DNA from: Acidimicrobiia bacterium
GTDB taxonomy: Bacteria; Actinomycetota; Acidimicrobiia; Acidimicrobiales; CATQHL01
Direction of reading: 5' to 3'
Assembly (NCBI GenBank): GCA_021296415.1
Contig: JAGWAL010000012.1
Span: 1-55,093, forward strand
DNA length: 55,093 bases
Numbering within the stretch: position 1 is the first letter of the stretch; every line of letters begins with the position of its first letter. The notes beneath the pieces were generated by a model. The model did not search any database. It was given only the letters and a program-made list of their open reading frames with translations, and was not told the origin of the DNA. Positions 1 through 55,093 of the stretch are shown here, piece after piece. Both the position numbers and the translations under genes were made by a program.

Positions 1-1
1 C

Positions 2-115
2 ATCGTGCGATTCTGGCTGCTGGCGGGATTCGCCACCGCCGTGGCGCTGGGACTGTTCTACGCGGACTACTTCCCACTTCTCGAATCCAGTTCCGGGCCG
101 GAGGGCTCGCCGTGA
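2..115 (+). CDS. mraY: MraY C-terminus (partial), phospho-MurNAc-pentapeptide translocase
   Basis: Only the last 37 residues and the TGA lie in the window. The segment holds a hydrophobic helix (VRFWLLAGFATAVALGLFY) followed by a short polar tail, which matches the final transmembrane helix of MraY. That enzyme transfers phospho-MurNAc-pentapeptide to undecaprenyl phosphate to make lipid I at the membrane. Its stop overlaps the GTG of murD (GTGA), and murD-ftsW-murG follow, the usual order of the division and cell-wall cluster. The identification rests on a short tail plus context; the body of the gene lies left of the window. Confidence 0.8.
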   Translation: MVRFWLLAGFATAVALGLFYADYFPLLESSSGPEGSP

Positions 116-1427
116 TCCCGCCGACCGGCGCTCCGATCCTGCTCTGGGGCATGGGCGCCACCAACCGGGCGGTGGCAGCGGCGCTGCACCGGCGGGGACG
201 CAAGTTCGTCGCCGTGGACGACGCGCCCGGGTCCGGCGTGCGGCGGGCGGTGGCCGAGGCGGGCGGGGTGCTGCAACCGCCGCCGGCCGACGACGAGTTG
301 GCGGAACTCATGAGCCGCTGCGGCGCCTTCCTGCCCACCCCCGGCCTGGCGGACCGCCACCGGGCGATGCGAGCCGCCCTCCGCGCAGGCACCCGTGTCC
401 TCAGCGAGTTCGACCTGGCCGGCGCCTGGGACGACCGACCCGTCGTCGCCGTGACCGGGACCAACGGCAAGACGACGGTCACCACCCTGGTGGCCGCGGC
501 GCTGGCTCCGAGCAGCGGGGCGGTGGCCGCGGGCCGCTGGTCAGCGCCATCGACGACCCGTCCCCCGCGCTCTTCGTGGCCGAGGCCTCGTCGTTCCGGT
601 TGGGTCGCAGCCGGTCGTTCCGGCCGAAGGTTGCGGCCTGGCTGAACTTCGCTCCGGACCATCTGGATGTGCACGCCTCCCTGGCGGCCTACGAGGAGGC
701 CAAGGCGGGTATCTGGCGGCACCTGGGCGCCGATGACACCGCCGTGGTCAACGAGGCCGACCCCGTGGTGGCGGCCCGACGCCCGGCGGTGGGCAGGGTG
801 CTCACCTTCGGGCGGCCGGCGAGTGACGTCGCTGTGCGCGGTGAGTGGCTCAGGGTCGGCGGTGAGCCACTGGTCGAGATTGCGCGGCTGCCGAGACGGT
901 TCCCTCACGATCTGCGCAACGCCGAGGCCGCCGCCGCCTGCGCCCTGGCCGCCGGTGCGCCGTCGCCCGATCTGCGAGCTGCGCTGGAGGCGTTCCGGGG
1001 CCTCCCGCACCGGCTGGAACTGGTGGCCGAGACCGCGGCGAACCGCTGGTACAACGACTCGAAGGCAACCACCCCGGAGGCGGCGCTGGCAGCCGCCGCG
1101 GCATTCGAGTCGGTCGTCCTCATCGCCGGCGGGCGGAACAAGGGCCTGGACCTGGCCTGCCTGGCCACGGCTCCATCGGTGCGCGCCGTCGTCGCCGTCG
1201 GCGAGTCGGCCGCCGAGGTCTGCTCGATCTTTGCGGGACGGGTGCGCGCGATCCCCGCAGCCGACATGGAAGCCGCCGTGACGGTGGCCGGTGAGATGGC
1301 ACTCCCGGGCGACGCCGTCGTGCTGTCGCCGGGTTGTGCCTCCTTCGACAGCTACGAGTCCTACCGCCAACGCGGTGCGCACTTCAGCACTCTGGTGCGG
1401 GCGTCGGTGAGCGGGGAGCGACGATGA
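112..1427 (+). CDS. murD: MurD, UDP-MurNAc-L-alanine:D-glutamate ligase (frameshifted)
   Basis: MurD adds D-Glu to UDP-MurNAc-L-Ala in the cytoplasm. The first part (from GTG 112) has the nucleotide-binding N-terminus and the ATP P-loop GTNGKTT at residues 116-122. The second part has NFAPDHLDVH, YNDSKATTPEAALAA, LIAGGRNKGLDL and a C-terminal LSPGCASFDSYESYRQRG, all MurD hallmarks. The two parts are in different frames. Frame 1 reads AVAAG up to base 534 and the other frame resumes with LVSAIDD at 537, leaving only two bases where homologues carry about five residues (roughly NIGRP). That fits a 13-nt deletion. No internal start would give a working protein, so this is either an assembly error or a truly broken copy of an essential gene. 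The stop overlaps the ATG of ftsW. Confidence 0.88.
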
Positions 1428-2599
1428 GCGGTTCCGCGACCGCCCGCCCGGCTGCGCCGCGGGCCGGGCGCTCGCTGCTGAAGCCGCCGGTGGGTCGCCG
1501 CTCGGGCACCTTCGTGGGTCTCTTCGTCGTGGTGGTGCTGCTCTGCGTCCTCGGTCTTGTCATGGTGCTCACGTCCTCGGTGGTGACGTCCATCGACAGC
1601 GCCGGCTCGGCCTTCCACCACGCGCGGCGACAGGCGCTGTGGCTGGGGCTGGGACTCGTCGCCTGCGTCGTGACCATGCGGGTGGACTACCACCGCTGGC
1701 GCGCCCGCTTCTTCACGGGCGGGGCGGTGCTGGCCACCACCGGAGCGCTGGCGTTCCTGCTGGTGCCCTCGCCGCTGGTGGTCACGGCGAACGGCTCCTC
1801 CCGCTGGATCCGGGTGGGTGGGTTCGCGGTCCAGCCATCGGAGGCGGCGAAGCTGGCTCTCGTCCTGTTCGCCGCCTCGCTCCTGTCCCGTCGCTTCGAC
1901 GACCTGGCGAACATCCGCCGGGTCCTCCTGCCGCTCGCCGTGGTGTTCGGGACGATGTCGGCGTTCATCCTGGCGCAGCCCAGTCTCGGTACGGTCGTGC
2001 TGCTCGCCGGGATCGTGCTGGTCGTGCTGTTCGTGGCGGGCCTTCCGGGTCGCCAGCTGGCGGGGATCCTGACGCTGGGCGCCGGGACGACCATCCTGTT
2101 CACGTTCCTGTTCGGTTACCGCCGGCAGCGCCTTTTCTCGTTCTTCGACCCCTGGTCGGATCCCTACGGAATCGGCTACCAGGCCGTGCAGGCCCAGGTG
2201 GGAATCGCCTCGGGGGGACTGACCGGGCTGGGGCCCGGGGGCGGCCGGGCGAGCCTGGCCTTCCTGCCCTTCGCCCACACGGACTTCATCTACGTGATCA
2301 TCGCCGAGGAACTGGGGCTGCTGGGCGGCGGCCTGGTCATCCTGGCGTTCTTCTGCCTGGGTGTGCTGGGGATCCGGGCCGTCCGCGATGCCCCCGATCC
2401 CTACGGCGCGTTCCTGGCGGCGGGGATCACCGGTTGGTTCGTCCTGCAGGCCTTCATCAACATCGCGGTGGCGCAGGGTCTGCTGCCGACGATGGGGGTG
2501 ACACTCCCCTTCATCTCCTACGGAGGCTCGAGTCTCGTCGTCAACCTGGCGGCCGCGGGGATCCTCATGAACGTGGCGCGCCAGGGCAGGTCCAGGTGA
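1424..2599 (+). CDS. ftsW: FtsW, septal peptidoglycan glycosyltransferase (SEDS family)
   Basis: A 391-residue polytopic membrane protein of the SEDS family, which polymerises lipid II at the septum together with a class B penicillin-binding protein. After a short basic cytoplasmic N-terminus come about ten hydrophobic segments. Family motifs are visible: GSSRWIRVGG, QPSEAAKLALVL, the acidic FIYVIIAEELGLLGG loop and the C-terminal LPFISYGGSS. The start is the ATG at 1424, overlapping the murD stop by four bases; longer upstream extensions of the frame lie in murD and lack FtsW character. Position between murD and murG favours FtsW over RodA. Confidence 0.93.
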   Translation: MSGSATARPAAPRAGRSLLKPPVGRRSGTFVGLFVVVVLLCVLGLVMVLTSSVVTSIDSAGSAFHHARRQALWLGLGLVACVVTMRVDYHRWRARFFTGGAVLATTGALAFLLVPSPLVVTANGSSRWIRVGGFAVQPSEAAKLALVLFAASLLSRRFDDLANIRRVLLPLAVVFGTMSAFILAQPSLGTVVLLAGIVLVVLFVAGLPGRQLAGILTLGAGTTILFTFLFGYRRQRLFSFFDPWSDPYGIGYQAVQAQVGIASGGLTGLGPGGGRASLAFLPFAHTDFIYVIIAEELGLLGGGLVILAFFCLGVLGIRAVRDAPDPYGAFLAAGITGWFVLQAFINIAVAQGLLPTMGVTLPFISYGGSSLVVNLAAAGILMNVARQGRSR

Positions 2600-3774
2600 A
2601 CCACGGGCTCGGCGTCACGTCCGACCGCTCCGGCACTTGGGCGGTGATCGCCGGGGGCGGCACCGGGGGTCACGTGTACCCCGGGCTGGCGGTCGCCGAC
2701 GCCCTCGTGGGAGGCGGGTTGGAGCCCGCCGACGTGCACTTCGTGGTGAGCCGGCGCCACCTGGACGCCGCCGCGGTCACCGCAGCCGGATTCACGGCGA
2801 CGGCGGTCCATGCCCGCGGTCTGCGGCGCCGGCTGAGCATCGCCAACGTCGCCGCCGCGGTCGCCCTGGCCCGCGGCGTCTGGGAGTGCTGGGGAATACT
2901 CCGGCGCAAAGTCCCGCGGGTGGTGCTGGCGCAAGGTGGCTACGTCAGCGCGGCCTGTGCCCTGGCGGCACGCCTGCGCGGGATCCCCGTGGTGGTGCTG
3001 GAGGCGAACGCCACAGCCGGCGCGGCGAACCGGCTGGCGGCTCGGTGGGCGGCCGCCTGCGCGGTGGCGTTTCCCGGCACCGCCCTTGCGAGGAGGGTCG
3101 TCACCGGCCTCCCGGTGCGCCATGGCATCGCGCAACTCCATCCTTCCGGTGGCGAGGGTGGAGGATCCGCCGAGCGGCGCCGGCGGGCCCGTGACCTGCT
3201 CGGCGTCGATCCCGGGCGGCGGCTCGTCCTGGTCATCGGCGGATCACTGGGTTCGGCGCGCCTGAACGCGGCGGTCGGAGAGGCCCGCCAACTGCTCGCC
3301 GGGCGGGGAGATCTGGCGGTACGCCACGTCGTGGGTCACGCGGCCGCCGCCACCGAGGTCGGCGTTGCCGGCCAGGCGACCCCGGCGATGCTGCATTACG
3401 AGGCGGTGGCGTACGAGGACGACATGCCGGTGGCCCTGGCAGCCGCGGATCTCGTCGTCAGCAGAGCCGGCGGCTCCACAGTGGCGGAACTGGCGGTGGC
3501 GGGTCGTGCAGCACTGCTCGTGCCGCTGGCGCGGGCGGCGGGAGACCATCAGACGGCGAACGCCGGCGCGCTGGCCGGCGCGGGTGCCGCTGTCGTGATC
3601 GCCGAGTCGGCATTGGACGGCGAGCGCCTGGCCGCTGAGATCGGCCGCCTCCTCGCCGACCCGGACGAGCTGGCGAGGATGGAGCGTGCTGCGGCGGCCC
3701 TGGGGGAACCGCAGGCCGCCGCAAGGGTGGCCGCACTCCTGTGCACGGTCGGCGGCGGAGGTTCGCCGTCATGA
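2596..3774 (+). CDS. murG: MurG, UDP-GlcNAc:lipid I GlcNAc transferase
   Basis: A GT-B glycosyltransferase of 392 residues that converts lipid I to lipid II on the inner face of the membrane. The glycine-rich GGGTGGHVYPGLAVADAL lies near residues 20-37. QGGYVSAA, the acceptor loop LEANATAGAANR, the second Rossmann GGSLGSARLN and the donor-site SRAGGSTVAEL follow in order. It starts with GTG 2596, whose TG is shared with the ftsW stop, and ends in an ATGA overlap with murC. It is somewhat longer than the usual 355-370 residues because of an N-terminal leader and an insert around residue 180. Confidence 0.93.
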   Translation: MNHGLGVTSDRSGTWAVIAGGGTGGHVYPGLAVADALVGGGLEPADVHFVVSRRHLDAAAVTAAGFTATAVHARGLRRRLSIANVAAAVALARGVWECWGILRRKVPRVVLAQGGYVSAACALAARLRGIPVVVLEANATAGAANRLAARWAAACAVAFPGTALARRVVTGLPVRHGIAQLHPSGGEGGGSAERRRRARDLLGVDPGRRLVLVIGGSLGSARLNAAVGEARQLLAGRGDLAVRHVVGHAAAATEVGVAGQATPAMLHYEAVAYEDDMPVALAAADLVVSRAGGSTVAELAVAGRAALLVPLARAAGDHQTANAGALAGAGAAVVIAESALDGERLAAEIGRLLADPDELARMERAAAALGEPQAAARVAALLCTVGGGGSPS

Positions 3775-5183
3775 CCGTGGATCTGGACCGTGTGCACCAC
3801 ATTCACGTGGTCGGCGTGGGTGGTGCGGGAATGAGCGCCATCGCAACGGTCCTGGCGGCCACCGGACATCTGGTCACCGGTTCGGATCTGAAGTCCTCCG
3901 CCGCCTTCGAACGCCTCCGGGCGGCCGGCCTCGGCGTGGTCGTGGGACATCGTGCCGAGCACGTCAGCGACCCGTCGGTGTTGGGCGTGGAGGTGCCGGG
4001 CGGGCGGGCGCCCGATCTCGTGGCGCGCTCCAGCGCCGTGCCGGACGGCAACGTCGAGATCCGCCAGGCACGCCGCGCCGGGATCCCCGTTTGTTCCCGG
4101 GCCGACATCCTGGCGGCCATCTGCCGGCTGCGCAGGACTCTGGCGGTGGCCGGCACGCACGGCAAGACGACGACCGCGTCCATGCTGGCGCTCATTCTCG
4201 GCGAAGCCGGGCAGCGGCCGTCGTTCATCGTCGGCGGCGATGTCAACGAGATCGGCAGCGGGGCGGTCTGGGGAGCGGGGGAGTGGCTGGTCGTCGAGGC
4301 CGACGAGAGTGACGGGACGTTCCTCCAGCTGGCCCCCGAGGCCGCGGTCGTCACCAGCGTCGAGGCCGATCACCTGGATCGGTACGGCTCGGTGGAGGGG
4401 TTGCACGGCGCATTCGAGGAATTCCTCAGCGGTGTCCAGGGTCTGCGCCTGGTCTGTGTCGACGATCCGTGGGGTGGCCGGTTCGCCACGGCAGGTGCCG
4501 GCGCGGTGGGTTACGGATGGTCCGCCGCTGCGGACTTCCGCCTCTCGCAGTTGCGGGCGACGCGAACCGGCGCGGTGTTCGGGTTGGAGGGCCCCGAGGG
4601 GGACGCCGTCGAGGTTCGCCTGCCGGTGCCGGGGGCATACAACGCCCTGAACGCGGCCGCGGCAATGGCCTGCGCGGATCACCTGGGCGTGCCTCTGGCC
4701 CGTGGTGCGGAGATCCTGGCTCGCTACGGCGGGGTCTCGCGGCGCTACGAGTTCCGAGGCGAAGCCGCCGGGGTCACGTTCGTGGACGACTACGCGCATC
4801 TCCCCGGCGAGGTTTCGGCCGTCCTGGCCACGGCTCGAAGCGGGGGCTGGCGGCGGGTCGTGTGCGTCTACCAACCCCACCGCTACACGCGCACGGCGGC
4901 GCTGTGGCGCCAGTTCGGCGACTCGTTCCACGATGCCGACTTCGTCGCTCTGACCGATGTCTACGCCGCCGGCGAGTCCCCGCGACCGGGCGTCAGCGGC
5001 AAGTTGCTCGTGGACTCCGTCCTGGATGTCGAGCCCCACAAGCGGGTGGGCTGGTTCCCTCACCGCCAGGATCTTCTGCGCTACCTGGTGCGGGAACTCC
5101 GCCCGGGCGATCTCTGTCTCACTCTCAACGCGGGCGATCTCACAACGTTGCCGGAAGAGCTGATAGCGGAGCTCGGGCCGTGA
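3771..5183 (+). CDS. murC: MurC, UDP-N-acetylmuramate:L-alanine ligase
   Basis: A 470-residue ATP-dependent ligase that adds L-Ala to UDP-MurNAc. In order: the N-terminal Rossmann motif [17 protein letters not shown], the P-loop GTHGKTTTASMLAL near residue 130, the Mg-binding EADESDGTF, the central DHLDRYG, and the C-terminal DDYAHLPGE and YQPHRYTRT. The ATG at 3771 gives the canonical [15 protein letters not shown] start and overlaps murG by four bases. Length is typical and all catalytic motifs look intact. Confidence 0.95.
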   Translation: MTVDLDRVHHIHVVGVGGAGMSAIATVLAATGHLVTGSDLKSSAAFERLRAAGLGVVVGHRAEHVSDPSVLGVEVPGGRAPDLVARSSAVPDGNVEIRQARRAGIPVCSRADILAAICRLRRTLAVAGTHGKTTTASMLALILGEAGQRPSFIVGGDVNEIGSGAVWGAGEWLVVEADESDGTFLQLAPEAAVVTSVEADHLDRYGSVEGLHGAFEEFLSGVQGLRLVCVDDPWGGRFATAGAGAVGYGWSAAADFRLSQLRATRTGAVFGLEGPEGDAVEVRLPVPGAYNALNAAAAMACADHLGVPLARGAEILARYGGVSRRYEFRGEAAGVTFVDDYAHLPGEVSAVLATARSGGWRRVVCVYQPHRYTRTAALWRQFGDSFHDADFVALTDVYAAGESPRPGVSGKLLVDSVLDVEPHKRVGWFPHRQDLLRYLVRELRPGDLCLTLNAGDLTTLPEELIAELGP

Positions 5184-6142
5184 GGGCGCATGGCGCGCGG
5201 CTCGCCCGGCACGATTGGCGGCGGGTCGCCGAGGTGCTCCGTGCACAGATGCCGGACAGCCGGATCGCGGCCGGAGCGCCTCTCGGCGCCCTGACCACCT
5301 ACCGTGTCGGCGGTCCTGCCGGCCTGCTCGTGGAGGCCGGTTCGGAGCAGGACCTGCAGAGCCTCGCGGCGGTGACCGCAGGGCAGGAGTGGGACGTTCT
5401 CGTCCTCGGACTCGGATCGAACCTACTCGTCGATGACGCCGGCTTCGACGGCCTGGCATTGCGCTTGGGCGCGGCGTTCGCCGCCGTACGGATCGATGCC
5501 CCGCTCGTCCTCGCAGGTGGAGCCACAGCCCTTCCGGTGTTGGCCCGCCAGTGCGCCGGCGCGGGACTCGGAGGCTTCAGCTGGGCCGTGGGAGTCCCCG
5601 GAAGCGTCGGCGGTGCGGTCCGCATGAACGCCGGCGGCCACGGTTCGGAGATGCGCCAGGTCCTGCAGCGGGCGACGATCGTGGACCTGGCAACGGGAGG
5701 GACGACGCGCCCCGCTGTCGAGGATCTCGCTCTTGCCTACCGGGCGTCCGCATTGACGAGCTCTCAAGTTGTAGTCAAGGTTGAACTTCAGTTGACCTCG
5801 AGTGAGCGCCGGCGCGAGGAGCGCCTGATGCGGGAAATCGTCGCTTGGCGTCGCCGGAACCAACCGGGTGGTGCCAACACCGGCTCGGTGTTCACCAATC
5901 CTCCCGGCGACTTCGCGGGGCGGCTCATCGAGGCGGCGGGATGCCGGGGCCTGCGGCTCGGCAGCGCCTCGGTCTCCAGCGTCCATGCCAATTTCATCCA
6001 GGCGGATCCCGGTGGAACAGCGGCCGACATTCTTACCCTCATGCGAGAAGTGGCGCGGCGCGTCGAGTTGCACAGCGGCGTCCGCCTGCATCCCGAGACC
6101 CATCTCGTGGGTTTCGACGAGCCCTTCAGGCGCGGCACATGA
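5180..6142 (+). CDS. murB: MurB, UDP-N-acetylenolpyruvoylglucosamine reductase
   Basis: An FAD- and NADPH-dependent reductase making UDP-MurNAc. The 320-residue protein carries the FAD-binding GLGSNLLVDDAGFDGLAL, GGFSWAVGVPGSVGGA, MNAGGHG and a C-terminal domain with PGGANTGSVFTNPPGD. The serine of TGSVF corresponds to the proton-donor serine of MurB. Late in the sequence comes SSVHANFI, which matches the conserved xHxNFI segment. The start is GTG 5180, sharing bases with the murC stop. The short form suggests a type II MurB. Confidence 0.92.
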   Translation: MRAHGARLARHDWRRVAEVLRAQMPDSRIAAGAPLGALTTYRVGGPAGLLVEAGSEQDLQSLAAVTAGQEWDVLVLGLGSNLLVDDAGFDGLALRLGAAFAAVRIDAPLVLAGGATALPVLARQCAGAGLGGFSWAVGVPGSVGGAVRMNAGGHGSEMRQVLQRATIVDLATGGTTRPAVEDLALAYRASALTSSQVVVKVELQLTSSERRREERLMREIVAWRRRNQPGGANTGSVFTNPPGDFAGRLIEAAGCRGLRLGSASVSSVHANFIQADPGGTAADILTLMREVARRVELHSGVRLHPETHLVGFDEPFRRGT

Positions 6143-6930
6143 CAGTTCAGGCACCGGGTGTGCCACACCCACGCATCGCCGAACGTCGTGCCGACGTGGT
6201 GGCTGCGGTTCGCTCGGGCGAGCGACGGAGGCGCCGCGTCCTGTGGATCGGACTGGTGGTCTCCTTTGCTCTGCTTTGCGGGTATCTGGCAACGCGGAGC
6301 GAGTTGCTGGACGTCGATCGCATAGCGGTGACCGGCGCGACGAGAACTCCGGCCGGCGAGATTCTCAAAGCCGCAGGGATCGACCGGGGACAACCGTTGA
6401 TCGGATTGGACCTGCCGAGCGCCCGCAGCCGCATCGCCCGCCTGCCCTGGGTGAAGGACGTCTACTCGACCCGCGCCTGGGACGGCCGTGTGACGTTCCA
6501 GGTCACGGAGCGATCGCCGGTGGCGGCGGTGGCAATACCCGGCGCCTGGGCGCTCACCGGAGCGGACGGTCGGGTGCTGGAGGTCACCCCCGTACTCGCC
6601 GAAGAGGTCATGCCGATCCTCGGACTGAACGTGGTCGGGGCGGCTCCCGGTGAGTGGCTCGCCGGCACGCATCGAGGAGCGCTGGCCGTTGCAGTATCTC
6701 TCTACGAGCCCGTGCGCTCGGCCGTGCGGGCAGTTGAAGTCACACCCGAGGGTTACGTCCTGGACCTGGCTGTACCGGGCCGCGTCGTGCTGGGCGACAG
6801 CAGTGATATCGCCGCCAAACTCGAAGCGGTCCACACATTTCTGGCGAAGGTGAACCTGCGTTGTCTGGAGGTCTTGGACGTTCGCGCTGCTGCCGCACCG
6901 GTGTTGACGCGGGCCAATCCCTGTAGATAG
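6139..6930 (+). CDS. ftsQ: FtsQ/DivIB cell division protein
   Basis: A bitopic division protein of 263 residues. The basic cytoplasmic N-terminus (GERRRRRV) is followed by one membrane helix (WIGLVVSFALLCGYLAT, about residues 36-52). A POTRA domain comes next (LLDVDRIAVTGATRTPAGEI through LPWVKDVYSTRAWDGRVTFQV), then the FtsQ beta domain. FtsQ links early and late divisome proteins, including FtsL, FtsB and FtsW/FtsI. The ATG overlaps the murB stop. The C-terminal coding part contains a promoter-like sequence that may serve ftsZ. Confidence 0.9.
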   Translation: MTVQAPGVPHPRIAERRADVVAAVRSGERRRRRVLWIGLVVSFALLCGYLATRSELLDVDRIAVTGATRTPAGEILKAAGIDRGQPLIGLDLPSARSRIARLPWVKDVYSTRAWDGRVTFQVTERSPVAAVAIPGAWALTGADGRVLEVTPVLAEEVMPILGLNVVGAAPGEWLAGTHRGALAVAVSLYEPVRSAVRAVEVTPEGYVLDLAVPGRVVLGDSSDIAAKLEAVHTFLAKVNLRCLEVLDVRAAAAPVLTRANPCR

Positions 6931-6972
6931 ACTTATTGTCGAGCGACAGCTGGTATAACGGTGAACTATAGC
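6904..6972 (+). promoter_or_regulatory. Candidate ftsZ promoter region
   Basis: This is the largest spacer in the division cluster and clearly more AT-rich than its surroundings. TTGACG (6904-6909) and TAGACT (6928-6933) are 18 bases apart and straddle the ftsQ stop, a fair sigma-70-like pair. Two more -10-like hexamers, TATAAC (6954-6959) and TATAGC (6967-6972), follow. Separate promoters for ftsZ between ftsQ and ftsZ are common in actinobacteria. The match is by eye, and which hexamer is used is unknown. Confidence 0.45.
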
Positions 6973-7059
6973 TTTAGTTATTGCTCTGGCGGCGAATCGA
7001 CGAGACAGCACCGAACAAGCAGCGTGCGGAACACTCCGCAGTAGCACCGGGAGGATCCT

Positions 7060-8139
7060 GTGAGCACCCCACATCAATACCTGGCGGTCATCAAGGTCGT
7101 CGGGGTCGGCGGCGGCGGCGTGAACGCCGTCGACCGGATGATCGAAACCGGACTTCGAGGCGTCGAGTTCGTGGCCGTGAACACCGATGCACAGACCTTG
7201 CTGATGAGCGATGCCGACATCAAGATCGACATCGGTCGTGACCTCACCCGCGGTCTGGGTGCCGGCAGTGATCCCGATGTCGGCGAGGCGGCCGCGCACG
7301 CCGCGGCGGAGCAACTGCGGGAGGCGCTCGATGGGGCCGACATGGTGTTCATCACGGCCGGCGAAGGGGGCGGAACCGGTACGGGCGGCGCGCCGATCAT
7401 CGCGGAGATCGCACGCGACCTGGGCGCCCTGACGATCGCGGTTGTGACGCGCCCGTTCCGGTTCGAGGGGCGCAAGCGGGCACTGCAGGCCGAGCACGGG
7501 ATCCAGCGCCTCAAGGAGAAGGTGGATACCCAGATCGTCATCCCGAACGATCGGCTGCTCAACGAGGTCTCCGAGCAGACGACCCTCTTGAACGCATTCC
7601 AGATGGCCGACGACGTGCTGCTGCAAGGGGTCCAGGGCATCACCGACCTCATCACGACGCCCGGTCTCATCAACACGGACTTCGCCGACGTGCGCGCCAT
7701 CCTGGCCGATGCCGGCTCCGCCCTCATGGGTGTCGGCATGGCGTCCGGCGAGGACCGCGCCGCCAGCGCGGCCCGCAAGGCTATCGCCAGTCCGTTGCTG
7801 GAATCCTCCATCGAGGGCGCCCGCGGGCTGCTGCTCACGATCTCGGGCAACGCGGAGATGGGACTCCTGGAGGTCACCCAGGCCGCCGAAGTCATCGGCG
7901 CCGTGTCGCACGAGGACGCCAACATCATCTTCGGCACGGTCATCGACGAGTCCATCGGCGAGTCGATGCGCGTGACGGTCATCGCCGCCGGATTCGACCG
8001 CTGGGACGAGTCGTCCCCGCGGCATGAGGGAGGAGCCGCGGCGGCGCGCCGCGACCTTCCCGATCCGTTCGCAGAGCCGGCCGAGAGCGACACCGCCGAG
8101 GACGATCTGGATCTGGACATACCCTCCTTCCTTCGCTGA
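7060..8139 (+). CDS. ftsZ: FtsZ, tubulin-like division GTPase
   Basis: The Z-ring GTPase, 359 residues. VVGVGGGGVNAVDRM starts the nucleotide fold, and the signature GGGTGTGGAP lies at residues 103-112. The synergy loop region NTDFADVRAIL supplies the catalytic aspartates. The C-terminal linker is short and ends with the conserved peptide DLDIPSFLR, which contacts partners such as SepF and FtsW. The start is GTG 7060 with GGGAGGA upstream. SepF is encoded three genes downstream and FtsA is absent, as expected for actinobacteria, where SepF tethers FtsZ to the membrane. Confidence 0.97.
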   Translation: MSTPHQYLAVIKVVGVGGGGVNAVDRMIETGLRGVEFVAVNTDAQTLLMSDADIKIDIGRDLTRGLGAGSDPDVGEAAAHAAAEQLREALDGADMVFITAGEGGGTGTGGAPIIAEIARDLGALTIAVVTRPFRFEGRKRALQAEHGIQRLKEKVDTQIVIPNDRLLNEVSEQTTLLNAFQMADDVLLQGVQGITDLITTPGLINTDFADVRAILADAGSALMGVGMASGEDRAASAARKAIASPLLESSIEGARGLLLTISGNAEMGLLEVTQAAEVIGAVSHEDANIIFGTVIDESIGESMRVTVIAAGFDRWDESSPRHEGGAAAARRDLPDPFAEPAESDTAEDDLDLDIPSFLR

Positions 8140-8152
8140 GGCGGAGGCGCCC

Positions 8153-8821
8153 GTGCTGGCGTTGACGCTCGACCTCGACGGCGGGCGCGCCGAGGTCCGC
8201 TTCAGTGACCGTGGTGACGGGGACTTCGCGGCGGCGCACGCGGATTCGCGTGGCGGGCTCGCCGCCGGTCCGTGGACGCGGCTCCGCCAGCAACACGGGT
8301 CGGAGGTCGTCGTCGTGGCGGCTCCTGGCGACGGCGACGGAGCGCTCGCCGACGCCGCCGTCACCGCGGCGCCCGGCGCGGTCCTCACGGTCCGGACAGC
8401 GGATTGTGCCCCCGTTGCCCTCGTCGCCCGCGAGGGGGTCGTGGCCGCGGTGCATGCCGGCTGGCGGGGTCTTGTCGCCGGTGTCGTCGAGGGCGCGGCC
8501 GCGACGGTACGGGCCCTCGGGGGCAAGGAAGTCAGCGCCTACCTGGGCCCCTGCATACATGCCGAGTGCTACGAGTTCGGGAGCGGATCACTGGCGGAGT
8601 TGGCGGACCGTCTGGGTTCGGAGGTGATCGGGCGGACGGCCTGGGGCACTCCGGCGTTCGACATCCCGGCGGCGGTGCGGCGCGCGCTCCGGCGCAGCGG
8701 CATCCAGACGATCATCGAGGCCCACCATTGCACGGCGTGTGACGCCCGCCGCTGGTATTCCCACCGCGCTCGGGGCGAGCCCGAGCGCCACCTACTGGCA
8801 ACGTGGATCAGCCGGAGCTGA
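8153..8821 (+). CDS. pgeF: PgeF/YfiH, laccase-domain (multicopper polyphenol oxidase-like) protein
   Basis: A 222-residue member of the DUF152/YfiH family, often found between ftsZ and yggS. In E. coli the family edits muropeptide precursors; other members have purine nucleoside phosphorylase/deaminase activity. Motifs are intact: QQHGSEV, RTADCAPVALV, AVHAGWRGLVAGVV, YLGPCIHAECYEFG and the final CDARRWYSHRA. The Cys and His residues of TADC and HAGW are the zinc-site ligands of this family. The start GTG 8153 follows a GGCGGAGG ribosome site. A longer upstream extension would run into ftsZ and is not supported. Confidence 0.9.
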   Translation: MLALTLDLDGGRAEVRFSDRGDGDFAAAHADSRGGLAAGPWTRLRQQHGSEVVVVAAPGDGDGALADAAVTAAPGAVLTVRTADCAPVALVAREGVVAAVHAGWRGLVAGVVEGAAATVRALGGKEVSAYLGPCIHAECYEFGSGSLAELADRLGSEVIGRTAWGTPAFDIPAAVRRALRRSGIQTIIEAHHCTACDARRWYSHRARGEPERHLLATWISRS

Positions 8822-9510
8822 TCGCCCGCGCCGAGGCCGTCGGCGCGCGCCTGGCTGCCATCCGTCAGCGGATCACCGACGCCGGCGGTGATCCTGAGGC
8901 CACCAGGATCGTGGCGGTGACGAAGGGCCGGAGCATCCTGACCGCCGCGGCTGCGCTACGGGCAGGTCTCGACGAACTCGGGGAGAACTACGCGCAGGAA
9001 CTGGCCCGCAAGGTCGACGCGGTGCCCGGAGCCCGCTGGCACTTCATCGGCAATCTGCAGACGAACAAGGTCCGCAACCTCGCACCTCACGTCCGGCTGT
9101 GGCAGAGCGTGGACAGGCGGCGCCTGCTGGCGGAGATCGCGCGCCACAGTCCCGGGGCCGAGATCCTCGTGCAGGTCACCGAGCGAATGGTTCCCCGCCG
9201 CGGCGGCTGCGAGCCGGGAGTTGCCCGCCGGCTCGTTGCCGAAGCCACCGACCTCGGCCTGGCGCCGGTGGGTCTGATGTCGATGGCACTCCCCGGTCCG
9301 CCGAAGGAGGTCCGGCGGCAGTTCCGGCTGGTCCGTTCGCTGGCGGACGAGCTGGGACTCGCGCTGCGCAGCATGGGGACGAGCGATGATTTCCCGCTTG
9401 CGGTGGCGGAGGGCTCGAACCTGCTGCGACTGGGCCGGATCCTGCTCGAGGATGACCCGCCGCCCCGCAGAGGGCAACGCCACGACCCGGACACGACTAC
9501 ACTGGCGTGA
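8803..9510 (+). CDS. YggS-family PLP homeostasis protein
   Basis: A single-domain alanine-racemase-fold protein of 235 residues that binds pyridoxal phosphate and helps PLP/amino-acid homeostasis (PLPBP/YggS family). RIVAVTKG carries the PLP lysine, and GENYAQE, WHFIGNLQTNKVR, a variant MSMA strand and MGTSDDFPLAVAEGSNLLRLGR follow the family order. The family's usual MSMGMSxD is altered to SMGTSDD and the final RVGTALFG to RLGRILLE, so the phosphate-binding end is slightly divergent. GTG 8803 overlaps pgeF by 19 bases, implying translational coupling. Confidence 0.88.
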   Translation: MDQPELIARAEAVGARLAAIRQRITDAGGDPEATRIVAVTKGRSILTAAAALRAGLDELGENYAQELARKVDAVPGARWHFIGNLQTNKVRNLAPHVRLWQSVDRRRLLAEIARHSPGAEILVQVTERMVPRRGGCEPGVARRLVAEATDLGLAPVGLMSMALPGPPKEVRRQFRLVRSLADELGLALRSMGTSDDFPLAVAEGSNLLRLGRILLEDDPPPRRGQRHDPDTTTLA

Positions 9511-9615
9511 ACAGCGAGGGGCATGCTCACGAGCGCCGCGCCTACCGACACGCCAACGAATTCTCGGTGAGCACTCGGCGCTCGAGGCGAGCCGCCCACT
9601 TCTGGAGGAGGGTCC

Positions 9616-10140
9616 ATGTCGGCCTTGAAGTCCTTCGTCAATTGGTTGGGCCTCGGACCGGACGAGGGCGAACCGTACGCCGGCCATCTCGGCGGGCCTC
9701 ACCGGGGGGCCCCCGCCGAGCACTACGGTGGTGCGCCTGTGGAGCGATATCCGACGGCGGTCGAGCCGATGTCCACAGCCGAGCCCGGCTCGCTCGTGAC
9801 GGCGCAGCCCGTCGTGGAGCCAATCAGCGGCGAGCCGGCGGCCCGCCCGGCACTGGCGCGACCTCACTCGTCGCCGACGGCTGTTCGCCCCATCGTCGTC
9901 GCGCCCGCGGTGTTCGACGAGGCGCAGGAGGTCGGCGACCATTTCAAGCGGCGCCAGCCGGTCATCGTGAACCTGCAGGACGCAAGCAGCGACCTGCGTC
10001 GCCGGCTCGTGGACTTCGCCGCGGGACTGTGCTACGCCCTCGACGGGCAGGTGGAGCGGGTGACTCCCGGCGTGTACCTGCTGACTCCCAGCGACGTTCG
10101 CGTCGCGCTCGAGGAACGGACGCTCCCGGCCGACTCCTGA
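9616..10140 (+). CDS. sepF: SepF, FtsZ membrane anchor
   Basis: A 174-residue SepF. The N-terminal amphipathic helix (MSALKSFVNWLGLG) serves for membrane binding. A variable proline-rich linker follows, then the C-terminal FtsZ-binding domain of about 80 residues with HFKRRQPVIVNLQDAS, LRRRLVDFAAGLCYAL and ERVTPGVYLLTPSDVRV. ATG 9616 is preceded by GGAGGAGGG. The adjacent ftsZ, yggT and divIVA confirm the assignment. The 105-bp spacer upstream holds no recognisable gene. Confidence 0.94.
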   Translation: MSALKSFVNWLGLGPDEGEPYAGHLGGPHRGAPAEHYGGAPVERYPTAVEPMSTAEPGSLVTAQPVVEPISGEPAARPALARPHSSPTAVRPIVVAPAVFDEAQEVGDHFKRRQPVIVNLQDASSDLRRRLVDFAAGLCYALDGQVERVTPGVYLLTPSDVRVALEERTLPADS

Positions 10141-10158
10141 TCCGTCGAGCCGCGTCCC

Positions 10159-10410
10159 ATGGTCGTCCTGTGCTGGCTACTCCTCCTCTATGCCCTGGCT
10201 TTCCTCCTGCGCGCCGTCCTGAGCTGGTTCCCGATCCGATCCGAAAGCGTGGCGGCCACTCTCGCCGGCGGACTCCTCATGGTCACCGATCCGATCCTCC
10301 GCCCGCTGCGCCGGATGCTCCGGCCGCTGCGCGTCGGCAACGTGGCGCTGGACTTCGCCCCGACCATCGTCATGGTGGTGCTCTTCTACGTGCGCAGCCG
10401 GATCTGCTGA
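10159..10410 (+). CDS. YggT family membrane protein
   Basis: An 83-residue protein with two hydrophobic segments. The first is VVLCWLLLLYALAFLLRAVL followed by the conserved SWFPI; the second lies near the C-terminus (FAPTIVMVVLFYV). DPILRPLRRMLRP between them is the YggT signature. The family sits beside sepF and divIVA in many actinobacteria and is linked to membrane or osmotic functions and division, but the molecular role is unknown. Confidence 0.88.
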   Translation: MVVLCWLLLLYALAFLLRAVLSWFPIRSESVAATLAGGLLMVTDPILRPLRRMLRPLRVGNVALDFAPTIVMVVLFYVRSRIC

Positions 10411-10458
10411 CCGCTGCCGAGGGCCCGGGCATGTGTCTGGCCGTCCCGGCCGAGCACT

Positions 10459-10932
10459 ATGGTTGAATCCATGGAGCTCTCGCCGGAAACCCTGCGCGAC
10501 GCGCAGTTCACGGAGCGGTTCCGCGGTTACGACGCCGCCGAGGTGGACTCGTTCCTCGACGAGGCGGCGACGGCTCTGGAGGAGTTGCTGGCCGAGGCCA
10601 GCGCGCCGATGGCGGCCCTGGCCGCCGAGCGGGCTCGCCTGGCCATCGAGGAGGTTCGGCGCGGGACGCTCGCGGCGATGGAGGAGTTGCGCCAGGAGCG
10701 CGAGGATCTCGAGTCGGCCGTGGCGGAGTTGCGCCGGATGCTCGAGGAGCGCCGCCGGGGAGTCGTCGACGAGCTGGCGCGGATCGACGCGGCGCTCGAG
10801 GAGATGCCGCAGGTCGGGGGCCCCGGGGAGGCAGGCGCCTGCAACGGCGAGGGAGCCGACTCCGGAGCCGACACCTTCCTCGCCCGACTCGAGCAGGCCG
10901 CCGCGGAGGGCGAGACGCCGGACGCCGGCTAG
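10459..10932 (+). CDS. divIVA: DivIVA-domain protein (Wag31-like)
   Basis: A 157-residue coiled-coil protein. The N-terminal lipid-binding region ELSPETLRDAQFTERFRGYD and the DAAEVDSFLDEA start of the coiled coil fit DivIVA, which marks curved membranes and poles in actinobacteria and guides cell-wall growth. Heptad-like Leu/Glu/Arg-rich helices run from about residue 25 to 115, then a flexible acidic tail. It is shorter than Wag31 (about 260 residues), so it may be a reduced paralogue. The start is ATG 10459, with an in-frame alternative at 10471. Confidence 0.87.
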   Translation: MVESMELSPETLRDAQFTERFRGYDAAEVDSFLDEAATALEELLAEASAPMAALAAERARLAIEEVRRGTLAAMEELRQEREDLESAVAELRRMLEERRRGVVDELARIDAALEEMPQVGGPGEAGACNGEGADSGADTFLARLEQAAAEGETPDAG

Positions 10933-10944
10933 ATCGGCGGCCGC

Positions 10945-13900
10945 TCAGGGGACGCGCGCCATCGCGAAGCGGATCTCCCGGCCGTCGACACTGCCCGCTC
11001 CCACACCCTCGCCGGGTTGCAGCTCGCCACGGCGGACGGCGACGGCGAGGACCTGCTCGGCGACGTAGCGCTCGTGCGCCACGAGCGCGCTCGCCAGCTC
11101 CTCCGGCAGGTCGAGCGTCAACTCGATCCGGTCCGCCACGTGCAAGCCATGGTTGCGCCGGCCCTGCTGGAGGATCCGCACGAGATGGCGCGCCGCTCCC
11201 TCGGCGCGGAGCCCATCGTCGAGTTCCGTGTCGAGGGTGACCACGAGATCGGCACTCCGGAGGGCGGCGCTGGGACGGTCCTCGGCGGTCTGCAGCACCA
11301 GGTCGTACTGCTCGGCCGCCAGGCGATGCCCGGCCACGGTGACGGTCCCGTCGCCGGACCGGGTCCACTCGCCGGCGCGGGCCGCAGCCATGACCGCCTG
11401 CGTGGCCGGTCCCAGCAGGGGCCCAAGCACCTCGCCGCGCGGGCGCAGCACGAAACGGATGGCGTCGTCGAGTTCCTCGGTGAGCTCGACCGATTTGACG
11501 TTGATCTCCGCGGCGATGAGATCCGCGAAGGGCGCCAACCCGGAGGCCCCGCGACCGGCGACCCGCGCCGAGCGCAAGGGCTGGCGCGCCGGCAGCGAGC
11601 GTGCCACGCGCACGCCGAGAGCCGCCGAGCAGACCTCGCGCGCCCGGTCCATGACCGCCACCAGCTCGTCGTCGGCGGGCAGCGCCTCGGCGTCGGGCCA
11701 GTCGCAGAGGTGGACGCTGCCGGCGGCGCCCAGACCGCGGTGGATCGACTCGCACACGAGGGGCAGCAGCGGCGCCGCCACCTGCACCAGCGTGGTGAGC
11801 ACCGTGTACAGGGTGTCGTAGGCGGACTGCTTGTCCGCCGGGTCGGCCGCGGCGGCGGGCGCCCAGAAGCGATCCCGGCTGCGGCGTATGTACCAGTTGT
11901 TGACGGTCCCCAGGAACGCCTCGATCTCCGCGCAGGCCCCCGGCACGTCGTAGCGGTCGAGTCGCTCGGCCACGCCCGCAACCAGATGGCGCGTCTTGGC
12001 CAGCACGTAGCGGTCCAGGACGTCGCTGGAGGAGGCGTTCCAGGCGCCGCGGGAGCGGTCGGCGTTGGCGTACATGCAGAAGAACACGTAGGCGTTCCAC
12101 AGCGGGTGCAGGACGCCGCGCACGACGGCGTCGATGCCCGCGTCGCTCATCCGCAGATCGCCGCCGCGCAGCACCGGCGAGGACATCAGGTACCAGCGGA
12201 GGGCGTCGGAGCCCTGGCGACCGAAGATGATCTCCGGATCCGTGTAGTTGCGCAGGCGCTTGGAGAGTTTCGCCCCGTCGGCGGCCAGGACGACACCGTG
12301 GCAGACGGCGTTGCGGAACGGCGGACGATCGAAGAGCGCCGTTGCCAGCACGTGCAGGGTGTAGAACCAGCCGCGCGTCTGGTTCACGTACTCCACGATG
12401 AAGTCGGCGGGGAAGTGGTCCTCGAACCACTCCTTGTTCTCGAACGGGTAGTGCACCTGGGCGTAGGGCATGGACCCCGACTCGAACCAGCAGTCCAGCA
12501 CGTCCGGGACGCGCCGCATGACCGATCGCCCGGTCGGGTCGTCGGGATTCGGCCTGACCAGGGAGTCGACGAAGGGGCGGTGCAGGTCGTCGGGTCGCAC
12601 CCCGAAGTCGCGCTCGATCTCGTCGAGGCTCCCGTAGACGTCGAGGCGCGGCCAGGCCGGATCGTCCGACCGCCACACCGGCACGGGGGATCCCCAGAAG
12701 CGGTTGCGGCTGATGGACCAGTCGCGGGCCCCCTCCAGCCAGTTGCCGAAACGCCCGTCGCGCACGTGGCCGGGTATCCAGTTGATCTGCCGGTTCAACT
12801 CCACCATGCGCTCCCGGATTGCGCTCACCCGCACGTACCAGGAGTTGAGGGCGCGGTAGATGACCGGCGTGTCGGTGCGCCAGCAGTGCGGGTAGTTGTG
12901 GACGACGCTGTCGTGGCGGACGACGAGCCCGCGGCCCTTCAGATGGGCGATGATCTTCGGGTTGGCGTCGAACACGTTGCAGCCGGCCCAGTCGGCGACC
13001 GGCTGGGTGAATCGGCCCACCTCGTCGACGGGGACCACCACGTCGATGCCGGCACCCTCGCAGAGCCGCTGGTCCTCCTCGCCGAACCCGGGTGCCATGT
13101 GCACGATCCCGGTGCCTTCGGCAGTGTCCACGAAGTCGGCGCCGAGCACCACGAAGGCGCCGTCGGTGCCTGCGAAATAGTCGAACAGCGGCTCGTAGCG
13201 ACGACCGAGCAGATCCCGGCCGCGGACCGATCCGCAGGGCCGGGCGTCGGCAAGCTGCTTGCCGTAGCGCTCCACGGCGCCGGCGGCAAGCAGGTGGCGC
13301 CGTGGGCCGTCGGGCGTCGTCTCCTCGAAGACGGCGTAGTCGGTCTCCGGGTCGACCGCCAGCGCCAGGTTCGACGGGAGGGTCCACGGCGTCGTCGTCC
13401 AGGCCCAAAGGTGCAGGGGCGCGGGATCATCCGATGCCCGCAGCAGGCCGAACGCCACGGTGACGGCGGGATCGGTCCGCGGCCGCGTCGCATCGTCCAT
13501 GCGGATCTCGAAGTTGGAGAGCGGTGTCTCCGCCCCCCACGAGTATGGCAGCACCCGGTACGACTCGTAGACGAGATCCTTGTCCCAGAGTCGCTTGAAC
13601 GCCCACATCACGCTCTCCATGAAGGGGAGGTCCATCGTCTTGTAGTCGTGCTCGAAATCCACCCACCGGGCCTGGCGATTCACGTACCGCTGCCACTCGT
13701 CGGTGTAGCGCATGACCGAGTGGCGGCAGTGGGCGTTGAACCGATCGATGCCGAAGTCGGTGATCGCTCGCCTGCCCGAGACGCCGAGTTCCTTCTCCGC
13801 CTCCATCTCCGGAGGCAGGCCGTGGCAGTCCCAGCCGAAACGTCGCTCAACCCGTCGGCCGCGCATCGTCTGGTAACGCGGGATCACGTCCTTCACGTAG

Positions 13901-14115
13901 CCGGTCAGCAGGTTTCCGGTGTGCGGCAGGCCGTTGGCGAACGGCGGTCCGTCGTAGAAGACGTACTCGTTGGCACCGCGCTCTCCGGCAGGACGAGCGT
14001 CGACGGACGCCTGGAACGCGCCCTCCGCCGCCCACAGGCGGAGGATCTCGGCCTCGACGGCCGTGAAGTCGGGTTTCGGATCAACGTCGGGATACCGCGC
14101 CGGCACACCACCCAT
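10945..14115 (-). CDS. ileS: Isoleucyl-tRNA synthetase, IleRS2-like, variant HTGN motif
   Basis: Class Ia synthetase of 1056 residues that charges tRNA-Ile. YDGPPFANGLPHTGNLL (about residues 54-70) holds the first signature. WDCHGLPPEMEAEKELG, the editing-domain region, NQTRGWFYTLH, the second signature KLSKRLRNY and the anticodon-binding C-terminus follow. The layout and length fit the eukaryote-like IleRS2 group. The first motif is HTGN (bases 13912-13923) where most family members have HxGH, so the last histidine is replaced by asparagine. I chose ATG 14115 because MGGVPARYPDVDPKPDF begins the conserved region; the frame stays open upstream but is low-complexity. Confidence 0.95.
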   Translation of the reverse strand: MGGVPARYPDVDPKPDFTAVEAEILRLWAAEGAFQASVDARPAGERGANEYVFYDGPPFANGLPHTGNLLTGYVKDVIPRYQTMRGRRVERRFGWDCHGLPPEMEAEKELGVSGRRAITDFGIDRFNAHCRHSVMRYTDEWQRYVNRQARWVDFEHDYKTMDLPFMESVMWAFKRLWDKDLVYESYRVLPYSWGAETPLSNFEIRMDDATRPRTDPAVTVAFGLLRASDDPAPLHLWAWTTTPWTLPSNLALAVDPETDYAVFEETTPDGPRRHLLAAGAVERYGKQLADARPCGSVRGRDLLGRRYEPLFDYFAGTDGAFVVLGADFVDTAEGTGIVHMAPGFGEEDQRLCEGAGIDVVVPVDEVGRFTQPVADWAGCNVFDANPKIIAHLKGRGLVVRHDSVVHNYPHCWRTDTPVIYRALNSWYVRVSAIRERMVELNRQINWIPGHVRDGRFGNWLEGARDWSISRNRFWGSPVPVWRSDDPAWPRLDVYGSLDEIERDFGVRPDDLHRPFVDSLVRPNPDDPTGRSVMRRVPDVLDCWFESGSMPYAQVHYPFENKEWFEDHFPADFIVEYVNQTRGWFYTLHVLATALFDRPPFRNAVCHGVVLAADGAKLSKRLRNYTDPEIIFGRQGSDALRWYLMSSPVLRGGDLRMSDAGIDAVVRGVLHPLWNAYVFFCMYANADRSRGAWNASSSDVLDRYVLAKTRHLVAGVAERLDRYDVPGACAEIEAFLGTVNNWYIRRSRDRFWAPAAAADPADKQSAYDTLYTVLTTLVQVAAPLLPLVCESIHRGLGAAGSVHLCDWPDAEALPADDELVAVMDRAREVCSAALGVRVARSLPARQPLRSARVAGRGASGLAPFADLIAAEINVKSVELTEELDDAIRFVLRPRGEVLGPLLGPATQAVMAAARAGEWTRSGDGTVTVAGHRLAAEQYDLVLQTAEDRPSAALRSADLVVTLDTELDDGLRAEGAARHLVRILQQGRRNHGLHVADRIELTLDLPEELASALVAHERYVAEQVLAVAVRRGELQPGEGVGAGSVDGREIRFAMARVP

Positions 14116-14302
14116 GGCGTAGGAAAATACCGCGGAAGCAGCCGAGAGCCGCGTCCGGCGGCGACCGAAGGTGCGGCGGGGACTCAGCCGCGAGCCCCCG
14201 ATGGGGGTCGCAGCCGCTGTCGGCGCCCCCATGGCCGGCGGCTAGAGTTGTCCCGCCCATCGCCGAGGTGCGGCAACCGGTCGAACCCGCCAGGAGGAGC
14301 AG

Positions 14303-14731
14303 GTGGTCCCATCCGGGAGTTCTCCCGACAAGGATCCGGGCGCGCCCGCGGGTCGGCGTCTCGACGACGCCTTCCTCGAGGAGCAGCGCCACAGGCTGCT
14401 GGAGGAGCGAGCCCGCTACGTCAAGTCGGCCGAGACGATGGCCGCCGAGGCCGCCGCGCTGCTCGACGACCGCGAGCCGGGCGACCTGCAGTTCGACGAG
14501 GAGTCGGGCGAGGGTGACAGCTGGGCGGTGGAGCGCGAGCGGGATCTGGCCTTGAGCGCCGCCGCCCGCGCCGCCGTCGAGTTGATCGACGATGCCCTGC
14601 GGCGGATCGAGGACGGGACGTACGGCATCTGCATCGTGTCCGGAAAGCCAATCCAGAAGGAGCGCCTGCGTGCCATACCCTGGGCAGCCGAGCGGGTCGA
14701 GTACAAGGCCGGTGGCCTCCGACGGCGCTGA
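14303..14731 (+). CDS. DksA/TraR-family protein with degenerate zinc finger
   Basis: A 142-residue protein. The N-terminal half is a helical hairpin (FLEEQRHRLLEERARYV; ALSAAARAAVELIDDALRRI), followed by DGTYGICIVSGKPIQKERLRAIPWA, clearly the DksA/TraR C-terminal finger. The normal four cysteines are reduced to one: the CxxC becomes CIVS and the second pair is missing (AERVEYK). It therefore cannot bind zinc in the usual way, although it could still bind RNA polymerase through the coiled coil. GTG 14303 has AGGAGG upstream. It precedes lspA with a short overlap. Confidence 0.82.
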   Translation: MVPSGSSPDKDPGAPAGRRLDDAFLEEQRHRLLEERARYVKSAETMAAEAAALLDDREPGDLQFDEESGEGDSWAVERERDLALSAAARAAVELIDDALRRIEDGTYGICIVSGKPIQKERLRAIPWAAERVEYKAGGLRRR

Positions 14732-15227
14732 GGCACGCGGCTCGGCCAGGAACAACCGCCTGCTGCTGATCGCGGTCGCGGCCGCGGTCCTGCTCGCAGA
14801 TCAGTTGACGAAACTCTGGGCGCTCCGCGCGCTGCAGGACGACAGCATCCACCTCTTCTGGACGATCCGCCTGCGGCTGGTGTTCAACCAGGGCACGGCG
14901 TTCGGGCTGGGTGCCTCGCTGGCACCCGTGATCACCGTGGCGGCCCTCGTCGTGTCCCTGTCGCTCATCGCTCTGACCTGGTCGACCCCGCGGCCCGGCG
15001 TCGCCGCCCTGGCCGGGCTGGTGCTCGGCGGGGCGCTGGGCAACCTGGGTGATCGAGCCTTCCGGGGGGACGGCTTCTTCGGCGGGAGTGTCGTGGACTT
15101 CGTGGACCCGCAGTGGTGGCCGGTCTTCAACGTCGCCGATGCCGCCATCTCCGTCGGCGTGGTGTTTTTCCTGGTGCTCGGCGTCCGCTCGGGCGTGCGA
15201 GGCGAGCCGCTGCTGGGCGAATCGTGA
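14712..15227 (+). CDS. lspA: LspA, prolipoprotein signal peptidase II
   Basis: A membrane aspartyl protease that removes lipoprotein signal peptides. The 171-residue protein has four hydrophobic helices and both catalytic aspartate regions: GNLGDR with VVDFVD, and WPVFNVADAAISVGV. The conserved VFNQGTAFGLG sits between helices 1 and 2. GTG 14712 lies inside the end of the DksA-like gene. The stop overlaps the next gene (GTGA). One candidate substrate is the lipobox protein at 44445. Confidence 0.92.
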   Translation: MASDGAEARGSARNNRLLLIAVAAAVLLADQLTKLWALRALQDDSIHLFWTIRLRLVFNQGTAFGLGASLAPVITVAALVVSLSLIALTWSTPRPGVAALAGLVLGGALGNLGDRAFRGDGFFGGSVVDFVDPQWWPVFNVADAAISVGVVFFLVLGVRSGVRGEPLLGES

Positions 15228-16162
15228 CCACCTCCATCCCGCCGGCTCTGGCGGGCGAGCGGCTGGATCGGGCGGTGTCGCTGCTGTGGCAGTGCAGCCG
15301 AGCCGAATCGGCGGCGCTGGTGGCGGCCGGTGCGGTGCGGGTGAACGGCGCCACCGAGACCGGCCGCGCCGCACGGCTGCGCGCCGGTGACGAGGTGATC
15401 GTGGCGGATGAGGCGCTCGAGCGGCACCGCAGGACCGCCGATCCCGAACCCGAAGCGAGCGTTGCCGTGGCGGTGGTCCACGAGGATCGGGACCTCGTCG
15501 TCGTGGACAAGCCGGCCGGGCTCGTGGTGCACCCGGGAGCCGGCAGGACGACGGGAACGCTCTGCGCGGGGCTGCTGGCCCGCTACCCGGAGATCGCCGG
15601 CATCGGCGAGCGATCCCGTCCGGGGATCGTGCACCGGCTCGACGCCGGTACCAGCGGCCTGCTCGTCGCCGCCCGCTCGCGGCGCGCCTACGAATCGCTC
15701 GTGGGGCAGTTGGCCGATCGGACCGTGCGCCGCAGCTACGAGGCGCTCTGCTGGGGCACCGTGGGCGACGACCGGGGCGTCATCGATGCGCCCGTCGGCC
15801 GGTCGGGAAAGCGTCCGACGCAGATGACGATCACCGAACGCGGCCGGGCGGCGCGGACCGCCTACGAGGTGCGCCGGCGCTACCGCCGTCCGGCATCGGT
15901 CAGCCACCTCGACTGCCGCCTCGAGACCGGCCGGACCCACCAGATCCGGGTCCACCTCGCCGCGATCGGCCATCCGCTGCTGGGCGACGAGGTCTACGGC
16001 GCCCGGGCTGGCGCCGGGCACCCCCCGGCGGCCGTGCGGCTCGATCGCCCTGGCCTGCACGCCGCGGCCCTGGGATTCCTCCACCCCCACGACGGCCGCG
16101 CCGTGGAGTTCCGGAGCCCGCTCCCGCAGGACCTCGCCGCGGTACTCGCCCGCCTCAGCTAG
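15224..16162 (+). CDS. RluA/RluD-family pseudouridine synthase
   Basis: A 312-residue enzyme converting uridine to pseudouridine in large-subunit rRNA or a related RNA. The N-terminal S4-like domain (ERLDRAVSLLW, VAAGAVRVNG) is followed by the catalytic domain with VVDKPAGLVVHPG, the active-site HRLDAGTSGLLV (catalytic Asp), and the late ETGRTHQIRVHLAAIGHPLLGD. It starts at GTG 15224 overlapping lspA; this lspA-rluD order is frequent in bacteria. The exact target uridine cannot be told from sequence. Confidence 0.92.
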   Translation: MTTSIPPALAGERLDRAVSLLWQCSRAESAALVAAGAVRVNGATETGRAARLRAGDEVIVADEALERHRRTADPEPEASVAVAVVHEDRDLVVVDKPAGLVVHPGAGRTTGTLCAGLLARYPEIAGIGERSRPGIVHRLDAGTSGLLVAARSRRAYESLVGQLADRTVRRSYEALCWGTVGDDRGVIDAPVGRSGKRPTQMTITERGRAARTAYEVRRRYRRPASVSHLDCRLETGRTHQIRVHLAAIGHPLLGDEVYGARAGAGHPPAAVRLDRPGLHAAALGFLHPHDGRAVEFRSPLPQDLAAVLARLS

Positions 16163-16186
16163 CACCGCTGGGCGAGGCGCCGGCGC

Positions 16187-16642
16187 TCAGTCCGGCGCCC
16201 CCTCGGCTTCGTCGGGCCAGGGGAGCGTCCCGCCGGCCATGGCCGCGATGTCCGCCAGACTGAAGGAGGAGAGCAGGCGGCGCATCTCCACCCCGACGGA
16301 GGCCCAGACCGCCAGGAGGACGCATTGGCCCTCGTGGTCGCAGGCGCCGTCCTTGTGCGGCTCCCCGAAGTCGTCGGCCACGATCGGCGCCTCCACGGCG
16401 CTCACGATCTCGCTGAGGTAGATCCGATCGGAGGGTCTCGCCAGCCGGTAGCCACCGCCGACGCCGCGCTTGGACAGGACCAGGCCCGCACCCTTGAGCG
16501 CCAGCAGGATCTGCTCGAGGTAGGGCTGCGGCAGACCGGTGCGGTCGGCGATGTCGCGCGCCGACTGGGGCGAGTCCGCTTCGTGCAGCGTCAGGGACAG
16601 CAGGGCGCGGCTGGCGTAGTCCGCCCTGGTCGAAACCTTCAC
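16187..16642 (-). CDS. Rrf2-family transcriptional regulator with two cysteines
   Basis: A 151-residue winged-helix regulator. MKVSTRADYASRALLSL is the typical start, SARDIADRTGLPQPYLEQIL the helix-turn-helix, and GGGYRLARP the wing. Iron-sulfur members (IscR, NsrR, RirA) have three cysteines; here only Cys101 and Cys107 (CDHEGQC) are seen, with His between them. A cluster would need other ligands, or the protein may sense redox by a disulfide. It points away from bpa and may control it or itself. Confidence 0.87.
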   Translation of the reverse strand: MKVSTRADYASRALLSLTLHEADSPQSARDIADRTGLPQPYLEQILLALKGAGLVLSKRGVGGGYRLARPSDRIYLSEIVSAVEAPIVADDFGEPHKDGACDHEGQCVLLAVWASVGVEMRRLLSSFSLADIAAMAGGTLPWPDEAEGAPD

Positions 16643-16693
16643 ACCTGCGAGCGTACCGGTTCCGTTGCCGCCGGCCGGGAGGTGTCGCGCCCG

Positions 16694-16721
16694 TTGGAGC
16701 CGCCGGTGGCGCCGCTAACGT
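16694..16721 (+). promoter_or_regulatory. Candidate bpa promoter
   Basis: TTGGAG (16694-16699) and TAACGT (16716-16721), with a 16-base spacer, lie between the divergent Rrf2 gene and bpa, about 40 bases before the bpa start. The fit to a sigma-70 consensus is moderate and was judged by eye. Closeness to an Rrf2 gene makes regulation by that protein possible but unproven. Confidence 0.3.
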
Positions 16722-16761
16722 CACAGCCACCGGATCATCCTCGACCTTGGAGCCGGCAAGC

Positions 16762-17256
16762 ATGTCCGACAGCATCGACCAGACCCCCGAGCAGGCGGAG
16801 ATCGTCGAGGCCGAGGCGCGCGGCGCCGAGGAATCGCAGGGAGACGCCATCGAGCAACCGGCCAAGGTGATGCGTGTCGGCGCCATGCTGCGCGGCCTCC
16901 TGGACGAGGTCAGGGAGGCGCCGCTCGACGAGCGCAGCCGCGATCGGCTGCGGGACATCTACGAGATTTCGCTGCAGGAACTGGGTTCGGCGCTCTCACC
17001 GGACCTGCGCGAGGAACTCGAGCGCCTGGCGCAGCCGTTCCCCGAGACCGAGGTTCCGACGGAGGGGGAGTTGCGCGTCGCCAAGGCGCAGCTGGTGGGC
17101 TGGCTGGAAGGGCTTATCCAGGGCATACAGGCCACGCTCTACGCCCAGCAGCTCATGGCCCGCCGGCAGTTGGCGGACATGCGGGGCCAACTGCCCCCGA
17201 TCCGCTCCGCGGCAGAGGGCCGCACACCGGAGGATCGACCCGGCAACTATCTCTGA
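16762..17256 (+). CDS. bpa: Bpa/PafE, ATP-independent proteasome activator
   Basis: A 164-residue protein (DUF2587) that forms a ring on the 20S proteasome and feeds unfolded proteins into it without ATP. VMRVGAMLRGLLDEVREAPL, RLRDIYEISLQELG, LSPDLREELERLAQPF and AKAQLVGWLEGLIQGIQATL are closely family-like. The C-terminus ends in PGNYL; Mycobacterium Bpa ends in GQYL, the motif that docks in the proteasome pockets. ATG 16762 is preceded by GGAG at a good distance. Its presence implies that prcBA exist elsewhere in the genome. Confidence 0.92.
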   Translation: MSDSIDQTPEQAEIVEAEARGAEESQGDAIEQPAKVMRVGAMLRGLLDEVREAPLDERSRDRLRDIYEISLQELGSALSPDLREELERLAQPFPETEVPTEGELRVAKAQLVGWLEGLIQGIQATLYAQQLMARRQLADMRGQLPPIRSAAEGRTPEDRPGNYL

Positions 17257-17270
17257 GCCGGCTCCGGGCC

Positions 17271-17338
17271 GGGGTGCCGTTTGCTCCTTCGGCGCGTGTC
17301 CGGTCGGGGCGTGGGGTGCCGTTTGCTCCTTCGGCGCG
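17271..17338. repeat. Pair of 26-bp direct repeats downstream of bpa
   Basis: The same 26 bases (beginning GGGGTGCCGTTTGCTCC and ending GGCGCG) occur at 17271-17296 and 17313-17338, 42 bases apart. They lie in the 240-bp spacer between bpa and dnaE, which otherwise holds GC-rich low-complexity DNA and no gene that I can see. The role is unknown; possibilities are slippage duplication, a protein-binding site or a transcript end. Confidence 0.6.
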
Positions 17339-17357
17339 GGCGCAAGGCGTCGCAAAG

Positions 17358-17381
17358 CGGCCCCCCGGACCCCTCCCTCGG
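17358..17381. repeat. Dispersed GC-rich repeat, copy 1
   Basis: This 24-base stretch (CGGCCCCCCGGA then CCCCTCCCTCGG) recurs with one mismatch at 24225-24248. Both copies are in spacers directly after a plus-strand gene. It may be the remains of a small dispersed element of this genome. Confidence 0.45.
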
Positions 17382-17498
17382 GGTTTGGTCCGTCCGCTCG
17401 GGGCGTGGGCGGTGGTCTGATGCTCGAGAGTCCGGATGCGGCTATGGTCGGCGGTGAAAGGACAGCGCTGTCATTTGTCCACAGGAGGTGGGGACATC

Positions 17499-20400
17499 GT
17501 GGGGACTGTCTCGGGACGCGGTGAGAGATTCGCACACCTGCACGTCCACACCGAGTACTCGATGCTCGACGGCGCGGCGCGCGTCGATGAGCTGGTGAAG
17601 GCGGCGGCAGCGGACCGCCAGCCGGCGCTCGGGATCACCGATCACGGGAACATGTACGGGATCGTCCCGTTCTACAAGGCCTGCCGGGACGGAGGGGTCA
17701 AGCCGATCCTGGGCATCGAGGCCTACCTGGCTCACGAGGACCGCCGCGAGCGGCCGGCCCGCCGGGGGCGGCTGGACGACAGCGGCGGCGAGACGGCCAC
17801 CGGGCACAAGCTGTACTACCACCTGACCCTGCTGGCGGAGAACGGGGCCGGGTACCGGAACCTCGTCCAGATCGCAAGCCGGGCGTTCCTGGAGGGCTAC
17901 TACTACAAGCCCAAGGTGGACTGGGAGGTGCTCTCGGAGCATGCGGAGGGCATCCTGGCAACCACGGGGTGTCTTGGGAGCCACGTCTGCCAGGCGCTGC
18001 TGCAGGACGACTTCTCGTCGGCACTGGCCTACGCGGGTCGCCTACGGGACATATTCGGGCCGGCCGGCACGTTCGTCGAACTCCAGGATCACGGCATCGC
18101 CGCCCAGAAGCGGATTATGCCGCAGCTCCTGGAGATCGCGGGACGGCTGGACATCCCGCTGCTGGCCACGAACGACAGCCACTACACGAATCGCGCCGAC
18201 TCCGTGGCCCACGACGCCTTGCTGTGCGTGCAAACCGGGAGCGTCCGCAGCGACCCCAACCGGTTCCACTTCGAGGGTGACGAGCACTACCTCAAGACGG
18301 CGCGGGAGATGCGAGCGCTGTTCTCCGAGTTGCCGGCGGCCTGCGACAGCACGTTGGACATCGCCGAGCGCTGCAACGTCGAGATCACCTTCGGCGACAT
18401 CAAGCTGCCTCCCTTCCCGGTACCGGAGGGGTTCGAGTCCGCCGACGCGTATCTCGAGCACCTGACGCTGGAGGGCGCGCGGCACCGTTGGGGGGAGCGG
18501 TTGCCGGAGGCCACCGCCGACCGGCTGGCCTACGAGTTGCAGGTCATCCGCACCATGGGCTTCGCCTCGTACTTCCTCATCGTCTGGGATCTCATCAGGT
18601 ACGCGCGCTCCGCCGGCATCCGGGTCGGCCCCGGGCGCGGCAGTGCCGCCGGATGCGCCGTCTCGTACTGCCTCGGCATCACGAGCCTCGACCCGTTGCA
18701 CTACGACCTGCTCTTCGAACGGTTCCTCAACCCCGGGCGCCGCCAGATGCCCGACATCGACATGGACTTCGACTCGCGTCACCGGGACGATCTGATCCGC
18801 TACGCCGCCGACCGCTACGGGCGCGACCACGTGGCGCAGATCATCACGTTCTCCACCATCAAGGGGCGTGCCGCGGTGCGCGACGCGGCGCGCGTGCTGG
18901 ATCACCCGTACGCCACCGGCGACCGGATCGCCAAGGCTGTTCCCGAGCCGATCATGGGCCGCACGACCCCGCTGAAGGCGTGCCTGGAGCGCGACAGCGC
19001 CTACAGCGCCGGCTACGAGTTGGCCGGCGACCTGCGCACGATGTACGCCGAGGACCCCCAGGTGCGGGAGGTCGTGGACGTGGCGCTGGGCCTCGAGGGA
19101 CTGCGCCGCCAGGACGGGATCCACGCCGCCGCGGTCGTGATCTCCCCTGATCCCCTCACCGAGCACGTGCCTGTCCAGCGCAAACCCACCGACAAGCAGA
19201 AGGCCGACGAGGCGCCCATCGTCACGCAGTACGACATGGACGCCGTCGAGGAACTCGGCCTGCTCAAGATGGACTTCCTCGGCCTGCGCACCCTCGACGT
19301 CATCACCGACACCGCGGCGCACGTTGCACGGCTGCGTGGCCTCGAACTGGACGTCGACGCACTGGCGCTGGACGACCGGCGCACCTACGAGATGCTCCAG
19401 CGCGGCGATACGACAGGGGTGTTCCAACTGGAGAGCCCGCCCGTGCGCGCCCTGCTGCGATCGCTGTTGCCCAGCAACATCAACGACGTCTCCGCCCTGG
19501 TGGCGCTCTACCGGCCGGGGCCCATGAAGGACAACATGCACATCACCTACGCCGACCGCAAGATGGGGCGGGCGGACGTGGAACTCCTGCACCCCGCCGC
19601 CTCGGAGATCCTCGCCGACACCTACGGACTCATGATCTACCAGGAGTCCATGATGCGGATCGCCCAGCTCTTCGCCGGCTACACCCTCGAGGAGGCCGAC
19701 AACCTGCGGAAGGCGTGCGGCAAGAAGATCCGCCAGAAGATGGCGGAGGAGAAGGAGAAGTTCATCGACGGCTGCGAGGCCACCGGCTACGGCCGGCGCG
19801 TGGGGGAGCAGTGGTGGAACCAGATCGAGCCGTTCGCCGACTACGCCTTCAACAAGAGCCACTCCTACGCCTACGGCCGACCGCCTACCTCAAAGCGAAC
19901 TACCCGGTGGAGTACATGGCCGCGCTCCTCACGAGCGTGCGGGACAAGATGGAGCGCCTCACGCCGTACCTGCTGGACTGCCGCCTGCAGGAGATCGACG
20001 TGGTGGTGCCCGACGTCAACGAGTCGTTCTCGGACTTCACGCCGGTGCTGGACGATGCCTCCCCCGATCGGGGCCGCATCCTCTTCGGGCTCGCGGCGGT
20101 GCGCAACGTCGGCGCCGCCGACGCCGCCCACATCATCGCGGCCCGGTCCGACGGCGGCTCGTTCATTGACTTCGACGATTTCTGCGACCGGGTGGATCCA
20201 TCGGTACTGAACAAGCGCACCGTCGCCTCGCTCATCAAGGCCGGAGCGTTCGACTCGCTGGATCATCCCCGCCAGGGGCTGCTCAACGTGCACGGGCGAA
20301 CGATCGATGCGGCCATGGCGGAGCGGCGCGACCGGGATGCCGGCGTCCTGAGCCTGTTCGGTGACGCCGGGGTGGCGACCGGCTACAACAGCAAACCCGT

Positions 20401-21031
20401 CGTGCCCGACATGCACGCCCCGCGCGAGCGCATGCTGGCCGACGAGAAAGAGATGCTGGGGCTGTACATCAGCGACCACCCCCTCGAGGGCATCGAGCAG
20501 ATCCTCGCACCCAGGAGGGAGCGCAGCGTTGCCGAACTGGTGGAGCTGCCCGACGGCTCGGTCGTCACCGTGGCGGGAGCGATCACGTCGCTGGCGAGGC
20601 GTCAGACCCGCAACGGCGCGCACATGGCCACGTTCACCCTCGACGACCGGACCGGGATGATCCCCGTCACGGTCTTCCCCCGGGCGCTGGAGGCCCAGGA
20701 TGGGTTGCTGGTCGACGAGGCGGTGGTGATCCTGCGCGCCCGTGTCGACCGGCGGGAGGAGGAGCCGAAGCTCATCAGCATCGGACTCGAGGGATTCACG
20801 GCCGAGACCCGCGGCGCGCTGCGCCTGCACTTCCCGACCAACGGCGTGACCGAGGACCGGCTCTCCGCCCTCAAGGCCCTCCTCGGCGAGCACGGGGGTG
20901 ACTCTCCCGTCGAGATCCAGGTGGGCAGGACGTACCTGTTGCAGCTGCCGCAGGAGTACCAGGTCGACACCGAGGCGGGCCTCGTGCCCGAATTGCGCCA
21001 ACTTCTGGGAGTCCACGCCGTGCAGGTCTGA
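17499..21031 (+). CDS. dnaE: DnaE, DNA polymerase III alpha subunit (frameshifted)
   Basis: Replicative polymerase, about 1,178 codons. The PHP domain starts at once (HLHVHTEYSMLDGA, ITDHGNMYG). The polymerase core shows GPGRGSAAGCAVSYCLGIT, PDIDMDFDSRHRDD (catalytic aspartates) and FNKSHSYAYG. The C-terminal part has the HhH region (KAGAFDSL) and OB fold (VVTVAGAITSLARRQTRNG). The frame breaks at 19877-19880: after YAYG only two bases remain before TAYLKANYPVEYMAALLTS in another frame. Homologues have about five residues there (like LVSYQ), so 13 nt appear to be missing. GTG 17499 is chosen because AGGAGGTG sits 8 bases upstream. An assembly error is likely for such an essential gene. Confidence 0.93.
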
Positions 21032-21128
21032 CCGCCGGGACACGTCGGTTTGCGTTCAGGCGCCCGGCACACTGGACTATCGGGGGATGATCGAGGTGGC
21101 CGGATAGCGACTGGACAAGGCGGCGACA

Positions 21129-21800
21129 ATGGCAGTTGAGGTCGAGAGCAGGGATTGCACCGCGGTCAGCGACGCCGAGTTGGAGGCGATGGCCGATCTC
21201 TGCACCGAGGGCCCGAACCCCTTCGCGGTCGGATTCCTCTCCAAGCAGACCGAACTTTGGGTGCTTCTGACCGAGGCACGTGAGGGGAGCCGCCTGCGCG
21301 GCTTCGTGTTCTCCACGCTGGAACGCATCGGCGGGACGCCGGTCGTGATCCTCGGGGCCGGCACGGTGGCGCGCATCTCCCGGCGCAGCACGGTCCTGCA
21401 GGCCCTCGTGGCCGAGCAGCTCCATCGTGCCGTGATGGCCTTTCCCGACGAGGACGTGCTGATGGGTCTCCGCATGAACGATCCCTCCACGTTCGAAGTG
21501 TTCAAGGTGCTGAGCAATGTCATCCCCCGCCCCGGCCACATCGCCAACGGCGAGGAGCGGGCCTGGGGCAGGCGACTCGCCAAGCGCTACCGGATCGGCA
21601 ACAGCGCCTACGATCCGCGCTCGTTCATCGCAACGGGCGACGGCGGGCAACCGGCCGTGCTCGACTACGAGACCCTGCGGCCGGAGCGAACCGACCCCGC
21701 CCTCGGTGACCTCATGGGGCCGCTGGAGCGCGGCCGGGGCGATTCGCTGGTGGCCGTCGCCTGGGCCACAGCCGGTCGCTTGGAGAAGTACCGGGACTGA
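21129..21800 (+). CDS. Conserved-looking protein of unknown function
   Basis: I do not recognise this 223-residue protein. It has no signal peptide or membrane helix. Alternating beta/alpha stretches (ELWVLLTEAREGSRLRGFVF, GTPVVILGAGTVARI, EDVLMGLRMNDPSTFEVF) resemble an acyltransferase-like (GNAT) fold, but the acetyl-CoA loop is not evident. GC content and third-position bias match neighbouring real genes. It lies 97 bases after dnaE and just before a nitroreductase; the context does not fix a role. Confidence 0.7.
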   Translation: MAVEVESRDCTAVSDAELEAMADLCTEGPNPFAVGFLSKQTELWVLLTEAREGSRLRGFVFSTLERIGGTPVVILGAGTVARISRRSTVLQALVAEQLHRAVMAFPDEDVLMGLRMNDPSTFEVFKVLSNVIPRPGHIANGEERAWGRRLAKRYRIGNSAYDPRSFIATGDGGQPAVLDYETLRPERTDPALGDLMGPLERGRGDSLVAVAWATAGRLEKYRD

Positions 21801-21844
21801 GCCTCTCCGGCGCTCGCACGAGCTCTCGGGCAGGGCGGGCACTC

Positions 21845-22468
21845 GTGGAACTGAGCGAGGTCATCCGCGCCCGCCGGATGACCAGGAACTTCGACCCGCG
21901 GCCACTCGAGCGATCCCTGCTGGAGGAGTTGTGCACCCTGGCGCGGCGGGCACCCTCGGCGGGTTTCGCGCAGGGCGCCGAACTGATCATCCTGGACGGG
22001 CCGGAGACGCGGGGGAGATTCTGGGAACTGACGCTTCCCGTTCCCGAGCGGGCGGGCTTCGCCTGGCCCGGACTGCTGCGCGCGCCCGCGCTGGTCCTTC
22101 CCGCAGCCGACAGCCGCCGCTACCTGGCCCGCTACCGCGAGCCGGACAAGGCTGGGGACCCGGCGCGTCGCCTGGGGGAGAGCACCCGGGCCTGGCCGGT
22201 GCCCTACTGGTTGGTGGACTGCGCCTTCGTCGTGCAGAACCTCCTGCTCGCCGCGACCGATCGCGGGCTGGGCGCGCTGTTCTTCGGCCTCTTCCGGGGC
22301 GCGCAGGAGGTGCGCGATTGGCTGCAGGTGCCCGAGGGCGTCGAACTGCTGGGCGCCGTGGCACTGGGTTGGCCGGCGGCCGACCGCCCCAGCAACTCCG
22401 TGGCGCGCGGCTGGCGCGACCCGGCCGCGGTCCTGCACTGGGGCGGCTGGGACGCCGGGCGGGGATAG
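21845..22468 (+). CDS. Nitroreductase-family FMN oxidoreductase
   Basis: A 207-residue flavoprotein. MELSEVIRARRMTRNFDPRPL is the typical FMN-phosphate binding N-terminus, ARRAPSAGFAQG the next family motif, and DCAFVVQNLLLAATDRGLGALFFG the helix that packs on FMN. Family members reduce nitro compounds, quinones or enoyl groups with NAD(P)H. The substrate is unknown. The start is GTG 21845. The following thiolase pair could mean a role in degradation of an acyl or ring compound, but this is only context. Confidence 0.83.
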   Translation: MELSEVIRARRMTRNFDPRPLERSLLEELCTLARRAPSAGFAQGAELIILDGPETRGRFWELTLPVPERAGFAWPGLLRAPALVLPAADSRRYLARYREPDKAGDPARRLGESTRAWPVPYWLVDCAFVVQNLLLAATDRGLGALFFGLFRGAQEVRDWLQVPEGVELLGAVALGWPAADRPSNSVARGWRDPAAVLHWGGWDAGRG

Positions 22469-22502
22469 GGTGCCCGTCGAGGTCGCGACGGTGGGAGGTG
22501 CG

Positions 22503-22907
22503 ATGGCCGGCGAACGGATTCCCCTGGTCGGCTACCTCGTCCTCGAACCCCAGCCGCATCTGGTGGCGAACGAGTGCGAGAGTTGCCGTGCCCGCTTCTT
22601 CGATCGCCGCAATGCCTGCGGGTCCTGCGGGGGGCGCAGCTTCGCGCCCGCTCCGATCGCCACGACGGGGCATCTGCGAGCCTTCTCGATCGTGCACCGG
22701 GCCGACCCCGGGGTCCGGGTGCCGTTCGTCTCGGCGATCGTGGAGACCGTCGACGGCACCACGGTTCGTGCCAATCTCGTCGAGGTGTCGCCCGACCCCG
22801 ACGGCGTGCGGCTGGGCATGCCGGTCCGCCTCGTCACCTATCCGGTCGGGATCGACAGCGAGGGCACCGAGTGCATCGCCTTCGCCTTCGCCCCGGTCGC
22901 GGCGTGA
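22503..22907 (+). CDS. DUF35 OB-fold/zinc-ribbon acyl-CoA-associated protein
   Basis: A 134-residue protein with a rubredoxin-like zinc ribbon (CESC then CGSC, about residues 25-43) and a C-terminal OB fold (GHLRAFSIVHRADPG, VPFVSAIVETVDG, GMPVRLVTYPV). DUF35 proteins act as subunits of SCP-x-type thiolases and of MaoC-like hydratases (for example ChsH2 in sterol side-chain loss). The thiolase gene follows 88 bases later. ATG 22503 has GGGAGG four bases upstream, better than GTG 22470, which is also in frame. Confidence 0.86.
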   Translation: MAGERIPLVGYLVLEPQPHLVANECESCRARFFDRRNACGSCGGRSFAPAPIATTGHLRAFSIVHRADPGVRVPFVSAIVETVDGTTVRANLVEVSPDPDGVRLGMPVRLVTYPVGIDSEGTECIAFAFAPVAA

Positions 22908-22995
22908 GCCGGAGACCGCCGATGCCGGCGACCGGCGGTTCGCGTCCCGAAGGCGGGACAGGACGATCGCGTCAACCCTGTGAGAGGAGCCACCA

Positions 22996-24201
22996 ATGAC
23001 CGAGAGTGTCTGGATCCTGGGTACCGCCATGACCCGTTTCGGCCGCCACGAGATGCTCGACCTCGTGGATCTGGCCTCCGAGGCGGCTCTCGGGGCACTC
23101 GACGACGGCGGAGTGAGCGTCAACGACCTCGACGTGCTGGCCTGCGGCTCGCTGTTCTCCGCCAACGCCGGCGTGGGCCAGCAGCTCCTCGGGCAGATCG
23201 GCCAGACGGGCATCAGCATCTACAACGTGGCCAATGCCTGCGCCACCGGGGCCACGGCCATCCGTGTGGCGCTCATGGCGATCCGCTCGGGGGAGGCGTC
23301 CATGGCGATGGCCGTCGGGGTGGAGAAGATGGGCAAGATGGGGTTGCTGACCAGTTCCCCCAAGGGCAGCAAGGCAGCCGAGGTGTTCGAGCCGTCCGGG
23401 CGGTTCGGGTCGGTCCGGTCGGTCGACGGCATCCTCGGCACCAAGACGATGCCGGGAGTCTTCGGCCAGGCGGGCATGCGCTACGCGCACGACCACGACG
23501 GCGTGGGTTTCGACCAGTTCGCCCGGATCGCCCACAAGAACCACCTGCACTCCACCCTGAACCCGCTGGCGCAGTACCAGAAGAAGTTCAGCCTCGCCGA
23601 GATCAAGGCGGCGCCGATGATGGCCTACCCCAACACGCTGCTGATGTGCTGCCCAACCGGCGACGGCGCGGCGGCCGGTGTGCTCGTGAGCGGGGAGCGA
23701 CTCCGGACGCTGTCCGCGTCCCAGCGCCGCCGGGCCGTGAAGATCTCCGCCTCGGTGCTCACGAGTGACCCCTACGTGGAGGGCGGGCAGGTGCAGCCCG
23801 ACGTGAACACCCTCACCCGCAACGCCGCGGACGCGGCCTACGAGCAGGCGGGCGTGGGTCCCGAGGACCTCGATCTGGTGGAGCTGCACGACTGCTTCGC
23901 CTCGGCCGAGCTCATCCACTACGACAACCTGCGGCTGTGCGAGCCCGGAGGAGCCGGGGACTTCATCGACTCGGGCGCTCCGTACCGTGACGGCTCCGTG
24001 CCGGTGAACGTGTCGGGGGGCCTCATCTCCAAGGGGCACCCCATCGGCGCCACCGGTGTGGCGAACATCTACGAGATCGCCACCCACCTGCGGGACGAGG
24101 CCGGCGATCGCCAGATCCCCGGGGCCCGGGTGGGTCTGGCGCACGTCATCGGCCTGGGGTCCTCCTGCGGCGTGCACATCCTGGAGCGGTCAGCCGCCTG
24201 A
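22996..24201 (+). CDS. Thiolase (SCP-x/lipid-transfer-type acetyl-CoA acetyltransferase)
   Basis: A 401-residue thiolase-fold enzyme likely to cleave or condense acyl-CoA esters. The nucleophile loop is NACATGATAIR (about residues 79-89). The HDCF segment near residue 297, KGHPIGATGVANIYE and GLGSSCGVHIL follow. This pattern is that of the non-decarboxylating SCP-x/thiolase-like group that works with DUF35 partners, and such a partner is encoded just upstream. GAGAGGAG precedes ATG 22996. Substrates may be sterol, fatty or aromatic acyl-CoAs; nothing here decides. Confidence 0.88.
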   Translation: MTESVWILGTAMTRFGRHEMLDLVDLASEAALGALDDGGVSVNDLDVLACGSLFSANAGVGQQLLGQIGQTGISIYNVANACATGATAIRVALMAIRSGEASMAMAVGVEKMGKMGLLTSSPKGSKAAEVFEPSGRFGSVRSVDGILGTKTMPGVFGQAGMRYAHDHDGVGFDQFARIAHKNHLHSTLNPLAQYQKKFSLAEIKAAPMMAYPNTLLMCCPTGDGAAAGVLVSGERLRTLSASQRRRAVKISASVLTSDPYVEGGQVQPDVNTLTRNAADAAYEQAGVGPEDLDLVELHDCFASAELIHYDNLRLCEPGGAGDFIDSGAPYRDGSVPVNVSGGLISKGHPIGATGVANIYEIATHLRDEAGDRQIPGARVGLAHVIGLGSSCGVHILERSAA

Positions 24202-24224
24202 GCCGCCGGCCCGCGCGTGCCGGT

Positions 24225-24281
24225 CGGCCCCCCGGCCCCCTCCCTCGGTTGATGGCGCGTGCCGGTTCATGGCGCGTGCCG
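24225..24281. repeat. Dispersed GC-rich repeat copy 2 and a 13-bp tandem pair
   Basis: Bases 24225-24248 match 17358-17381 with one mismatch. Just after, ATGGCGCGTGCCG occurs at 24252-24264 and again at 24269-24281. The spacer separates the convergent thiolase and DUF255 genes and holds no gene that I can see. Confidence 0.45.
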
Positions 24282-24295
24282 CTCGGAGGCCGGGC

Positions 24296-26296
24296 TCAGG
24301 CGGCGTCGCGGAGGCGGTCTCTCAGTTCGCCGACGTCGCTGGTGGGGGCTTCGCAGACGTAGCCCCGGCACACGTAGGCGGCGCCGTCCGGGCGCTGGGC
24401 CCACAGCGGTGAGTCGTACGGCTCGCCCCAGGCCAGCACGGCGTTGGGCAGCCACTGCCGGTGGACGACCTCGGTGAGGTCGGGGCGATCGCCGGTGATA
24501 ACGATCTCGGTGGCGCCGGCGGCGTGCAGGTCCAGGGCGCACAGCAGGTTGCCGAAGGCGCTGGGATGCTGGCCGGCCAGCGGTCCCAGTAGGCCCAGGA
24601 TGGCCTCCGCCCGCTCGTGGTACTCCGAGGCTCCCGCGAGGGCTCCCAGCCGGAGCAGGCCGAGCGCGGCGGCGCTGTTCGCCGACGGGGTGGCGTTGTC
24701 GAACAGGTCCCGGGGGGTCGCCACGAGCGGCTCGGCGTCACGCCCGCAGGTCAGCAGCCCGCCGCCCTCGGGATCCCAGAACAACTCCAGCAGGTCGTCC
24801 GCGGTGCGGCGGGCCTCGGCGATCCAGCGCGCGGCTCCGGTCGCCTCACCCAGGCGGCAGAAGGCGTCGAGCATGGCGGCGTAGTCGGCGGCGCAGGCCA
24901 GGTGGCGGGCTTCTGCGGGGCGAGTGGCGTCGCCTGCCTGCCAGGACCGCAGCCAGCGGCCGTCGGGCCGTCGCAGGTTGGCGGTCACGAACTCCCCGCA
25001 GGCCACGGCCGCCGCCAGCCAGTCGGCGTTGCCGGTGGCGGTGGCGGCGACGGCCAGTGCGGACATCGCCAGACCGTTCCACTCGGTGAGCACCTTGTCG
25101 TCGAGGCCGGGGCGCACCCGCTCCGAGCGAGCCCCGAACAGCGCCCGGCGTGCCTCTTCCACCTCCGGCGGCCGCAGGAGGTCGCCGCGTACCGGCCGCC
25201 AGAGGATGTTGGCACCCTCGAAGTTGCCCTCGGCGGTGGCTCCGTACCAGTCGATGGCCGCCTCGGCGGCGTCCCCCGCGGCGGAGCGGATCTCGTCGAT
25301 GCTCCAGACGTAGAACTTGCCCTCGACGCCCTCGGAGTCGGCATCCTCGGCGGAGGCGAAGCCGCCGCCGGCCAGGCGCAGATCGCGCAGCAGGTACCCG
25401 ACGGTCTCATCGACCACCCGGCGGTAGCGGGCCTTGCCGGTGGCCTGCCAGGCCCGGGTGTAGAGCCCGAGGAGCAGGGCGTTGTCGTAGAGCATCTTCT
25501 CGAAGTGCGGTACCAGCCAGCGTTGGTCGGTGGCGTAGCGCGAGAAGCCGCCGCCCAGGTGGTCGTAGATCCCGCCCGAGGCCATGCAGTCCAGACTGTT
25601 GACCACCATCGCCAGTACGTCGTCGTCGCCGGCATTGCGCCAGTGGCGCAGGAGCGCCTCGAGGGTCATGGCCTGCGGGAACTTGGGGGCGTGGCCGAAG
25701 CCGCCCCAGGCGGCGTCGTACTGGGGCCGCAGCGCCGCTGCCGCCCGAGCCAGGATCTCACCCTCCGGCGGGCCACCGCCCGACGCCAGTGGCAATCGAG
25801 CGGAACGGTCGAGCGCCTCGGTGATGCGCCGCGCCTGGTCCTGCACGTCGCTGCGGCGGTCCTCCCAGGCCTCGTGCACCCGCTGGAGCACGTCGCTGAA
25901 GGACGGCATGCCTTGGCGGGAGGTGGGGGGGAAGTAGGTGCCGGCGAAGAACGGCTCACCCTCCGGCGTCAGGAAGACGGTCATCGGCCAGCCACCGTGC
26001 CCCGTGAGTGACGTGACCGCCTCCATGTAGAGCGAGTCCACGTCGGGGCGCTCCTCGCGATCCACCTTGACGTTCACGAACAGCCGGTTCATGCGTTCCG
26101 CCGTGGCGGGATCCTCGAAGGATTCGTGCGCCATGACATGGCACCAGTGGCACGACGAGTACCCCACCGAGAGCAGCACCGGCTTGCCGGAGCGGCGGGC
26201 CTCATCGAAGGCCTCGGTTCCCCAGGGGTACCAATCCACCGGGTTGTCGGCGTGCTGGCGCAGGTAAGGGCTGCCCTCGGTGGCGAGGCGGTTCAC
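24296..26296 (-). CDS. DUF255 (YyaL/SSP411-like) thioredoxin-fold protein
   Basis: A 666-residue protein with an N-terminal thioredoxin-like domain and a C-terminal (alpha/alpha)6 barrel resembling sugar epimerases. [18 protein letters not shown] and the redox motif [16 protein letters not shown] (CxxC) are diagnostic, followed by [13 protein letters not shown] and [13 protein letters not shown]. The C-terminal barrel includes [17 protein letters not shown] and [17 protein letters not shown]. The family is widespread but its reaction is unknown. GTG 26296 ([13 protein letters not shown]) is chosen because the family begins close to this point. Confidence 0.88.
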
Positions 26297-26421
26297 GCGC
26301 CGAGCATAGGGGTCGCGGGCGGCTGGCCTGCGACGAGCCCCGCTGAGCGCAACGAGAGGCGTCGTCGGCTCGCCGAGCCGGTTGCAACGGGCGAGACCTG
26401 CGGTCCGGTAGCGTCCCGGGC

Positions 26422-27396
26422 GTGACGCGGGTGCGGGAGTGGGTCGCCGGAGCGAGGCCGCGCACGCTGCCTGCCTCGCTGGCGCCGGTCCTCGCCGGCA
26501 CGGCTGCAGCTGCCCGACCAGGCTTCGGGTGGGGTCAGGGCCTGATCTGGTGGCGCCTGGCAATGGCACTCGTGGTGGCACTGGCCCTGCAGGTGGGCGT
26601 GAACTACGCCAACGACTACAGCGACGGCGTGCGCGGCACCGACGACGAGCGGCGGGTTGGTCCGAGGCGTCTCGTTGGCTCCGGTCTCGCCGCTCCGGAG
26701 GCCGTGCGCCGCGCCGCGGCGGTTGCCGGCCTCGTGGCGGGAGGCGCCGGATTGGCGCTCGCCGCGGCCGCCGGCTGGGAGCTGGTGATCGTCGGTGCCG
26801 CGTGTCTCGCAGCCGGCTGGTTCTACTCCGGCGGCCGCCGTCCGTACGGGTACCGCGGCTGGGGCGAGGTGGCGGTCTTCATCTTCTTCGGCCTCGTGGC
26901 AGCGGTCGGCAGTGCCTACGTGCAACTGGAGGCGATCACGGCCCGCAGTGTCTGGGTGGGAGTGGGCTGCGGCTGTCTGAGCTGCGCATTGCTGGTCGTC
27001 AACAACCTGCGCGACATCGAGGGTGACGCCGCCGTCGGGAAGCGCACCCTGGCCGTCCGCCTGGGCGCGGCGCCCACGCGGCTGCTGTACGCCGTGCTGG
27101 TGCTGGGGGGTTTCGCGGCCCTGGCACCGCTCACCGCCGATGTCAGCTGGCCACCGCGGGGGTTGCTGGCCGATTCGCCCGTCGACCCCATCGAGTTGGC
27201 GCAGCTGAGCGCCGGGGAGCCCTGGCCACTGCTGGGCCTGGCCGCTGTTCCCCTGGCAGTCGTGCCGCTGCGAAGGGTTCTCCGCGGTGACCGGGGCGTC
27301 GATCTCATCGACGTGCTGGCCGCCACCGGCCGCCTGCTGGCCGCCTACGGCCTCACGATCGCCGCCGGCCTGTGGGTGGCGGCGGTCTTGGCGTAA
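26422..27396 (+). CDS. menA: MenA, 1,4-dihydroxy-2-naphthoate prenyltransferase
   Basis: A 324-residue integral membrane UbiA-family enzyme that attaches the isoprenoid tail to DHNA in menaquinone synthesis. [18 protein letters not shown] starts the family match. The first Asp-rich motif is [15 protein letters not shown] and the second [19 protein letters not shown], with about nine hydrophobic helices. GTG 26422 is the start. menG, the next step of the pathway, is encoded about 2 kb away on the other strand. An insert around [12 protein letters not shown] lies in a loop. Confidence 0.93.
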
Positions 27397-29282
27397 GCCC
27401 GCTCACCGCAGACGGCCTGACGGCCCTGCGGGATCAGGGGGACACCGCGCCTGCCCTGGGTTGGGTCCGAGGGTCCGCGGCCACGTGATCCATCGGCTCG
27501 CGAGGCCGTATCGGCGGCTGGGGTTCGGTCGGAGAAGAATCCTTGTCCGCGGGAGGCCCGTCGGCTTGAGGCCCCTCCATTGGCGGCTCGTCGCTCCGAG
27601 GCGCATCGGCGAGGTTGATCCGTCTGCGGCTCATCGCCTCGGGGCTCGTCGCTGGGTGGGTCAGCGGTCCGCGGCTTGTCGGCCCCTGGGGCGCCGGGGT
27701 GCGGGTCGTCCGGCGGCGGGGGTGGTTTCTGTTTGCAGGCGATGGTGATGGTGTCGCCGTCGTGCAGGGCCGCCCGGCGTGGCGGTTGGGATTCGAACAG
27801 CCCGGGCTGTCGGGGGCCCTCGTCGCTGGCGGTGGCGCCGGCTCTGCGTGGCTGTGTCGCCAGCGGGTCTGCCGGCGGTGGTTGTGCCGGCGGGGGGTGC
27901 TCGGGTTGGAGTTCGCGTCCAGGCGGCCTGGCGGTGTCGGTGGGCGTGTGGGGTGGCTGGAGGGTGAGGCTGCCGTCGCGACGTCGGATGACTTCTTCGC
28001 CGTTGAGATGGACGCGGATGTGGTGGCAGCGGTGACAGAGCAGGCAGGTGTTCTCCAGGGTGGTCTCCCCGCCGTGGCACCAGTGGTCGATGTGGTGGAC
28101 CTCGCAGATCTTCTCGGTGACGCGGCAGCCGATGCAGCCGCGGTCGCGGGCGACGAGTTGTTTCCGCAGTCGCGGCGGGATCTTGCGTTGGGATCGCCCC
28201 AGCAGCGGCCCGCAGGTGTGCTTGTTGAAGATGCCGGGGAGGATCCTGGCGTCACACGCCAACGCCAGCGCTTCGGCTTCGGTGAGGGGCGTGTCGTCGG
28301 CGAGGCGGGCATTGACGACCCGCTCGCGCACCAGGTCGTAGTCGGCCAGGACGATGAACTCGGCGCCCACCGGCGCGTCTTGACCGTCGCTGTGGCTCTT
28401 GCAGATCAGTTCTGCGAGGGCGTCGGCGGAGCGCTGGGGGGGCGTGGGGCGATCCTTGGGGTCCTCACTGCGGAACAACTCGTCCGATTTCGCCGACAGC
28501 GCGGCGCGGACCCGGTTGCCGGTGAGCGGGTCGAACTGCGCGAACAGATGGAACATGCCGTCTCCCTGCTCGCTGATCGAGGCGCGGCGCCGGCGCCGCC
28601 GGGAGGCCCGCCGCGCCTCGAGTTCCTGGTCGCTGGTGGCGTCATTCACCATCTGCTTGATGGTGCGTCGCAGCTGGTCCTCGGGCTCGACCTCGGCGGC
28701 GTCCAGCAGTGCCCGCCGGTCCACCAGCGCATCGGCGGCGGCGTCGAGGATCATTCCCGCCGCCTCGGGGGTGATCGCACCCTCGGCGAGCCGGTCGGCC
28801 ACCTCGGGGGATCACTCCAACTGTCCGGCCACCTTCACGGCCTTGCGGGCGCCGGAACGGGACCGCTTCTGATCCCGACACAGCATCTCCTCGGTCGCCT
28901 TGTCGCCCTCCCGGCGGGAGATCTCCGAAATCACCTCTGCTTCGGAGGCCGCGATCGCCGCCCGCGCCCGCCCCATGCACCCCAGACGGTCACGCAACAC
29001 CGCCAACTCCACCTCCCGCAACGACACCGGCGACGCGAACAACCACTCGCCCAACAACGCCCACTCCCCGCCGCCGGCACCACCCCCACCGTCGGCACTG
29101 GCGATGCCGGTGTCCGCCTCGGCGGGACCGCGACCGACGAAACCAGAACCGGTACCCGTGGTGGCCGCTCCGCTGCCCGGCTCGCGGTGATCGCTACCGC
29201 CACGACCGGCGGCGCCACGGCCGGTGACGGTGCCACCGGTGTGCCTCGGGTCCTCGCCCATCTCGCCATCACCCCTTCGCAT
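27345..29282 (-). pseudogene. DUF222/HNH endonuclease, interrupted by in-frame TGA
   Basis: Two pieces in one frame form a DUF222-HNH protein (13E12 repeat family of actinobacteria). The N-terminal part covers 28812-29282. A TGA at 28812-28814 follows VAGQLE, and the frame continues as SPEVADRLAEGAITPEAAG with no shift. The HNH domain is complete downstream: RKQLVARDRGCIGC, CEVHHIDHWCHGGET, NTCLLCHRCHH. The C-terminal 200 residues are Pro/Arg-rich and overlap the menA 3' end by 52 bases. A TGG-to-TGA change is the simplest cause. A GTG at 28800-28802 could restart translation but would lose DUF222. Confidence 0.75.
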
Positions 29283-29350
29283 CGGTCCCCGGCACCCCCG
29301 CCCGTCGGCGGCGAACGCCGCTTGTCATTGCCTGTCCGCAATCTAGAACA

Positions 29351-29367
29351 GGGGTGTGACACACCCC
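29351..29367. promoter_or_regulatory. Perfect 8-bp inverted repeat upstream of the HNH gene
   Basis: GGGGTGTG and CACACCCC flank one central A, forming an exact palindrome about 70 bases before the HNH start. The spacer 29283-29532 is AT-richer than its neighbours and has no gene. An operator for a dimeric regulator is the likeliest reading. A terminator hairpin is less likely because no T-tract follows. Confidence 0.5.
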
Positions 29368-29532
29368 CTACACCCGTATGTTCCAGTCTCGACACTGATC
29401 CAAAATTGTCTTCGACAGGATCAGAACCGACCGGATAGATCGCGGCGAATCCCCTGCTCAACGGGCCGCGGCCCCGCCACACCCCGAGACGATTGAGAGA
29501 GAGGCCGGCCCTGCTGGCTGCATCGCGGCTCC

Positions 29533-30227
29533 TCAGGTGCTGCGGGTGGCGGTGAGGAGTTGGGCGATTCCGCCGCTGAAGACGTGGTGGTCCACGTCGT
29601 CGAAGCTGGCCGTCTCTAGTTGGTCGGCGAGTTGGTCCGGCGCCGGTAGCAGGCGCAGCGAGTCGGGCAGGTAGCGGTAGGCCTCCCGGTCCGACAGGAG
29701 CCCGCCGATGATCGGGACGACCCGGCCGAAGTAACCCGGCAGGTCGGCTCCGCCACCTCCAGGAGGGCGATGCGGCCGCCGGGCCGTACCGCTCGGGCCA
29801 CCTCGGCGAGGAAGGCCTCCGGATCGGTCACGTTGCGCAGGGCGAAACCGCAGACGGCCCCCTCGAGGGCGCCATCGGGCAGCGGCAGGCGCAACACGTC
29901 GGCCCGCACCAGGGGAGCGGAGGTGGTGGCGTGGCGCAGCATTCCGGCCGAGAAGTCGACACCCACGGCACGGTGGCGCACTCGCTCGAGTTCATCGCAG
30001 AAGTCTCCTGTCCCGCAGGCCAGGTCGGCCACGAGCGACCCCGCCGACAGGTCCATCAGCCGGACGCTGCGGCGCCGCCAGCGGCGGTCCAGGCCGAAGG
30101 TGAGCAGCCGGTTGAGGAGGTCGTAGCGTCGCGCCACCCGATCGAACATGCGCTCGACGGCGCGCTCGCGGCCGGCGCCGAACAGATCGGCGTTCTTGAC
30201 GGTCTCGGAGGCTCGGGAGCGCATCAT
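29533..30227 (-). CDS. menG: MenG/UbiE demethylmenaquinone methyltransferase (frameshifted)
   Basis: A SAM-dependent C-methyltransferase that finishes menaquinone. FDRVARRYDLLNRLLTFGLDRRWRRR, VADLACGTGDFCDEL (SAM motif I), VGVDFSAGMLR and LRNVTDPEAFLAEVARAVRPGG are in the first frame. Around 29736-29750 the frame changes: after LLEVAEP the other frame reads GYFGRVVPIIGGLLSDREA and continues to HHVFSGGIAQLLTATRST and a TGA at 29533-29535. Homologues have more residues between EP and YF, so a short deletion with net -1 frame is implied. The ATG at 30225-30227 opens the gene. Confidence 0.88.
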
Positions 30228-30287
30228 CGACCCCCAAGGCTCTGCTGCGACGCGCCGGCAGGATCAGCCGGATGTTTCCGGCCCTGG

Positions 30288-30307
30288 ATTCCGGCCTCCG
30301 CCGGAAT
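30288..30307. repeat. REP-like palindromic element
   Basis: ATTCCGGC, a CTCC loop and GCCGGAAT make a perfect 8-bp hairpin in the 202-bp spacer 30228-30429 between menG and a small membrane protein gene. Its form (GGATTCCGGCC...GGCCGGAATGA-like) resembles intergenic REP palindromes of many bacteria. A second partial copy of the left arm (TGATTCCAGCCTCC) lies about 55 bases further. No gene is visible in the spacer. Confidence 0.55.
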
Positions 30308-30429
30308 GATGGTTGGGACCCGAGGGATTCGTCGCGCCGCGCAGTGATTCCAGCCTCCTGGACTTGGGCCTGGGATCGAGTCCGGGACAGGCGCTCCACC
30401 AGAATGGCGGGTGCGATTGTTCCGGGCGC

Positions 30430-30795
30430 CTAGCGGAACCACGTGCGGTAGTAGCCCCGGCTCATGGGGTGTAGGAGTAGGCCCACGAGGGCGAGCGCCA
30501 GCAGCACGCCGATCAGGTCCCAGGCCGAGAACGCCGCCAGCATCCCGAGGACCTCGCCCAGCATCTCCAGGAATCCGTACAACACCGCCAGGCGGTAACC
30601 GTTCTTGCGTTCCCGGACCGTTCCCTGCGCCGCGCCGAAGGCGAGCAACCCGGTCAGGATCAGGAAGATACTGAGGGGGTGCCCGATCAAGGTGAGGCCC
30701 CTGAGGACGGCGAAGAACCCGGAAATATAGAGGAGCACGACCGCGATCTGCAGGGTCTGCGGAAGCGAGGGATTCGTCCAGCGGAACTGCCTCAT
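30430..30795 (-). CDS. Small four-helix membrane protein
   Basis: I do not recognise this 121-residue protein as a named family. It has hydrophobic segments near residues 16-34, 40-56, 68-88 and 92-107, with short basic loops (RERKNGYR). The ATG at 30795 is only 4 bases after the mshD stop, so the two are probably co-transcribed. It could be a DoxX-like or general small membrane protein, but no signature residue decides. Confidence 0.72.
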   Translation of the reverse strand: MRQFRWTNPSLPQTLQIAVVLLYISGFFAVLRGLTLIGHPLSIFLILTGLLAFGAAQGTVRERKNGYRLAVLYGFLEMLGEVLGMLAAFSAWDLIGVLLALALVGLLLHPMSRGYYRTWFR

Positions 30796-30799
30796 GGCC

Positions 30800-31654
30800 C
30801 TAGTCTGCTCGCTCTATCCGGCGCGGCCCACCATTGGCGCCTGCCGGCTCGGTGTGGTCTCGGGCGCGCCCCGACAACGCGGCGACATAGGCCCGGTTGG
30901 TGTGGTGGTGCCGGAAGCCGAGACGCCGGTAGACGGCGTTGGCCGCGGCGTTGTCGGATTCCACGTAGAGCATCGCGACGGTCGGTCCACGGCTGTGGAG
31001 GTGGGCCAGACCCGCCAGGGTCAGCGGCCCGCCGATGCCTCGTCCCTGGCAGGCCGGATCCACGGCGATCACGTAGATCTCGCCCACGGGAATGTCCCCG
31101 GGTGGCGGTCCGCCCCCCGGATGGACCTTCGTCCAGCAGAATCCCGCCAGGCGACCCTCCAGTTCGTGGAGCAGGAACCCCGCCGCGTCGTACCAGGGTT
31201 CGGCCTGGCGCGCCCGCAGGTCGTCGGCGGTCATGGCGCCCTGCTCGGGGTGCCAGCCGAAGGCCCGCCGGTTCACCGCCAGCACCGCGTCGGTGTCTCC
31301 CGGTTCGAAGGGGCGCACCGCCAGATCCGAGGGTGCGGCCGGCAGCGGCGCACGCAACTGCCAGAGGTCGCGATAGGCCGTGAACCCGAACTCCGCCGCC
31401 AATGCGTCGTCGGAAGGTTCCACATGGCCGATCCAGAGCCTGCACGTGCTCCCGCCGGCGGCCCGCACGGTGGCCACGGCCGCCGCCAACCGGTCCTGCA
31501 GCTCTCCGGTATCGAGCGTGAGCCGGTCGGCCGCCGGCAGCTCGATCGTCCAGGCCACCTCACCATCGTTCGGCCCGGAAATCTCGATCGCCACCGCAGC
31601 GGAGGCTACTCCCACCCATATCCGATAAGAGTCGTCCGAAGCCTCACGCGGCAA
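30800..31654 (-). CDS. mshD: MshD, mycothiol synthase
   Basis: Acetyl-CoA:Cys-GlcN-Ins acetyltransferase, the last step of mycothiol synthesis and a marker of actinobacteria. The C-terminal GNAT domain is clear: [43 protein letters not shown] (acetyl-CoA loop), [19 protein letters not shown] and HHHTNRAYV. The N-terminal GNAT half is shorter than in Mycobacterium. The start is unsure: TTG 31654 or GTG 31615, neither with a strong ribosome site. The nth gene starts 48 bases away in the opposite direction. Confidence 0.9.
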
Positions 31655-31701
31655 TGACCGGATGGCCGGAACGCCTGCGGGGGAGCGCTACCGTTGCCTG
31701 C

Positions 31702-32346
31702 ATGGGTCGTCCACGTTCGCCCCGGGGCCGCGCCCGGGAGACGCACGAGCGCCTGAAGCGGGAGTACCCGGATGCCGATTGCGCGCTGGTTCACGACTCG
31801 CCCTACCAGCTGCTGGTCGCCACGATTCTCTCCGCGCAGTGCACCGACAAGAGGGTCAACATGGTCACCCCGGGGCTGTTCGCGCGCTATCCCGCGCCGG
31901 AGGACCTGGCTGCCTGCAACCCATCGGAGCTCGAGGCGATGATCCACTCCACCGGCTTCTTCCAGAGCAAGGCCCGCAATCTCATCGGCATGGCCGACCG
32001 GCTGGTGCGCCACCACGGCGGGGAGGTGCCCAGCTCCATGCGCGAGCTGACGGCCCTTCCCGGAGTGGGGCGGAAGACGGCCAACGTGGTGCGCAGCGTG
32101 GCGTTCGACCTACCGGGCCTGCCGGTGGACACCCACGTCGGCCGTCTCGCCCGGCGCCTCGGCATGACCGAGGCCACCGATCCCACCGTCGTCGAGAGGG
32201 AGCTGAATCCCATGATCCCGGCGGGCGAACGGGGGGACTTCAGCATGCGCCTGATCCTGCACGGGCGGCAGGTGTGCAGGGCGCGTCGCGCCGACTGCGA
32301 CCGATGCATCTGCAACGACTTCTGCCCATCGGCGTTCGCCGTCTGA
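31702..32346 (+). CDS. nth: Endonuclease III (DNA glycosylase/AP lyase)
   Basis: A 214-residue base-excision-repair enzyme for oxidised pyrimidines. LVATILSAQCTDKRVN carries the catalytic lysine, LPGVGRKTANVV the helix-hairpin-helix, and VDTHVGRLARRLG the catalytic aspartate. The 4Fe-4S ligands CRARRADCDRCICNDFC fit the C-X6-C-X2-C-X5-C spacing. ATG 31702 is preferred over an upstream in-frame start at 31654 because the family begins near RARETHERLKREYP. It opens the compact his/trp run; hisD starts 3 bases after its stop. Confidence 0.94.
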   Translation: MGRPRSPRGRARETHERLKREYPDADCALVHDSPYQLLVATILSAQCTDKRVNMVTPGLFARYPAPEDLAACNPSELEAMIHSTGFFQSKARNLIGMADRLVRHHGGEVPSSMRELTALPGVGRKTANVVRSVAFDLPGLPVDTHVGRLARRLGMTEATDPTVVERELNPMIPAGERGDFSMRLILHGRQVCRARRADCDRCICNDFCPSAFAV

Positions 32347-32348
32347 GC

Positions 32349-33770
32349 ATGCGTGCATTGCGCCGGCTCGAGGGGTTCGCGGCGCGCCATCTGCGCCGGG
32401 ACGACACGGAGGGGAGTCGGGAGACAGCTAGCGTCGCCGCGGTGGCGGGCAAGAACGGACTCCTCGCCGTCATCGACGCGCGCGGGGCGACCGATCCCTG
32501 CCTGCCGGGCGTCCCCGAGGCGAGTTCTCCGGGAGTCCTGGAGTCGGTGCGCGAGATCATCCGCGACGTGCGGCGCGACGGCGACGCGGCCCTGCGCGAG
32601 CTGGCGAGGCGCTTCGACGGGGCGGCGCTCACCGATCTGGCCGTGAGCCCGGCAGCGTGCACGGCAGCGCTCGAGAACCTGGCTCCCCCCGTGCGCGAGG
32701 CACTCGAGGCGGCCGCGGTGCGGATCGAGGCCTTCCACCGCACGCAGCTCGAGCCCCAGGCCAGCTGGACGTGCGACGGCGTGACAGTCCGCTCGCTGCA
32801 GATTCCGGTGGACCGGGCCGGGTTGTACGTCCCCGGCGGGCGGGCGGCCTATCCCTCGACGGTCCTGATGACCGCCATCCCCGCCCGGGTGGCCGGCGTG
32901 GCGAGCCTGGCGCTGTGCGTGCCGCCCGGTCCCGACGGCACGGTTGCGCCCGTCACACTGGCCGCCGCGGCGCTCGCGGGTACCCAGGAGGTGTACGCGG
33001 TCGGCGGTGCGGGTGCCGTGGCCGCGCTGGCGTACGGCACCGACACGATCCCGCGGGTGGATCTGATCGCCGGTCCGGGGAACATCTATGTCGCCGTGGC
33101 CAAGCAGGAGGTGGCCGGCATCGTCGGCGTGCCCTCGGCCTTCGCCGGGCCCTCCGAGGTGGTGGTCGTCGCCGACGGCTCGGCTCCGCCCGAACTCGCT
33201 GCGGTCGACCTGATCGTGCAGGCCGAGCACGGCCCCGACGGCATGGCGTGCCTGGTCACCTGGGATCCGGCCGTGGCCGCGGCCGTGGCCGCAGAGGTGG
33301 AGGCCGCGGCTGCCAGGGCACCGCGCCGGGCGGAGATCGAGGCGACCCTTGCCTCCTCGGGCTATGCCGTCGTCGTGGACGGCCCGGAGGCGGCCGCCCG
33401 CGTGGTGAACCGGATCGCACCCGAGCACCTGCAGCTCATGGTGGCCGCGCCCGAGGCGCTGCTCCCGCTCATCCGCCACGCCGGTGCCATCTTCTGCGGC
33501 GAGAACGCCCCGGCCTCCCTGGGGGACTACCTGGCGGGACCCTCGCACGTGCTGCCGACGGGACGCACGGCCCGGTTCGGTTCGGCGCTGGGTGTTGCCG
33601 ACTTCTGCCGCCGGACCCATGTCATCTCCGCCGACGAGGAGGCCATGGTCCGACTCGGACCCGCGATCGAGACGCTGGCGATCGCCGAGGGCCTGCCCGC
33701 ACATGCCGCCTCGGTCAGGAAGCGGCTGGACCGCCTGGCGAATCCGGCTGCCGCGGGCGAGCGGCCATGA
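32349..33770 (+). CDS. hisD: Histidinol dehydrogenase
   Basis: Catalyses the two-step NAD-dependent oxidation of histidinol to histidine. Typical segments are YVPGGRAAYPSTVLMTAIPA, AVGGAGAVAALAYGT, AGPGNIYVAVAKQEV, FAGPSEVVVVAD, AEHGPDGMACLVT, NRIAPEHLQL and ENAPASLGDYLAGPSHVLPT. ATG 32349 gives 473 residues with about 40 extra at the N-terminus. A start near VAGKNGLL would give the usual length, so the true start may lie inside. The stop overlaps hisC. Confidence 0.94.
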   Translation: MRALRRLEGFAARHLRRDDTEGSRETASVAAVAGKNGLLAVIDARGATDPCLPGVPEASSPGVLESVREIIRDVRRDGDAALRELARRFDGAALTDLAVSPAACTAALENLAPPVREALEAAAVRIEAFHRTQLEPQASWTCDGVTVRSLQIPVDRAGLYVPGGRAAYPSTVLMTAIPARVAGVASLALCVPPGPDGTVAPVTLAAAALAGTQEVYAVGGAGAVAALAYGTDTIPRVDLIAGPGNIYVAVAKQEVAGIVGVPSAFAGPSEVVVVADGSAPPELAAVDLIVQAEHGPDGMACLVTWDPAVAAAVAAEVEAAAARAPRRAEIEATLASSGYAVVVDGPEAAARVVNRIAPEHLQLMVAAPEALLPLIRHAGAIFCGENAPASLGDYLAGPSHVLPTGRTARFGSALGVADFCRRTHVISADEEAMVRLGPAIETLAIAEGLPAHAASVRKRLDRLANPAAAGERP

Positions 33771-34852
33771 GCTGGCCGCAGTCCCGCCCGCAGGTGGCGA
33801 CGATGAAGGGGTACCACTCGCCGCAGGTGGATGTGCGCGTGCGACTCAACACCAACGAGTCCCCGTTCGCGCCAGCCGAAGGGTTCCGGGAGGCACTCGC
33901 CGAACGGCTGGCGTCCGTCGACTGGAATCGCTACCCGCCGCGCGCGGCCGAGCCGCTGCGCGCCGGTATCGCCGCGCTGCACGGGGTCTCCCCCGACAAC
34001 GTGATCGCCGCCAACGGATCCAATGAGGTCATCCAGACCTTGCTGCTGACCTACGCCGGCGGGAACGGGCGCGTCGGGCTGTTCTCGCCGACCTATGCCC
34101 TGCACTCCCACATCGCCCGCATCGTCGGCGCCGAGGTCGTGACGGCGACCCGCGCCCCGGACTTCCGCGTCGGCGCCGAAGCGGTGGCCCGGTTCGCCGC
34201 CGATGAGCGCCCGGACGTGCTGTTCCTGTGTTCGCCCAACAATCCGACCGGCACCGTGGAGGATCCCGAAACGGTCCGGGCGGCTCTCGAGGCCGTCTCG
34301 GACTACGGAGGCGTCCTCGTCGTGGACGAGGCCTACATCCAGTTCACGGGACGCCGGCCCGGCAGGTTCACGGCGGTCGACCTGCAGGACGAGGCGACCC
34401 CGCTGGTGGTGTGCCGCACCTTCTCCAAGGCCTGGGCCCTGGCTGCCGTCCGGCTCGGCTACGCGCTGGCGCCGTCGCGCATCGTCGCCGAGATGCACAA
34501 GGTCGTGCTGCCGTACCACCTCGACGTCATGACGCAGGAGATCGGCATGCTCTGCCTGCAGCATGCCGCCGCCGCCGACCGGCGGGCGGCCGCCGTGGTG
34601 GCCGAGCGGGAGCGACTGGCGGAACACCTGTCCGGGTTGCCGGTGCGGCATTGGCCCTCGGGCGCCAACTTCATCCTCTTCCGCCCCTCCGGCCGGGACG
34701 GCGCGGCGGTGTGGCAGGGTCTCGTGGACCGGTCGGTGCTCGTGCGTGACTGCAGTTCCTGGGAGGGGCTCCGCGACTGCCTGCGCGTCACCGTCGGCAC
34801 GCCGGAGGAGAACACGCTGTTCCTCGAGGCCCTGGCGGCCGTTCTGCGCTGA
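33767..34852 (+). CDS. hisC: Histidinol-phosphate aminotransferase
   Basis: A PLP-dependent class I/II aminotransferase of 361 residues making L-histidinol phosphate. VRLNTNESPFAP, ANGSNEVIQTLLLTYAG, CSPNNPTGTV, VVDEAYIQF and CRTFSKAWALAAVRLGYA (PLP lysine) appear in order, with a C-terminal RDCSSWEGLRDCLRVTVG that includes the substrate arginine. ATG 33767 overlaps hisD by four bases. An alternative reading as a phenylalanine aminotransferase is unlikely in this cluster. Confidence 0.93.
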   Translation: MSWPQSRPQVATMKGYHSPQVDVRVRLNTNESPFAPAEGFREALAERLASVDWNRYPPRAAEPLRAGIAALHGVSPDNVIAANGSNEVIQTLLLTYAGGNGRVGLFSPTYALHSHIARIVGAEVVTATRAPDFRVGAEAVARFAADERPDVLFLCSPNNPTGTVEDPETVRAALEAVSDYGGVLVVDEAYIQFTGRRPGRFTAVDLQDEATPLVVCRTFSKAWALAAVRLGYALAPSRIVAEMHKVVLPYHLDVMTQEIGMLCLQHAAAADRRAAAVVAERERLAEHLSGLPVRHWPSGANFILFRPSGRDGAAVWQGLVDRSVLVRDCSSWEGLRDCLRVTVGTPEENTLFLEALAAVLR

Positions 34853-34933
34853 GGCGTCCGCGCGCCGGGCGCTGCTGCGATACTGCACAGTGCCGGCGGC
34901 AAACACCCGGCAACCGACGACCGAGGAGGAGCC

Positions 34934-35527
34934 GTGGGCGAGCGGCAGTCCCGACGGCAACGGAGTACCGCGGAGACCAGTATCGGGATCAGCCTCGATG
35001 TGGACGGCGACGGGCAAAGCGACGTCTCCACCGGCCTGCCGTTCTTCGACCACATGCTGGCACAGTTGGCGCGCCACGGAGGGTGGAACCTGAGCGTCGA
35101 AGCGAGCGGCGACCTCGCCGTGGACGCGCACCACACCGTGGAGGACACGGGCATCCTGCTCGGGCAGTGCCTCCGGGAGGCGCTCGGTGACAAGCGCGGC
35201 GTGCGCCGGTTCGCCTCCGCCGCCGTTCCCCTCGACGAGGCACTCGTGGACGTGGCCCTGGACCTCTCGGGCCGCCCCTATCTCCACTACGAGTTGGATC
35301 CCCCGGGTGAGAAGATCCTCGGCGATCCGCCCTTCGATCCCCAGTTGATGGAGGAGTTCTGGCGGGCGTTCGTCACCAGTGCGGCCATCACGCTGCACCT
35401 CGTGCTGGTGCGCGGCCGCAACACGCACCACATCCTGGAGTCCGCATTCAAGAGCGTGGCGCGCAGCCTGCGCGATGCGGTGCGCGTCGAGGGTGCCGAC
35501 GTGCCCTCGACGAAGGGCACCCTCTAG
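34934..35527 (+). CDS. hisB: Imidazoleglycerol-phosphate dehydratase
   Basis: A monofunctional HisB of 197 residues that removes water from imidazoleglycerol phosphate using two manganese ions. The metal-binding repeats LPFFDHMLAQLARHGG, DAHHTVEDTG and NTHHILESAFKS are intact. GTG 34934 follows GAGGAGG. The 81-bp gap after hisC is the largest in this part of the cluster and could hold an internal promoter. Confidence 0.95.
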   Translation: MGERQSRRQRSTAETSIGISLDVDGDGQSDVSTGLPFFDHMLAQLARHGGWNLSVEASGDLAVDAHHTVEDTGILLGQCLREALGDKRGVRRFASAAVPLDEALVDVALDLSGRPYLHYELDPPGEKILGDPPFDPQLMEEFWRAFVTSAAITLHLVLVRGRNTHHILESAFKSVARSLRDAVRVEGADVPSTKGTL

Positions 35528-35555
35528 ACCGCCCGGACGGAGACTCCGGACAGCC

Positions 35556-36179
35556 ATGAGCGCTTCGGGACGCCCGGTCGTGGCGGTTCTGGACTACGGC
35601 ATCGGCAACCTCCGGTCGGCGCAGAAGGGACTGGAGCGCGCCGGCGCGGACGCCCACCTGACCGCCGACCCGGAGCTCATCAGGCGGGCCGACGGCCTCG
35701 TGCTGCCGGGCGTGGGCGCCTTCGCGCCCTGCATGGCGGCGCTCGAAGGGGCAGCTCTGGATCGCGAGGCGCGGCGCGCCGTGGAGGAGGGGGTGCCCTT
35801 CCTGGGCATCTGCATCGGTATGCAGATGCTCTACGAGGGGTCCGAGGAGGCCCCCGGGCGCCGCGGTCTGGGCCTCCTGCCCGGCGACGTACGCAGGCTC
35901 CCCGACGGTGTCAAGAGACCCCAGATGCAGTGGAACCGGCTACAGGTGGACCGGCCCGACGCGCTGCTGGCCGGACTGGACGGGGCGTGGGTCTACTTCG
36001 TGCACTCCTATTCCGCCGAGATCTCCTCCAACACGATCGCCACCTGCGACTACGGCGGTCCCGTGAGCGCTGTGGCGGCCACCGGAGCGCTGTGGGGCGT
36101 CCAGTTCCACCCCGAGAAGTCCGGCGCCGAGGGGCTGCGACTGCTCGGTAATTTCGTGGCGATCCTGGCGTGCCGCTGA
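35556..36179 (+). CDS. hisH: Imidazole glycerol phosphate synthase, glutamine amidotransferase subunit
   Basis: A class I amidotransferase of 207 residues that delivers ammonia to HisF. LDYGIGNLRSAQKGLERAG opens it, LGICIGMQMLYEGSEE has the catalytic cysteine, and VQFHPEKSG the catalytic His and Glu. YFVHSYSA is a HisH mark. The stop overlaps the hisA start by one base. Confidence 0.95.
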   Translation: MSASGRPVVAVLDYGIGNLRSAQKGLERAGADAHLTADPELIRRADGLVLPGVGAFAPCMAALEGAALDREARRAVEEGVPFLGICIGMQMLYEGSEEAPGRRGLGLLPGDVRRLPDGVKRPQMQWNRLQVDRPDALLAGLDGAWVYFVHSYSAEISSNTIATCDYGGPVSAVAATGALWGVQFHPEKSGAEGLRLLGNFVAILACR

Positions 36180-36958
36180 TGCTGCTGTTCCCGGCCATCG
36201 ATCTGCGCGGCGGGCGCTGCGTGCGCCTCTACCGGGGTGACTTCGGCGCCGAGACCGTCTACGCGGAGGACCCCGAGACGGTGGCGGCGTCGTTCGCCGC
36301 GGCGGGTGCGCCGTGGCTGCACGTCGTGGATCTCGACGCGGCGCGATCCGGTGAGCTCACCAACCTCGCCCAGGTGGCCGCAATCGTCACCGCCGCCGGC
36401 GTGCCGGTGCAGTACGGCGGGGGAGTGCGGTCGGTGGCCGCCGCCGCGCAGCTCGCGAGCTTGGGCGTGGCCCGCGTCGTGATGGGGACCGCGGCTCTCG
36501 AGAACCCCGCGCTGCTCGCAGAGATCTCGGCCCGCCAGCCGGTGGCGCTGGGGCTGGATGTCCGCGGGCGCGAGGTCGCCGTGCGGGGTTGGCGCGCCGG
36601 CAGCGGACGGAGCCTCGGCGAGGTGCTGGCCACCGAGCCCGCCGTGGAGGCCCTCGTGGTCACGCAGATCGCCACCGACGGCACCCTCGGCGGCCCCGAT
36701 GTGGAACTGCTGGCCGAGGTACTCGCCGCCACGGACCTCCCCCTGATCGCCTCGGGCGGGGTCGGCGATCTGGCGGATCTGCGGCGGCTCGCCCGCCTGC
36801 GGGCCGGCGGGCGCTCGCTGGCCGGCACCATCGTCGGGCGCGCCATCTACGAGCGGACGCTGAGCCTCGCCGAGGCCCTGCGCGAACTCGCCGAGGAGGC
36901 GGCGGCGCCACCGGGAGCCTCGCCGGCCGGGCGGGACAGGGGAAGGGCGCAGCCGTGA
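36179..36958 (+). CDS. hisA: ProFAR isomerase (HisA)
   Basis: A TIM barrel of 259 residues that isomerises N'-5'-phosphoribosyl-formimino-AICAR ribonucleotide. [20 protein letters not shown] has the first catalytic Asp, QYGGGVRSV and MGTAALENP bind phosphate, and [18 protein letters not shown] contributes the second Asp. In some actinobacteria HisA is replaced by bifunctional PriA; here trpF is also present, so HisA is probably monofunctional. ATG 36179 is chosen; GTG 36170 is a near alternative. Confidence 0.93.
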
Positions 36959-37737
36959 GTTCGACCGTCGTCCGCATCATCCCCTGTCTCGACGTCGACG
37001 CGGGCCGGGTGGTCAAGGGTGTGGAATTCGTGGATCTGCGAGACGCCGGCGATCCGGTGGAGCTGGCCGCCCGCTATGACGCCGAGGGAGCCGACGAGCT
37101 GGTCTTCCTGGACATCACAGCCTCCTCCGACGCCCGCGACGTGATGCTCGAGGTGGCGCGGCGCACGGCCGAGGAGGTGTTCATCCCGTTCACCGTGGGC
37201 GGCGGCATCCGCAGCACCGGCGACGCCCGCCGCCTCCTGCGAGCCGGCTCCGACAAGGTCTCGGTCAACACCGCCGCGGTGGCGCGCCCAGCGCTGATCT
37301 CGGAGATCGCCGAAGAGTTCGGCACGCAGTGCGTGGTCGTCGCGATCGACGCACGGTTGGATGCGTCGGGCCGGTTCGAGGTGGTCACCCATGGCGGGCG
37401 GCGGCCGACCGCACTCGACGCCGTGGAATGGGCGGCACGCGCCGAGAGTCTCGGTGCCGGCGAGATCCTCCTCACCTCCATGGACCGTGACGGCACGAAG
37501 GAGGGTTTCGATCTGCCGCTCACCGCCGCCGTCAGCGCTGCCGTCAACGTGCCCGTCATCGCCTCGGGCGGTGTGGGATCGCTGGAGCACCTGGCCGAGG
37601 GCGTCGGCGCCGGGGCGGACGCCGTGCTGGCGGCGTCCATCTTCCACTTCGGCGAGTACAGCATCGCCGAGGCCAAGACGGCGCTCTCCGCAGCCGGTGT
37701 CCGGGTCCGGCCCGTCAAGGCCGCCGCGGACGGGTAG
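36955..37737 (+). CDS. hisF: Imidazole glycerol phosphate synthase, cyclase subunit
   Basis: The cyclase half of IGP synthase, 260 residues. [19 protein letters not shown] starts the barrel. [45 protein letters not shown] (second catalytic Asp) and [11 protein letters not shown] follow. GTG 36955 overlaps the hisA stop. All substrate-binding loops look normal. Confidence 0.96.
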
Positions 37738-37746
37738 CGTCGCGGC

Positions 37747-38118
37747 GTGTCGACTTCGGAGAACTCCCGGCCCTCTCTCGGCGCGGCGACACCGGCCCCC
37801 GACGACAAGCTCCCGGTCAAGATGCTCAACGACCGGATCATGGTGCGGATCGGCCCGGCCGAGGGCGAGCGCCGCTCGTCGGGCGGCATCCTCATCCCCG
37901 CGACCGCGCAGGTGGGCAAGCGTCTCACCTGGGCGGAGGTCGTTGCCGTCGGCCCCAACGTGCGATCCATGGAGCCGGGCGACAGGGTGCTCTTCAACCC
38001 CGAGGATCGCTACGAGGTGGAGGTCAGGGGCGTCGACTACATCATCCTGCGGGAGCGTGACGTGCACGCCGTGGCCGCCCAACGGCTCGAGGAGGGGAGC
38101 ACCGGCCTCTACCTCTGA
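37747..38118 (+). CDS. GroES-like co-chaperonin (Cpn10), orphan
   Basis: A 123-residue protein with a Cpn10 fold: LNDRIMVRIGPAEGERRSSGGILIP, a mobile-loop-like segment, WAEVVAVGPN, EPGDRVLFNP and YEVEVRGVDYIILRERDVHAV. A 25-residue acidic N-terminal extension and a C-terminal EEGSTGLYL tail are additions to the normal 95-100 residues. No groEL is near; it lies between hisF and hisI in the same direction. It may be a second GroES or a protein that adopted the fold for another role. Confidence 0.83.
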   Translation: MSTSENSRPSLGAATPAPDDKLPVKMLNDRIMVRIGPAEGERRSSGGILIPATAQVGKRLTWAEVVAVGPNVRSMEPGDRVLFNPEDRYEVEVRGVDYIILRERDVHAVAAQRLEEGSTGLYL

Positions 38119-38158
38119 GAGTCGCGGCGTCCGCGGGAGGCGCCCCTAGCATGAACGG

Positions 38159-38512
38159 ATGACCGTCGCCACGCCCATCACGCCCGCACCGGGCGCCCTC
38201 GAGTCGGTCGTCTTCAATGCCGACGGTCTGGTTCCCGCCATCGTGCAGGACCACGACACGGGCGCCGTGCTGATGCTTGCCTGGATGGACGACGAGGCTC
38301 TGCGACGCACCCTCGCCACCGGGAGGACCTGGTTCTGGAGCCGTTCCCGCCGGGAGTACTGGTGCAAGGGTGAGACCTCCGGCGACCGGCAGTACGTCCG
38401 CGAGGCGTACTACGACTGCGATGGCGACACCCTGCTGATCAAGGTGATCCAGGAGGGCCGCGGCGCCTGCCACACGGGTGAGCGCTCGTGTTTCTTCACC
38501 TCTTTCGGCTGA
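38159..38512 (+). CDS. hisI: Phosphoribosyl-AMP cyclohydrolase
   Basis: A 117-residue zinc enzyme for the third histidine step. [46 protein letters not shown] and [12 protein letters not shown] supply the metal-binding aspartates and cysteines. It is monofunctional; the HisE part is not fused and hisE is not in the window. The stop is 8 bases before trpE. Confidence 0.95.
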
Positions 38513-38519
38513 GGGCGCC

Positions 38520-40028
38520 GTGAGCGCCCGACCCGGCAGGGAGGAGTTCGGCCGCCTGGCGGTCGGCCATCGCGTGGTGCCGGTCTGGCGGGAACTCCTG
38601 GCCGACTTGATCACACCGGTGGCGGCGTTCTCGCGGATCGTGGGCGACGAACCGGGGTTCCTGCTGGAGTCGACCGAACGCGGCAACCGCTGGAGTCGCT
38701 TCTCGTTCATGGGGTGTCGCCCGCGGGCCAGGATCGTGGCGAAGGGCCGCCGGCTCGAGATCAGCGGCGACGACCTCGGCCCGGTGCCCACCGAGGCAGG
38801 CGTGCTGGCGGCGCTCGAGGTGATCCTGGAGCGCTTCAAGTCCCCCGCCATGGAGGGGCTGCCGCCCCTGCATTCCGGCCTCGTCGGCTACATCGGCTAC
38901 GACATCGTGCGCGAGGTGGAGCACCTTCCGAGCGCACCGCTCGACGATCTGGGGATGCCCGACGCGGTGCTGGACGTGATCGGGCGGCTGGTGGCGTTCG
39001 ATCACTGGCGCCAGCGGGTCCTCCTGATCCACAACGTGATCCTCCCGCCCGAACCGTCGGAGGCCTTCCTGGACGACGCCTACGAGCGAGCGCTCGCATC
39101 GCTCGACGAGCTGGCCCGCGCCGGGGCCCGGCCCCAGCCCGAGCCGCTGCTGGCACCGCCGGGCGACAACGACCCGTTGCCCGAGATCACATCGACTTGC
39201 ACCCGCGACGAGTACTGCGCGGCGGTCCGCGCCGCCAAGGAGCACATCCTCGAGGGCGACATCTTCCAAGTGGTGCTGTCCGAGCGCTTCGATTTCGACC
39301 TGCAGGCCGAGCCCTTCCAGCTGTACCGATCGCTCCGGCAGGTCAACCCCAGCCCGTACATGTACTTCCTGCGCCAGCCGGAGGTCACCCTGGTGGGGAG
39401 TTCACCCGAGCCGATGGTGCAGTTGCGCGACGGGAGGGTGACCTCGCGCCCCATCGCCGGCACCCGGCCGCGCGGTGCCGATGAGCGGGAGGACCGTCGG
39501 CTCGCCGGCGAGCTCGCCGAGCATCCCAAGGAGCTGGCGGAGCATCTGATGCTGCTGGACCTGGCGCGGAACGACGTCGGCAGGGTGGTGCGGCCCGGCA
39601 CGCTGCGCACCGAGGAGCAGATGACACTCGAGTACTACAGCCACGTCATGCATCTCACCTCGCAGGTCGCCGGCGAGTTGGCCGAGGGGCACGGCCCCGT
39701 GGACGTGTTGCGGGCGACCCTGCCCGCCGGGACCGTCTCCGGAGCTCCCAAGGTGCGCGCCATGGAGATCATCGACGATCTTGAGACGACCCGGCGCGGG
39801 CCCTATGCAGGTGTCGTGGGCTACCTGGACTTCTCCGGCAATCTCGACACGGCCATCACCATCCGCACTGTTGCCGTGCGCGACGGCCGCGCCCACCTGC
39901 AGGCCGGCGCGGGCATCGTCGCCGACAGCGTTCCGGAGGAGGAGGAGTTGGAATGCCGGGCCAAGGCGCGGGCACTGCTGGCGGCAGTGCACGCTGCGCG
40001 GGCCATGACCCGCGACGCCGGCGGGTGA
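38520..40028 (+). CDS. trpE: Anthranilate synthase component I
   Basis: A chorismate-using enzyme of 502 residues. LLESTERGNRWSRFSFMG is the tryptophan-feedback site region. YMYFLRQPEVTLVGSSPEP, RPIAGTRPRGADEREDRRL, LMLLDLARNDVGRVV and LPAGTVSGAPKVRAMEIID are the catalytic core. Component II (trpG) is not encoded in the window, so it must lie elsewhere. GTG 38520 is chosen after the hisI stop. Feedback inhibition by tryptophan is expected from the intact LLES element. Confidence 0.95.
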   Translation: MSARPGREEFGRLAVGHRVVPVWRELLADLITPVAAFSRIVGDEPGFLLESTERGNRWSRFSFMGCRPRARIVAKGRRLEISGDDLGPVPTEAGVLAALEVILERFKSPAMEGLPPLHSGLVGYIGYDIVREVEHLPSAPLDDLGMPDAVLDVIGRLVAFDHWRQRVLLIHNVILPPEPSEAFLDDAYERALASLDELARAGARPQPEPLLAPPGDNDPLPEITSTCTRDEYCAAVRAAKEHILEGDIFQVVLSERFDFDLQAEPFQLYRSLRQVNPSPYMYFLRQPEVTLVGSSPEPMVQLRDGRVTSRPIAGTRPRGADEREDRRLAGELAEHPKELAEHLMLLDLARNDVGRVVRPGTLRTEEQMTLEYYSHVMHLTSQVAGELAEGHGPVDVLRATLPAGTVSGAPKVRAMEIIDDLETTRRGPYAGVVGYLDFSGNLDTAITIRTVAVRDGRAHLQAGAGIVADSVPEEEELECRAKARALLAAVHAARAMTRDAGG

Positions 40029-40038
40029 GCACGGCGCC

Positions 40039-41004
40039 GTGAGAGTCTCCGAGCGCTACCTCGAGGACTACCGGGCGTTGCGTCACGGCGCGGGAGCGGT
40101 GGTGACCGGTCGCGACGTGCTGGAGGTGCGGGGGGAGGACGCGGCGGGCTTCCTGCAGGGCCAGCTCAGCCAGGACGTCGACGCGCTGGCACCCGGTGAC
40201 GTCGTTCTCTCCCTGCTGCTGCAGCCCGACGGCAAGCTGCAGTGCCTCCTGCGAATCAGCCGAGCCGGCCCGGATCGGTTCCTCTGCGACCTCGCGGCCG
40301 GCGAGGGCGAGGCGGCCCTGGCACGGCTCGAGCGCTTCAAGCTCCGCGTGGCGGCGGACATGGAACTGCGGCGGCTCAGCATGGTCGCCGTGCGGGGTCC
40401 GGAGGCCCCGGCGCTGCCGCGGCTCGGCGCCGGCTCTGCCGCGAGCGCTGCGACCGGCGACTCCCATGGCGGCAACGGCGATCCCGGGAGCGCCATCGTG
40501 GCGGCGCCGGTGCGGTGGGGGAGCCTGCCGGGCTGGGATCTGGTGGCCGGCGAGGTGACGCCGCCGCCGGGGGTGCTTCTCTGCGACCCCGCGGCACTCG
40601 AGGCGGTGCGTATCGAATCGGGCGTCCCCGCAGCGGGCTGTGAGCTGACGGCGGGCCTCATACCCGCGGAGGCGGGCATCGTGGCCGAGACGGTGAGCTT
40701 CACGAAGGGGTGCTTCGTGGGTCAGGAACTGGTCGCCCGGATCGATAGCCGGGGAGGCAATACGCCGCGGCGGCTGCGCGGCGTCGTGCTCCCCGATGCC
40801 GAGGCGCCTCCCACCGGCACGCCACTGGTGGACCTCGACGGCAAGGCGCTGGGGCGCATCACCAGCAGCGCCTTCTCGCCGACCTTCGGTACGGCGGTGG
40901 CCCTGGCGTACGTCCACCGTCGTGCCGACCCTCCGGCGCCCGCGCACCTCGGCGAGTCGGGCGGGCCGGCCTGCGAGATCCGGCCGCTCCCGCTTGTGCC
41001 GTGA
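40039..41004 (+). CDS. YgfZ/GcvT-like folate-binding protein
   Basis: A 321-residue tetrahydrofolate-binding protein of the YgfZ/IBA57 group, needed for some iron-sulfur enzymes. FLQGQLSQDVDALAPGD in the N-terminus and the signature KGCFVGQELVARIDSRGG (essential Cys) in the C-terminal part are clear. It is embedded between trpE and trpC with a 4-base overlap to trpC, though it has no known step in tryptophan synthesis. GTG 40039 starts it. Confidence 0.88.
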   Translation: MRVSERYLEDYRALRHGAGAVVTGRDVLEVRGEDAAGFLQGQLSQDVDALAPGDVVLSLLLQPDGKLQCLLRISRAGPDRFLCDLAAGEGEAALARLERFKLRVAADMELRRLSMVAVRGPEAPALPRLGAGSAASAATGDSHGGNGDPGSAIVAAPVRWGSLPGWDLVAGEVTPPPGVLLCDPAALEAVRIESGVPAAGCELTAGLIPAEAGIVAETVSFTKGCFVGQELVARIDSRGGNTPRRLRGVVLPDAEAPPTGTPLVDLDGKALGRITSSAFSPTFGTAVALAYVHRRADPPAPAHLGESGGPACEIRPLPLVP

Positions 41005-41792
41005 CCACCTACCTCGACGCGATCGTCCGGCACCATCGCCGGCGAGCGGCGGCGGACGCTCGTCCCCTGGCCGACCTCTTGCGGCAGGTGGCGGACCTGC
41101 CGGCGCCGCGGGGCATGGCGGCCGGCCTGGTGAGCGCGCCCGGGGTGTCCATCATCGCCGAGGTGAAGCGTCGCTCACCGTCGGCCGGCGATCTCTGGGC
41201 CGATCTGGATCCGGCGGCGCTGGCCTCCGCCTATCGCAACGGCGGGGCGGCCGCCTTGTCCGTGCTGACCGACGAGGCGTACTTCGGCGGTTCGGCGGAC
41301 GACCTGCGGGCCGCGCGGCTGGCCGCAGAGCTCCCCGTGCTGCGCAAGGACTTCACCGTCTGCCCCGCCGACGTCTGCGATGCGCGCCTCATGGGCGCCG
41401 ACGCGGTGCTGCTGATCGCCGCCGCCCTGGACGACCACGAGCTGCGGGACTTCGCGGCGCTGGCCGTCGAACTCGGCCTCGACCCGCTCGTGGAGGTGCA
41501 CGACGACGCCGAGAGCGAGCGGGCCGCCGCCCTTGGGGCGCGGTTCATCGGCGTGAACCAGCGCGACCTGCAGACCTTCGCCGTCGACCGTTCCGCGGCG
41601 GTGCGCCTCGCCGATCGGCTCCCGACCGATGCCGTGACCGTGGCCGAGTCCGGTATCCGCTCCGGCGCGGAGGTCGTGGCGGTGCGGGACGCCGGCTACG
41701 ACGCCGTGCTCGTGGGCCAGTCGGTCGTCGCTGCCGGAGGTCTCGCCGCGGCGGGCCGGGCGGTCGCCGACCTCGTGGCAGCCGGCCGGTAG
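41001..41792 (+). CDS. trpC: Indole-3-glycerol phosphate synthase
   Basis: A TIM barrel of 263 residues that closes the indole ring. SIIAEVKRRSPSAGDL has the catalytic lysine, SVLTDEAYFGGS, LPVLRKDFTV, EVHDDAESERA, IGVNQRDLQTF and VAESGI follow. GTG 41001 shares bases with the ygfZ stop. It is not fused to TrpF. Confidence 0.95.
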   Translation: MTTYLDAIVRHHRRRAAADARPLADLLRQVADLPAPRGMAAGLVSAPGVSIIAEVKRRSPSAGDLWADLDPAALASAYRNGGAAALSVLTDEAYFGGSADDLRAARLAAELPVLRKDFTVCPADVCDARLMGADAVLLIAAALDDHELRDFAALAVELGLDPLVEVHDDAESERAAALGARFIGVNQRDLQTFAVDRSAAVRLADRLPTDAVTVAESGIRSGAEVVAVRDAGYDAVLVGQSVVAAGGLAAAGRAVADLVAAGR

Positions 41793-41802
41793 GGTCGCGG
41801 GC

Positions 41803-42465
41803 GTGTTCGTCAAGATCTGCGGTATCACGAGCGAGGAGGACGGCCTGCTGGCAGTGGCGATGGGAGCCGACGCGGTCGGATTCCTGTTCGCACCCTCCCC
41901 CCGCCGGGTTTCGCCGACGAGGGCCGGCGAGATCTCGCGCCGGCTGCCACCGGAGATCCTGACCGTCGGCGTGTTCCGCAACGAGGATCCCCGCGCCGTG
42001 GTGGACATCGCCAACCGGGCCCGGCTGCGGGCCGTGCAGCTGCACGGCCACGAATCCCCCGCGGAGACCCGCCGCGTGCGCGAGCAGGTGGGAACGGTCA
42101 TCAAGGCCTTCCGCGCCGGCTCGGCGGAGTTGGAGCAGGCGCGTGACTACGGCGCGGACATCGTCCTGGTCGACGCCGACCAGCCGGGCTCGGGGAGGAT
42201 TTTCGACTGGGCACTCGCCGAGCGGGCCGCCGGCGCGCTCCCGGTCATGGTGGCCGGGGGTCTCAACCCCGAGAACGTGGCTGCGGCGATCGCCAAGACG
42301 CGTCCCTGGGGCGTCGACGTCTCCACGGGAGTGGAATCCTCGCCGGGGCGGAAAGATCCGCGCCTCGTGCGCGACTTCGTCACCGCGGCGCGCGCCCCCG
42401 GCGGCGGCGCGCCGCCCCCGGACTCCGTCAGCGGCGAGCTCTACGACTGGCAGGCGGAGTCCTGA
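41803..42465 (+). CDS. trpF: Phosphoribosylanthranilate isomerase
   Basis: A TIM barrel of 220 residues. [18 protein letters not shown] carries the catalytic Cys. [45 protein letters not shown] (catalytic Asp) and [10 protein letters not shown] follow, with [15 protein letters not shown] near the end. GTG 41803. The separate trpF fits with a monofunctional HisA upstream. Confidence 0.95.
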
Positions 42466-42499
42466 CGGGTGCCACCGGCTTGGTGACAGGAGATCTCTC

Positions 42500-43654
42500 A
42501 TGGCCATGACCGACCCCACGCCGGAGGGTCGTTTCGGCGAGTTCGGCGGCTGCTACGTGCCCGAAACGCTGGTGCCGGCCTGCCAGGAACTCGACCGGTC
42601 GTTCCGCTCCGCCTGGGCCGACGCCGCCTTTCGCGACCGCTTGGAGAGCCTGCTGCGCGACTACGCCGGCCGGCCGTCGCCGCTGAGCGACTGCATCCGG
42701 CTCTCGGCAGAGTTGGGTCTGCGGCTCCTGTTGAAGCGGGAGGACCTCAACCACACCGGTTCGCACAAGATCAACAACGTGCTGGGGCAGGCGCTGCTGG
42801 CTCAACGGATGGGAAAGGCCCGGCTCGTGGCCGAGACGGGAGCCGGCCAGCACGGTGTCGCCACCGCCACTGCCGCAGCGCTGCTGGGCATGGAGTGCAC
42901 CGTCTACATGGGCGAGGTCGACGTGGCTCGGCAGGAGTTGAACGTGTTCCGCATGCGGCTCCTGGGCGCCGAGGTCCATGCGGTGGCGACGGGCAGCCGA
43001 ACACTCAAGGACGCCATCAACGAGGCCCTGCGCGACTGGGTGGCAACCGTCGAGCGAACCCACTACTGCCTGGGCTCGGTCATGGGCCCCCATCCCTATC
43101 CCTGGATGGTGCGCGAATTCCACCGGGTGATCGGCGACGAGGCCCGCCGCCAGTGCGCGGCGCGGCTCGGGGGAGATCCCGACGTCGTCGTGGCTTGCGT
43201 CGGCGGCGGCTCCAACGCGGCCGGTATCTTCAGCGGATTCACCGATGGCGAGGCCGAACTCGTCGGCGTCGAGCCTGCGGGCGGCGCGGCCGTCGGGAGG
43301 GGGATCCCCGGGGTCGTGCACGGCTCTCTCTCCTACCTCATGCAGGACGAGTTCGGGCAGGTCCTGGAGGCGGCGTCGATCTCGGCCGGGTTGGACTACC
43401 CCGGCGTCGGGCCGGAACACGCCCACCTGGCCCGCACCGGTCGCGCCCGCTACGAGAGCGTTACCGACGACGAGGTGCTCGCCGCGTTCGAGCTGCTGTC
43501 GCGAACCGAAGGCATCATTCCCGCCCTCGAACCCGCCCACGGGCTGGCCTGGATAAGCCGCGAGCGCCGGGCGCTGGCCGGACGCACGGTCCTGCTGAAC
43601 CTCTCGGGCCGGGGGGACAAGGACGTCGATCTGGTCATGGGACTGCAGGCGTGA
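42500..43654 (+). CDS. trpB: Tryptophan synthase beta chain
   Basis: A PLP enzyme of 384 residues that joins indole and serine. [33 protein letters not shown] (PLP lysine), [31 protein letters not shown] and [15 protein letters not shown] are all standard. AGGAG stands before ATG 42500. It belongs to the common TrpB1 type that pairs with TrpA. Confidence 0.97.
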
Positions 43655-44448
43655 CCAGCCGCAGCCCGGGCCGCCTGGAGGCCGCACTGCGGGCCGCGCG
43701 CGACGCCGGGCGCAAGTCACTCGTCCCCTACATCACCGGTGGCCTCGACGGCTGGCGGCCCGCGGTCGAGGCCGCCGCCGCGGCCGGAGCCGACGGCGTG
43801 GAGATCGGCATCCCGTTCTCCGACCCGGTCATGGACGGTCCCACGATCCAGGCCGCCGGCGACCGGGCGCTCGCCGCGGGGGCAACTCCGGCCGGCATCC
43901 TGGCCGCCGCCGCCGAGTTGGACGTCGGCGTGCCGCTGGTGGTGATGACCTACTACAACATCGCCCACCACATGGGCCATCGGCGGTTCGCCCGCTCGCT
44001 GGCGGAGACCGGGTTCGCCGGCGCCATCCTGGCCGACCTGCCGCTGGAGGAGAGCGCGCCCTGGACCGCCGCCGCCGACGAGGCCGGGATCGAGACGGTG
44101 CTCCTGGCCGCGCCGACCGCCTCGGCCGAGCGCCTGGCGGCCGTGTGCGCCCGCGCCCGGGGCTTCGTCTATGCCGTCGGCCTGCTCGGCGTGACGGGGG
44201 AGCGGGACACCCTGGCGGCCAGCGCCACCGTGATCGCCGGCCGGCTCAAGGCGGTCACCGATCTGCCGGTGCTGGTGGGGGTGGGAGTGTCGACGCCGCG
44301 CCAGGCGACGGAGGCGACGACGGTCGCCGACGGGGTGGTCGTCGGCTCGGCCGTCGTGCGAAGGCTGCTGGACGGACACGGGCCCGAGGGCGTCGGGGAG
44401 GTCGTCGGCGATCTGCGCCGTGCCCTGGACCGCCACGCATCCCGGTGA
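43651..44448 (+). CDS. trpA: Tryptophan synthase alpha chain
   Basis: The indole-producing TIM barrel, 265 residues. [30 protein letters not shown] (catalytic Glu), [12 protein letters not shown] (catalytic Asp), [14 protein letters not shown] and [13 protein letters not shown] are visible. GTG 43651 overlaps the trpB stop. Its own stop overlaps the next gene. Confidence 0.95.
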
Positions 44449-45737
44449 GATGCCGGCCGATACCGGCCGCGGCCCGCGGGCACGGGGCCGTGGCTGCCGT
44501 CACGGTGCTCGCGGTGCTGGCGGCGGCCTGCGGAGGAACCGAGGCGCCCGCGGCTGCTTCGCCAGCTCCGACGACCACGACCCTGTTCATACCGGAGGCG
44601 CCGGAGACCGACGTGCCACCGCCGAATGCGAATGGCGACATCCCGCCCGGTCGGGCGCCCCTGGCGGACAGCAGCGGGCGCGAGTCGGTGCCCTCCGCGC
44701 TCGTGGACCGCTTCTGGCCCGGCTTCGCCGCGCTCATCCCTCCCGAGCAGATCCGCTCGGGCGGCCCGCCGCCCGACGGCATCCCCGCCCTCGACGAGCC
44801 GGTCTTGGCCCCCACCGACGAGATCGACTTCCTGGCCGACAGCGAGGCCGTCCTGTCCCTCGAGATCAACGGCGACGCGCGCGCCTACCCGCTGCAGATC
44901 ATGACCTGGCACGAGTTGGTCAACGACACCGTGGGCGGCGTGCCGGTGACCATCTCGTACTGCCCGCTGTGCAACTCCTCGGTTGCCTACGACCGCAATG
45001 CCGCCGGGCGGGTGCTCGACTTCGGCACCTCCGGGATGCTGTACCAGTCGTCGCTGGTCATGTACGACCGGCAGACCCAGTCGCTGTGGACCCACTTCGA
45101 CGGTCTCGCCGTGATAGGGGAACTGATCGGCACCCAACTGGACTTCTGGCCGATGGCCGTGGTGTCCTGGGAAGCCTGGCGTGACGCGCATCCCGACGGG
45201 ATGGTCCTGACGCAGGAGACCGGCTATTTCCGGACCTATGGGCGAAACCCCTATGTCGGCTACGAGACCAGCGAGCGGCTGCTCAGCCCCGCCTTCCAAT
45301 CCACCGACATCGACGAGCGCCTGCCCGCCAAGGAGCGGGTCGTGGGTATCCGCAGCGCCGGCGATGCGGTCGCCGTGCGGCACGCGCACCTCGAGGAGGC
45401 GGGCGTCGTGGAGGTGGATCTCGCAGGCGTGCCGCTCGTCGCCTGGAACCTCCCGGGAGCCAGTTCCGCGATCGATGCGCCGGAGCTGTCCAACGGGATC
45501 GACGTGGGCTCCAGCGGCGTCTTCGAACGCCGACTCGAGGGGCGGCTGCTGAGTTTCAGCCGCGCCGGCGACGGGTTCCGCGACGCCGAGACCGGCTCGG
45601 TCTGGAACCTCTTCGGCGAGGCCACCGCCGGCGAGCTGGCAGGCAGCCGGCTGCGCCCGCGGGAGTTCGTGGACACCTTCTGGTTCGCCTGGGGCACCTT
45701 CGAGCCCACCAGCAGCATCGTCCCGCCGCTGGGTTAG
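44445..45737 (+). CDS. DUF3179 lipoprotein
   Basis: A 430-residue exported protein. From GTG 44445 a short hydrophobic signal ends in LAVLAAACGG, a lipobox with the acylated cysteine near residue 29. A Thr/Pro-rich linker follows, then DUF3179: EINGDARAYPLQIMTWHELVND, VTISYCPLCNSSVAYDR (CPLC), FGTSGMLYQSSLVMYDRQT and ESLWTHFDG-like text. The biochemical role of DUF3179 is unknown; the CPLC and His residues suggest metal or redox chemistry outside the membrane. It is the last gene of the his/trp run by overlap only. Confidence 0.87.
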   Translation: MRCRPIPAAARGHGAVAAVTVLAVLAAACGGTEAPAAASPAPTTTTLFIPEAPETDVPPPNANGDIPPGRAPLADSSGRESVPSALVDRFWPGFAALIPPEQIRSGGPPPDGIPALDEPVLAPTDEIDFLADSEAVLSLEINGDARAYPLQIMTWHELVNDTVGGVPVTISYCPLCNSSVAYDRNAAGRVLDFGTSGMLYQSSLVMYDRQTQSLWTHFDGLAVIGELIGTQLDFWPMAVVSWEAWRDAHPDGMVLTQETGYFRTYGRNPYVGYETSERLLSPAFQSTDIDERLPAKERVVGIRSAGDAVAVRHAHLEEAGVVEVDLAGVPLVAWNLPGASSAIDAPELSNGIDVGSSGVFERRLEGRLLSFSRAGDGFRDAETGSVWNLFGEATAGELAGSRLRPREFVDTFWFAWGTFEPTSSIVPPLG

Positions 45738-45765
45738 CCGTTCGCCGGGCCAGCCGTTCGCTGCG

Positions 45766-47664
45766 CTAGCCCGTCGGGACTTCCATCGGGGGAGCCTCCT
45801 CCAGCAGGTCGGTGCGGTACAGGTAGCGGATGTCCCAGAGGCCGTAGAGGGTGGGCGTGGTGTTGCCGAAGACGTTGCGAACGGCGCTCAGACGCTCGCC
45901 CTGCGTCGTGTAGATGAGCGGCACGTTCTCGGCGACGATCTCCTGAGCGCGGTGATACAGGGCCACGCGTTCGGCCCGATCCAACTCCCGGCCCGCTGCC
46001 ACGTAGAGGTCGTTGATCTCGGCCTCCCAGGCCGTCGCCGGCGACGGCTGGTTGGGGTACCAGAGATGCAGTTGCTCGCTGCTGTGCCACACGTTGATGC
46101 CCTGGTGCGGGTCGGTGCCACCGGTCAGACCGATCACCACGGCCTCCCAGTCGTAGGAAACGGTGAGTCGCCCGACCAGATCGCCGAACTCGACCGGCAC
46201 GTAGTTGACGGCGAGGCCGATGTCCTCCATACCGCGGTGGATGATCTCGGTGACCCGCTGGCGGACATCGTTGCCCGTATTGGTCGCCAGCGAGAACCGG
46301 ATCGGGTTGCCGGCGGCGTCCTCGCGGACGCCGTCTCCGTCGCGATCGGTCCAGCCGAGCTCGTCGAGGATCTCGCCGGCACGAGCCGGGTCGTACCCGT
46401 AGCGCCGCACGTCGGGATTGTGGAAGTCGCCGGCGGCGGGGCTGATGGAGGACCACTGGGCGTAGCCCAGACCGTGCTGCACCTCATCGATGATGCTGTC
46501 CTTGTCGATGCTGTGAGCCACGGCCTGGCGGAAGCGCACGTCGCGGAACCAGGCGAGCTGCTCCGGGGCCACGTGGGGGTTGCCGGTCTCGGGATCGTAT
46601 CCCGGGTTCATGTTGAAGACCAGGAAGTTCGTCCCGAAGGCAGGACCACGCCGGTGGATCGTGAAGTTCTGCTCGTCCTGCAGAGGTTCGAGCCGAATGA
46701 ACTCCTCGCCCAGCACGCCGTGCGTGTCCGACTCGCCGGCGAGGAAGGCGGCGAGTGTGGCATCGAGGTTCTCGACGATGACGCGCACGATCTCGTCCAG
46801 GTACGGCAGGCGGTTGCCGGCGTCGTCGGTGAGCCAGTAGGTCGGGTTGCGGCGCATCACGAGCCGCTCGCCGGGTTCGTAGGCGGCGATGGTGAAGGGT
46901 CCGGTGCCGATGACCTCCGCCGGGTCCGTGTGGATGTCCCAGACCGAGGCGAACGTCCCGTCAGCGACGTGCCTCTCGAGGACGTGCTTCGGGTAGATGG
47001 CCGTGCCCAGCGAGCGCAGGAAGGACGCAGAGGGCACCGGCAGGACCATCCGCACCGTGTGATCGTCCAGCGCCGTGACCTCCATGTGGTCCTTCTGCCA
47101 CTGGCCCTCCTCGTCGAGGAACCGGAACTCGAAAGTCGGGCGCGCCGAGGCCGCGATCTCGTGGTTGTAGATGATCCGATTGAAGGTGAAGTCCACGTCG
47201 TGGGCGGTGAACGGCTCCCCGTCGTGCCAGGTGACGTCCCTGCGGAGATGGAATGTCCAGGTGAGGTCGTCCTCGGAGCGCTCCCAGGATTCCGCAAGCG
47301 CGGGCTCGACCTCGTCGTTCAACCAGGAGGTCTCGGTGAGCCCTTCGAAGAGATAGCCCAGCACGTTCGAGGAGCCGGCGTCGTTCGAGACGGCAAGGTT
47401 GAAGGTGAGCGGCTCGGAGATGGTGGCGATCGTGAGGCGGCCGCCGTGACTACCGACGGCGTAGCCGAACTCTGCCGCGTTGCGCCCGAGCGCGGCCACG
47501 ACCGACTCCGACTCGCCGCGCGGATCAGTGGTCTCCGAAGTCGCCGGGTCCTCGGTCCCCGTTGCGGCGGGCGCCGCGGCGGCCAGGAGCATGAGCGATG
47601 TGAGCAACAGTGTCAGCAGCGACCGGAGCCGCAGGCGGCGAAGGGCCAAGCCTCGTAACGTCAT
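45766..47664 (-). CDS. Oligopeptide-type ABC transporter substrate-binding protein
   Basis: A 632-residue family-5 extracellular solute-binding protein. The signal peptide LRSLLTLLLTSLMLLAAAAPAAT has no lipobox. RLTIATISEPLTFNLAVSND, YLFEGLTETS, LAESWERSEDDLTWTFHLRRDVTWHDGEPFTAHDV (shown in part), VIGTGPFTIAAYEPGE and ATNTGNDVRQRVTEII are typical. Permease and ATPase genes are not adjacent, so it may be an orphan receptor. ATG 47664 has GGGAGAG upstream; the longer open frame is not coding-like. Confidence 0.87.
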   Translation of the reverse strand: MTLRGLALRRLRLRSLLTLLLTSLMLLAAAAPAATGTEDPATSETTDPRGESESVVAALGRNAAEFGYAVGSHGGRLTIATISEPLTFNLAVSNDAGSSNVLGYLFEGLTETSWLNDEVEPALAESWERSEDDLTWTFHLRRDVTWHDGEPFTAHDVDFTFNRIIYNHEIAASARPTFEFRFLDEEGQWQKDHMEVTALDDHTVRMVLPVPSASFLRSLGTAIYPKHVLERHVADGTFASVWDIHTDPAEVIGTGPFTIAAYEPGERLVMRRNPTYWLTDDAGNRLPYLDEIVRVIVENLDATLAAFLAGESDTHGVLGEEFIRLEPLQDEQNFTIHRRGPAFGTNFLVFNMNPGYDPETGNPHVAPEQLAWFRDVRFRQAVAHSIDKDSIIDEVQHGLGYAQWSSISPAAGDFHNPDVRRYGYDPARAGEILDELGWTDRDGDGVREDAAGNPIRFSLATNTGNDVRQRVTEIIHRGMEDIGLAVNYVPVEFGDLVGRLTVSYDWEAVVIGLTGGTDPHQGINVWHSSEQLHLWYPNQPSPATAWEAEINDLYVAAGRELDRAERVALYHRAQEIVAENVPLIYTTQGERLSAVRNVFGNTTPTLYGLWDIRYLYRTDLLEEAPPMEVPTG

Positions 47665-47819
47665 CTCTCTCCCATCTTGGCGTTGTTCCGGAGTGCGAGG
47701 TCGAGCGGAGAGGTTAGCGGCGCACGAACGTCGGATCTCCTGTACCGGCGGTGAGGTAGCTGTGGCTGCGGCCCGCCCTAGGATTGCGCCTCTAGCAGGT
47801 GCACCAGCGAGGAACCCCG

Positions 47820-48284
47820 ATGAGACTCCAACCCGGCGACCCGGCACCGGATTTCAGGCTGATGAACCAGGACGGCGAAGAGGTCTCGCTGGCGGACTTC
47901 GCCGGGCGGAGAGTGGCACTGTTCTTCTACCCGAAGGCTCTGACCCCCGGTTGAACGAAGCAGGCCTGCGGCATGCGTGACATCGCCGACGAACTGCCGG
48001 AGGAGGTCTCCATCCTGGGAATGAGCGCGGATCCACCCAACCGCCAGAAGCGCTTCGACGAGAAGCACGACCTGGGTTTCGGGTTGCTCTCGGATCCCGA
48101 CAACTCCGTAACCGGCGCCTTCGGGGCGCGCAGCGAGAAGAAGATGTACGGCAACACCTTCATTGGCACCACCCGGTCGGCCTTCCTGATCGACGTCGAG
48201 GGCCGCATCGAGCAGGCCTGGTACGGGATCAGCCCGAAGGACACGCCGTTTGAGATCCTGGCCGCCCTCGAGGAGAGCGAGTGA
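47820..48284 (+). CDS. bcp: BCP-type peroxiredoxin, probable selenoprotein (Sec45)
   Basis: A thiol-dependent peroxidase of the BCP/PrxQ group, 154 residues if TGA 47952-47954 is read as selenocysteine. The frame from ATG 47820 gives LQPGDPAPDFRLMNQDGEEVSLADF, then FFYPKALTPG-TGA-TKQACGMRDI. E. coli BCP has PKAMTPGC at this place, with its peroxidatic Cys at residue 45 and a second Cys at 50; here the TGA is codon 45 and Cys is at 50. The rest is normal (DEKHDLGFGLLSDPDN, SAFLIDVEGRI) to a TGA at 48282. AGGA precedes the ATG. A hairpin follows the TGA. Without Sec insertion only a 44-residue stub forms. Confidence 0.85.
47969..47988 (+). promoter_or_regulatory. Candidate bacterial SECIS hairpin
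   Basis: CGGCAUG (47969-47975) can pair with CAU-C-GCCG (47981-47988), with one bulged C, around the loop CGUGA (47976-47980). The loop begins 21 bases after the TGA and has G at its second position, as bacterial SECIS loops usually do. The pairing lies wholly within the coding region, as required for SelB-dependent decoding. It was found by eye; no energy calculation was made. Confidence 0.55.
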
Positions 48285-48715
48285 GCGGAGCGTCGCTGCC
48301 GGCACCCGCCTCGGTTCTCCCGCACAGGCCCCCATTCCTGCTGCTGGACGAGGTCACCCTGCTGGTGCCCGGCGAACGGGCCGAGGGCTCCTGGCGTACG
48401 ACCGGTTCGGAGACGTTCTTCGCCGGCCACTTCCCGGGCCGGCCCACGTTGCCGGGCGTCCTGATGACCGAGGCCCTTGCCCAGCTGGGCGCCTACGCGG
48501 TCCTCAGCGACGAGCGCCTGACCGGCAGGTTGCCACTGTTCGGGGGCATCGACGGCGCCCGTTTCCGTCGCCAGGTGCTGCCCGGTGAGCGCCTCGACCT
48601 GCGTGTGGAGGTGCTCCGCCTGTCGGCCCGCGCCGGGCGGGCCGCGGGGGAGGCGACGGTGGACGGGGCGGTGGCCTGCACCTGCGAGTTGATGTTCGTG
48701 GCGGTGCCCGCCTGA
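48281..48715 (+). CDS. fabZ: FabZ-like (3R)-hydroxyacyl-ACP dehydratase
   Basis: A hot-dog-fold protein of 144 residues. LPHRPPFLLLDEVTLLVPGE and the active-site HFPGRPTLPGVLMTEALAQLGAYA (catalytic His and Glu, given in part) match FabZ. GIDGARFRRQVLPGERLDLRVEV is the second conserved strand. GTG 48281 overlaps the peroxiredoxin stop as GTGA, so its translation may be coupled to full reading of the selenoprotein. It faces the fab operon tail-to-tail and probably supplies the dehydratase that the operon lacks. Confidence 0.87.
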   Translation: MSGASLPAPASVLPHRPPFLLLDEVTLLVPGERAEGSWRTTGSETFFAGHFPGRPTLPGVLMTEALAQLGAYAVLSDERLTGRLPLFGGIDGARFRRQVLPGERLDLRVEVLRLSARAGRAAGEATVDGAVACTCELMFVAVPA

Positions 48716-48734
48716 GGGCTGGGGTCGCGGCGCC

Positions 48735-49916
48735 TCAGGCGGCTGGTGGCGGGCTGATGACGAGGCAGCCGTTGTGGCCGCCGAACCCGAACGAGTTGGA
48801 AAGGCTGGGACCCGGCTCCCAGTCGCAGGGGTCCGGCGCCACGATCCGGATGGGGGCCATGTCCGGGTCAGGATTGACGTAACCGGCGGTCGGCGGTAGC
48901 ACGCCGTGGTGCATCGACATGATGATGGCGACCGCCTCGACGGCGCCGGCAGCCCCGAGGGCGTGACCGGTCACTCCCTTGGTCGAGGTCACGAGGGGAC
49001 CGGGCGTGCCGAAGACCTTCGCGATGGCCTCGGCCTCGTTGGCGTCATTCAGCGCTGTGGAGGTGCCATGGGCGTTGATGTGGAGCACCTCGGAGGGCGT
49101 GATCCCGGCGTCGGCGAGTGCCAGTTCCATGCAGGCCACCGCGCCCGCACCGCCGGGCGCCGGAGCGGTGATGTGGTAGGCGTCGGCGGTGCTGGCGTAG
49201 CCGGTGATCTCGGCGAGGATCCCGGCGCCACGGCCCTGGGCGTGTTCGAGTTCCTCGAGCACCACCACCCCGCACCCCTCGGCCTGCATGAAGCCGTCGC
49301 GATCCCGGTCGAACGGGCGGGAGATGCCCACTCGCGACAGCGCCGTCATGTTGGCGAAGCCCTGGAGGCCGGTCGGGGAACTCGAGCATTCCGAGCCGCC
49401 GGCCAGCATCACGTCGCAGCGGCCGTGGCGGATCAGTTCGGCGGCGTTGCCGATGGACTGGGTGGCGGAAGCGCAGGCAGTGGACGTCACCTCGCAGGGC
49501 CCCTGGTAGCCGTAGCGCATGGAGACTGCCGCAGCGGCGGCATTCGCCATCATCATCGGGATCAGGAACGGTGTGACGCGCTTGGCGCCCAGCGCGAAAT
49601 GCCGTAGCACGTAGGTCTCGATGCTCATCAGGCCGCCCACGCCGGTGCCGATCCAGACGCCGACGCGCTCCGGGTCCGCTCGCAGGTCGCCGGCCTGCTC
49701 CAGCGCCTCGGCGGCACCCGCCAGGGCGAACTGGGTGAACCGGTCGTGGCGTCGCATCTCCTTGGCGTTGGCGAAGTGCGGGGCCGGATCGAACCCCACC
49801 ACCGAGCGCAACCCCTCGGGTGGTTCGCTCAGCAGTCCGGCGAAGAAGTCCTCCCGGCCGATCCCGCAGGCCGCCAGGACGCCGAGGCCGGTGACGACCA
49901 CCCGGCGCCGGCTCAT
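48735..49916 (-). CDS. fabF: Beta-ketoacyl-ACP synthase II
   Basis: A condensing enzyme of 393 residues. The Cys148 nucleophile lies in [20 protein letters not shown], and the two histidines in [15 protein letters not shown] and [15 protein letters not shown]. The C-terminal [14 protein letters not shown] is standard. It elongates acyl-ACP with malonyl-ACP. ATG 49916 overlaps the acpP stop by four bases, last in the operon. Confidence 0.95.
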
Positions 49917-50164
49917 CCCAACTTGGCGGCAATCATCGCGAAGGCGGCGCCGATGGTCTCGATGTCCTCGAGTTCCTCCTCCTCCACGGTCACGTCGAAC
50001 TCTTCCTCGAGGGCCATGACCAGTTCCACGAGGTCGAGGCTGTCGGCGTCGAGGTCGTCGGCGAAACTGGCCTCGAGGGTCACCTCGTCCTCCGCGACCG
50101 ACAGCACGTCGACCGCACAGCGCCGGAACCGTTCGAAATGGTCGTTACTGCTCACTGCATTCAC
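49913..50164 (-). CDS. acpP: Acyl carrier protein
   Basis: An 83-residue acidic helical protein. Ser42 in [19 protein letters not shown] is the site of the 4'-phosphopantetheine arm. [20 protein letters not shown] is the usual helix III region. It lies between fabG and fabF, the common order for the fatty-acid ACP. Confidence 0.95.
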
Positions 50165-50179
50165 TCCGTCGTCTCGGTG

Positions 50180-50911
50180 TCAACTCATACTCAAGCCGCC
50201 GTCCACGGGGACAACGGCTCCGGTGATGTATCCGGCCTCCGCTGAGACCAGGAATCGTACGGTGGCCGCCACTTCGGCCGTCGTTCCGAAACGGCCGAGC
50301 GGGACCGCAGCGCGGATCTCTTCCTGCCGTTTCTCGCTCAGTGCATCGATCATATCGGTCTCGATGGGGCCCGGAGCCACCACGTTGACGGTTACGTTCC
50401 GCCCCGCCAGTTCCTTGGCGACCGAGCGCGCCAGCCCCACGAGTCCTGCCTTGGAGGCGGCATAGTTGGCCTGCCCGGCCTGCCCGCCCAACCCGACCAC
50501 CGAGGAGATGAGCACGACGCGTCCCCAGCGGGCGCGCAGCATCGACCGCACACCCCGCCGCAGGAGCCGGTACCCACCGGTCAGATTCGTGTCGAGCACC
50601 GCCGTGAAGTCCTCCTCGCTCATGCGAAGCAACAGGTTGTCGCGGGTGATGCCGGCGTTGGACACGAGGATCTCCACGGGTCCGAGCGCCTCCTCGGTGG
50701 CACCGTAGGCGGCGTCCACGCCGGCGGCATCGGTCACATCGCAGCGGATCGCAACCAGCCCCGCCTGTTCGGCGCACTCCGGCGGGCTGGTCCGGTAGGT
50801 GACGGCCACACGATGCCCGGCCTCCTGCAGCGCCACGGCACAGGCCAAGCCGATACCCCGAGCTCCACCGGTCACGAGCGCCACCCGGCCGGTGTCGGCC
50901 GTGCCGTTCAC
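50180..50911 (-). CDS. fabG: 3-oxoacyl-ACP reductase
   Basis: A short-chain dehydrogenase of 243 residues. The NADPH motif VTGGARGIGLACAVALQEAG, the NAG motif VSNAGITRDNLLLRM and the catalytic Ser-Tyr-Lys (ISSVVG, NYAASKAG) are all present. VAPGPIETDM and VVPVDGGLSM close the fold. It overlaps fabH by four bases. Confidence 0.94.
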   Translation of the reverse strand: MNGTADTGRVALVTGGARGIGLACAVALQEAGHRVAVTYRTSPPECAEQAGLVAIRCDVTDAAGVDAAYGATEEALGPVEILVSNAGITRDNLLLRMSEEDFTAVLDTNLTGGYRLLRRGVRSMLRARWGRVVLISSVVGLGGQAGQANYAASKAGLVGLARSVAKELAGRNVTVNVVAPGPIETDMIDALSEKRQEEIRAAVPLGRFGTTAEVAATVRFLVSAEAGYITGAVVPVDGGLSMS

Positions 50912-51840
50912 AGCTCCCAGCGCATGAGCGCGCTGGCGGCGGTCATGCCGGCGCCGAAGCCGACCAGCAGCACGATGTCGCCGGCGCGTAGGCGGCCGCC
51001 GGCGGCGGCGTCGGCGAGCCCGAGCGGGATGGAGGCGGAGGAGGTATTGCCGGTCCAGCTGAGAACCTGCACGGTTTGATCCTCGGAGATCCCGAGTCTC
51101 TCGCAGGCGCTCTGGATGATCCGGGCGTTCGCCTGATGGGGGACGACGAGGTTCACGTCGGTGGTGCCGAGTCCGGCCGACGCCAGGGCGCGTTCGCAGG
51201 TGGCAACCATGATGCGAACGGCCTGGCGGAAGACCTCCCGGCCCTCCATGTAGATGAAGCGGCCGAAATCGCAGTACAGCGATTTCTCCAACTCCCCGTT
51301 GCAGTCCAGCGCCCAGCTCAGGAGGGCGTTGTCCTCCGCCGGTGTCGCCGAGATCACCACGGCACCGGCGCCGTCGCCGAACAGCACGGCAGTGGCGCGA
51401 TCCTCCCAGTCCACGAAGCGGCTGAGGGTCTCCGAACCGATCAGCAGGACGTTCTCGGCGCCCGCCAGGATCAGTCCGTGGGCCACGTTGAGTCCGTACA
51501 CGAAACCCGAGCAGGCGGCGTTCAGATCGAAGGCGCCACAGCGGGCGCCGAGGCTCGTCTGCACCGAACTGGCCGTGGCGGGGATCACGCGATCAGGTGT
51601 CGTCGTGGCGAGGATGATCGCATCGAGGCTCTCGGCGGGCAGGCCGGACATCTGCAGGGCCCGTTGGCCGGCGTCGATCGCCAGCGAGCGCGTTGAGCCG
51701 CCGATGCGCCGCTCCTTGATGCCGGTGCGCTCGGTGATCCAGGTGTCACTCGTGTCGAGGGTCTCGGCGAGGTCGTGATTGGTGATGACACGCTCGGGAA
51801 GGGCTGTGCCGTACCCGGTGATGCGACTGCCCCTGCTCAT
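50908..51840 (-). CDS. fabH: Beta-ketoacyl-ACP synthase III
   Basis: Starts fatty-acid synthesis by joining an acyl-CoA to malonyl-ACP. The 310-residue protein has Cys110 in FDLNAACSGFVYGL, His in VPHQANARIIQ and Asn in SWTGNTSSASIPL, the KAS III triad. GRFIYMEGREVFRQAV contributes to the substrate pocket. TWITERTGIKERRI is the typical N-terminal mark. Confidence 0.95.
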   Translation of the reverse strand: MSRGSRITGYGTALPERVITNHDLAETLDTSDTWITERTGIKERRIGGSTRSLAIDAGQRALQMSGLPAESLDAIILATTTPDRVIPATASSVQTSLGARCGAFDLNAACSGFVYGLNVAHGLILAGAENVLLIGSETLSRFVDWEDRATAVLFGDGAGAVVISATPAEDNALLSWALDCNGELEKSLYCDFGRFIYMEGREVFRQAVRIMVATCERALASAGLGTTDVNLVVPHQANARIIQSACERLGISEDQTVQVLSWTGNTSSASIPLGLADAAAGGRLRAGDIVLLVGFGAGMTAASALMRWEL

Positions 51841-51895
51841 CGTGCCGATCGCCCTTGCGGTGCGGGCCGGGCGGCCACAATCCAGAATTCCGGCA

Positions 51896-53071
51896 TCAGT
51901 CCGTGCGCAACCAGGCGATCGGCTGGTTGATCGTGACCCGCTCGCCGTCCACGGCCAGATAGTCCATCACAACGCCGTTGAAAGGGGAGCGCACCGGCTC
52001 GCCGTTCACCTCGCCGAGTACGGCGCCGGTGGCGATCCGGGAACCCTTGCAGTCGGGGCGTGCGGGGGTGAACACGCCCGCGGCCGGCGCCACGACCAGC
52101 CGCTCGTAGGCATAGAGCGACTCGCCCTCGGGGCGGGCGGACTCGGTGGCACTCCGGGCCCCGACGGATTCGAGAAGCGGATCGATGTCGCTCGGGCTCC
52201 GCACGCTGAGGGTCGCCGGGGCGCGGTCGATGCGCTTGGCCAGTCCCGTCAGCGCGCTCCCGGGGCCGAGTTCAACGATCGTCTCGCCGCCGGCGTCCAG
52301 CAGGCGGCGGATCGTCTGCTGCCAGCGGACGGGGCTCGTCAGCTGGCGGGCCAGGAGGCGGGGCCATGGACGAGCGCTCTCGTACGGGGCGGCGTCGACG
52401 TTGGCGTAGACCGGGGCGTCGGGATCCTGGAAGTCGGCCTGGGCGATCGCCTTCGTGAGGCGGTCGTAAGCCGATGCCATGAAGGGCGTATGGAAGGCCC
52501 CGCCCACCTGCAGCCGCATGACCCGCTTGGCACCCGAGCGGCGTGCCACGTCGCCGGCGGTGGCGACGTCGGCGGGTGAGCCGGCGATCACGACCTGACC
52601 GGGAGCGTTGTAGTTGGCGATCCAGACCTTTGGGCCGGCCTCCTCGCAGGCCGCCTCCACCTCGGCATCGGCCAGGCCCAGCACGGCGGCCATAGTGCCC
52701 TCCTGCTCCTCGGAGGCCAGCTGCATGGCCTCCCCGCGCTCGGCGACGAGATAGGCGGCCTCGCCGAAGTCCAGGATGCCTGAAGCCACGAGGGCGCTGT
52801 ACTCGCCGAGGCTGTGCCCGGCGTGCGCGTTCGGCATCAGACCGACCCTGGCAACCGCGTCGAGCACGAGCATGCTCATCACGAACGTGGCGAGTTGGGC
52901 GTTGCGGGTCTGCCGGAGCTGGTTGGCATCGGCCTCCAGAAGCAGGGAGGCGATGTCCCGGCCGGTGGTCCGGCCGGCCTCCTCCACGAGTTCCCACGAC
53001 GGCTCGTTCACCCACGCCGCTCCCATGCCGGGAGCCTGGGACCCCTGCCCGGGGTAGGTGAAGACGATCAT
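51896..53071 (-). CDS. fabD: Malonyl-CoA:ACP transacylase fused to a barrel-sandwich domain
   Basis: First gene of the operon, 391 residues. The transacylase occupies residues 1 to about 300: FTYPGQGSQAPGMGAAW, the nucleophile Ser87 in HAGHSLGEYSALVASG, and the His in GGAFHTPFM. The last about 70 residues (325-391) form a separate domain, LVVAPAAGVFTPARP... GSRIATGAVLGEVNG... SPFNGVVMDYLAVDGERV... QPIAWL, shaped like biotinyl/lipoyl domains. The modified lysine (MKM or DKA) is missing. Plain FabD is about 310 residues, so this is a fusion; its role is unknown. Confidence 0.92.
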   Translation of the reverse strand: MIVFTYPGQGSQAPGMGAAWVNEPSWELVEEAGRTTGRDIASLLLEADANQLRQTRNAQLATFVMSMLVLDAVARVGLMPNAHAGHSLGEYSALVASGILDFGEAAYLVAERGEAMQLASEEQEGTMAAVLGLADAEVEAACEEAGPKVWIANYNAPGQVVIAGSPADVATAGDVARRSGAKRVMRLQVGGAFHTPFMASAYDRLTKAIAQADFQDPDAPVYANVDAAPYESARPWPRLLARQLTSPVRWQQTIRRLLDAGGETIVELGPGSALTGLAKRIDRAPATLSVRSPSDIDPLLESVGARSATESARPEGESLYAYERLVVAPAAGVFTPARPDCKGSRIATGAVLGEVNGEPVRSPFNGVVMDYLAVDGERVTINQPIAWLRTD

Positions 53072-53283
53072 GAACGCGTTGGCGGTGCGAGTCGGACTCG
53101 CGGCCTCCTCAGCTGGCAGGGGGGAGCGGTGTCACGAGACATGGTGGAGCAGGACCTCGTCCGTCGACGGATGCTTGGAGCGTGGAGCGCACCGTAGGCG
53201 CTTGGGGACCGGATGCAACACGCGCCCGGTCGCGATCCTGATGTAGAGCAGAGCCGTCCGAGCGCCGCCGGTTGCCGGAGGTG

Positions 53284-53293
53284 ATTCTACACT
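53284..53293. promoter_or_regulatory. Overlapping divergent -10-like sites
   Basis: TACACT (53288-53293) lies 13 bases before the tRNA and is suitable as its -10. On the other strand TAGAAT (53284-53289) reads toward fabD, with a leader of about 200 bases. No good -35 was found for either. The spacer 53072-53306 shows no other gene. Confidence 0.35.
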
Positions 53294-53306
53294 GTTGTGG
53301 CGACCG

Positions 53307-53390
53307 GCCCGGGTGGCGGAATTGGAAGACGCGGAGGACTCAAAATCCTTTGACCCTGCGGTCGTGTGGGTTCGAGTCCCACCCCGGGCA
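53307..53390 (+). tRNA. tRNA-Leu (CAA anticodon)
   Basis: An 84-base class II tRNA. The acceptor stem pairs GCCCGGG (53307-53313) with CCCGGGC (53383-53389), and A is the discriminator. The anticodon loop CTCAAAA gives CAA, reading UUG. The long variable arm pairs GACC with GGTC, typical of Leu. The T arm pairs GTGGG and CCCAC around TTCGAGT. CCA is not encoded. Confidence 0.96.
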
Positions 53391-53618
53391 CGAGTGCGAG
53401 GGCACTGCATGCTGTTTAGCTGGGCTTTTCTAGTTGATAGGAACTTCGTTTGCGACCACTAGGTCTTGTGTTTAGGACCGGTGGCGGGTGCTTTGGTTTG
53501 CGGCGGGTTCTAGTAGTTGGGGGCGTCCGACCGATACCCGTAGCAGGGCGAATCTGGCGCGCCGATTTCCGGACGTGGCGTTCGGAAGACTGGACGCTGC
53601 TCTCGCCGATCTGACGCT
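53391..53618. other. Compositional boundary spacer after tRNA-Leu
   Basis: Directly after the tRNA the sequence becomes clearly richer in A and T (for example GCTGTTTAGCTGGGCTTTTC), and it stays so through the RCC1 gene. No gene is evident in these 228 bases. tRNA 3' ends are common integration sites, but no second copy of the tRNA end is seen within the window. Confidence 0.5.
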
Positions 53619-55093
53619 CTATGTTTTGGTACGACTAGGTGGGGTGGCTTGCCCGTAGTCGTTGTTGCCCCAGCAAGTGATGCTGTGGTCGGTGTTGATT
53701 GTGCACAGATGATCGAGGCCACCTGCGATGGCCATGTAGGCGCCGTCGGGCGGGATGGCCGGCGGATTGCCCCAGCAGACGCTGGTCTGATCAGTGCGTA
53801 GTGCGCAGGTGTGGTAATCGCCCGCGGTAATCGCCGCATAGGTACCACTGGGCGAATCGGTTTGGTCCGATTCATTGCTGCCCCAGCATGTGATGGTTTG
53901 GTCGGTGCCGAGGGCACAGGTATGCCAGTCGCCGGCAGTGATGGCCGTGTAGGTCCCAGTGGGTGGGATGACTTCGCCATGCTGATGGGTTCCCCAACAG
54001 GCGATTGTTTGGTCAAGGCGGAGGGCACACGTGTGGTACGCGCCGGCACTGATGGCTACGTAGGCACCCCATGGTGAGTTGCTTTTGCCCCACGCGTTGT
54101 CCCCCCAGCAAGCAACGGTGTGGTTGGTGCTAAGAGCGCACGTGTGTATGAGCCCGGCGGCGATGGCCGTGTAGGTGCCATCCGGTGGCCTGGCTTGACC
54201 AGCCTGATTGCCACCCCAGCAGGTAATGGTCTGGTCGGCATCTAGAGCGCAGGTGTGCCAGTAGCGAGCGGCGATAGCTGTGTAGCCCTCGGTCACCGGA
54301 GACGATTCGACGGTGCTTGAAGGCTCAGATTGTGTAGTAGGAGGCGTCGTATCTGTGCCGACGGCGGTGCCGGGTGGGTTGGACTGGCCGTACTTGTTGT
54401 CGCCCCAGCAGCTGATGATTTGGTGGGTGCCGAGGGCGCATGTATGTCGGAGACCGCCAGCAACCGCTATGTAGGTGGCAGCGGAAAGGTCGGCTGGCCT
54501 GTATCCGCTGCCGTTGCCCCAGCAGGTGATGGTTTGGTCGGTGCGGAGGGCACACGTGTGGTCCGAGCCGGCGGTGACGGCTACATGGGTGCCGCTGGCT
54601 GGACTGCTTTGGTCCCACCCGTTGCTACCCCAGCAGGTGATGGTCTGGTCGGTGCCTAGGGCGCACGTGTGGAAGTCGCCGGCCGTGATGGATGTGTAGG
54701 TGCCAGCGGGCGCGTTGGTTAGGCCGCCGCCGTTGCTACCCCAGCAGGTGATGGTTTGGTCGGTGCGGAGGGCACAGGTATGCCAGCCGCCGGCGGCGAC
54801 AGCTGTGTAAGTGCCCGGCGGTGGGCTGGCTTGGCCGAACTCGTTGTCGTCCCAGCACGTGATGGCTTGATCGGTACCGATGGCGCACGTATGTGCGAGA
54901 CCAGCGGCGATGGCCGTGTAAGTGCCAGTGGGTGGGTCGGCCAAGAAACGACCCCAGCACGTGATGGTCCCATCGATGTTGAGCGCACAGGTGTGATAGG
55001 CACCGGCTGTAACGGCCGTGTAGGTGCCATCCGGTGGGCTGGCTTGACCCAGCTGGTTGTGGCCCCAGCAGGTGAGGGTCTGGTCGGTGTCGA
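53619..55093 (-). CDS. RCC1-repeat beta-propeller protein (partial, open at right edge)
   Basis: At least 491 residues, with the N-terminus outside the window. Twelve full repeats and one partial of about 36 residues follow the pattern TAITAGDWHTCALGTDQTIT-CWGSN-xxGQ-PPxGTY. Nearly every repeat has two cysteines (HTCAL and TCWG), which suggests export and one disulfide per blade. A Ser/Thr/Pro linker (PPTTQSEPSSTVESSPV) after the seventh visible unit divides two propellers. The frame is continuous to base 55093; a TTG at 54944 is not the true start. RCC1-type repeats usually bind proteins; the target is unknown. Confidence 0.87.
   Translation of the reverse strand, partial: DTDQTLTCWGHNQLGQASPPDGTYTAVTAGAYHTCALNIDGTITCWGRFLADPPTGTYTAIAAGLAHTCAIGTDQAITCWDDNEFGQASPPPGTYTAVAAGGWHTCALRTDQTITCWGSNGGGLTNAPAGTYTSITAGDFHTCALGTDQTITCWGSNGWDQSSPASGTHVAVTAGSDHTCALRTDQTITCWGNGSGYRPADLSAATYIAVAGGLRHTCALGTHQIISCWGDNKYGQSNPPGTAVGTDTTPPTTQSEPSSTVESSPVTEGYTAIAARYWHTCALDADQTITCWGGNQAGQARPPDGTYTAIAAGLIHTCALSTNHTVACWGDNAWGKSNSPWGAYVAISAGAYHTCALRLDQTIACWGTHQHGEVIPPTGTYTAITAGDWHTCALGTDQTITCWGSNESDQTDSPSGTYAAITAGDYHTCALRTDQTSVCWGNPPAIPPDGAYMAIAGGLDHLCTINTDHSITCWGNNDYGQATPPSRTKT
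53640..55093 (-). repeat. Tandem DNA repeats encoding RCC1 blades
   Basis: On the plus strand CCCAGCAGGTGATGGT-TGGTCGGTG and close variants recur about every 108-120 bases from near 53666 to the window edge. They encode the repeating protein blades. Near-identical neighbours imply recent duplication or gene conversion. Confidence 0.8.

Follow-up and report, generated by a model that had tools for sequence, protein, structure and literature searches.

A lysine-free, biotin-carrier-shaped domain in fatty acid synthesis operons of deep-branching Actinomycetota, fused to FabD or encoded beside it

We report that the FabD (malonyl-CoA:ACP transacylase) encoded in a 55,093-nucleotide stretch of an Acidimicrobiia genome (contig JAGWAL010000012.1, hereafter the window) ends in a domain with the shape of a biotin carrier and without the biotin lysine. 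This tail is shown here to be the fused form of a small protein of type II fatty acid synthesis (FAS-II) operons that is otherwise encoded between fabD and fabH. The protein is a widespread, previously unrecognised component of the FAS operons of deep-branching Actinomycetota, and searches of the open-licence literature found neither the domain nor its gene described. The genes that accompany it suggest a role in linking malonyl-CoA supply to fatty acid synthesis. We know of no described protein that would couple a bacterial carboxylase to FabD for direct handover of malonyl-CoA. The domain is conserved, small and expressible, and its two forms, a separate gene and a FabD fusion, give a concrete handle on this handover; it adds a component to FAS-II operons and suggests a bacterial counterpart to the lysine-free relatives of the biotin carboxyl carrier protein (BCCP) known from plants as BADC.

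The window FabD (51896..53071, minus strand) is a protein of 391 residues, of which residues 1–282 score 277.5 bits with the TIGR00128 fabD model, whose cut-off is 260.9. Its transacylase part (residues 1–290; 52202..53071, minus) carries the motifs GHSLGE, which holds the nucleophile, and AFHTPFM. The AlphaFold2 model of the full-length protein, made from 14 sequences, has a mean pLDDT of 90.7 and superposes on the solved FabDs 1mla and 6u0j over ~305 residues, with a TM-score to target of ~0.93. Ordinary FabD/MCAT proteins (TIGR00128; PDB 1mla, 6u0j, 2qc3) share their fold and catalytic motifs with window residues 1–305 but end at about 305–315 residues; the window FabD goes on into a flexible linker (approximately residues 303–319; 52115..52165, minus) and a barrel-sandwich domain of the biotinyl type (residues 316–391; 51899..52126, minus), both of which the ordinary enzymes lack. 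The linker falls below a pLDDT of 50 at residues 307–319, and within the genus its protein sequence changes faster than either flanking domain. The 75 residues behind it are modelled at a pLDDT of ~83–96 and form six strands (323–327, 332–336, 351–355, 358–361, 366–371 and 384–389). Modelled alone, the domain reaches a mean pLDDT of 88.9, and 64 of the 81 modelled residues score at least 90. Among solved structures, biotin carboxyl carrier domains fit this model best (5gua and 2evb, TM-score 0.73–0.84; 1bdo, 0.70). The first-pass annotation had read the C-terminus as a barrel-sandwich domain, at coordinates (51896–52170) that take in the linker as well, and had named disorder or an ordinary FabD extension as what would speak against it. 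An ordinary disordered tail is ruled out by the confident models of both the full-length protein and the domain alone, the disorder being confined to the linker, and ordinary FabDs align to the window protein only up to about residue 305. The tail is almost certainly a real domain, biotin-carrier-shaped and without the biotin lysine.

The sequence profile of the family (31 members) points the same way. Searched against the PDB, it matches BCCP-type chains (2d5d, E 2e-5; 1bdo, E 2e-3), and the alignment to 2d5d opens a four-residue gap in the family exactly at the AMKM hairpin. At this position the window reads LGEVNGEPVRSP, with the hairpin V-N-G-E at residues 355–358 (E-V-N-G-E, residues 354–358; 51998..52012, minus) and no lysine. 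The window domain has a single lysine, residue 342, which sits in a different loop and is not a conserved position. A longer turn, also lysine-free, is retained in several members (e.g., VTSSNGQEVPV), and the (A/V)MKM biotinylation motif is absent from every aligned member, fused or separate. The lack of the target lysine, noted before from the window letters, thus holds in the alignment and in the gap against BCCP structures. Matches to PF00364 are weak (16 of 31 members, best 3e-6; the window domain at 13.2 bits and E 0.08, below the 22.1-bit threshold), and none of the members checked exceeds the cut-off of any Pfam or NCBIfam model. The biotinyl domains of BCCP and carboxylase gamma subunits (PF00364; 2d5d, 2evb, 1bdo) share the fold, the length and the whole-domain profile with the window domain. 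They carry the AMKM lysine, which the aligned family members lack, and they go with biotin carboxylase, whereas the family domain is fused to FabD or sits in the fab operon. Fold, profile and alignment together show a biotin carboxyl carrier ancestry for the domain, which no longer has the AMKM hairpin and so can no longer carry biotin.

Could the domain simply be a BCCP left behind in the fab operon and kept without function? The lost lysine and the many FabD-bearing families that do without the domain would fit such a relic. However, its dN/dS within the genus (0.08–0.26) is as low as that of the transacylase part (0.11–0.19), its residues include some that are invariant across very distant genomes, and the independent gene is kept at the same place; a degenerate relic is disfavoured and, in our estimate, extremely improbable. 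The conserved core comprises ER(L/V)VVxPxxGxF, GxxxGxV, VxSxFxGxxMGxLA and GERVxxxQPxAWLR. Barrel-sandwich domains in other proteins can bind ligands or partners, and this general precedent is all that we found in favour of a domain that regulates FabD through a bound small molecule or a modification at some other residue. We consider this very unlikely, as the alignments contain no lysine, cysteine or histidine conserved family-wide. We also considered the domain as the relic or replacement of a lost stand-alone AccB, and rejected this: TIGR00531 finds only BC-BCCP fusions (frames of 585–704 aa), below its cut-off, and genomes with and without the domain do not clearly differ in this. No E. 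coli-type AccD was found over the cut-off.

In the window, fabD is followed on the minus strand by fabH (50908..51840; PF08541, PF08545), fabG (50180..50911; PF13561), acpP (49913..50164; serine motif DSLDLVEL) and fabF (48735..49916), the last operon gene present, and fabZ (48281..48715, plus; PF07977) converges on it. A peroxiredoxin-like gene together with fabZ lies beside the fab operon here (47973–48715) and at many loci of the class. We surveyed Actinomycetota in two samples, one of 396 genomes from the phylum and one of 198 from the class. The FabD match runs through the lysine-free domain in about 40 of 60 relatives; some of the others encode the domain on its own, immediately behind fabD. 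In the wider class and phylum, and in many families of both samples, it is a stand-alone gene of ~90–110 aa between fabD and fabH. This gene adjoins fabD in all 30 class genomes for which both positions are listed, and the order in the loci read closely is fabD, domain, fabH, fabG, acpP, fabF; nearly all loci read have the domain gene between fabD and fabH, and fabH accompanies it as constantly as fabD does. The description of the window protein as a FabD fusion is correct for the window and its relatives, but often the domain is a gene of its own. Fusions also occur in the separate families f121, f71 and f105, besides the window's order. In seven families (f55, f56, f57, f122, f127, f130 and f132), FabD is present, and fabD and fabH stand too close together to leave space for the domain. 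A query of genome contigs with the three-domain chimera found seven named MAG loci, the nearest named relative being MAG COS4_bin_33, which at the FabD locus yields values identical to those of the congener G002; a plasmid search gave no match. Family f20 lacks both FabD and the domain, and two loci (L122 in G449, L123 in G452) contain small lysine-free domain-like ORFs away from any fatty acid synthesis gene.

The operons link the domain to a carboxyltransferase. Downstream sequence is long enough in 22 stand-alone operons of the class, and 20 of these have a PF01039 carboxyltransferase gene after fabF; in the window, unlike in many relatives, no carboxyltransferase gene follows fabF. Four loci outside the class (L146, L147, L156, L164) show domain, fabH, acpP, fabF and carboxyltransferase, with no adjacent co-directional fabD. 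Furthermore, in two genomes (G569, G332) the domain and carboxyltransferase genes directly succeed each other as bare pairs, with no FAS genes around; in most others the two are several genes apart in the same operon, and across most of the window's order, with its FabD-fused domain, they are unlinked. The carboxyltransferase type of the class (CT') is divergent; in f89 and G332 the partner is of the ordinary full-length type. Where CT' stands at another locus, it adjoins a citrate synthase-like gene (by eye; another user of acetyl-CoA) in G003, G007, G059, G148, G337, G307 and G031 (L171, L170, L172, L167, L168, L173 and L179, respectively), an adjacency that recurs across genera in genomes with a FabD fusion.

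Carboxyltransferases bind acyl-CoA with the N-half and present the C-half to carboxybiotin and BCCP. CT' is 30% identical to ordinary subunits in the N-half and 53% in the C-half, against 61% and 67% among ordinary subunits. Two N-half motifs that are near-invariant in ordinary subunits, D(S/G)(G/A)GARIQEG and GPCAGGAVYSPA, are replaced in CT' by TSGADVxEG and GPCVSGPALLLG, and the C-half motif RKAYGGAYIVMDS is kept. Since near-invariant motifs of the acyl-CoA side are lost, CT' may not be a subunit of acetyl-CoA carboxylase. Substrate type could not be read from the position of S. coelicolor PccB Asp422, which is Ile in all FAS-linked carboxyltransferases and Val, Leu or Ile in ordinary ones and is thus not discriminating.

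These features raise the possibility that CT' and the domain form a biotin-free enzyme, for example a decarboxylase of malonyl-ACP or malonyl-CoA (cf. MdcD/MdcE) or a carboxyltransferase whose substrate is bound to ACP, and that the fused domain would recruit this enzyme to FabD. Both partners are degenerate carboxylase parts, one without the biotin lysine and the other with its acyl-CoA-side motifs replaced; they stand in a fab operon together with ACP, CT' is weakly similar to MdcE, and an ordinary carboxyltransferase is also present in each genome checked. On the other hand, CT' keeps best the half that faces biotin, which such an enzyme would not need, and the ordinary full-length partner in f89 and G332 does not fit either; we regard this explanation as unlikely. 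The broader statement, that deep-branching Actinomycetota carry a biotin-free pseudo-carboxylase in FAS, in which the lysine-free domain and a CT' with a rebuilt acyl-CoA half would act on malonyl-CoA or malonyl-ACP (e.g., as a decarboxylase, a transferase or a gate) and would, in the window's order, be kept at FabD by the fusion, seems to us equally improbable.

We observed that the domain and CT' tend to be present or absent together. CT' profile scores in the 198 class genomes are bimodal (at least 587 versus at most 560 bits), and by this division 61 genomes have both, 11 the domain only, 3 CT' only and 123 neither (Fisher 1e-35). Because genomes share ancestry, a count by family is fairer, and it gives 22 families with both, 7 with the domain only, 1 with CT' only and 17 with neither (2e-6). 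In all three CT'-only genomes, the operon is cut by a contig end. CT' was not found with its profile in the window's own genome, which is 77% complete, nor in the congeners G001 and G004, and it is absent from the domain-containing families f12, f32 and f121. It is present in the congeners G002, G003, G006 and G007 and in the sister genus G008; the window's family is therefore scored among the seven domain-only families because its own genome is incomplete. The two are inherited together even where they are unlinked, with the domain fused to FabD and CT' at another locus, and this co-inheritance is our best evidence for a working partnership between the domain and a carboxyltransferase.

Outside the class, most lineages have the domain without CT', which leaves room for a purely FAS-internal role, and in f59, f94, f91, f65, f71 and f105 the domain stands in the fab operon while the genomes have only ordinary carboxyltransferases, located elsewhere; CT' is therefore not a universal partner of the domain. 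As the main alternative to a carboxyltransferase partner, the domain could be a scaffold that holds FabD, FabH and/or ACP, serving FAS-II initiation or FabD oligomerisation, with the carboxyltransferase link being secondary. It would explain why, phylum-wide and also in lineages without CT', no genes accompany the domain more constantly than fabD and fabH, and why fused FabDs are found in several distinct families (f121, f71, f105 and the window's order). The one genome inspected of the f23 clade (G418, L109) also fits, as it keeps fabD, fabG, acpP and fabF in an operon without fabH, and the domain is absent too. However, such a scaffold does not lead one to expect the bare domain–carboxyltransferase pairs of G569 and G332, nor the joint presence of the fusion and a CT' encoded at an unlinked locus, and we consider it possible but rather doubtful.

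The reading that we prefer, tentatively and at somewhat less than even confidence, is that the domain is a non-catalytic docking or assembly subunit between a carboxyltransferase and FabD/FabH. The domain would bind the carboxyltransferase of an acyl-CoA carboxylase dedicated to FAS, on the face that normally meets BCCP; that CT' is better kept in its biotin-side half than in its acyl-CoA half speaks for this reading. FabD would be held nearby through the flexible linker or, in the split form, through a non-covalent contact, perhaps together with FabH, and malonyl-CoA would be handed to ACP near the site of its making. In the window's lineage, the partnership with FabD would have been made permanent by fusion, with the carboxyltransferase gene elsewhere in the genome, beside citrate synthase in congeners. 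The first-pass annotation had offered an acyl-CoA carboxylase, the ACP or a membrane partner as what the domain might dock. Nothing points to a membrane partner. Docking to the carboxylase is the best supported of the three, though unproven: the carboxyltransferase of the operons, the two bare pairs and the shared presence and absence in 198 genomes give it genomic support, and physical binding stays a prediction from sequence.

Two known systems resemble the proposed subunit. BADC, described as the lysine-free, BCCP-like "glue" of plant acetyl-CoA carboxylase (ACC), is likewise BCCP-like without a biotinylation motif and linked to acyl-CoA carboxylase and fatty acid synthesis in plastids (PMC11926652). 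The BADC proteins are larger plant paralogues that act on BC-BCCP and are a physical part of the acetyl-CoA carboxylase complex, whereas the window domain is bacterial, has 75 residues and is known from its genomic ties to FabD, FabH and a carboxyltransferase gene; the likeness is drawn from the published description, 75 residues resolving kinship among biotinyl domains poorly. Similarly, the actinobacterial epsilon subunits (AccE, PccE, TfAcCCE; PF13822; PMC7835884, PMC13118682) are small and genetically linked to a carboxyltransferase gene. The epsilon subunit of the T. fusca acyl-CoA carboxylase binds the carboxyltransferase, promotes assembly and raises activity, and its authors themselves compare it with BADC (PMC7835884). 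For the epsilon subunits, a non-catalytic assembly role has been shown; for the window domain, such a role is proposed. The window domain differs in its biotinyl fold and in its place, mostly between fabD and fabH, and neither the full window protein nor any of the 31 family members matches PF13822 (E up to 0.1).

Two further observations concern the neighbourhoods. In a small-genome lineage without the domain (G448, f122; L110), fabD is immediately preceded by the genes for the carboxyltransferase and BC-BCCP. In the window, an ORF of at least 490 aa (53619–55093, minus strand) carries degenerate repeats of the form CWGxNxxGQ..GTYTAIAAGxxHTCAL, which look RCC1-like by eye, and runs past the window end.
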